NCBI GenBank assembly: GCA_023473595.1
Contig: JAMCYV010000027.1
Span: 1-39,508, forward strand
DNA length: 39,508 nucleotides
Source: Patescibacteria group bacterium
GTDB taxonomy: Bacteria; Patescibacteriota; CPR2; UBA1875; JAMCYV01
Direction of reading: 5' to 3'
Under the pieces are notes generated by a model. It did no database searches. It saw only the letters and a program-made list of their open reading frames with translations, and was not told where the DNA came from. The position numbers and the translations under genes are program-made. Shown here one piece after another: positions 1 through 39,508 of this stretch; position 1 is the stretch's first letter; every line of letters starts with the position of its first letter.

Positions 1-20
1 ATAGTTCTTTTTTGAGACAT
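1..20 (-). CDS. 5' end of a gene running off the left edge (MSQKRT...), possibly rpoB
   Basis: Reverse complement reads aaaggaggtgattttttaatt-ATG-TCT-CAA-AAA-AGA-ACT, a strong Shine-Dalgarno followed by an ATG. rpoB is inferred only from its usual position after rplL. Confidence 0.5.
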
Positions 21-130
21 AATTAAAAAATCACCTCCTTTCGCACCGATTTGGGGGTGATTTTATTTTAGACTAGCTTCGCTATTAAACGTACACACCA
101 GCTAGCGCTGGTGGTTTAGACTTGTAATCA

Positions 131-166
131 AAAAGAGCCCTCTTTAATGAAGGCTCTTTTTTAAAA
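131..166 (-). terminator. Rho-independent terminator downstream of rplL
   Basis: Minus strand AAGAGCC ttcattaaagag GGCTCTTTTT: stem plus U-tract. Confidence 0.7.
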
Positions 167-176
167 CTATGTCTAA

Positions 177-833
177 TTATTTGAGTTCAACTGCAGCGCC
201 GATCTCTTCGAATTTCTTCTTAATCTCTTCAGCCTCTGCTTTTGGAACGTCTTTCTTAAGCTCTTTTGGAGCGCCCTCTACTAAATCTTTGGCTTCTTTA
301 AGGCCGAGTTCGGTAACTTCTCTTACGACTTTAATAGCCCCGATCTTATTAGCGCCTGCCGAACTAAGGACAACAGTGTAGTTAGCTTTTTCTTCAGCGG
401 CTTCAGCACCGCCAGCAGCTGGGCCGGCAACTCCGCCTGCAACAGCTACCGGAGCAACAGCACTAACTCCGAACCTTTCTTCTAGAGATTTAACCAGTTC
501 TGCGAGTTCCAAAGCTGAAAGACCTTCAATAGTCTTAATAAGGTCTTTGAATTTTCCGGTCGGTTCCGGTTTTTCAGCTCTTTCAGCCTCTGGCTGAGGT
601 TTTTCCTCGGCCTTCTCTTCTTCAGCTGGTTTTTCTTCCGGTTTAACCTCCTCGGCTTTTTCAGCCGCTTCCCCGGCCTTTTTCTCTGCAACTTCAGCTT
701 TCTCTTCGGCCTCTTCTGTTTTTGTTTCTTCAGCTGCTTCCTTTACTTCTTCTGCAGCCTCTTTTACTTCCTCGGCCGCTTCTTTTACTTCTTCTGCAGC
801 TTTGGTAATTTCTTTTTGTGGTTCGTCCGCCAT
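177..833 (-). CDS. rplL: Ribosomal protein L7/L12 with long N-terminal Ala/Glu/Lys repeat extension
   Basis: C-terminal part [40 protein letters not shown]...[72 protein letters not shown]. Start at MADEPQ has a GGGAGAA SD; the ORF-track start at 896 is upstream of it. Confidence 0.95.
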
Positions 834-919
834 ATTTTCTCCCTTTACCCTGCATAGCTTTAGCGAAGTAGGGTTGCCCGCTTTAATAGCTATCACTTTG
901 GGTTTAATATTAATTATTA

Positions 920-1444
920 TTAACTAACCTGATCCTTATATTGCGATAAAACATTGACAAGTCCCCTTAAATTTCCCTGAAGGACAGATGCTAAGCCCCT
1001 TAGAGGCGAAGCTAGAGAACCGACAATCTTTGCATACATCTCTTCTCGGCTTGGCATAAGAGCAAGAGATTTAATCTCATCCAAACTGATCGATTTGCCA
1101 TTTAAAACTCCGCCGAAAAGCTCCAAACTCTCGTGATCTTTTGAAAACTGGTAAGTGATTTTTGCCGGCTCTACCTCGTCTTCATATCCGAAGGCAGCAG
1201 CAACCGGCCTATCTTTAATCTGGTCTAAATCAATGTCAAGTTTTGAATCTTTGACGGCGGAGTTTTAAATGGCAAATCGGAGGACTTTGAATTCGATTCC
1301 TTTTTCTCTTAATTTTTTTCGAATTTCTGAAATTTCTTCAACATTAAGGCCTCGGTAATCGGTAAAAACCACCGCTTTTGAGTCCTCAAGTTTTTTTGCA
1401 AACTCTTTGATTAATTCTTCTTTTTTCTCTCTTGTTATCGCCAT
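920..1444 (-). pseudogene. rplJ: Ribosomal protein L10, interrupted by an in-frame TAA at 1265-1267
   Basis: MAITREKKEELIKEFAKKLEDSKAVVFTDYRGLNVEEISEIRKKLREKGIEFKVL-[RFAI*NSA][111 protein letters not shown]. Same frame on both sides of the stop. Confidence 0.85.
1091..1279. repeat. Perfect 25-bp inverted repeat (1091-1115 / 1255-1279) inside rplJ
   Basis: cgatttgccatttaaaactccgccg on + at 1091-1115 and on - at 1279-1255. Confidence 0.95.
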
Positions 1445-1504
1445 CCAATAATTATTAATTGTTAATTCTGAATTTAAAATAAAAATGTCTTTGGCAAATT
1501 CCAA

Positions 1505-1625
1505 AGACTATTTATATTCGCGATCATTCGTAAAATTAATTTGCGTTTAATTCGCGACTTTTCCTCGGTAGCATTCTTAACTCCGATGTCCATCGGAGCG
1601 CTACTATCTCTGGAATATTTAATTA
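1505..1625 (-). promoter_or_regulatory. Candidate L10-leader-like autoregulatory element upstream of rplJ
   Basis: Minus strand GTAGC-G-CTCCGATGgaCATCGGAG-TTAAGAAT-GCTACC: hairpin enclosed by an outer stem with an internal UUAAG segment, in the expected position. Confidence 0.5.
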
Positions 1626-1679
1626 CTTAGTAATATTAGCAAATAATAACTGTTGTGTCAACGTTTTTCTTTAAATAAA

Positions 1680-1709
1680 AGGGTGGCGGGGAATTTCACC
1701 CCGCCAATT
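1680..1709 (-). terminator. Terminator of the tmk/thyA-like unit
   Basis: Minus strand GGCGGGGtgaaattCCCCGCCaccctttta. Confidence 0.65.
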
Positions 1710-1710
1710 C

Positions 1711-2532
1711 TTACCCTACGTCGATACCGGCTCCGACTTGATACCTAACCGTAAGACCTTCCTCTTTCTTCGAGGCATCCTTGTCGAGCACATATGTTCG
1801 GATTTTTGCAGCCTCTTCCGCATGCTTGTAGATATGAAGGCCTTTACTACAAGCGACAAAGCCGCCGTTCTCGATACCGATTTCGTCAGCCATGTATCTC
1901 TTCAGTAGCTCTAAGCCGCCCATGTTCGCCGGATATCCACCCCAAGCGTCCCATGAGCGGAAATAGACGATAAAGTACAGCTTGCCATAGCGAACTCGAC
2001 AGTCAATCAGCCTCAGACACGGCGGATCATTGTGGTTGTCCTGACCCCTGACAACCATATCGGTTGGTTGCGCGATTTCGATGGTCGCTTGGTTGGTGCC
2101 AGGAGTCTTTTTTAGCATGTCGATGGCCCACTCGATCTGGGTACGAGTAACCCCGAGGGAATCATCCCTGATCGGTAAATGGATGCGTTCGCCGTAGGTG
2201 TACTGCTCACCTTCGGCTTTGAGACTACTCATCAAATACCTTGGGAAGTAGTCCTCCTCGACGTAGCTGAGTTCCGTTGGGGCTGGAATACTCATCCCCG
2301 GCGGTATATCCGGCACCAAAAGACCTGAACCTGGACTGCTGATGTAAATGTCAGCGAAATCCAGTTCTATCCTCTGCGATCCTTCGTAGCTCCCCCGCTC
2401 AACCGGATATCGGTAGCCTTTTTCCATGATTGCCCTGATTATTTGAAACCAGGAATCTGGAAGGTCTACCGCATTTATCCGAACGGGAAGAAACTCGTTT
2501 CTACTCTGGATCGCTGCTTCGTCTCTTTCCAC
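1711..2532 (-). CDS. Thymidylate synthase, archaeal/methanogen-like ThyA
   Basis: Motif DPPCLRLIDCRVRYGKLYFIVYFRSWDAWGGYPANMGGLELLKRYMADEIGIENG. GTG start preceded by GGAGGTGA. Confidence 0.8.
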   Translation of the reverse strand: MERDEAAIQSRNEFLPVRINAVDLPDSWFQIIRAIMEKGYRYPVERGSYEGSQRIELDFADIYISSPGSGLLVPDIPPGMSIPAPTELSYVEEDYFPRYLMSSLKAEGEQYTYGERIHLPIRDDSLGVTRTQIEWAIDMLKKTPGTNQATIEIAQPTDMVVRGQDNHNDPPCLRLIDCRVRYGKLYFIVYFRSWDAWGGYPANMGGLELLKRYMADEIGIENGGFVACSKGLHIYKHAEEAAKIRTYVLDKDASKKEEGLTVRYQVGAGIDVG

Positions 2533-2552
2533 GTTCTCACCTCCTCCCGAAT

Positions 2553-3239
2553 TTAAGCCCTTATGAGAGCATTCTCCTTCTTTTCGACCTCCTCCCTGAC
2601 ACACTTGATCAGCCTACCGAAGACTACATTGATTGGCATTTCTCCATCAACAACCCATATATTGGGCGTTGAATAGACCCTGCCAGGCATAGCAATCTCG
2701 AGGTAAGCTTCCCTAACCCTTTGCTGAAGTTCGCGCTTACCCTCGAAGTATTCTCTCGCCTGTCCGGATGCAAGTCTTCTCTCTTCTGCCACTTTAACAG
2801 AGCAATCTAAGAGATAGGTGACATCTGGATAGTAGAAATCTCCGCCCTCATGCCAGGAGATTACTTTCTCAAAGGGGATACCGGTTGCCTTGCCATATGC
2901 CTTTGTACTCTCGAGATTCCGATCGCTTATGACAATCTTGCATCGCTCCAGAGCAGGAGTAACAACCCTTTGCAGAAAGAACCTCCTAGCTTCAACAAAC
3001 ATCTTTTGCAGTTTTTCAGCTCCAGGATGTTGCACCTTCCCCAGGAGAATCTGCCGGATCTCATAGCCAACAGGATTCTCTGGCCGGTCATCAGGTTCAT
3101 GGACAGGAAGGACAAAATATCCTTCACTTTCCAAGGTTTCTGCAAGAAGCTTGCTTTGAGTTGTAGTCCCACAGAAGTCTATCCCTTCCAGGACTATATA
3201 AAGCCCTGGGTAAGAATGAGTGTACAACAAGTCATTCAC
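2553..3239 (-). CDS. tmk: Thymidylate kinase with non-canonical Walker A (GIDFCGTTT)
   Basis: LYIVLEGIDFCGTTTQSKLLAETL...HEPDD...VISDRNLESTKAYGKATGI; adjacent to the thyA-like gene. GTG start with AAGGAAGG SD. Confidence 0.85.
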   Translation of the reverse strand: MNDLLYTHSYPGLYIVLEGIDFCGTTTQSKLLAETLESEGYFVLPVHEPDDRPENPVGYEIRQILLGKVQHPGAEKLQKMFVEARRFFLQRVVTPALERCKIVISDRNLESTKAYGKATGIPFEKVISWHEGGDFYYPDVTYLLDCSVKVAEERRLASGQAREYFEGKRELQQRVREAYLEIAMPGRVYSTPNIWVVDGEMPINVVFGRLIKCVREEVEKKENALIRA

Positions 3240-3289
3240 ATCCTTCCTTTTCAGACGTAAATTGCTAAAGTACCGGATTTATCACTATA

Positions 3290-3328
3290 AAAAGACGGAA
3301 ATGGCAAATAAATAACCCTCCGTCTTGT
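3290..3328 (-). terminator. Terminator downstream of glyA
   Basis: Minus strand AGACGGA ... TCCGTCTTTTTAT. Confidence 0.6.
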
Positions 3329-3367
3329 ATTTCAATTAAAGCTTAAGAATTTGTAGAAGTCAATGAT

Positions 3368-4609
3368 TTATTTTTTACAAACCAATTCTTTTTTTATCCC
3401 TGGAACCCCAAATTTAGCAGTTAAATTTTTAACCCTTTTCCTAATTTCGTCATAAATCGCTTCGTTCCCGACATTTTTTAAGATTTTAGCGATCATCTCG
3501 GCTACTTCCTGGCACTCTTTTTCTTTGAAACCCCTGGTTGTCACAGCCGGCGTTCCTATCCTGATTCCGCTGGTAATATATGGCGATTGGGGATCATTTG
3601 GGACAGCATTTTTATTTACCGTGATGCCTACTTTGTCTAATTCTATTTGGGTTTCTTTCCCAGTCACACCTAAAGGAGCAAGATTAAGCAGCAAAAGATG
3701 GTTGTCACTTCCTCCAGAAACCATTTCAATATTCTCTTTGCAGAAAATTGCCTCCATCGCCTTAATATTTTTTAAAATCTGCATTTGGTATTCTTTAAAT
3801 TCAGGCTTCAAAGCCTCCCCAAAAGCAATAGCTTTCCCTGCAATAACATGCTCATGAGGGCAGCCCTGAATTCCTGGGAAAACTGCTTTATCTACTTTCA
3901 CCGCATATTCTTTTTTGCAAAGAATAAAACCGCTTCTCGGACCTCTCAAAGTTTTGTGAGTAGTTGAAGTAACAATATCCGCATAAGGCACCGGCGAAGG
4001 ATGTAGACCGACAGCAACAAGCCCAGCAATATGAGCCATATCGACCATAAAAAGAGCCCCGACCTTATCGGCGATTTCTTTAAATTTTTTAAAATCGATT
4101 ATTCTTGGATAGGCGCTAGCCCCTGCCAAGATAAGCTTTGGCTTATGTTTTAAGGCCATTTCTTCAACATTTTGATAATCAATAAGTCCTTCAGGAGTCA
4201 GATCATAAAAAACAAAATTATAGAATTTTGTTGAAAAATTGACTGGGCTGCCATGAGTCAAGTGTCCGCCCTTATCCAAATTCAAAGCTAGCACAGTATC
4301 CCCAGGTTCTATCAAGGCAAAATAAGCCTCCATATTTGCCTGAGCACCGCTATGCGGTTGGACATTTGCGTGTTCGGCCCCAAAAAGATTTTTAGCCCTT
4401 TCTATCGCAATATTTTCAATTTCATCGTAAAACTCACAACCGCCGTAATATCTTTTACCAGGATAACCTTCGGCGTATTTATTAGTTAAAATAGAGCCAA
4501 CGGCATCCATCACATCTTTAGACGTATAGTTTTCAGCTGCGATCAATTCGATGCCCTCAACCTGGCGTCTTTTTTCCTTTTCAATTAGATCAAAGATTTT
4601 TTTATCCAT
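3368..4609 (-). CDS. glyA: Serine hydroxymethyltransferase
   Basis: [41 protein letters not shown]...[22 protein letters not shown]. Confidence 0.97.
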
Positions 4610-4612
4610 TTA

Positions 4613-5443
4613 CTAATTTATTAGTTTAGCTGCTTTAACCACATTAGATAATAGCATGGCAACAGTCATCGGGCCAACCCCTCCGGGGACTGGCGTTAGG
4701 TAACTTGCTTTCTTAGAGACCGATTCAAAATCGAAGTCGCCTTTAAGTTTTCCATTAACGCTTGTCGTCCCAACATCAATACCGATAAAACCATCCTTAA
4801 CCATGCCACCCTTTATAATTACCGGTCTTCCGACCGCAGATACCAAAATATCGGCAGTCTTTGTAACCTCACCAAGATTCTGACTCTTAGAATGTGCAAT
4901 TGTTACTGTAGCATCTTCTTTTAAAAAAAGTTGTCCCAAGGGATTGCCGACTAAGTTGCTTCTTCCGACGATAATGACTCCTTTGCCTATAATCGGAATT
5001 TTATAGAACTTCAACATTTCAATCACTCCTTCCGGGGTTGCCGGATTTAAGGCCGGTTTTTTCTGCATGAGATATCCCTGATTTAGAGGATGGAGACCGT
5101 CGACATCTTTTTCCGGCGCAATTTTTTCTAAGATTTGGACTTCGTTTAACTCGTTTGGAAGCGGTAATTGGACTATAATGCCGGTAATTCCCGGATCATT
5201 ATTTAATTCTTGAATTTCCTTATAGACCAAATTTTGGTCTATATTTTTATCAAATTTTATTAACTTAAACCCTATACCAATCTTCTCGGCCTCTTCTTTC
5301 TTTTTCTGGACATATTTTTCGCTGGCAGGATTATCGCCGATTAAAATAACAGCCAAGGTCGGCTTTTTTGCCAACTTTTTTATTTCGGCCGCCAATTTCT
5401 TCTTTATCTCGGATGCCGGTTCTTTTCCAGTCAAAAGTTTCAT
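4613..5443 (-). CDS. folD: Bifunctional methylenetetrahydrofolate dehydrogenase/cyclohydrolase
   Basis: GIIVQLPLPNELNEVQILEKIAPEKDVDGLHPLNQGYL...PATPEGVIEMLKFYKIPIIGKGVIIVGRSNLVGNPLGQL...PVPGGVGPMTVAMLLSNVVKA. Confidence 0.96.
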   Translation of the reverse strand: MKLLTGKEPASEIKKKLAAEIKKLAKKPTLAVILIGDNPASEKYVQKKKEEAEKIGIGFKLIKFDKNIDQNLVYKEIQELNNDPGITGIIVQLPLPNELNEVQILEKIAPEKDVDGLHPLNQGYLMQKKPALNPATPEGVIEMLKFYKIPIIGKGVIIVGRSNLVGNPLGQLFLKEDATVTIAHSKSQNLGEVTKTADILVSAVGRPVIIKGGMVKDGFIGIDVGTTSVNGKLKGDFDFESVSKKASYLTPVPGGVGPMTVAMLLSNVVKAAKLIN

Positions 5444-5445
5444 AT

Positions 5446-6036
5446 CTAAACTATTTTTCCTTCTTCGTCTCTTAAAATTAGATGTTCAATAGCTCGGTAC
5501 ATTACTTCGGCTACTTTTTCTTTATCGACTTTTTGGCAATCAATTTTAGCTTCAGTAAAAAATTTATCAGCTAGGCCATTATCATTGGGTAGTTTTTCGG
5601 CATAGAAGATTTTAACAATTCCAGCATTGATTATCTGTCTAGCACAATCTGTACAAGGATAGACAGTCGTATATAAAAAAGCGCCTTTCGTGGAAACTCC
5701 GCCCATAAAAGCATTATTAGCGAGAGCATTTACTTCTGCGTGAGCCGCATAACAGTTGTGGTAGTCTTTGCCAAGTGACTTATCCCTGTTTTGACGAATA
5801 CAATTCCCTTGCTGTAAACAATCCTTTATTCCCCTGGGAGCGCCGTTAAAACCTGTAGCTATAATAGCCTTATCTTTTACGATAACTGCACCAGTCATCC
5901 GGTCGGAGCAAGAGCTCCTAGTGGAAATGAAATAAGCAGCAGCCATAAAAAAATTGTCCCAGTCTGGCCTACCGCCTGTAGTTTTCAGCTCCTTCGGAAT
6001 TTGGATAATTTCCTTTAAACTTTTGGTTTTAAGCAT
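5446..6036 (-). CDS. dCMP deaminase family protein
   Basis: Zn motifs HAEVNALANN and TVYPCTDCARQIINAGI; RPDWDNFFMAAAYFISTRSSCSDRMTGAVIVKD. ATG at 6036 overlaps the dut 3' end. Confidence 0.9.
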   Translation of the reverse strand: MLKTKSLKEIIQIPKELKTTGGRPDWDNFFMAAAYFISTRSSCSDRMTGAVIVKDKAIIATGFNGAPRGIKDCLQQGNCIRQNRDKSLGKDYHNCYAAHAEVNALANNAFMGGVSTKGAFLYTTVYPCTDCARQIINAGIVKIFYAEKLPNDNGLADKFFTEAKIDCQKVDKEKVAEVMYRAIEHLILRDEEGKIV

Positions 6037-6478
6037 GAAAAACCTCTTTTTTATCAGTGCCGCCAAAGCCTCCTCTGCTCTCATCTTTCATTTTATCTAC
6101 TTCTAACCACTGAGCCTTATCGACTCTTACAAACACTCCCTGGGCTATTTTTTCACCCCTTGAGATCTTAACCTCTTCATCGGTGAAATTAAAAACCTGG
6201 ATAAGGACCTCATCTTCCTCCCCACAATAATCGATATCGATAATTCCTACACCATGCGGAAGTGAGAGCCCTTTTTTTCTGGGGGTACTGCTTCTTGAAG
6301 CTACCATCAGCATATACCCTTCTGGAGTCTCTATAATAAGGTTGCCCGGAATCAGTTTAATTTCTTTAGGTTTTATGACTGTATCTTCCCTGGCTAAAAA
6401 ATCAAAACCAACTGAACCGTTTGTTTCGTAAATCGGAAGAGGCAAATTTTTATCAATTCTTTTAATTTTTACTTGCAT
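6029..6478 (-). CDS. dut: dUTP diphosphatase
   Basis: GSVGFDFLARED, ASRSSTPRKKGLSLPHGVGIIDIDYCGEEDEVLIQVFNFTDEEVKISRGEKIAQGVFV, RGGFGGTDK. Confidence 0.92.
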   Translation of the reverse strand: MQVKIKRIDKNLPLPIYETNGSVGFDFLAREDTVIKPKEIKLIPGNLIIETPEGYMLMVASRSSTPRKKGLSLPHGVGIIDIDYCGEEDEVLIQVFNFTDEEVKISRGEKIAQGVFVRVDKAQWLEVDKMKDESRGGFGGTDKKEVFHA

Positions 6479-6532
6479 CGTATAAAAATGATAGCGTAGT
6501 TAAACAAGCCTAACAAGATTTAAATACGGCTT

Positions 6533-6561
6533 GCGCCGCTCCTATACGATAGGAGCGGCGC
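6533..6561. terminator. Perfect 13-bp stem hairpin overlapping the 3' end of the dCTP deaminase gene
   Basis: gcgccgctcctat-acg-ataggagcggcgc. No clear U-tract follows on the minus strand, so the terminator role is inferred. Confidence 0.6.
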
Positions 6562-7744
6562 TTGTGAGGGGTGGGACTGCCGTTTTTGACTTGAAAAAGT
6601 CATCGAAGTGCTTTGATAATTTCGGCCCTTTCTGGTCAGGATAATGGCTCTTAACTGCTTTTTCACCGTAAAGTACATCAGGCCTCTCGGTCATCCGATA
6701 CATTTGCATGACACAGATAGGCTGGTTATGAAAAACCAAGATGTTCTCATGCGGATTTATCTCGAATACAGCTGCAGTCCCTTTACGACCATTTGTCCAG
6801 CCCCAACCTGGATCGAAAAACCCCGCCCAGTGGGATCTAGCTTCAGCAATTGCTGAGTCGTGAGGAACCATTACTGAGCAGAACTGACCTGGAACTGAGA
6901 AGGCTTCACCGCTTGAGAGAATAGTGAAATCTCCCTCAGCCAAAACGATGGGCTCGCCATCAGGGGGTTCAAAGATCGGCTCAAAGAAGTTTAACGGACA
7001 ATGATTCGTCCGATTAAACTCCAAAGCGTATGTGGCTGCCCCCTTAAACCGATGGCCAATGATCCCATCTCCCCTGACTGATTTCAAATTTGCGGTCAGG
7101 ATTATTCCCCCGTTCTGGGCTTTGAGGACATTTGTCCAGTCCATTTTCTGACCATCCAAATCATAGACGAGACAATGTTTGCGATGTTGGATTTCGAGGT
7201 TAAGGTTGTCTAGGATAGCGTTTTCCATCGGCCCGTTGGAGATCCGCAACTGATTGAGTGAGGATCCTGGCGACAACTTGATAGGGAACGACTTTGCCAT
7301 AATAAGAGAATAAAGCTCTCCCTTATATCCTCTAGGGATCACATCAAACTCGTGATGCCCAGGCGCAATCGTTCTAACTTGCAAGTTTATTCGGCCGCTC
7401 GTACTTTTGTTGTCGGTTTTCCCACATGCATCATCGGGGAGCTCTAGCCATTCCATATTCCGGAAGAGATACGGAACCCCAACTTCTAAGACGAAACTGT
7501 CTCCGCCTTTGATTACCTGATTGAAGTAATTGTGCTTGTTAGAGAGCGTTCGCGCAAAATCAATGAAGTTCGGAACGTTCGGCGAGAAAGCACCAGGTAA
7601 CCGGATTACTTCTCCAGCAGCAATCCGAAGATCAAGACTTGACGGCTGGATATTGTCTTCAGGAATTTCTTCTTCTGCCTGAATGGAGCCAGACTCGATC
7701 ATCTCGCGGATTGTCTGGCGTGGTAAAACTCCAAATCTGTTCAT
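6542..7744 (-). CDS. dcd: dCTP deaminase, long (double-domain) form
   Basis: GVLPRQTIREMIESGSIQAEEEIPEDNIQPSSLDLRI...DNKSTSGRINLQVRTI...PGQFCSVMVPHDSAIAEARSHWAGFFDPGWGW. Start at MNRFGVLP with a GAAAGGA SD. Confidence 0.85.
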   Translation of the reverse strand: MNRFGVLPRQTIREMIESGSIQAEEEIPEDNIQPSSLDLRIAAGEVIRLPGAFSPNVPNFIDFARTLSNKHNYFNQVIKGGDSFVLEVGVPYLFRNMEWLELPDDACGKTDNKSTSGRINLQVRTIAPGHHEFDVIPRGYKGELYSLIMAKSFPIKLSPGSSLNQLRISNGPMENAILDNLNLEIQHRKHCLVYDLDGQKMDWTNVLKAQNGGIILTANLKSVRGDGIIGHRFKGAATYALEFNRTNHCPLNFFEPIFEPPDGEPIVLAEGDFTILSSGEAFSVPGQFCSVMVPHDSAIAEARSHWAGFFDPGWGWTNGRKGTAAVFEINPHENILVFHNQPICVMQMYRMTERPDVLYGEKAVKSHYPDQKGPKLSKHFDDFFKSKTAVPPLTSAAPIV

Positions 7745-7842
7745 ACGATCAGTCCTTTCTATGTCAAACTTGCTATCCGATATTAAAAAAGACCGTAAGC
7801 GGTCCCTCCCCAAGAAAACATTAAATTATGAAAGAAATTTTG

Positions 7843-9780
7843 TCAATGCTTTTGCTCAAAGTACCATTTCAAAATCTCTTTGGCCACAGGCGCTGCCGTA
7901 ACATCGCCTCCCCCACCCTGTTCAACTAAAACGACAACAGCAATTTCCGGATCACTGTAAGGCGCAAAAGCTTCAAACCAAGCATGAGTCTGCTTTACGT
8001 CATTGCTGTACTGGGCGGTTCCCGTTTTGGCTGCCACTTCTACCGGCAAATCGTTTAAAGATCGAGCCGAGCCATTGACAACTGTTTCCCTCAACCCTCT
8101 CCTTACAATATCCAAATTTTCTCGGCTAATAAAATCTTTATTTAAAATTTCAGAGGCAATATCTTTTATTATTCCGCCTGTTCCGTCGATAATCTTTGAA
8201 ACTAATTTTGGTTTATACAATGTTCCGCCGTTAGCAATCGCCGAAGCTGCCGTTACCATTTGCAAAGGCGTAACTAAAAGATCGCCCTGGCCGATTGACA
8301 TATGATAGGTATCTCCAAGATACCAAGGCTCTCCTTTTTCTCTTTCTTTCCAATTCGGATCTGGAATTTTTCCCTCTGCTTCGCCGGGGACATCAATACC
8401 TGTAATTTTATTAAAACCAAATTTTACTAGGTACTCCTTAATCTTTTCCGGACCGAGGCCTTTAATATTTTGATAACCCCCGCCTATGGCATAGAAGAAA
8501 GTATTCACTGATTCAGCAATCGCTTTTATAACGTTTGTTACGCCATGGCCGCCGGCTTTCCAGTCGGGAAATTCCCAGTCGCCGACTTTTATCCCGCCAG
8601 TACTTAAGACCGTAGAATTCTCGGTGATATTCCCTTCTTGCAAGGCGCCAGCTGCAATAAAGGGCTTAATAATAGATCCAGAGGGGTAAATACCGGAAAC
8701 TGCTCTAAAAAGAAGAGGATTGTTCTTGTCCTCCAAGAGATTTTTGTAATCCGCTTCTGAAATACCTTTAGCAAAAAGATTATTATCATATGAAGGTAAA
8801 TTTACAATCCCTAAAATCTCTCCATTCTTTGGATTCATGGCAATCGCTACTCCTTTTGTTGCATTTGCCTTGTCCATACCTGCCCTTAAAGCTTCAGCCA
8901 TCTTTTTCTGAAGATTAAAATCAATCGATAAGAGAAGATTGCTGCCGTTCTCAGGATTTACATCTCCCAATGCCTTTATCACCTTTCCGGTAGCATCAAT
9001 CTCTTCCCTTGTCCGCCCGTTAACACCCTTTAAATAACTTTCATACGAGTATTCCAAGCCAGTCTTTCCGATATAATCCGTCATCGCATAGTTTCTCTTA
9101 TCAATTGACTTATACTCTTCTTCAGAGATTCTTCCGGTATATCCCAAAACATGGGAAAGAAGACCGTTGTCAAAATATTCTCTGATCGGATTTATCTGGA
9201 CTGTAACGCCTTTTTGCCCGGATAACCGAGACTCCAAAAGAATAGCTGTATCTCTTCCCACGCTGCTCTTAATAACTAAGGGAAGCTGGTATTTAATCCC
9301 TCCTTTTTCATTAATCTTTTGCTTAATCTCTTCAACTGGCATCCCTAAAGTGTCAGATAAAGCTTTATAAACTTCTTCTCTCTCTTTCTCTTCTTTCGAA
9401 AGGTCAGAAGGTACAATAAAGACTTCATAATTGGGAACATTTTTAACTAAAGCAACACCATTTTTATCATAAATGATACCTCTTGGAGCAATAATTAATT
9501 GAGATCTAACCCTATTCCCCTCGGCAGTTTCCAAGCTGGCGCCGCCAGTCCGAATCTGCAGAAAAAAGAGCTGGGCAATCATAACAAAAAAAAGAAAGAT
9601 CGCAAGGACCCTTATAAATAAAAAAGGCTTAAGGTTTTTTTCATCCTCCATTTGTGGAACCTCGGCATCGGCCGGCAAGATATGATGAATCCAGGTCTCT
9701 GATTGGCTCGCCTTTTTCTCTATAGAGATTTTTTTATTCTCGAGTGAAAAAAAGTTAGTAAAAATTCTTTTTTTCTTCAT
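7843..9780 (-). CDS. mrdA: Penicillin-binding protein 2 (elongasome transpeptidase)
   Basis: N-terminal TM segment; YPSGSIIKPFIAAGAL (SxxK), VAAKTGTAQYSN (KTG), directly after mreD. Confidence 0.92.
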   Translation of the reverse strand: MKKKRIFTNFFSLENKKISIEKKASQSETWIHHILPADAEVPQMEDEKNLKPFLFIRVLAIFLFFVMIAQLFFLQIRTGGASLETAEGNRVRSQLIIAPRGIIYDKNGVALVKNVPNYEVFIVPSDLSKEEKEREEVYKALSDTLGMPVEEIKQKINEKGGIKYQLPLVIKSSVGRDTAILLESRLSGQKGVTVQINPIREYFDNGLLSHVLGYTGRISEEEYKSIDKRNYAMTDYIGKTGLEYSYESYLKGVNGRTREEIDATGKVIKALGDVNPENGSNLLLSIDFNLQKKMAEALRAGMDKANATKGVAIAMNPKNGEILGIVNLPSYDNNLFAKGISEADYKNLLEDKNNPLLFRAVSGIYPSGSIIKPFIAAGALQEGNITENSTVLSTGGIKVGDWEFPDWKAGGHGVTNVIKAIAESVNTFFYAIGGGYQNIKGLGPEKIKEYLVKFGFNKITGIDVPGEAEGKIPDPNWKEREKGEPWYLGDTYHMSIGQGDLLVTPLQMVTAASAIANGGTLYKPKLVSKIIDGTGGIIKDIASEILNKDFISRENLDIVRRGLRETVVNGSARSLNDLPVEVAAKTGTAQYSNDVKQTHAWFEAFAPYSDPEIAVVVLVEQGGGGDVTAAPVAKEILKWYFEQKH

Positions 9781-10292
9781 TAGCTAATTATTTGATTTGA
9801 TTTTTGATCTAACCTCTGGAAATATTTAAAAATTTTGCCAAAGGCAAAGAATAAAAGGAGAGATGCTGCAACATCAACACCAACTTGCTTTAAATATACT
9901 TGAAAAATGATGGGTTCGATAATACCGTCCTTAAAGTAATTTAATCCTGCTTGAAGCAGGTTATAAAGAAAAGAGCTAAAAAGCACTAAAATAGCAATAT
10001 ATTGAAGGTGTATAGCTCTGCCTTCCTTAGTTACAAGTTTAATAAAATAAACAAGGGCCAAAAAGAAAAGGATATTAAACCCGAAAAATCCACTCCCAGA
10101 GATATCCAAGAGAAAACCAAAAAGGACTGCCAGAAAAATCAAAATATTAATCTTCTCATAATACAAAGCACTTAGAAAAATAAAAACAAAGACAAAATTA
10201 GGAATGATCCCAAAAAATCGAATATCCCCAAAAAAAGATACCTGAAGAATAAAAACTCCCAAGGCTAATAAAAAAAGATAAAAATTTACCAC
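9780..10292 (-). CDS. mreD: Rod-shape determining protein MreD
   Basis: Hydrophobic multi-TM protein of 170 aa between mreC and mrdA. Confidence 0.8.
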   Translation of the reverse strand: MVNFYLFLLALGVFILQVSFFGDIRFFGIIPNFVFVFIFLSALYYEKINILIFLAVLFGFLLDISGSGFFGFNILFFLALVYFIKLVTKEGRAIHLQYIAILVLFSSFLYNLLQAGLNYFKDGIIEPIIFQVYLKQVGVDVAASLLLFFAFGKIFKYFQRLDQKSNQIIS

Positions 10293-11120
10293 TTAGGCCC
10301 CCGTATTTAAAACAACAAAAACTCTTTCTAGTCTAGAAAAAACAATGTCCGGACGAACAGTCGCTTTTTGAAAAACTTCATTTTCGGTTTTATCTACTTT
10401 CTCAATTTTGCCGATTAAGATACCTTTGGGATAATCGTTACCAAGTCCTGAAGTCAAAACCAATTGTCCAGGTTTTAAAATATCGCCCTGGGGAACTTTC
10501 TCGAGAGATAATCCATAACCGAATTGGCCCTTTACAATACCCGATGCAGTTGAATTTGCAACAATAGCAGGTATTCCGGATGTAGGATCGGTAATTAAGA
10601 AAACTGTTGCGCTATCAGACAATACTTCAGCTACCTTCCCAACTAGAATTCCCTCACTTAAGACGGTCATTCCTTTTTTGACACCGTCTCTTTCCCCTTT
10701 ATTTATAAGGATTAACTGCTTAGCACTTGAAGGATCATACATAAAAATTTCTGCCGGCAGCATTTCGTATCCGCTATAGCTTTTAAACCCCAAATCTTTT
10801 CTTAAAGACTCATTTTCCTTTCTAAATTCTTGAAGTTTTACAACTTCTGATTCAAGGCTCAAGATTTTATCTTTGAGTTCCGAATTCTCTTTCGAAAGAG
10901 CACGAATATTTGAGAAAAAAGAAAAAACCCCTTTAGATGAATTAGCACTAATGTTAAGAACCCTGCCAATAGGGGCGATTATTTTAAAAATAATGTTTTC
11001 GGTGGTCTTTAGTCTTCCGCTATTATGGAGAAAAATCAAAAATAAAATTAAGAAAAAACCCGCAATAAATAATCTATTTTTATTTTTAAATATTCCCTTT
11101 CTATTTTGGAGACTTCTCAT
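10293..11120 (-). CDS. mreC: Rod-shape determining protein MreC
   Basis: TM plus coiled coil, then AEIFMYDPSSAKQLILINKGERDGVKKGMTVLSEGILVGKV...SGLGNDYPKGILIGKI; between mreB and mreD. Confidence 0.93.
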   Translation of the reverse strand: MRSLQNRKGIFKNKNRLFIAGFFLILFLIFLHNSGRLKTTENIIFKIIAPIGRVLNISANSSKGVFSFFSNIRALSKENSELKDKILSLESEVVKLQEFRKENESLRKDLGFKSYSGYEMLPAEIFMYDPSSAKQLILINKGERDGVKKGMTVLSEGILVGKVAEVLSDSATVFLITDPTSGIPAIVANSTASGIVKGQFGYGLSLEKVPQGDILKPGQLVLTSGLGNDYPKGILIGKIEKVDKTENEVFQKATVRPDIVFSRLERVFVVLNTGA

Positions 11121-12153
11121 AATCGGTTGATACTAATACTTCTTTTAATGAGTCGATGTCTTCTAACACTAAACCGCAACCTCTAACAACGCTTGTTAAA
11201 GGATCATCAGCTACATGAACTGGCATTTTCGTAGATAGTGAAAGCATTTTATCCAAGCCCCGAAGAAGCGCCCCGCCGCCAGCTAGATAAATTCCTTTAT
11301 CCATAATATCAGCCACCAGCTCCGGCGGGGTTTCTTCAACCGTCATTTTAACCGCTTCGACAATAGCATTGACTGATTTTTGAATTGCCTGGCGGATTTG
11401 ATCGCTATCTATTGAAATTGCCTTTGGAAGACCGGTTACTAAATCTCTCCCTCTCATTATGGCTTCAAGTTTTTCCTCTAATGGATAAGCAGAGCCGATA
11501 GCAATCTTAATGTCTTCAGCTGTTCTCTCGCCCAAAAGAAGATTATATTCATCTCTAGCAAACTGAATAATGTCTTCGTTTAGTTCATCACCAGCGATTC
11601 TTAAAGACCGAGCGGCGACGATTCCGCCTAGTGAAATCACTGCTACTTCCGTCGTCCCGCCGCCTATATCGACAATCATGCTGCCAGCCGCCTCTTGGAC
11701 TGGGAGTCTAGCCCCAATAGCTGCTGCCATTGGCTCTTCAATAAGAAGTGCTTGCCTAGCTCCGGCATTCTTTGCTGCATCTTCGACAGCTTTTCTTTCT
11801 ACTTCTGTAACTCCCGACGGTAGACCGATTACAACTCTAGGTCTCGGTAAGAAAGAAAATGTCTCTTTATGGACCTTATGGATAAAATACTTGAGCATCT
11901 GTTCCGTAACCTCAAAATCGGAAACTACTCCATCAACTAAAGGTCTTGAGGCGACAATATTTGCTGGAGTTCGGCCGACCATTTTCTTGGCTGCGTCGCC
12001 AATTTCTAAGATCTGTTTGGTTTTAGTATTAACAGCAACAACACTTGGCTCATTGATAACGAGACCTGTGCCTCTTACATAAACAAGAGTATTAGCCGTT
12101 CCCAAATCGATCCCTAAATCATGTGAAAAATGTCCAAAAAATTTATTAAGCAT
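11101..12153 (-). CDS. mreB: Rod-shape determining protein MreB
   Basis: DLGIDLGTANTLVYVRGTGLVINEPSVVAVN...MIVDIGGGTTEVAVISLGGIV...GIYLAGGGALLRGLDKML. Confidence 0.97.
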   Translation of the reverse strand: MLNKFFGHFSHDLGIDLGTANTLVYVRGTGLVINEPSVVAVNTKTKQILEIGDAAKKMVGRTPANIVASRPLVDGVVSDFEVTEQMLKYFIHKVHKETFSFLPRPRVVIGLPSGVTEVERKAVEDAAKNAGARQALLIEEPMAAAIGARLPVQEAAGSMIVDIGGGTTEVAVISLGGIVAARSLRIAGDELNEDIIQFARDEYNLLLGERTAEDIKIAIGSAYPLEEKLEAIMRGRDLVTGLPKAISIDSDQIRQAIQKSVNAIVEAVKMTVEETPPELVADIMDKGIYLAGGGALLRGLDKMLSLSTKMPVHVADDPLTSVVRGCGLVLEDIDSLKEVLVSTDYEKSPK

Positions 12154-12164
12154 AAATTATTAGT

Positions 12165-13601
12165 TTAATAGGCTTTTGCAAAATATACAAAAGCTTTTGC
12201 TTCTTTCCCGCAATGAAAGCACTTTTCCCCTTTTTGAGGTTTATCTATATCAAATGGGATAACTCTTGTTGTCGCTTTCGTTTTTTCTTTGATTTCGAGC
12301 TCGCACTTGGAATCTTCGCACCAAGGGGCAAGATAAAAGCCCTTCTTTTCTTCCAGATCTTTTTGAAAAGCCTTAAAATCAGTAACCTTATGAGTATTCT
12401 CTTCTTTAAACCTTAAAGCCTCTTTAAAAAGATTAGATTGAATCTCCTTAAGTAAATTTTTTACATCCAACTTATTAGATTTTATTTGCTTTTTCTCATT
12501 CTCATCTCTTCTAACTACGGTAATGGATTTTCCTTTAACATCTTTTGGTCCAACTTCAATTCTTAAGGGCACCCCTTTTATTTCCCACTCATTGAATTTC
12601 CAACCCGGAGAGAGATTTTCCCTGTCATCTACTTTAATTCGAATATCAGTTCCAAATTTTGAGGTAATCTCTTTAATCGCCTTAAGAACCGCTTCTTTTT
12701 CCTTATTATCCTTACAAATAGGGATAATTATTACCTGAACAGGAGCAATAGCAGGCGGCAGTACTAAGCCTTTATCGTCGCCATGCGTTAAGATGATGCT
12801 GCCGATTGACCTGGTTGAAATACCCCAGCTTGATTGCCATACATATTCTCTTTTACCTTCCTTGCTTTCATACTGAATATTAAAGGGTTTTGCAAAATTT
12901 TGGCCGAGGTTGTGAGAGGTCGCTGCCTGTAGAGCTTTGCCGTCCTTCAGAAGTGCTTCGCAAGAGGTTGAATAAAGTGCACCTGCAAACTTTTCGATTT
13001 CACTTTTTTTACCAGTGAAAACCGGAATAGCTAATACTTTTTCATAAAAGTCACGGTAATTATTTAATCTTTTAAGCATTTCTTTGTCAGCCTCTTCTTT
13101 AGTTTCAAAAACAGAATGACCTTCCTGCCATAAAAATTCAGTAGTTCTTAGGAAAGGCTTGGTTCGAAGCTCCCAGCGAACAACATTGCACCATTGATTA
13201 ATCCTTAAAGGAAGATCTCTATAAGAGCTGATCCATCTTGAAAAAGCATCATACATAATAGTTTCTGAGGTAGGCCTTACAACCACTGGCTCATCCAGTT
13301 TTTCGCCTCCGGCATGAGTGACAACTGCTAGCTCAGGCGAAAAACCCTCAACATGTTCCTTCTCTTTCTTTAAGAAACTTTCAGGGATAAAAACCGGAAA
13401 GTAAGCATTCTCAACCCCGTCGTTCACTATCTTCTCATTAAAAATCTTTTGAATATTTTCCCAAATAGCATAACCATAAGGTTTAAAAATTATCGTTCCT
13501 TTTACTGGACCATAATCTATTAAATCAGCTAATTTAACCACTTCGTTATACCAGGCTGGGAAATCCTTTTTTTGACTAGTTAGTTTTGTATCAATTGCCA
13601 T
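12165..13601 (-). CDS. proS: Prolyl-tRNA synthetase, archaeal/eukaryal-type
   Basis: DFPAWYNEVVKLADLIDYGPVKGTIIFKPYGYAIWENIQ...VVRPTSETIMYDAFSRWISSYRDLPLRINQWCNVVRWE...FLRTTEFLWQEGHSVF. Confidence 0.93.
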   Translation of the reverse strand: MAIDTKLTSQKKDFPAWYNEVVKLADLIDYGPVKGTIIFKPYGYAIWENIQKIFNEKIVNDGVENAYFPVFIPESFLKKEKEHVEGFSPELAVVTHAGGEKLDEPVVVRPTSETIMYDAFSRWISSYRDLPLRINQWCNVVRWELRTKPFLRTTEFLWQEGHSVFETKEEADKEMLKRLNNYRDFYEKVLAIPVFTGKKSEIEKFAGALYSTSCEALLKDGKALQAATSHNLGQNFAKPFNIQYESKEGKREYVWQSSWGISTRSIGSIILTHGDDKGLVLPPAIAPVQVIIIPICKDNKEKEAVLKAIKEITSKFGTDIRIKVDDRENLSPGWKFNEWEIKGVPLRIEVGPKDVKGKSITVVRRDENEKKQIKSNKLDVKNLLKEIQSNLFKEALRFKEENTHKVTDFKAFQKDLEEKKGFYLAPWCEDSKCELEIKEKTKATTRVIPFDIDKPQKGEKCFHCGKEAKAFVYFAKAY

Positions 13602-14726
13602 TTAAAATATCCTTTTTAATAAATCGACGAGGGAAAGATCTCTTATAGTGAGAATAATCATTAGAAGAAGCAGAAGCCCGAATCCGGTAAGCTGGATAAT
13701 ATTTTTTGCTTTCATGGAAAAATCTCTTCTTGCAATCTTTTCCAAAACCATAATGAAAATGTGGCCGCCATCCAATGCCGGAATAGGCATAATATTAAGC
13801 ACTGCCAAACTTATACTAAGGATAGCAGAGAATTGCAAAAGTGGCAAAACACCCATTTTTGCAGAAGCCCCAGCCATCCCGGCAATTCCAACAAAAGAAG
13901 TAGCATTTTCGCTCAAGCTGAATTTAGTAAGCAGTTTCCCAAAAAAGTCTAAAACTCCTACAAATGTAAGTCCCATTAGTCTAAAAGTTTCAGTAGTCGC
14001 AATATAAGGCGCAAGATAAAAAGGCGCTTTAGCTTCACCAAGCGTCTCTAAAGTTATACCAACTCTCCTTACAGTAATTTCTTTATTATTACTCCCCTTA
14101 ATCCTATCTTCAAATGTCTGAATATTTTTAACGCTTGTCTTACTATCCCTTTCAATTTCGATACCTATTTTTTCATCAGGATTTTTGGTAGTAAGCTCGT
14201 TTATTTTAGCAAGGACTTCTGTATCAACGCTTACTTTTTGTCCTCCAATTTTATTAATTATGTCACCTTCTTTCAGTCCTTCCTTTTCGGCGGGAGAATT
14301 CTTATCAACTCCGATAATCCGTATTTTCTGGGTGTTTACGACCCCTGCATGATCTCCCATTCCAGGGATTAAGTTTGTTTTAAAACCTACAGTATAAAGT
14401 AAAGTTAAAATGAGAATTGCCAGAAATAAATTCATTATTGGCCCAGCGGAAGCAATCAGTATTCTTTCCTTTTTTGATTTGCTGTTAAAGCTCCTCGGAT
14501 GGTTGTGTTTCCCTTCATCATCTAAAAACTTGCAAAAACCACCTATTGGGAAGAAATTGATTGAATAAACAGTCTCCCCAACTTTCTTACTCCAGATCCT
14601 AGGCGGTATCCCGAAGCCGAATTCTTGGACAGCTACTCCCTTAGCTTTAGCTGTTAAAAAATGTCCTAACTCATGGACAAAAACTACTAAGCTTAAGACA
14701 AAAATAAAAGCTAAAAGAGTAATCAT
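13602..14726 (-). CDS. rseP: Site-2 zinc metalloprotease (RseP family)
   Basis: VVFVHELGHFLTAKAKGV (HExxH), PDZ-like middle, NIMPIPALDGGHIF (NxxPxPxLDGG). Confidence 0.93.
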   Translation of the reverse strand: MITLLAFIFVLSLVVFVHELGHFLTAKAKGVAVQEFGFGIPPRIWSKKVGETVYSINFFPIGGFCKFLDDEGKHNHPRSFNSKSKKERILIASAGPIMNLFLAILILTLLYTVGFKTNLIPGMGDHAGVVNTQKIRIIGVDKNSPAEKEGLKEGDIINKIGGQKVSVDTEVLAKINELTTKNPDEKIGIEIERDSKTSVKNIQTFEDRIKGSNNKEITVRRVGITLETLGEAKAPFYLAPYIATTETFRLMGLTFVGVLDFFGKLLTKFSLSENATSFVGIAGMAGASAKMGVLPLLQFSAILSISLAVLNIMPIPALDGGHIFIMVLEKIARRDFSMKAKNIIQLTGFGLLLLLMIILTIRDLSLVDLLKRIF

Positions 14727-14731
14727 AAATG

Positions 14732-15463
14732 CTAACTCCCAAAATTCCTTCTTCGGTACTGGAATTCGCTGATAATGTCTTCTAGTTCTTCTATGGAAAA
14801 ATCAGGCCATAAAGTATTTGTGAAGAAAAGCTCGGCGTAGCTAAGCTGCCATAAAAGGAAATTGCTAAGTCTTTTTTCACCGCCAGTCCTAATCATAATA
14901 TCTGGATCAGGAATATCTTTTGTGTCCAAAAAATTGTCGAACTCGGTTTCAGAAATAATTTTTTTGCCTTTATCAACGATCTTATTGATAGCTCTAATAA
15001 TTTCATCTCTGCCGCCATAGTTTAAAGCTACATTTAATACCGAGCCTTTATTTGTTTTAGTCCTTTCAACCAAATTTTTTATGCGGTTTTTAATTTGATT
15101 AGGAAATCGGTCTAGATCACCGATAACTTTTAAAACTATATTATTTGCAATTAGCTCTTTTTCCTTTTCTTTCAAAAATTTGATCATAATAGATAAAAGT
15201 CCTTTAATCTGTTTTTCATCCCTTTTCCAGTTTTCAGTCGAAAAAGCATAGATAGTTAAAATAGGAAGTTTTTTCTCTCCAAGATAACGGATTATTTTTT
15301 CTAAAGTTTTAGCACCTTCTCTGTGACCACTATTTATGCCAAGCCCCCGCTTTTTAGCCCATCTGCGGTTTCCATCCATAATGATAGCTATGTGTCTCGG
15401 TAAGGCTCTATTTTTATAAGCCAGTTTTTCCAAAACTAATGTATCGGTTTTTGTTTTAGCCAA
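14732..15463 (-). CDS. uppS: Isoprenyl (undecaprenyl) diphosphate synthase
   Basis: IAIIMDGNRRWAKKRGL...YAFSTENWKR...LNYGGRDEI...DPDIMIRTGGEKRLSNFLLWQLSYAELFFT. Confidence 0.95.
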   Translation of the reverse strand: MAKTKTDTLVLEKLAYKNRALPRHIAIIMDGNRRWAKKRGLGINSGHREGAKTLEKIIRYLGEKKLPILTIYAFSTENWKRDEKQIKGLLSIMIKFLKEKEKELIANNIVLKVIGDLDRFPNQIKNRIKNLVERTKTNKGSVLNVALNYGGRDEIIRAINKIVDKGKKIISETEFDNFLDTKDIPDPDIMIRTGGEKRLSNFLLWQLSYAELFFTNTLWPDFSIEELEDIISEFQYRRRNFGS

Positions 15464-15478
15464 TCTGTTTCCTCCTGG

Positions 15479-16030
15479 TTATACTTCTAATAATTCTTTC
15501 TCTTTAGCGTTGAAAATATTATCGATTTTTTTATTATATTCATCGACAATTCTTTGAACTTCTTTGTCTCTATTAAAAAACTCGTCTTCTGAAATCGACC
15601 CGTCGCTTTTCAGTTTTTTAAACCCTTCCATGAGGTTATGGCGATGATTTCTTACAGTAACTTTTGCTTCTTCCGCTTTTTCTTTTGCAACCCTGACAAA
15701 CTCTTTTCTTCTTTCTTCTGTTAAGTCAGGGAGATTAATGATAACCATCTCTCCGTTATTTATCGGCGATACATTAAGGTCGCTTTCTCTAATGCTTTTT
15801 TCAATCATAGAAAGATTTGACTTGTCCCAAGGCTGGATATTGATCGTTTTTGAACCAGAAACAGAGATATTTGCTACCTGTTTAATAGGGACTTTCGTTC
15901 CATAAGCCTCAACTTCTATCCCATTAACCAAAGATACACTAGCTCTGCCAGTGTGAAGACTAGCAAGCTCCTCTTCTAAAAAAGATACCGCCTTTTCCAA
16001 ATCTTTTTTAAATGTCTCTAATTCTTCCAC
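15479..16030 (-). CDS. frr: Ribosome recycling factor
   Basis: HTGRASVSLVNGIEVEAYGTKVPIKQVANISV...INLPDLTEERRKEFVRVAKEKAEEAKVTVRNHRH. Confidence 0.96.
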   Translation of the reverse strand: MEELETFKKDLEKAVSFLEEELASLHTGRASVSLVNGIEVEAYGTKVPIKQVANISVSGSKTINIQPWDKSNLSMIEKSIRESDLNVSPINNGEMVIINLPDLTEERRKEFVRVAKEKAEEAKVTVRNHRHNLMEGFKKLKSDGSISEDEFFNRDKEVQRIVDEYNKKIDNIFNAKEKELLEV

Positions 16031-16639
16031 TTAACCTCCTAAAATTGTCTCCTTACCAATCTCAAACCTTACAAAGCGCCCAATCTCAATCTTCTCGCCT
16101 ATCTTTGCCCTAGCTTCATTCAAAAGATCTTCAACCTTCTTTTTCTCATCTTTAATGTAAGGCTGGTTCAGAAGACAAATCTCTTCAAAAAACTTCTGTA
16201 TCCTGCCTTCTATAACTTTTTCAATTATTTCCTTGGGTTTCCCTTCTTTTTCGAGTTTCTCTTTCTCAATCTTTTTTTCGTTTTCTAAAACTTCAGCCGG
16301 TATGTCAGTAGAAGAAAGATATTTCGGATTCATAGCCGCAACTTGCATAGCAATTTCATTTGCCAGTTTTCTAAAATCGTCATTTCTAGCAACAAAATCG
16401 GTTTCAGAATTTAGTTCGAGGAGAACTGCAATTCGACCGTTATGGTTGTAAGAGGCGATATATCCTTCCTTAGCTTCTCTTTCAGCTCTTTTTTCTGCGG
16501 TTTTAGCCCCTTTTTTCCTTAAAATCTCAACGGCTTTATTAAAGTCGCCGCCTGCTTCTTCGAGAGCTTTTTTGCAATCCATCATACCGACTCCAGTCTC
16601 TTCTCTAAGCTTTGAAACGTCTTTTGCTTTTACTGCCAT
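16031..16639 (-). CDS. tsf: Elongation factor Ts
   Basis: VSKLREETGVGMMDCKKALEEAGGDFNKAVEILRKKGAKTAEKRAEREAKEGYI...ELNSETDFVARNDDF. Confidence 0.96.
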   Translation of the reverse strand: MAVKAKDVSKLREETGVGMMDCKKALEEAGGDFNKAVEILRKKGAKTAEKRAEREAKEGYIASYNHNGRIAVLLELNSETDFVARNDDFRKLANEIAMQVAAMNPKYLSSTDIPAEVLENEKKIEKEKLEKEGKPKEIIEKVIEGRIQKFFEEICLLNQPYIKDEKKKVEDLLNEARAKIGEKIEIGRFVRFEIGKETILGG

Positions 16640-17538
16640 TATTCTTCCTCCTTTTTTTCTTTTTTCTCCCCGCGAGCGTTCACTATAGTTTTGGCGACAA
16701 TTTCAGTAAGCATCTGAATAGATTTTATCGCATCATCATTAGCAGGGATAGGATAATTTACGCTTTCAGGGTCTGCATTAGTATCAATTATCGCTACAAT
16801 TGGAATCCCAAGTTTCTTTGCTTCTCTCACAGCATTCCTCTCCTTTATTACATCAACTATATAAACTGCGTTTGGGATCTTTTTCATTTCTAAGATTCCG
16901 CCGAAAGATTGTTTTAGCTTTTCTAGCTCTTTTTCAGCCAAAAGTTTCTCTTTTTTGGTAACATACTTATCTTCTTCAATCTTTTTCTCAAGATCCTTAA
17001 AATATCGCATTCTTTCGGAAACTGTCGCAAAGTTTGTCAGCATCCCCCCAAACCATTTTTCGTTAATATATGGGGAAGCTGACTTTTCCGCTTCTTCTTT
17101 AATAATTTGCTGGGCTTGTTTTTTTGTCCCAACAAATAGAATAGTTCCGCCATCCTTAGCGATTTTGTAAATAAATTCGAGGGCTTCTTTTAATTTTTCC
17201 CCGGTTTTTAGAAGATCAATAATATGGATGTTATTTCTCTTGGTAAAAATATAAGGAGCAATCTTTGGATTCCACCTATGAGTCTGGTGACCGAAATGAG
17301 CTCCTGATTCTAAAAGCTTTTTAATATCAATTTCCGGAAGATTTACTTTCTTCTCTTTTACTTCTTTTACAGCCTCTTTTGCTGAAACTTCTTTAGCTGC
17401 TTTCTTTTCCTTTGTTTCTGGCTTTTTTATTGCCGTTTTCTTTGCCGGTTTTGTCTCTTTGGTTTCTACCTTTTTAACCGTCTTTTTAGTTTCCTCTTTG
17501 TTTACTGTTTTCTGTTTACTGTTTCCTGTTTCTGTCAT
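16639..17538 (-). CDS. rpsB: Ribosomal protein S2 with about 65-aa Lys/Glu-rich N-terminal extension
   Basis: Core KLLESGAHFGHQTHRWNPKIAPYIFTKRNNIHIIDLLKT...WFGGMLTNFATV...DTNADPESVNYPIPANDDAIKSI. Confidence 0.95.
   Translation of the reverse strand: MTETGNSKQKTVNKEETKKTVKKVETKETKPAKKTAIKKPETKEKKAAKEVSAKEAVKEVKEKKVNLPEIDIKKLLESGAHFGHQTHRWNPKIAPYIFTKRNNIHIIDLLKTGEKLKEALEFIYKIAKDGGTILFVGTKKQAQQIIKEEAEKSASPYINEKWFGGMLTNFATVSERMRYFKDLEKKIEEDKYVTKKEKLLAEKELEKLKQSFGGILEMKKIPNAVYIVDVIKERNAVREAKKLGIPIVAIIDTNADPESVNYPIPANDDAIKSIQMLTEIVAKTIVNARGEKKEKKEEE
17501..17534. repeat. Heptanucleotide microsatellite in the rpsB 5' coding end
   Basis: tttactg ttttctg tttactg tttcctg tttctg. Confidence 0.85.
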
Positions 17539-17553
17539 TTTTCTCCTTCTTGT

Positions 17554-17577
17554 CCTTCGAAGCTTTAGCGAAGAAGG
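17554..17577. repeat. REP-like palindrome upstream of rpsB (relative at 848-873 upstream of rplL)
   Basis: ccttcgaagctttagcgaagaagg; relative ccctgcatagctttagcgaagtaggg. Confidence 0.7.
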
Positions 17578-17604
17578 ATATCCCTGGGGGCATAATCCAA
17601 AAAT

Positions 17605-17651
17605 TCACTTTAACTTCTTGAACACCTCCGCCTTCATCCGCCTTAAAGTGA
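17605..17651 (-). promoter_or_regulatory. Candidate rpsB leader stem-loop
   Basis: Minus strand TCACTTTAA-(29 nt)-TTAAAGTGA, 9-bp perfect stem. Confidence 0.4.
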
Positions 17652-17816
17652 GAAGAAAACTGAAAGCGTGCGAATTAATAATACGTTTTAGAGTTTAGCA
17701 AAAAAGAGCAGCCTTTGCAAGAAAAAATTTAACAGGACCGTTTACCAATTAATATTTTTATGTTAGGATGCCTTTGATAGCTTTAGATTGCATCTTGTAA
17801 AAGGAGGTGATTATAA

Positions 17817-18167
17817 ATGCCCACAAAAGAAGACTTCGGTCTAGATCCCCAAAGAATTACAAGCATCGTGATCGATACTAACGACGCTTTGGCAAGCTAC
17901 CTTCTTCTTGATAACGGGATTGACCCCTTAGACTGGAACAATGCAAAAAGCCTCTGTGTCAGTTTGTCAAAGCTGGGAGATGATATTAGTCTCCTACCTT
18001 TCGAGATCGAGGAAAACCGTTCCTTCGAATGGGAACACATCCTCTCTGACGCCAAAGAGACAAGTGAACTACTCAGCCAGGGTCGGTATGCAGACGCCGT
18101 AAGCTACTTCGTGCTTTTCCTCTCCCTACTCTATGATCAAAAGGGGATACGGCTCATGAGTAGATGA
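17817..18167 (+). CDS. Hypothetical protein (116 aa), no recognised family
   Basis: Candidate promoter TTTACC-17-TAGGAT (17741-17769), SD aaaggaggtgat before the ATG, and terminator downstream. Confidence 0.75.
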   Translation: MPTKEDFGLDPQRITSIVIDTNDALASYLLLDNGIDPLDWNNAKSLCVSLSKLGDDISLLPFEIEENRSFEWEHILSDAKETSELLSQGRYADAVSYFVLFLSLLYDQKGIRLMSR

Positions 18168-18218
18168 CCAATACCACGTTCATACGAGCTCTCGTCTAAA
18201 TCCCTTCGAAGCTTCATT

Positions 18219-18252
18219 CACCCTGACGTTTATCGCCAGGGTGTCTTATTTT
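18219..18252 (+). terminator. Terminator after the 116-aa orphan gene
   Basis: CACCCTGaCG tttat CGcCAGGGTG tcttatttt. Confidence 0.7.
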
Positions 18253-19366
18253 AGAGCTTTCGCCCCTTCTGAAAAAATCCCCGGCTTATTACTTCAATCC
18301 CTTTTTCTGCAGTAATCTCTCCGGCTATCTGGGCTTCGATGTTGAAGCTCTTGACAATTTCAATCACTTTTTCAGGCTCGGGGGTAACAACCAGCATTCC
18401 TTGTCCCATATTCCAAGTTTTATAAGCTTCTTCGTCGGGCACACCGCCTAGTTTCTGCAAATGAAGCATTAGTTCGCACGGTTTAAAGAGATTATCAAGT
18501 CTTGCTCCAAGCCCTGAAGGTTTCAAAACTCTCCCTAATTTCCCGGGAATCCCACCGCCTGTTATATGAGCAACTCCATGAATCTCTGCTTTTGGCTCAT
18601 CTAAAAAGCCACCGTTCATCTGGCAAATCGCCTTGGAATAAATCTTTGACGGTTCAAGGACTAATTCGGCTAGGTTTTTGCCGTTAAATTCTTTTTTATG
18701 CCAATTATCGCTATAATTGTCTTTTAAGATCTTACGCACTAAAGACAAACCGTTAGATCTAAATCCCTTTTCCTTTAAAGCGACTATTTGATCACCAACT
18801 TTTATCTCTTTTCCAGTAAAAAGCCTCTCTTTTTTGGCAAACCAAAGGAGTCCGGCACACCAGTTGTAATTAAAAGCACCGAATCCTGAAACTCTGGCGC
18901 CGAGTTCGGCCATTTCGCCGTTTATAACGGCTACCCCAGCTTCCTTAGCCGCGTTGATATAACCAAAAGCCAACTGCTTTATTAATTCAATATGCGATTT
19001 ATCTCCTGATTCCAAACTATTTATATCCAAAACCGAACCCAAAACGGCCGGTTCCCCGCCTCTTATTACTGCATCATCGCAAACCATCGCAAAAAGATCG
19101 TAAGCTACCGTATTGTGTTTTTCCAGCCGCTCTGCAATCTCAACTTTTGTTCCGACGCCGTCAAATCCCAAGCACATGAGCGAACCTTCTGGAAGTTTGG
19201 AAACATCGATGACTCTGACTCCCGAAAAATCATCAAAAGGGGAGGCTACTTCTCCGATTTTACCCTTCCTGTTCTCCCAAGTTTTCTTAGCCGCTTCATA
19301 TAAAACTTTTGAAGCATCATTGCCAAGTTCGATATTTACCCCTGAATCTTTATAACTAACCGCCAT
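18251..19366 (-). CDS. purM: Phosphoribosylformylglycinamidine cyclo-ligase (AIR synthetase)
   Basis: SYKDSGVNIELGNDASKVLYEAAKKT...LGFDGVGTKVEIAERL...DLFAMVCDDAVIRGGEP...HGVAHITGGGIPGKLGRVLK. Start trimmed to MAVSYKDSG. Confidence 0.93.
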   Translation of the reverse strand: MAVSYKDSGVNIELGNDASKVLYEAAKKTWENRKGKIGEVASPFDDFSGVRVIDVSKLPEGSLMCLGFDGVGTKVEIAERLEKHNTVAYDLFAMVCDDAVIRGGEPAVLGSVLDINSLESGDKSHIELIKQLAFGYINAAKEAGVAVINGEMAELGARVSGFGAFNYNWCAGLLWFAKKERLFTGKEIKVGDQIVALKEKGFRSNGLSLVRKILKDNYSDNWHKKEFNGKNLAELVLEPSKIYSKAICQMNGGFLDEPKAEIHGVAHITGGGIPGKLGRVLKPSGLGARLDNLFKPCELMLHLQKLGGVPDEEAYKTWNMGQGMLVVTPEPEKVIEIVKSFNIEAQIAGEITAEKGIEVISRGFFQKGRKL

Positions 19367-19410
19367 AATTTTGATCCTTTCTTTGACTTTAACCAACAAA
19401 ACTCCTTGAA

Positions 19411-19490
19411 CTGTCATCCTGAACTTGATTCAGGACCTATAGATTCCGGATCAACTGATAATATTTTATAGGAATAGTCCGGAATGACAG
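19411..19490. repeat. MITE/RPE-like palindromic repeat, copy 1
   Basis: CTGTCATcctGAACTTGATTCAGgacCTATagattccgga...tccGGAATGACAG, ends inverted. Confidence 0.75.
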
Positions 19491-19500
19491 CAATGATGCT

Positions 19501-21039
19501 TTAACTTATATTAAACAACTTTTTAAACATTTTTATCTGTTCTTCAGCGTATTTTATCGCTTGGTCTGCTAAAGCATTGGCAAGACCAGTGTTGTTTTCC
19601 GGTTTCATCCCAACTTTGATTTCATCAGCGATTTCTTTAGTAACCTCATTTTTGCCGACTAATTCATCCAAAACTTGCCAGTAATCCTCTAGTCCAACCT
19701 GTTTGCCCATACTGATCTTCTTAATGGCGTCATAAGCGTCGCTTTTGCCTTCTCGCCTTAAAACTGTCTGAATATAAGCTGAAGACATTCCAATATTTTC
19801 AGTCACTTCTTTTTCGATCTGTTCTTTATTCGGCTCATAGAGGTTCAATTCTTCCAAAATCCGATTCATGGCAATTATGCATTTGGCAAAAGGTTCGCCA
19901 ATCGTCCTCATTCTAATAGAACGCCTTAAGTCCCCCTGCCTTTTATATTTAGTTAAATTATGGTATTTATAAAAATCAACATCTGAAAGATACTCCCAAC
20001 CTCCTTCAATTCGCCAAGGATTGGCTTTCTGGGCCATAACTGACGACCCTGATTCACCCGGCTTGGGCTTCTTGACTAAGACTCCTCTTGAACAATACTC
20101 CCAGAAATCTTCGCAAAGTTTTATAAGAACATCATTAACTCTAGTTACGGAATCAAAAAGTTTGTTGTTCCTTATATTAAAGCCATCCTGATCGGCCATT
20201 GAATAATATTTAAGCCCTAGTTTCTTTTCAATAAATTCTCGATTGAATTTTTCCCAATCAAGATCCGGATAAGCGCCGACAATATCGCTGTTATTTCCGA
20301 TCGCTCCCCCAAGTTTTCCTGATGGTAAAGGCTTTTCGGGATTGCCGCTGTAGTCAAAGCAGTAAAAAGAGCTTAGAGCTTGATTTATCCCATCGACAAA
20401 GTTGGCAAAAACCTTTTTAAGTGTCGTGTATTCTGCCCATTGACCATGAGTCTGGCCGGCAAAAACCAGATTCCAATTTTTAGCATTTTCTATCAATTTT
20501 TCCTGAACTTTTATAAGAAGGGGTAGGTAATGATTATCAATAATGTCCCTTAAAACTGTAGTATAAACATTGGAATCGATATCGGCTGAAGTCCTGCCAA
20601 AGTGAATCGCTTCCTCGATTGAAATTCCTTTTTGGGATAACTTGTAATCCATCCATCTTATTACCGCTACCACATCATGATTGGTTTTTTCTTCGATTTT
20701 TTTAATCTGAAGAAAGTTTTTTTCATCAAATTTTTCGTATAGTTCTCGAATTGCCCTTTGTTCCCCTTCATTAAACAGCTTTTCTAGGATTTTTCTCTTC
20801 TTTGTTTTGGATTCAGCGATAAAGTCTGCTAAGGCGATTACATACTCTGCTTCTATCCAAACTCTGCGTCTCACCCATTCAAATTCAGAAGTTAAAAGGT
20901 GAAAATCTTTAACATATTTTTCATACCGCCCTTCAAGAGGAGTAATCGCGAACATTACCCGCCGGTCTTCTTCAGTCACTTTTAGGTCTTCAAGTTCCCC
21001 TTTGGCAAGGCCTATTCTTTCTACAGAACTAACTGCCAT
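19501..21039 (-). CDS. purB: Adenylosuccinate lyase
   Basis: ITPLEGRYEKYVKDFHLLTSEFEWVRRRVWIEAEYV...THGQWAEYTTLKK...PGESGSSVMAQKANPWRIEGG (variant signature). Confidence 0.9.
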   Translation of the reverse strand: MAVSSVERIGLAKGELEDLKVTEEDRRVMFAITPLEGRYEKYVKDFHLLTSEFEWVRRRVWIEAEYVIALADFIAESKTKKRKILEKLFNEGEQRAIRELYEKFDEKNFLQIKKIEEKTNHDVVAVIRWMDYKLSQKGISIEEAIHFGRTSADIDSNVYTTVLRDIIDNHYLPLLIKVQEKLIENAKNWNLVFAGQTHGQWAEYTTLKKVFANFVDGINQALSSFYCFDYSGNPEKPLPSGKLGGAIGNNSDIVGAYPDLDWEKFNREFIEKKLGLKYYSMADQDGFNIRNNKLFDSVTRVNDVLIKLCEDFWEYCSRGVLVKKPKPGESGSSVMAQKANPWRIEGGWEYLSDVDFYKYHNLTKYKRQGDLRRSIRMRTIGEPFAKCIIAMNRILEELNLYEPNKEQIEKEVTENIGMSSAYIQTVLRREGKSDAYDAIKKISMGKQVGLEDYWQVLDELVGKNEVTKEIADEIKVGMKPENNTGLANALADQAIKYAEEQIKMFKKLFNIS

Positions 21040-22559
21040 TAGAAAAGTTCTCCTTTTTGAGCCTTCAAGTCAGCTTCGACTAAAGAATTTATCTTTTTTG
21101 CATTTTCTGCCGATATTTTTCGATGAAATTCTTTGTTTGAATAGCCGAGATATTGAGTAGCAAACTTGGCAACATTTCCGGGACGAAGGATCAGAGCATT
21201 CGGGCTCCCTGGCGGATTAGTAATACAAGAGCTGAATTCCTCTTTTTTCGGAGGGCAGCTTATGACCGGCCAAACAGAATGAAACGAAGCGACCCCGGAA
21301 AGAGCATCCGTCCCTCCGGCAACAGCGATAATAAGGATCGGCTCCAAACTTTTATTATACTTTTGAATTATTTCTACGCATTCTCCAGCCTGCTTATGGG
21401 CCGAACAAATCCGAGCAACTGAAGGAATGCCATATTTATCCAGCTCATCCTTGATAGTTTTCATATGATCTTTGTCGCTATCCGACCCGGCCATAATAAC
21501 TGCAAGTCCTCCTTTTATATAACCGACATTTTTTAGGCCAGATACTAAGCCTTGACTGACATCACCTTCATTACCAAAATCAAATTTTTGCCCTGTCACA
21601 TCCTCATAAAGAGATATATATCTATAAGAAGTTTCAATTACCTGATCTTCTGTTAGACTCGGAATTTTGCCTTCCGCGCCATAACTGAACCCTGATTCGG
21701 TCAAGACATCTCTAACAAATTGTTTTGACTGCTCTTCTATTTTTAATTTTGGTTTCTTTTTCAAAAGCTCGGAAACATTTTGGTATTTGCCCGTTGTCAT
21801 TTCTTTTTTAATATTTTCAAATTTTTTATATTCTTCTTTTGAACAATATCTAGAAGAGTCCGGAGTATTTGCTTCATCAATTAAATAAATATTGCCTTTT
21901 CCATCGGTACCGAATTCATATTTTGTATCAATGAAGATAAATCCCTGTTTTTCGGCTAAATCTGACGCCCTTTTAAAGAGCTCTAAGGCTTTATTTTTAA
22001 CATTTCTAGCCAAATCCTTTCCTAATGCTTTGGTAAGTTTTTCATAGGTCACATTCTCATCGTGCTCTTCGGCTTTAGTCGTTGGAGTAAACAACGGCTC
22101 ATCAAGCTTTTGATATCTTAGAAGCCCTTCCGGAAGTTTAATCCCGCAGATTTCCTGCTCTCCTTTTTCATAAGAAGCTGCCATACTGCCCCAGACATAC
22201 CCCCTTACAACAAATTCAAAACCTAAATTTTTATAATATTTTTGGATTACTACGTTATCATGCGGGCTTTCCTCTAAAGCATTTGGAATTATATCTTCTG
22301 TATTTTTAAAAGCCCATTTGGCAAAGAGGTTGAGAACTTTGCCCTTGTACGGGATAGCTTCGTTTAAAATATGATCGAAGGCAGAAACTCTATCTGAAGC
22401 AACCATAATGATGGGGCTCCCGACTTTTTCGTTTGTAAAATGAACATCCCTTACCTTCCCGCTTTTGTGGTTGCCGAGTTCCGGGATATAACCGCTCGTT
22501 AAAACATTGTTTAAATTTTTCCTAATAATTTCCTTATAGGTTATTTCTTTGTTTGCCAT
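21039..22559 (-). CDS. PurC-PurE fusion: SAICAR synthetase plus AIR carboxylase-like domain
   Basis: N: GKVRDVHFTNEKVGSPIIMVASDRVSAFDHILNEAIPYKGKVLN...LIDEANTPDSSRY; C: LAVIMAGSDSDKDHMKTIKDELDKYGIPSVARICSAHKQAGE...VAGGTDALSGVASFHSVWPVISCPP. Confidence 0.92.
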   Translation of the reverse strand: MANKEITYKEIIRKNLNNVLTSGYIPELGNHKSGKVRDVHFTNEKVGSPIIMVASDRVSAFDHILNEAIPYKGKVLNLFAKWAFKNTEDIIPNALEESPHDNVVIQKYYKNLGFEFVVRGYVWGSMAASYEKGEQEICGIKLPEGLLRYQKLDEPLFTPTTKAEEHDENVTYEKLTKALGKDLARNVKNKALELFKRASDLAEKQGFIFIDTKYEFGTDGKGNIYLIDEANTPDSSRYCSKEEYKKFENIKKEMTTGKYQNVSELLKKKPKLKIEEQSKQFVRDVLTESGFSYGAEGKIPSLTEDQVIETSYRYISLYEDVTGQKFDFGNEGDVSQGLVSGLKNVGYIKGGLAVIMAGSDSDKDHMKTIKDELDKYGIPSVARICSAHKQAGECVEIIQKYNKSLEPILIIAVAGGTDALSGVASFHSVWPVISCPPKKEEFSSCITNPPGSPNALILRPGNVAKFATQYLGYSNKEFHRKISAENAKKINSLVEADLKAQKGELF

Positions 22560-22683
22560 ATGTTTCCTCCTATCCCTAATAATGTATTAATTTAAACTAA
22601 TGTACGAATAGACGTAGACTAACTTTTTTATTTAAATCTTATTTTTATTTGTATATTCGTTTTGATTCGTAATTGGTAGAGGT

Positions 22684-23499
22684 CTAGACTTTTACTTTAA
22701 AATAACTAACCGCATTTTGGAAGACTTTAAGAGCTGGTTCGTAAATTTCCGGGATTTTTTTCCCTTCGCGTATTAGTTTTTCTTTCATAAATTGATAATC
22801 AGGATGGTTTGAAGTAAAGATAGCCCTTTCAGGATGCGGCATCATTCCCAAGATTCGGCCAGTTTCGTCACATATACCGGCAATATCTTCCAAAGAACCA
22901 TTCGGATTATAAGGAAATTCGCCATTGGCTAGTTGGCCATTTTCTTTTATATATTTGAAAACTACTTGGTCATTTTGATTGATCTTTTTTAAAATTTCCT
23001 TACTGGCATAGAAATTTCCCTCGCCGTGGGCAATTGGGATATCTATTTCGTCGATTCCCTGGGTAAAGATACATTTTTTAGAATTCATTTTGAGTCTTAT
23101 CCAGCGGCATTCAAACCTGGCATTAGTATTGTAAAGAAGACCAACTTCTTTTTTACCGTAGTTTTTATTAGTCGCGGGGAGTAGCCCCAAACTAACTAAA
23201 ACTTGAAAACCGTTGCAAATGCCGACGACTAATTTATCTTTTTCAACAAATTTTAAGATCTCTTCTGAAAGTCGATTCCTTATTTTATTGGCCAAAGCTT
23301 TGCCGGAACCAGTATCATCGCCATAAGAGAACCCGCCCGGGAAAACCAAAATTTGAGCCTCGTCCAAGAGATTTTTCTTCTCGATTAAATCGTTGATATG
23401 GACAAATTTTGATTCGGCGCCAGCCTTTTCAAAAGCAAAGGCCGTCTCTTCCTCGCAATTTATTCCGTATCCTACTATATGTATCGCTTTCGGTTTCAT
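22684..23499 (-). CDS. purQ: Phosphoribosylformylglycinamidine synthase, glutaminase subunit
   Basis: ILVFPGGFSYGDDTGSGKALANKIR...VVGICNGFQVLVSLGLLPA...IAHGEGNFYAS...GMMPHPERA. Confidence 0.95.
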   Translation of the reverse strand: MKPKAIHIVGYGINCEEETAFAFEKAGAESKFVHINDLIEKKNLLDEAQILVFPGGFSYGDDTGSGKALANKIRNRLSEEILKFVEKDKLVVGICNGFQVLVSLGLLPATNKNYGKKEVGLLYNTNARFECRWIRLKMNSKKCIFTQGIDEIDIPIAHGEGNFYASKEILKKINQNDQVVFKYIKENGQLANGEFPYNPNGSLEDIAGICDETGRILGMMPHPERAIFTSNHPDYQFMKEKLIREGKKIPEIYEPALKVFQNAVSYFKVKV

Positions 23500-23528
23500 A
23501 TGTCGCTAATTTTATTACGAATTAACTA

Positions 23529-26480
23529 CTAATAATTTTTCAATGTTTCTTTATAAGCTTTTTCTAAATTATTGATTTTACTGTTAATTATTTCCTTGCC
23601 TTTTAAACCTTTAATAACAAATTGATCGTCATTTCTAACTTTCCCTATAAGGTAAAAAGGAACCCCTGCCATCTCTTTTTCGAATTTTTCCTTATTTTTC
23701 GGGGAAACTGTAGCTAAAATCCTGCTTTGGCTTTCGGAGAAAAGAAGCCAGTCATCTCTTTTAACGCCAGTTTTGATTTTTGATAGGTCAGCTTCTATCC
23801 CAAAACCTCCGGCAATTGCCGTCTTGGCTAGAGCAACCCCAAGCCCGCCAGAAACTACGCTTATAGCTGAAGCAATTAGTCTCTTCTGAACCGCCTGATA
23901 AAAATTTTCATAAATCTTTTTAGCTTTTTTGAAATCAACTTGCGGGACTAAGTTCCCAACAAATCCTAATTCTTTGAAATATTCCGACCCACCCAGTTCT
24001 TCCTTAGTCTCACCGACTAGATAAACAAGATCGCCCGGTTCCTTAACCGCGCAGTCAATAGTGTAAGAAATATCATCGATCACTCCGAGAGAAGAGACTA
24101 AAAGAGTCGGGGGGACCGAAATCTTGACCTCCTGGCCTTTTTCATTAAAACCTTTGAAGTCATTGAACATGCTGTCTTTACCGGAGATAAAGGGTATTTC
24201 ATATCCCAAAGAATAGTCGTAGCAGGCTTTGACGGCCGCCTTTAATTGTCCAAGTCTCTCTTCTTCGTTAGAGCTACACCAGCAGAAATTATCAAGGAGG
24301 GCCATTTTTTTCGGATTTCCGCCAACAGAGACTGCATTTCTAATTGCTGTGTCTATGGATGAAGCAGCCATATGGTAAGTGTCGATGTCAGAATACGATG
24401 GATAAAGCCCTTGTGAAACCACAATTCCTCTCTTAGAATCAAGCCTCGGTTTTACTACAGAAGCATAGCCATTGACCCGTCCCTTCCCCTGCAAAGGCTT
24501 TATGACTGAACCCCCTTGGACTTCATGGTCATACTGATTGGAAATAAATTCAAAGCTCGCGATATTAAGCCTTTTTAGCATTTTTTCAAGAACGGAAGTC
24601 AGATTTATTGGGCAAGGATTTTTTGGTTCTTCATATTTTTCTTTTGTGTATTTTGAAGTTATAAATTTCTTCGGCAAACCTTCATGAAGAAATTCCATAT
24701 CAACATTCATAACTTCCTGACCCTTAAATCTTACGATTGCTTGGCCGTCGCCTGTAAAAGTACCGATAATAGTCGCTTCGACTCCTCTTCTATCCATTAA
24801 GTCCTTGAACTTTGGCCATTTTTGTTTTGGTACTGAAAGAGTCATCCTTTCTTGGGATTCTGAAACCCAGATTTCCCAAGGCGTAAGTCCGGGATATTTT
24901 AGCGGGACTTTATCCAAATCCAGATCAAAACCGCCGCTTTCTTTGGCCATTTCTGCTACTGAGCAGGAAATGCCGCCGGCTCCATTATCGGTAATGCTAT
25001 TGTAAAGTCCCATGTCTCTCGCCTCTTTGACAACTGCATCTGAAAGCTTTTTCTGGGTAATCGGATCACCGATCTGAACGGCTGTCGCCGGGCTTCCCGA
25101 GCTTAAAGCTTCCGATGAGAAGGTCGCTCCGTGGATTCCATCGGCACCCACTCTTCCGCCGATAACTACTATATAATCGCCGGCATTAGCGCATTTGTCG
25201 CAAGAATTTTTACCGTTAACTTTTCTAGGAATAAGTCCGATTGTCCCCACAAAGACCAGCGGCTTACCTCTGTATCTTTCGTCGAAGTAAGCAAAGCCTT
25301 GAGGAGTGGGGATTCCCGAGCAATTTCCGCCGACATTAACTCCCTGGATTACTCCTTCCATGATTTTTCTCGGAATCAGCATTTTCTGGCTTTTATCGGC
25401 AGTTTTATAAAGCGGTCTTTCGTCCCTGGGATCCGCAAAGCAATATCCATATCTGTTTACAATCGGCTTTGCCCCCATGCCAAAACCGATTGCATCGCGG
25501 TTTACCCCAACAATTCCTGTAATTGCACCTCCAAAAGGATCCAAGGCTGAAGGGCTGTTATGAGTCTCGACTTTGTCTGTTACTAAATATTCGTTATCAA
25601 AAATGATAGCCCCAGAATTATCAGTGAAGACAGAGACGCAAAAATCATCCTTCCCTTTTCTTTTTCGAATCTCGTTGGTCGATTTCTGTATATACTCCTT
25701 GTAAAGACCTTTTTTTATCTCATCAAAGCTTGCGGCAAAGATAGTGTGTTTGCAATGCTCGCTCCAAGTTTGGGCGATTGATTCCAGTTCGAGATCGGTT
25801 GGTTTTCGCCATTTTTTATTAAAGTATTCCCTAATTACCTTCATCGATACTAGATCGAGAGCCAAAGGTCCTCTTCTTGTGCCGTCAGCATTTTGAACTC
25901 CCGACTTTCCAATAGCCATAAGCTCCTCGTCAGAGACTTCCAAGTCTACTTCGTCTGCTTTAATATCCGAAGAAAGCCTGACTTTCGGGATAATAATCTC
26001 CATCCCCTTTTCTTTAATATATTGTTTAGAATCTTTAATTTCCGCCCTTTGAATTAGAGGGTTATAAGAAGTAAGAGCAATATTTTCGACTTGCTCCCTT
26101 TTTAATTTCCCTTTAATAAAGTAAAGACGGGAGGTATATATTCCCTCGCCCCCGGCAAATTTTTCGTTCAAAAGGTCTTCGATCTCTTCTTTTAATGTTG
26201 AAGCAATATTATCGGTAACTCCCGGGAGATAGCCGATTTCTATAGCCCAATCAAATCCTTTAATATCATTAGCTTTGTTAATTTTAAAGTCTTCATAGAC
26301 CGGATTGGCAAGCATCTCTGCTGTAACCTTTAATTCTTTTTCGGGGAGTTCTTTGTCAATTGTGTAAACATCAAAAAGCCTGGCATCTTCAATTTTAAAC
26401 CCAAAAGAGCTAACCCTTTTTATAAAAGTAAGAGCTCTTGCATCTTTAACTTTGAATCCGACTTCGATCCGATAGGCCAT
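23529..26480 (-). CDS. purL: Phosphoribosylformylglycinamidine synthase with N-terminal PurS-like region(s)
   Basis: DLELESIAQTWSEHCKHTIF, VETHNSPSALDPFGGAITGIVGVNRD, GDYIVVIGGRVGADGIHGATFSS, DNGAGGISCSVAEMA. N-terminal about 170 aa resembles PurS-type ferredoxin-like units. Confidence 0.93.
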   Translation of the reverse strand: MAYRIEVGFKVKDARALTFIKRVSSFGFKIEDARLFDVYTIDKELPEKELKVTAEMLANPVYEDFKINKANDIKGFDWAIEIGYLPGVTDNIASTLKEEIEDLLNEKFAGGEGIYTSRLYFIKGKLKREQVENIALTSYNPLIQRAEIKDSKQYIKEKGMEIIIPKVRLSSDIKADEVDLEVSDEELMAIGKSGVQNADGTRRGPLALDLVSMKVIREYFNKKWRKPTDLELESIAQTWSEHCKHTIFAASFDEIKKGLYKEYIQKSTNEIRKRKGKDDFCVSVFTDNSGAIIFDNEYLVTDKVETHNSPSALDPFGGAITGIVGVNRDAIGFGMGAKPIVNRYGYCFADPRDERPLYKTADKSQKMLIPRKIMEGVIQGVNVGGNCSGIPTPQGFAYFDERYRGKPLVFVGTIGLIPRKVNGKNSCDKCANAGDYIVVIGGRVGADGIHGATFSSEALSSGSPATAVQIGDPITQKKLSDAVVKEARDMGLYNSITDNGAGGISCSVAEMAKESGGFDLDLDKVPLKYPGLTPWEIWVSESQERMTLSVPKQKWPKFKDLMDRRGVEATIIGTFTGDGQAIVRFKGQEVMNVDMEFLHEGLPKKFITSKYTKEKYEEPKNPCPINLTSVLEKMLKRLNIASFEFISNQYDHEVQGGSVIKPLQGKGRVNGYASVVKPRLDSKRGIVVSQGLYPSYSDIDTYHMAASSIDTAIRNAVSVGGNPKKMALLDNFCWCSSNEEERLGQLKAAVKACYDYSLGYEIPFISGKDSMFNDFKGFNEKGQEVKISVPPTLLVSSLGVIDDISYTIDCAVKEPGDLVYLVGETKEELGGSEYFKELGFVGNLVPQVDFKKAKKIYENFYQAVQKRLIASAISVVSGGLGVALAKTAIAGGFGIEADLSKIKTGVKRDDWLLFSESQSRILATVSPKNKEKFEKEMAGVPFYLIGKVRNDDQFVIKGLKGKEIINSKINNLEKAYKETLKNY

Positions 26481-26549
26481 TTGGCAATTTTTTAGTTTTT
26501 AAGACATAAAAATAATAACATAAAAATTTTGAAAGGAAGAACTTTTTTC

Positions 26550-26578
26550 TTGAAAGATTAGCAAATTTTTGCTATACT
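26550..26578 (+). promoter_or_regulatory. Sigma70-like promoter for rpmE, close to the start codon
   Basis: TTGAAA-17 nt-TATACT, ATG 9 nt after the -10 box. Confidence 0.7.
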
Positions 26579-26587
26579 TAAATAGTT

Positions 26588-27154
26588 ATGAAAAAAGACA
26601 TTCATCCAAATTATATTAAGTCGACTGTTAAGTGTGCTTGCGGCAACACTTGGGAGACTATGTCTACCAAGCCAGAGATTAATGTTGAAATTTGTAGCGC
26701 TTGTCATCCCTATTACACCGGCAAGCAGAAGCTAGTCGATACCGAAGGCCGAGTCGACAAATTTATGGCCAGGAAGAAAAAAGCTGAAGCTTTTAAGAAT
26801 TCTGTTAGACCCAAAGAAAAACCAGCTGAAAAGGTGAAGGAAGAAAAACCAGCTGAAATTACTCCTAAAGAAGTCGAAAAGCTAGATAAGGAAATGGTTG
26901 AAATCGAAAAGGAATTCGAAGAAGAGACCATCGAAAGCAAGCCTTCCAACTCCGCTTCTGATGAAGCTCCGCTGGATAAATCCAACTCTGCCGCGTCTGA
27001 CGCGGTTTCGCTGGACAAGGAAGAAAAAGCTAAAAATCCTGAAAAAACTTTTGAAAATAAAGAAGACAAATCCAACATCGCTTCTGATGAAGCTCCGCTG
27101 GATAAATCCAACTCCGCCACCTCTGATGCAGCCTCGCAGGATAAAGAAAAATAG
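26588..27154 (+). CDS. rpmE: Ribosomal protein L31 with about 120-aa repeat-rich C-terminal extension
   Basis: [64 protein letters not shown]; Zn-type Cys pairs. Confidence 0.93.
26945..27145 (+). repeat. 75-nt direct repeat (26945-27019 and 27071-27145) in the rpmE 3' region
   Basis: Both copies share gcttctgatgaagctccgctggataaatccaact; each consists of two related half-units. Confidence 0.9.
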
Positions 27155-27167
27155 CTATTTGTAAGCA

Positions 27168-27207
27168 AAAACACTCCTCCTTATGCTTTATAATGGGAGT
27201 GTTTTTT
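27168..27207 (+). terminator. Terminator downstream of rpmE
   Basis: aaACACTCCtccttatgctttataatGGGAGTGTtttttt. Confidence 0.75.
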
Positions 27208-27316
27208 AGTATAATTAAGTAAACGAAAAACAATAGGAAAGGAACTCAGATATAAAAGTTTTTATTTTTGATTTATAGTTTTGATTTTTAACTTTTGAAT
27301 TTTGAGTTGACTATGT

Positions 27317-28387
27317 ATGTTAGAGAAATATCCGAAATATAAAGCTGAATATGACGAGATTTTAAAGAAGCTTGGGGATCCAAGCGTGGTTTCTGACGTC
27401 CAAAAACTGAAGGAACTCTCGCAGAAGAAAGTAGAGCTTGGAGAACTGGTGAATCTTTTTGAAGACTTGAAAAAAACTCAAGATCAGATAGAAGATGTTG
27501 AGAAAATTTTAAGGAACGAAAGTGATCCGGAACTTACAGAAATGGCTGAAGAAGAGATCAGGAAGCTTCATGAAAAAAAGGAAAAGACAGCTAAAAAGAT
27601 TGAAGTAGCTCTTCTTCCTAAAGATCCGAATGATGATAAAAATATCATTATGGAAATCCGCCCTGCTGCCGGTGGAGAAGAGTCTTCCCTTTTCGCTGCC
27701 GAACTTTATCGAATGTATGCCCGTTATGCTGAAAATAAAAAGTGGCAGGTAACTATCTTAAACTCCAGCCGATCAGAAACTGGCGGTTTTAAGGAAATTA
27801 TTTTTGAGATTAAAGGTGAAGGCGCTTACAAGGATTTGAAATATGAAAGCGGCGTTCATAGGGTTCAAAGGGTACCGGAAACAGAATCTCAAGGGCGAAT
27901 CCATACTTCGACGGTTACTGTCGCTGTTCTCCCGGAAGCCGAAGAAGTTGAGCTTAAAATCGAGCCCAAAGATATAAGGATAGATGTATTTCGTTCTTCC
28001 GGTCCGGGCGGCCAGAGCGTCAATACTACCGACTCAGCGGTAAGAATCACTCACCTTCCCACCGGCCTTATCGTAAGCTGCCAAGACGGCAAATCCCAGA
28101 TTCAAAATCGCGAAAAAGCGATGATGATCTTAAGATCCAGATTAATTGAACGAGAAGAGGAAGAAAAAAGGAAGAAAGAGAGCGAGACTCGAAAAGGACA
28201 AATCGGCTCGGGCGATCGGTCGGAAAAAATTAGAACTTATAATTTTCCCCAAGACAGAATCACCGACCATAGAATTAATTTTTCGGTCCACAACCTTCCT
28301 AACTTTATGAATGGCAATATCGATTCCCTAGTCAAAAAGCTTCAAGAAATCGATCAAGAAGAGAAACTAAAGAATTTGAAAGCTTAA
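27317..28387 (+). CDS. prfA: Peptide chain release factor 1
   Basis: [29 protein letters not shown]...[26 protein letters not shown] (GGQ). Confidence 0.95.
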
Positions 28388-28388
28388 T

Positions 28389-28895
28389 ATGAAAATTTTA
28401 ATAGGTAAAGAAAAAGAAGAAGCATTAAAATATCTTAAAATAGCTTCTAAAGCTAGTAGTAAAGCTTGCTGCTTAAAGACAAAGAAACGGGGAGCGATAA
28501 TCGTCAAAAACGGAAAGGTTCTTGGTAAAGGAGCAAATAGACCTGCAGATAATTATATTTGTAAAAAATGTCTGAGAGATCGAGCAAAAAGTCTAAAGTT
28601 CGGCGAATTTAATACTGAACCTTGTCGTTCTATCCACGCTGAGCAAAGAGCTATTATTGATTCTTATCAGAATGGTTATAAAGATTTATCAGATTCTAAA
28701 ATGTATTTTTGCCAAGTTAAAGAAGGAGAACTTCAAAGCGCATCTGGTTTCTCTTGTACTATCTGTAGCAAACTTATATTAGAGTCAAAGATTAAATCTT
28801 TCATTATGATACTCAACGGTGAAGTAACTGAAGTTAGTGCCAAAGAAATGAATGATAAATCTTTCGAATTGGTCCAAAAGGCAGTTAACTTCTAG
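28389..28895 (+). CDS. Cytidine/deoxycytidylate deaminase-fold protein, divergent
   Basis: SIHAEQRAI (HAE) and GFSCTICSKLILES (CxxC); extra CCLKTKK / CKKC cysteines near the N-terminus. Confidence 0.7.
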   Translation: MKILIGKEKEEALKYLKIASKASSKACCLKTKKRGAIIVKNGKVLGKGANRPADNYICKKCLRDRAKSLKFGEFNTEPCRSIHAEQRAIIDSYQNGYKDLSDSKMYFCQVKEGELQSASGFSCTICSKLILESKIKSFIMILNGEVTEVSAKEMNDKSFELVQKAVNF

Positions 28896-28900
28896 ACTTT

Positions 28901-30106
28901 TTACTTGCTTTCGGCTAGAGCAACTTCTAAAGTCATTTTTTTATTGTTCCTAAAAAAAGTCAGCTTTACTTTATCGCCAACATTGTAATTTAAAAGAAGG
29001 CCGATCAGGGTATGGTTGGAATCGACTGTTTTTCCATCAATTTCGGTAACGATATCCCCCTCTTCTAAGCCCGCTTTAGCCGCCGGGCTTCCGGGAACGA
29101 TAGCGAGCTCGTTTCGGCCGCCGTAAACCAGGACTCCACTTGTTTGTTCTAAATTATTCCTGGAGGCAAATTCCTTAGTGATGGGGATATAACGGATTCC
29201 GATGTATGGCCTCACTACTTTCCCGTTTTCTTGGACGCTGACAATGGCGTTTTTGACCATATTGATTGGAATAGCAAAGCCGATTAGCTGTCCTCCTGAG
29301 TCTATTGCGGTGTTAATCCCAACTACTTGCCCAGCCAAATTAATCAGAGGCCCTCCGGAATTTCCAGGATTGATAGCAGCGTCAGTCTGGATCACATTTT
29401 CCAAAGTCTCGGAATTGGCCGAGTTTTCATCGCCTACCGGCACTGCCCGTCCAATAGCAGAAACGATTCCTGTCGTCACCGTATTTTGATATTGACCGAG
29501 GGCATTTCCTATAGCGATAACCTGCTGGCCTACTTTCAAGTTGCTAGAATCTCCGATATCGACCGGTGTTAAATTTTTAGCATCAATCGTTAGAAAGGCG
29601 ATGTCATTTAAGGGGTCTTTGGCCTTAATTTTCGCTTTATATTCCTTGCCGTCGCTTGTAAAAACAGAATAAGAGGCTTTGTCATCCTGGACGACATGTT
29701 TATTGGTAATAATAAGTCCGTCCCTGGTGACGATAAAACCCGTCCCCGAACTTTTAGATTGTGAGATCTGGCCGAAAAAATCAAGCTGGCTCTGCTCGCT
29801 TGTAATACTGACTACTGAAGGATTGACTTTATTGACTGCATCGATCACAGCTGAACTCTCATTTACTTTTAAATTTTGGGTAATGATTTGGCTGGGAATA
29901 AGAGATTTTAAAGCATCAAACTTGCCATAGAGTTTAAGCCCGGCGATACTCCCTAAAAAACCGAAAAGAAAAGCAAAAAAAGCAACACTTAGAAGAAGTT
30001 TTTTCTCTTTAGTATTTACCAAGCTAGAAAGTAAGTTTTTCTTTACTCTAGTTTCTTTTGAAACCTCAACATCTATTTGTTTTTGTTCCTCTTTTTGTAT
30101 TTCCAT
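28901..30106 (-). CDS. htrA: HtrA/DegP-like trypsin-PDZ serine protease, membrane-anchored
   Basis: GTGFIVTRDGLIITNKHVV, DPLNDIAFL, TDAAINPGNSGGPLINLAGQVVGINTAI, C-terminal PDZ. Start at MEIQKE with a GGAGGAGGGAAA SD. Confidence 0.94.
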   Translation of the reverse strand: MEIQKEEQKQIDVEVSKETRVKKNLLSSLVNTKEKKLLLSVAFFAFLFGFLGSIAGLKLYGKFDALKSLIPSQIITQNLKVNESSAVIDAVNKVNPSVVSITSEQSQLDFFGQISQSKSSGTGFIVTRDGLIITNKHVVQDDKASYSVFTSDGKEYKAKIKAKDPLNDIAFLTIDAKNLTPVDIGDSSNLKVGQQVIAIGNALGQYQNTVTTGIVSAIGRAVPVGDENSANSETLENVIQTDAAINPGNSGGPLINLAGQVVGINTAIDSGGQLIGFAIPINMVKNAIVSVQENGKVVRPYIGIRYIPITKEFASRNNLEQTSGVLVYGGRNELAIVPGSPAAKAGLEEGDIVTEIDGKTVDSNHTLIGLLLNYNVGDKVKLTFFRNNKKMTLEVALAESK

Positions 30107-30117
30107 TTTCCCTCCTC

Positions 30118-30930
30118 CTAATTTACTACCCCCAAAGGCAGCCATTTTGTTGTTACTAAAAGTATCGCAATTATAATTCCAGCAATAGCCACATATTCAG
30201 TTAAAACCTTTTTGGTCAGCGTCCCCATTAGCTTATGTTGGGCCACGCCCCAGAAATTATAATAAAAAATAAGGATAATAATAGCCGTAAGAGGAACTCC
30301 AAGCTCGCCTATTTTTGATTTGGGGTAGTTTACAAGCCAGAAGCTTCCTGCCCAGGCGATTTCCATAATAAGAAAGGAAATAAGATAAATATAAGGCAGG
30401 GTATCCTCGCTCAAAAGCTCATATATAATAAGTAGAAAGTAAGTAATAAGAGCGATAGCTCCGAAGATTATGAGGAGAAAGAAAAACCCCGGAAGCTTAT
30501 AAAACATATAAGCATTTATAATATCAGTCGCCAAAAGGAAAACAATGATTAGAGAGATCATACTGATGATATTTCTCGAAGTTACAAGAACTTCCTCTTT
30601 TTTTTGACGTAGCCTCTTTATGTTAATAATAAAAATGAGATTACTTATGACGTAAAAAAGCAGAATGCCGCCTTGGAGCAAAAAACTTTTAATAGTATTT
30701 AGAAAAAAAATCGAGCCAAGAAAATAAAGAAGCGGCATCGCAAGATAAACGAGATAGCTCTTTAGGTTCTCCCGCTTAACATCTAAAATAAGATAAGAGC
30801 CGACCAAAACTATGACAATATTCACAAGAAAGAAAAGCCAAAAATAAGAATTGAAAATAAAAAGGGCAGATAGAAAAAGAATTTGAGCCCCCAAAAGAAC
30901 AAGTTCTTTATCTTTTATTTTGAATTTCAT
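30118..30930 (-). CDS. Multi-pass membrane protein, unknown function
   Basis: Repeated hydrophobic segments across 270 aa. Confidence 0.7.
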   Translation of the reverse strand: MKFKIKDKELVLLGAQILFLSALFIFNSYFWLFFLVNIVIVLVGSYLILDVKRENLKSYLVYLAMPLLYFLGSIFFLNTIKSFLLQGGILLFYVISNLIFIINIKRLRQKKEEVLVTSRNIISMISLIIVFLLATDIINAYMFYKLPGFFFLLIIFGAIALITYFLLIIYELLSEDTLPYIYLISFLIMEIAWAGSFWLVNYPKSKIGELGVPLTAIIILIFYYNFWGVAQHKLMGTLTKKVLTEYVAIAGIIIAILLVTTKWLPLGVVN

Positions 30931-31003
30931 TTTAAAAAGACTCTTTTAAAGAAGTATTTTAGCGCTTTTTATTAGAGAAAGCAAGCTTAAGCTTAAGTCT
31001 CTT

Positions 31004-32377
31004 TTAATAGGTATCCTCATAATAGTCGTTTCCTAAAACAATCTCAATATCAGCGCTTCCGTCTCCGCTTTTTGTAAGGACCGGGGCATCTAGCTTTTTC
31101 TTTAAGAAATCAAGCGTATAAGATTTCGAACCATTGGAAAGATCATAAATAACCGTTCGAGATTCATATTCTTCTGTTGATGAGGTATTTATTACGTTAT
31201 AATTGCTTTTCTCCAAACTTCTAGAAAATCTATCAGCCAAGCCTTGGATGCTAGTTCCGTTTAATACTGAAATTTTAGCATTTTCTTCCTTGATATAGCT
31301 TTCATAGAAGATATTTTGGACAAATTCTCTGATTTCTTTGTAATTGCCAGAAGTCGGTTTTAAAATAGAAGCGCCTCCATCTGACATTGCCCCGACTAAA
31401 AGTTTGGTATCTTTTTCGTCTATGACTTTGTTAATAACATTCTCTCTCGAAATCCCCTTGCTTAAATTATAAAGTCTCTTTACTTCGCCTAACTGAAAAT
31501 CGGTCTTTATATGATCGCCTAAAATATTGGAGACCTCCAAAATTTTCTGTGGATTAAAAACATTTTCAGTTGATAAGAATTTTTCTTTAATCGCTACAAG
31601 AACTTGCTGCTGCCTTTTAGCCCGATCAAAATCAGAAGTTGTCTTTCGGGAACGAGCATATTTTAAAGCTTCCTCGCCGTTCATATGGTGCATCCCTTTT
31701 TCTATTTGGTAAATCGTCTCCCCATCCCCTTCATCCGGATAATACGGATCGTAGATATCCTCCTCGACATTAATATCAATTCCACCGATGCTGTCTATTA
31801 TCTTTGAAAAGCCGGAAAAATCGACCCTCGCGTAGTAATGAATTGGAATATCTAGAACTTGAGAGACTGTCTCTTTGGCTTTTTCCGGCCCGCTGCCAGG
31901 TTTTTTCTGCTCACCGTCGGCATGAGCTTCGTTAATTTTAGCATAGCCGTAGCCAGGGATATTCACCCACATGTCTCGGGGAATTGAAATCATAGCCACG
32001 TTTTTTTTCTTGGTGTCTAGACTCACCACCATAACAGTATCGGATAAAGTCTCGCCTTCGTGACCCTTGTCGCCGACCCCTAGAAGAAGAATATTGACTC
32101 TCCCGGCGCTTTCGCCCTTAAGCTGCTCGACATCCCCCAGAAGGCTTCCTATAGAGAAGCCTTTATCAAACATCTTGCTTAGAGAGCCGAAAATTTTATA
32201 TCCAAAAACACCTAAAAGTACAAAAATTACCGCTAAAATAGAAAGAATTGTTTTCTTTCTTGACCATTTTCTTACTTTATTTTTTTTGCTAAATTTTAGA
32301 GGTGTCTTTTGGCCGTTTCCGTTCCTACCTAACCCACCAAAACTATCTTTCTCGCTTATTCTAATTTCGCTTCCCAT
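31004..32377 (-). CDS. LytR-CpsA-Psr family protein with LytR C-terminal domain
   Basis: RVNILLLGVGDKGHEGETLSDTVMVVSLDTKKKNVAMISIPRDMWVNIPGYGYAKINEAHADG...INVEEDIYD...HMNGEEALKYARSRKTTSDFDRAKRQQQVLVAI. Confidence 0.94.
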   Translation of the reverse strand: MGSEIRISEKDSFGGLGRNGNGQKTPLKFSKKNKVRKWSRKKTILSILAVIFVLLGVFGYKIFGSLSKMFDKGFSIGSLLGDVEQLKGESAGRVNILLLGVGDKGHEGETLSDTVMVVSLDTKKKNVAMISIPRDMWVNIPGYGYAKINEAHADGEQKKPGSGPEKAKETVSQVLDIPIHYYARVDFSGFSKIIDSIGGIDINVEEDIYDPYYPDEGDGETIYQIEKGMHHMNGEEALKYARSRKTTSDFDRAKRQQQVLVAIKEKFLSTENVFNPQKILEVSNILGDHIKTDFQLGEVKRLYNLSKGISRENVINKVIDEKDTKLLVGAMSDGGASILKPTSGNYKEIREFVQNIFYESYIKEENAKISVLNGTSIQGLADRFSRSLEKSNYNVINTSSTEEYESRTVIYDLSNGSKSYTLDFLKKKLDAPVLTKSGDGSADIEIVLGNDYYEDTY

Positions 32378-32429
32378 TTATTCTTACTATCACTTTATAC
32401 TTAACAAAACTATTATATACAAAAATCCG

Positions 32430-32458
32430 TTGCAAGCCAATATTAAATCTGTCATAAT
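32430..32458 (+). promoter_or_regulatory. Sigma70-like promoter for lepB, close to the start codon
   Basis: TTGCAA-17 nt-CATAAT, ATG 6 nt after the -10 box, no SD. Confidence 0.65.
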
Positions 32459-32464
32459 ACTTTC

Positions 32465-33115
32465 ATGCGTGAAAAAATTGTAGAAGAAGAGAAGAAAACC
32501 AGTAAAAATGAATATTTATCTTTCTTTCTAGAAACGTTGAAAACCATCGCTTTTATCGCAGTAGCCTTTGTTTTCGTAAGATATTATCTTGTCCAGCCAT
32601 TTCTAGTAGTCGGCACCAGCATGGAGCCTAGCTTTCACGATGGCGAATATATCCTCGTAAATGAGATAAGCTATCATTTCTTTGTTCCCAAAAGAGGCGA
32701 AGTCGTCATTTTTAAGCATCCTGACAAAGAGTGCACAGAGAGCGTTGAAAACAGCTATATAAATAGAATCTTCCTCCAAGGACCTTGCAAAAACTATATA
32801 AAAAGAGTAGTTGGTCTTCCTGGAGAGACAGTAGAAATTAAAGACGGTGCCATTACAGTTTATAACGATAAAAACCCTTCTGGCGAGAAATTATCTGAAA
32901 ATTATACTGCCGATATTAAGCTTTTTGGCAACCAAAAAGTGACTTTAGAAAAAGACGAATACTATGTAGTCGGAGATAACCGCCTACCGAACGGGTCTTC
33001 TGATTCTCGCGAATGGGGACCACTGAAAAGAGAATTTATCACCGGCAAAGCCGCCCTCGTAGTCTTGCCTTTACAAAACTTAGGCTTAGTCCGAGCCCCT
33101 AGTTATAGCAATTAA
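32465..33115 (+). CDS. lepB: Signal peptidase I
   Basis: QPFLVVGTSMEPSFHDGEYILVNEISY, NYIKRVVGLPGETVEIKDG, YYVVGDNRLPNGSSDSREWGPLKR. Confidence 0.95.
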   Translation: MREKIVEEEKKTSKNEYLSFFLETLKTIAFIAVAFVFVRYYLVQPFLVVGTSMEPSFHDGEYILVNEISYHFFVPKRGEVVIFKHPDKECTESVENSYINRIFLQGPCKNYIKRVVGLPGETVEIKDGAITVYNDKNPSGEKLSENYTADIKLFGNQKVTLEKDEYYVVGDNRLPNGSSDSREWGPLKREFITGKAALVVLPLQNLGLVRAPSYSN

Positions 33116-33819
33116 TTTGAACTATTTTTCAAATTTAGATAATTTCTGATATACTCAAATTCTTTGTGAATATCTCGAGGAGAGTCTAATCCACTTTCAA
33201 TAATAATCGGCAAATTTAGGTCAGGGATAAAATCCATAAAATAAGCCTGCTTTGTTTGAAAAAGTGGCTCATGGAAGGTATCAAACCCACTTAAATGAAT
33301 TTCGTTTATCCTATCTTTAAAGCCATTAACTAAGTCGTTACCTAACTTCATTGTTTGATCATTAGTATAGGCATGGTTAATGTCAAAGACCATAGGAACA
33401 TTAAACTCTTGAAAAAGGTTTTTTAACCCAATAATATCTTTGCAAGAATTTTTACGATTATCCATGTTTTCTACTGCAAAAGGGAGCTCAAATCTCTTCA
33501 AAAAACTATAATCCTTAAATTCATCTGGATGTAAAACAACGCTATCAAACTTTATTGTTTTGTATTTTTCTTCAATAGCTTGAAGCATTTGGATGTATTC
33601 TTCTTCATTCTCTCCTCTATAAATTGGAGCATGGAGAGCAATATATTTAAATCCTTCAACATCTTGCTGTCTCAATTTTTTAAAATTTTCTAAATCAGAA
33701 GAATCATGAAACATTAGTTCGATTGCATTACAACCAACTTTTCTAAAAATATCTATAGTATGAGGATCAAGCGAGTTATGAGTTTTATATAAACAGCCGG
33801 TAGAAAAACCAAGTACCAT
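33112..33819 (-). CDS. TIM-barrel sugar isomerase/AP endonuclease 2-like protein
   Basis: GFSTGCLYK...IELMFHD...YIALHAPIY...VVLHPDE...VENMDNR...MVFDINHAYT...EIHLSG: xylose isomerase-like barrel pattern. Start at MVLGF. Confidence 0.65.
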   Translation of the reverse strand: MVLGFSTGCLYKTHNSLDPHTIDIFRKVGCNAIELMFHDSSDLENFKKLRQQDVEGFKYIALHAPIYRGENEEEYIQMLQAIEEKYKTIKFDSVVLHPDEFKDYSFLKRFELPFAVENMDNRKNSCKDIIGLKNLFQEFNVPMVFDINHAYTNDQTMKLGNDLVNGFKDRINEIHLSGFDTFHEPLFQTKQAYFMDFIPDLNLPIIIESGLDSPRDIHKEFEYIRNYLNLKNSSN

Positions 33820-33820
33820 A

Positions 33821-34678
33821 TTAGCCAATAAGCTTTTTATAGATTCTCTCCAACTCTTCATCGCTATAGTATTCAATTTGGATTTTGCCTCCGGCGCCTT
33901 TTCTTTGAATCGTAACTTTAGTGCCGAAAAATTCGCTTAATTTTTGAATCAAACTCTTTATCTCTAAATTATCTTCTTCTTTTAACATTGTAATAGGGCC
34001 TTTTTTAACCCTAGCTTCAGCCTGCCTGACATTCAAGCTGCCGGAAATTATCGAATTATATAAAGCTAATTGCTGTTCCAAAGTTGGAAGAGCTAGAATC
34101 GCTCTAGCATGTCCTTCAGTGATTTTTCCCTCTCTAAGTCCCCTTTTTACTTCAACCGGAAGAGATAAAAGACGCATTGTGTTTGCCACAGTGCTCCTGG
34201 CTTTCCCGACTTTTCTTGCCACTTCTTCTTGGGTTAGGGAGAATGCATCCAAAAGTTTTTTGTAAGCTGTCGCTTCTTCCAATGGATTTAAATCCGCCCT
34301 CTGGATATTCTCAATTAAAGCGATCTCCAACTTTTCAATATCTTTGGTTTCTCTGAAAATTACCGGTACTTCTTTAAGGCCCGCAATTTCAGCCGCCTTG
34401 AGCCTTCTCTCGCCAGCAATTAAAATGAAATCCTCCCCTTCCTTAGTAACAACAAGAGGCTGGATGATGCCGTGAACTTTTATTGAGTTTGCAAGATCTC
34501 TAAGATCTTCGTCTTTAAATTCCCGCCTCGGCTGATGAGGATTAGGCTTTATCTTGAAGATCTCTAATTTATAAAGATCTCCTTTTTGGCCACTCGAATC
34601 ACTATCTGATTTTAAATCATCTTTTAAGGGAATCAAAGAATCCAAACCTCTTCCTAAGCCGATGTTTCTTGCCGACAT
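33821..34678 (-). CDS. parB: Chromosome partitioning protein ParB
   Basis: RGLDSLIPL, IKPNPHQPRREFKDEDLRDLANSIKVHGIIQPLVV, LIAGERRLKAAEIAGL, IENIQRADLNPLEEA. Confidence 0.96.
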   Translation of the reverse strand: MSARNIGLGRGLDSLIPLKDDLKSDSDSSGQKGDLYKLEIFKIKPNPHQPRREFKDEDLRDLANSIKVHGIIQPLVVTKEGEDFILIAGERRLKAAEIAGLKEVPVIFRETKDIEKLEIALIENIQRADLNPLEEATAYKKLLDAFSLTQEEVARKVGKARSTVANTMRLLSLPVEVKRGLREGKITEGHARAILALPTLEQQLALYNSIISGSLNVRQAEARVKKGPITMLKEEDNLEIKSLIQKLSEFFGTKVTIQRKGAGGKIQIEYYSDEELERIYKKLIG

Positions 34679-35430
34679 AAGTCTATTACCTCCTTCGCTA
34701 ATTTCTTATAAGCCGCCGCTCCTTTACTAAGCCAGTCATATTGCATAATCGCTTTGCCATGGCTGGGCGCTTCTGCTAAGCGGATTGAGCGGGGAATGAT
34801 CGCCTCAAAAAGCTTTCCCGGAAAATGTTTTTTAAGTTCTTCTTCGACCTGTTTGGAGAGGATCGTTCTTTTATCATACATCGTTATCACCACTCCTAGA
34901 AGGGATAAATGAGGATTCAAATACGTCTTGATCCTTTGGACAGTATGCAAAAGTTGGCTCAAGCCTTCTAAGGCATAATATTCTGATTGGACAGGGATAA
35001 TAATTTTGTCAGCAGCGACTAATCCGTTTACCGTAAGAAGCCCAAGGCTTGGCGGACAATCAATTAAGATAAAGTCATAGTCCCCTTTTATTTTTTCGAG
35101 AGCCCTCTTAAGTTTTGTCTCTCTGGAAAATTCCTTGACCAGCTCGACTTCCGCTCCCGCGAGGACTACACTTGCTGGAATAATCTCAAGACCCGAAATA
35201 TTAGAATTAATTTTAATGTCTTCAACCGCTTTTTCATTTATTAGAATATCGTAAAGACAGCTCTCGATAGAGGACTTGTCTACTCCAAGCCCGCTTGTGG
35301 AATTCCCTTGCGGATCTAGATCGACAAGTAAAACTTTTTTTCCCGCCTTTGCAATATATGAGGCAAGATTAACAGCCGTAGTTGTCTTTCCGACCCCTCC
35401 TTTTTGATTTACGATTGCAATCGTTGTCAT
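34654..35430 (-). CDS. parA: Chromosome partitioning ATPase ParA/Soj
   Basis: TIAIVNQKGGVGKTTTAVNLASYIAKAGKKVLLVDLDPQGNSTSGLG. Confidence 0.97.
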   Translation of the reverse strand: MTTIAIVNQKGGVGKTTTAVNLASYIAKAGKKVLLVDLDPQGNSTSGLGVDKSSIESCLYDILINEKAVEDIKINSNISGLEIIPASVVLAGAEVELVKEFSRETKLKRALEKIKGDYDFILIDCPPSLGLLTVNGLVAADKIIIPVQSEYYALEGLSQLLHTVQRIKTYLNPHLSLLGVVITMYDKRTILSKQVEEELKKHFPGKLFEAIIPRSIRLAEAPSHGKAIMQYDWLSKGAAAYKKLAKEVIDLCRQETSA

Positions 35431-35442
35431 AATTTAAAAATC

Positions 35443-36693
35443 CTAATTAATTTTAGCATGAATTAGAGAGCCAAGCACTTCTTTTATTACTGCAAGCTCA
35501 TCTCTAATAAGTCTCGGGAGAAGGAAATTTTGCCTAACCTTTTCTCTGCCCAACCTGCCCATTCCTTTGGCGATCTCTTTATTTTCTAGAAGAAAAATGA
35601 GTTTCTCAGCGCATTCCTGGGTGGAACTAACAAGGTAGCCGTTTACACCATCCTCGATTTGCAAAGGAATGCCGCCCACATTTCCGGCTATTACCGGCGT
35701 CCCTTTCCAAAGGGCCTCGGAAACGGTGAGGCCGAAGCCTTCCCTTAGAGATTTTTGAATAACAACGTCAGAAATGGTCTGAAGAGCGTTTATTTCCAAG
35801 CCTTCTTGATTGTACATAACGATAATATCTTTGTCGTTTTCAACCGCTTTCTCAAATTGCTTATAAATTCGAAGTGCTTCCGGATCATCATCGGCAACGT
35901 TTCCTGCATAAACAAGCCGCAAATTAGGAATTCTCTTTTTGGCGATTTTATAGGCTTCAACAACTCCCAGAGGATCTTTCCAAGGATCAAAACGAGAGAC
36001 TTGAGAAACAATTGGTCTTTTTGTATTTATTTTAAAGCTTCTTAATTTACTTTCTGCTTGGGCACGGTCTAATTTTACATTTTTCTTGCTCAAAGGATCG
36101 ATTGCAGGCGGAATAATAAAAATTTTTTTCTTAAGGCTCTTAAAGACATATTGTTCGGCTGAAAAAATATAAGCGTCATAAAGATCGATAAATTTTTTAA
36201 AGTAATTTAAAACTTTTTCATTTGGGGAAGTGGTATCTATATGACATCGCCAGACAAACTTGGTTTTCCCTTTCTTTAAGTAAGCTATCATTTTGGCCGG
36301 CTGAGGATCATGGACGACTACTAAGTCATAAAGAGAAGGATCAAACTCTGAAGCTAGATTTTGGTTGCAATACTCATAGTAGCGCCATTCATCCTCGGTA
36401 AATTCTTGATCGCCGCCCTGAAGAGCATTGTGAATTTTTTTAGTAACATTGAAAAATTCTTCTCCTTCATTTATAACAGCCCAAGTAAAATCAAGACCCA
36501 AGCTTTTTAAAAGGGGGATCTCTTGCCTTAAAATTTCGGCGACTCCTCCGCCATAAGCAGTAGCATTAACATGGCAGATCCTTATGCCTTTTAGCTCGTC
36601 CGCTAGTTTTCCAATCTCTTCATAAATTTTAGAGTCGATAACATGCCTGTAATTTTCTAATGAGACGGTTTTCCGAGTTCTAACGTTAATCAT
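35443..36693 (-). CDS. GT4 glycosyltransferase, TreT (trehalose glycosyltransferring synthase)-like
   Basis: HVNATAYGGGVAEILRQEIPLLKSLGLDFTWAVI...VWRCHIDTTSPN...QVSRFDPWKDPLGVVEAYK...SLREGFGLTVSEALWKGTPVIAGNVGGIPLQI. Confidence 0.85.
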   Translation of the reverse strand: MINVRTRKTVSLENYRHVIDSKIYEEIGKLADELKGIRICHVNATAYGGGVAEILRQEIPLLKSLGLDFTWAVINEGEEFFNVTKKIHNALQGGDQEFTEDEWRYYEYCNQNLASEFDPSLYDLVVVHDPQPAKMIAYLKKGKTKFVWRCHIDTTSPNEKVLNYFKKFIDLYDAYIFSAEQYVFKSLKKKIFIIPPAIDPLSKKNVKLDRAQAESKLRSFKINTKRPIVSQVSRFDPWKDPLGVVEAYKIAKKRIPNLRLVYAGNVADDDPEALRIYKQFEKAVENDKDIIVMYNQEGLEINALQTISDVVIQKSLREGFGLTVSEALWKGTPVIAGNVGGIPLQIEDGVNGYLVSSTQECAEKLIFLLENKEIAKGMGRLGREKVRQNFLLPRLIRDELAVIKEVLGSLIHAKIN

Positions 36694-36715
36694 AAGAATA
36701 TTATAGTAAAAAGCA

Positions 36716-36744
36716 TTTACAAAAATAAGAAGAAAAGTTAAAAT
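36716..36744 (+). promoter_or_regulatory. Promoter for the orphan gene pair
   Basis: TTTACA-17 nt-TAAAAT. Confidence 0.6.
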
Positions 36745-36785
36745 GGCTTCAAAACTATTCCTCTTAGAAAGGAGGCACCTTTAAA

Positions 36786-37145
36786 ATGAATCTCTACAAA
36801 AAGGCTCTAGAAACCTTTCACAGAATGCAATACAGAGCATTTGACATCTGGTGGTATGAGAGCTTAGTCATTACCATGTTCCCCTATACCGTTTATTGTT
36901 GGGACCAGATGTCAGATGGATCAAAGCGCTATGATATTAAAGCAGATGGTGGGGCTCTACGCAGATTCTTCAGCCAACAAAAACTAGAGTCAGGTACAGT
37001 CATCTATATCCTCTGTCCGGCTCTAGGTGCCGACACAAGTTACCATTATCTAGCTGTCACAGAAAACGTCTTCCGCGAGGAAATGGACCGTTTTTGTAAG
37101 GAAACGGGGGTAGCTAGCCCTATACTTGACCCGGCAAACGCATAA
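36786..37145 (+). CDS. Hypothetical protein (119 aa), no recognised family
   Basis: SD aaaggaggc before the ATG; promoter upstream. Confidence 0.75.
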   Translation: MNLYKKALETFHRMQYRAFDIWWYESLVITMFPYTVYCWDQMSDGSKRYDIKADGGALRRFFSQQKLESGTVIYILCPALGADTSYHYLAVTENVFREEMDRFCKETGVASPILDPANA

Positions 37146-37164
37146 CGATTAGGGAGGGTTATAC

Positions 37165-37509
37165 ATGGAGACAAATGGCCTTTTTGACCGAATTAGAGAC
37201 TTCAGAAGTCTCTACCGCAATTCATTCCTGATAAATGCGACTGAGCGGATCGAAGGGAACCAGATCTATCTGATGAAACGAGCGATGGCAGCACGGACCG
37301 CTTTTATCTACGTTGCGGTTTCCAAGGAGAGACAGGTCATAGAGTTCTCAGGCCGAGCGGAGCTGGACAACAGGAGTCCTTTTGCTATCCTATACTTCGT
37401 CAAGAGGACGAAGAAGTACTGGACCTACCGTGCAGTAAAACTAAGCGCGCTAGGAATCAATGCGGATGCTCTCGTCGGGGAAATCCGAACGGCTACCGAA
37501 GATCTATAA
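37165..37509 (+). CDS. Hypothetical protein (114 aa), no recognised family
   Basis: SD agggagggt before the ATG; 19 nt after the preceding ORF; terminator downstream. Confidence 0.75.
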   Translation: METNGLFDRIRDFRSLYRNSFLINATERIEGNQIYLMKRAMAARTAFIYVAVSKERQVIEFSGRAELDNRSPFAILYFVKRTKKYWTYRAVKLSALGINADALVGEIRTATEDL

Positions 37510-37530
37510 GGGGAGATTCATTACCTATCA

Positions 37531-37560
37531 AAACGGCGGACCAAAGGTCCGCCGTTTCTT
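37531..37560 (+). terminator. Bidirectional terminator between the orphan pair and rplU
   Basis: Perfect 12-bp stem AAACGGCGGACC-aaa-GGTCCGCCGTTT followed by cttgtt. Confidence 0.85.
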
Positions 37561-37564
37561 GTTA

Positions 37565-38026
37565 TTAAATCTTTACAATTTCTACTCTAGTCAGCTTTTG
37601 CCTGTGGCCTTGCTTCCTCCTGTAATTCTTTCTTTTCTTATATTTTAGAACGACTATTTTGTCCCCTTTTGTCTGTTCGATAATTTTGCCCTCGACTTTT
37701 GAATCCTTAACTAAAGGCTCGCCGATTTCCAGCTTACCAGCTACTTCTTTTAAAAGTACCTCTGAAAAATTAACCTTGTCCCCTTCTTTGCCCTCAATTT
37801 TTTCAACATTAAATTTTAAGCCAGGTGTTACTAAGTATTGCTTGCCTCCGGTTTTGATAACGGCAAAATCATTCGAAGCTTTAGCCGGATTCTCGGTTTT
37901 TTCTACTTTTTGCGGCACTTCTTTTTTAACAGAAGCTGTTTTTTTAACAGAAATTTTCTTTTCTACTTTCTTATTGTTTTCTGTTTTCTGTTTACTGTTT
38001 ACTGTTTTTGTCTTTTCTTCAGCCAT
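37565..38026 (-). CDS. rplU: Ribosomal protein L21 with about 50-aa Lys-rich N-terminal extension
   Basis: FAVIKTGGKQYLVTPGLKFNVEKIEGKEGDKVNFSEVLL...VVLKYKKRKNYRRKQGHRQKLTRVEIVKI. Confidence 0.96.
   Translation of the reverse strand: MAEEKTKTVNSKQKTENNKKVEKKISVKKTASVKKEVPQKVEKTENPAKASNDFAVIKTGGKQYLVTPGLKFNVEKIEGKEGDKVNFSEVLLKEVAGKLEIGEPLVKDSKVEGKIIEQTKGDKIVVLKYKKRKNYRRKQGHRQKLTRVEIVKI
37977..38004. repeat. Heptanucleotide microsatellite in the rplU 5' coding end
   Basis: ttttctg ttttctg tttactg tttactg. Confidence 0.85.
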
Positions 38027-38032
38027 ACTATT

Positions 38033-38126
38033 TTGTCATTCTGAACTTGATTCAGAATCTATCATTCTGGATTCCGGGTCCCGCCTTTGCCATGCTATGG
38101 ATGGGCAGGCAAGCCTGGAATGACAA
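38033..38126. repeat. MITE/RPE-like palindromic repeat, copy 2
   Basis: TTGTCATTC ... GAATGACAA perfect 9-bp terminal inverted repeats; internal GAACTTGATTCAGaatCTAT shared with copy 1. Confidence 0.85.
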
Positions 38127-38203
38127 GAAGAAGGATTCTTCAATCAGTAAATGTTATTAACTTTAAAAGAATAGCAGATTTTTCTCTTCCTTTCAAGTCT
38201 TTC

Positions 38204-39304
38204 TTAAAAATCCAGTTTTCTATGGGCTCTGGCAATGCTTTCTAGAAGCCCTAATGAAGCCAAGATAACAACAAGAGAAGTCCCTCCATAGCTAACCAAA
38301 GGCAAGGGGATGCCAGTAACCGGCATAAGGCCGATATTCATTCCCACATTAATGAAAACATGGAAGAAAATCATGGCGACAATTCCGACCGCAAGATACA
38401 TCCCAAAAAGGTCCTTTGAGTGCTGGGCAATCCTGATTCCTCTTAAAATCACAGTAAGAAAAAGTCCTAGAAAGACCATTACACCCAAAAAGCCCATTTC
38501 TTCGGCCATAGCAGCAAAAATAAAGTCGGTGTGCTTCTCTGGAATAAAATTGAGCTGTGATTGGGGCCCGTGACCAAGCCCTCTCCCTAAAAAGTTGCCG
38601 GAACCGATGGCAATTTTCGCCTGAGTTATATTCCAGCCGGCGCCTTGGGGGTCATTGGATGGGTCCAAAAAAACCTCGATACGATGCTTCTGAAAGTCCT
38701 TTAGAAATCTCCAAACGATAGGAAGGGAAATAACCCCAGCAACACCGGCATAAACTAGGTATATTTTTTTAGCGTTTGAAACTATAAACATAGAAAGCCA
38801 GATGACGAAGAAGATGAATGCCGTCCCCAAATCAGGCTGGGCTGCGACCATTACAAGAGGAATTGCCATAAAAATGAAGGATCTTATAATATGCTTCGGC
38901 TTGTCCATGACATCGTGATTAACTGAGAAATATTTGGCTAAAACCAAAATCATAAGAATCTTTGCAATCTCTGAAGGCTGCAATTGAAAAAATCCAAGTT
39001 CGATCCACCTTGTCGCTCCCATCGTCTGCTTGCCCACAAAGAAAAGGACTGCCAACATTACTATTTCTACTATGTAAAGAATCGAACTGTATCTTTTTAG
39101 AAGTGTGTAATCAAAAAAGGTAACTAGAAAAAAGATAACAATCCCGATCAAGGCATAAATAAGTTGCTTTAGGGCTTCCCCGGAGCCGCCAACCATTGTA
39201 AGAGTAGTGCTATAAAGGATTGAGATGCCAATAGCCAAAAGAAGAACCATGCAAATAAAAAGAATCCAATCGAATTTTTTGAAAATTCTAAAACGATCCA
39301 GCAT
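38204..39304 (-). CDS. rodA: RodA/FtsW/SpoVE family peptidoglycan polymerase
   Basis: GATRWIELGFFQLQPSEIAKILMILVLAKYFS, AAQPDLGTAFIFF, GQPSQL-type region GLGHGPQSQLNFIPEKHTDFIFAAMAEEMGFLG, GIPLPLVSYGGTSL. Confidence 0.94.
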   Translation of the reverse strand: MLDRFRIFKKFDWILFICMVLLLAIGISILYSTTLTMVGGSGEALKQLIYALIGIVIFFLVTFFDYTLLKRYSSILYIVEIVMLAVLFFVGKQTMGATRWIELGFFQLQPSEIAKILMILVLAKYFSVNHDVMDKPKHIIRSFIFMAIPLVMVAAQPDLGTAFIFFVIWLSMFIVSNAKKIYLVYAGVAGVISLPIVWRFLKDFQKHRIEVFLDPSNDPQGAGWNITQAKIAIGSGNFLGRGLGHGPQSQLNFIPEKHTDFIFAAMAEEMGFLGVMVFLGLFLTVILRGIRIAQHSKDLFGMYLAVGIVAMIFFHVFINVGMNIGLMPVTGIPLPLVSYGGTSLVVILASLGLLESIARAHRKLDF

Positions 39305-39378
39305 ACAGTAATTATATTAGCGTAAATAAATTAAACCAACAATGTCATCTCGAATGGAGTGATAACGGAATGAGAGAT

Positions 39379-39508
39379 CTAAAGATTTTCTGAAAGATCC
39401 TTCCATTTAGGATTAAATTCATTTATAAGTTCTTCTTTCTTTTGTCGACGCCACTTTTTTAAAACCTTTTCTCTTGTAATCGCAGATTTAACATCACTCG
39501 TCTCTTCA
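39379..39508 (-). CDS. C-terminal fragment of a GIY-YIG nuclease superfamily protein (runs off the right edge)
   Basis: Minus-strand read-out: EETSDVKSAITREKVLKKWRRQKKEELINEFNPKWKDLSENL*, typical of the AIxREKxxKxWRRxKKxxLIxxxNPxWxDLS tail. Not in the supplied ORF track. Confidence 0.8.
   Translation of the reverse strand, partial: EETSDVKSAITREKVLKKWRRQKKEELINEFNPKWKDLSENL

Follow-up and report, generated by a model that had tools for sequence, protein, structure and literature searches.

An inverted copy within the ribosomal protein L10 gene of a Patescibacteria draft genome, most likely a local assembly error

Does a small bacterium of the Patescibacteria group live with a broken gene for ribosomal protein L10, or is the sequence of this gene wrong in the draft genome? 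Taken at face value, the assembly describes an organism in which both L10 and L27 are broken. The window analyzed here, 39,508 nucleotides in length, is the whole of one contig (C13) of a draft genome of 775 kb in 33 contigs that is approximately 85% complete. Our analysis of this locus, of the remainder of the assembly, and of related genomes led to the conclusion that the altered segment in rplJ, referred to below as the patch, is most likely an error of local assembly and not real biology.

The interrupted L10 gene

The features of the locus were as follows, in window coordinates.

1444..920, minus strand: rplJ, ribosomal protein L10, 175 codons including the final stop, with one in-frame TAA (translation, PF00466, and alignment to relatives)
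1255..1279, minus strand: the patch, 25 nt equal to the reverse complement of 1091-1115, in which eight conserved codons (KNTLFKIA-like) have become RFAI*NSA
1265..1267, minus strand: the in-frame TAA, a product of the patch (translation)
1091..1115, minus strand: the donor segment, native, encoding part of LFGGVLNGKS and kept by relatives (for example, LIGGFLNGKS)
177..896, minus strand: rplL (bL12), intact, the downstream partner of rplJ (open reading frame and L7/L12 domains PF16320 and PF00542)

The first-pass annotation had described 1255-1279 as an exact reverse complement of 1091-1115 that replaced eight L10 codons and introduced a stop without altering length or frame. This description was confirmed: the two arms were 100% complementary over 25 nt with 139 nt between them, the eight codons aligned at equal length with KNTL-like residues in all 35 related L10 sequences covering the site, and the TAA lay in frame at 1267..1265. 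The alignment also agreed with its expectation of a KNTLLKxA-like segment, as the closest relative read KNTLFKIA at this site, after FKV(I/L). The translation of rplJ was ...FKVLRFAI*NSAVKDSK..., with ordinary L10 sequence resuming past the TAA as had been claimed, and PF00466 matched the gene at 2.7e-22 with the one TAA spanned and its N-terminal part alone at 1.3e-14. Nucleotides 1-24 of the patch made up the eight codons, and the 25th was the first base of the next codon, a conserved Val. The GCCG with which the patch ends on its inner side agreed with the conserved Ala-Val and may be of native origin.

Because the relatives read a KNTL-like segment of the same length at 1255-1279, this arm was identified as the intruder, and because the closest relative has a segment (LIGGFLNGK) matching LFGGVLNGK of the donor, 1091-1115 was identified as the native arm. 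The two arms were the sole inverted pair when 700-1700 was searched, and natural repeats were rejected as the source of the patch since these were the only occurrences of the 25-mer across all 775 kb of the assembly. Two genome equivalents of sequence generated by a Markov model of this genome contained one inverted pair of at least 16 nt within 2 kb, so the 25-nt pair in rplJ is far beyond chance.

Outside the patch, synonymous codon changes relative to the closest relative exceeded non-synonymous changes in each flanking segment; the differences were distributed as in a constrained gene, and this part of rplJ was under ordinary purifying constraint. The patch was absent from the relatives' L10 sequences compared, and an internal L10 stop was found in none of 56 other matched genomes. 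A scan of the genome collection yielded no near-identical L10 from the same species, the best match (80%, C-terminal part only) being from Candidatus Howlettbacteria, which places the organism in the Patescibacteria (CPR). A second rplJ copy, one of the options raised in the first-pass annotation, was not present in the genome bin (approximately 85% complete), and the lone copy bears the stop.

Local copies elsewhere in the assembly

We scanned nearly all of the assembly (785 kb) for exact inverted pairs of at least 18 nt with a spacing of 30-1000 nt and found 13. After REP-like or palindromic repeats and one 16S rRNA pair were left out, six non-repetitive pairs remained: those in rplJ (25 nt), rpsI (29 nt), rpmA (18 nt), and on contigs C20 (43 nt), C14 (26 nt), and C26 (19 nt). 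Thus, besides the rplJ pair, the assembly contained at least five of 18-43 nt, spaced 200-511 nt apart, whereas approximately 943 kb of sequence from ten related genomes contained no inverted pair of at least 18 nt. Copies within genes other than rplJ, including one in direct orientation, were as follows.

C4, 6012-6040, donor 6266-6294: rpsI (S9), 29-nt inverted copy, donor in the next (downstream) gene, no stop
C14 (piece starting at 19001), 8707-8724, donor 8996-9013: rpmA (L27), 18-nt inverted copy, donor in a neighbouring gene
C4, 4910-4937 and 4163-4190: rplQ (L17), 28 nt of rpoA in direct orientation, copied over a distance of 747 nt, length kept
C20, 2430-2472 and 2704-2746: inverted pair of 43 nt, with the copied arm close to the 3' end of a conserved gene that lies upstream of one resembling dnaX

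In rpsI, ALLEINAELR of the relatives was replaced by ALSNISLGSS with the length kept. The rpmA patch, which likewise kept the length, read FGL*RIKN with an in-frame TAG, compared with FGG and five further residues in the relatives, and this stop-bearing gene was the sole L27 gene found. Exact length was therefore kept in all three genes in which the true length could be judged (rplJ, rpsI, and rpmA), and two of the three patches placed a stop (TAA in rplJ, TAG in rpmA) in a normally essential gene. The C20 copy led in frame into the ELEI-like C terminus that is conserved in its gene. The outer-to-outer spans of five internal inverted pairs were 189, 261, 283, 307, and 317 nt. The C26 pair, with a span of 549 nt and a native arm in pilM, was an outlier and may have a different origin.

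Copies of neighbouring sequence were also present at the edges of contigs and of gaps. The start of C8 was a 17-nt inverted copy of its own bases 243-259 (span, 259 nt), the end of C1 was a 28-nt inverted copy, and on C33 a 17-nt inverted copy ended exactly where a run of ten Ns (N10 gap) began. An inverted arm on C25 also began exactly at an N10 gap; this case is weaker, as the pair is nearly palindromic and each arm resembles native sequence in part. C12 and C17 each ended in 29 nt that repeated, in direct orientation, sequence located 570-670 nt further inward. When 74 contig and N10-gap edges were compared with the sequence within 1 kb, and randomly chosen positions of this genome supplied the expectation, an inverted copy of at least 15 nt was found at 3 of the 74 (expected, 0.015; P approximately 5e-7) and a 29-nt direct copy at 2 (P approximately 1e-3); no copy at 60 control edges reached even 12 nt. 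Replication errors are blind to the ends of contigs and to gaps, and this distribution therefore indicated a process of assembly or library preparation rather than of replication.

Two further pairs were set apart from these copies. A 29-nt direct pair on C19 was rejected as a miscopy because it corresponds to a natural double GTPase motif (GRPNVGKST). On C1 (piece from 20001, 6072-6208), an insertion of approximately 130 nt near the 5' end of the 16S rRNA gene had perfectly complementary arms of 19 nt at its borders, an inverted pair that is probably a natural stem.

Origin of the patch

The first-pass annotation had left open whether the patch arose by an inverted template switch or by a read or assembly error. 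The second of these was strongly favoured by our results, with the first left as its main but unlikely rival, because the patches recur in rpsI, rpmA, and rplQ and at contig and N10-gap edges, and the assemblies of the relatives have neither. Judged from the assembled sequence rather than from reads, the rplJ patch is very likely a local error of the draft assembly that is absent from the organism's own sequence; it is a genuine feature of the file and very probably not of the organism. We propose that a short fragment, some hundreds of bases long, would gain a chimeric end, either as a fold-back (snap-back) copy of its other end during library preparation or from a wrongly oriented mate read, and that where coverage was weak or the assembly branched, this end would enter the consensus and displace the true bases. 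Length and frame would be kept because the copy is laid over the true coordinates, and the in-frame TAA in L10 would be an accident of the copied letters. The outer spans of 189-317 nt, with 259 nt at the start of C8, resemble fragment sizes general to short-read sequencing and would suit a short-insert library.

Local assembly errors that lack read support are a recognized problem, and 13 were counted in one CPR genome (Chen et al. 2020, PMC7111523). The errors in short-read metagenomes described there resemble the present ones in being short wrong stretches that break protein-coding genes in otherwise good contigs, in occurring several times per CPR genome, and in the presence of non-unique sequence at scaffold ends. 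They were defined there by missing read support, whereas ours are defined from sequence alone, and short inverted copies of exact length are not singled out in the passages considered. The copying of one fragment end in reverse from the other, by single-strand fold-back and end repair, has been described as a library artefact in historic DNA (Star et al. 2014, PMC3946424), and chimeric inverted reads have been reported to follow sonication (PMC10908179). The interrupted palindromes of Star et al. are likewise inverted pairs one fragment length apart; however, they occur in reads and average 11 bp, whereas the present copies are 17-43 nt and stand in the consensus. The homology at the inner edge that fold-back priming predicts was not consistently visible here, as rplJ (GCCG) fits, rpmA is ambiguous, and rpsI has native-compatible bases at the outer edge. 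Direct copies exist as well, so fold-back is probably not the whole story, and the choice among fold-back, a misplaced mate, and gap filling is an inference. Why the copies are enriched in ribosomal protein genes does not follow directly from this proposal; that conserved k-mers common to co-assembled relatives contribute is only a guess.

A real inverted template-switch mutation, in which the nascent strand jumps to the opposite strand approximately 160 nt away, copies 25 nt backwards, and returns, would leave rplJ broken in the assembled cell or strain and would have to have occurred several more times in the lineage. The patch has the form expected of such an event, in that nearby sequence reappears as its reverse complement between two sharp junctions, and the four-point anatomy known from apes (PMC7954356) likewise consists of one inverted local copy of tens of bases between sharp junctions. 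Among the events reported in apes, however, only 5.5% are length-preserving, with a median copy of 12 nt (PMC7954356), whereas length was kept in 3 of 3 testable patches here and the copies are longer. Replication would also not mark the edges of contigs and gaps or produce copies in direct orientation. Moreover, two patches put stops into the sole copies of the normally essential L10 and L27 genes, the remainder of rplJ is constrained in the ordinary way, and no L10 stop was found in the other 56 matched genomes. We consider a template switch unlikely. A broader form of it, in which the lineage undergoes frequent length-preserving template switching, both inverted and direct, with a concentration in genes for ribosomal proteins, and in which the L10 and L27 stops are tolerated or bypassed, appears very improbable.

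Both forms of rplJ could instead be present in the sampled population, the assembler having picked the broken one. The assembly is a draft of 33 contigs and the genome collection yielded no same-species counterpart, which leaves some room for a minority strain variant, but independent variants in rpsI, rpmA, and rplQ would also be required, each chosen by the assembler, although a consensus would ordinarily represent the more frequent form; we regard this as a highly doubtful account. It is less probable still, indeed barely credible, that the patch is a functional feature, whether because the inverted repeat forms a stem that regulates the rplJ transcript or because the TAA undergoes readthrough or recoding. 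In the mRNA, the arms could form a 25-bp stem with a 139-nt loop, and L10 operons are autoregulated in other bacteria; however, the leader site known for L10 is situated upstream of the gene and not within it, and the KNTL segment conserved among the relatives is lost through the patch. As the stop is TAG in rpmA and TAA in rplJ, no one recoded codon fits. A genome-specific genetic code was rejected, since both codons are ordinary stops elsewhere in the assembly.

A quality check for draft genomes and other features of the window

The signature shared by these probable local assembly errors consists of short exact local copies, mostly inverted, that keep the length and also occur at contig and gap edges; among the genomes compared, it was specific to this assembly. 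Spotting it guards against wrongly concluding that ribosomal proteins have been lost, that codons are recoded, or that mutation is unusual. A simple check of a draft genome would be to count exact inverted pairs of at least 18 nt with a spacing of 100-600 nt and to test contig edges for local copies.

Two other features of the window were observed. In the product of rplL (177-896), the usual L12 domains are preceded by a long N-terminal extension rich in Glu, Ala, and Lys, whose coding sequence contains a 21-nt repeat (EEVKEAA). The open reading frame at 21039-22559 (506 amino acids) resembles a fusion of purC-like and purE-like genes of purine synthesis, as judged by eye from its translation.
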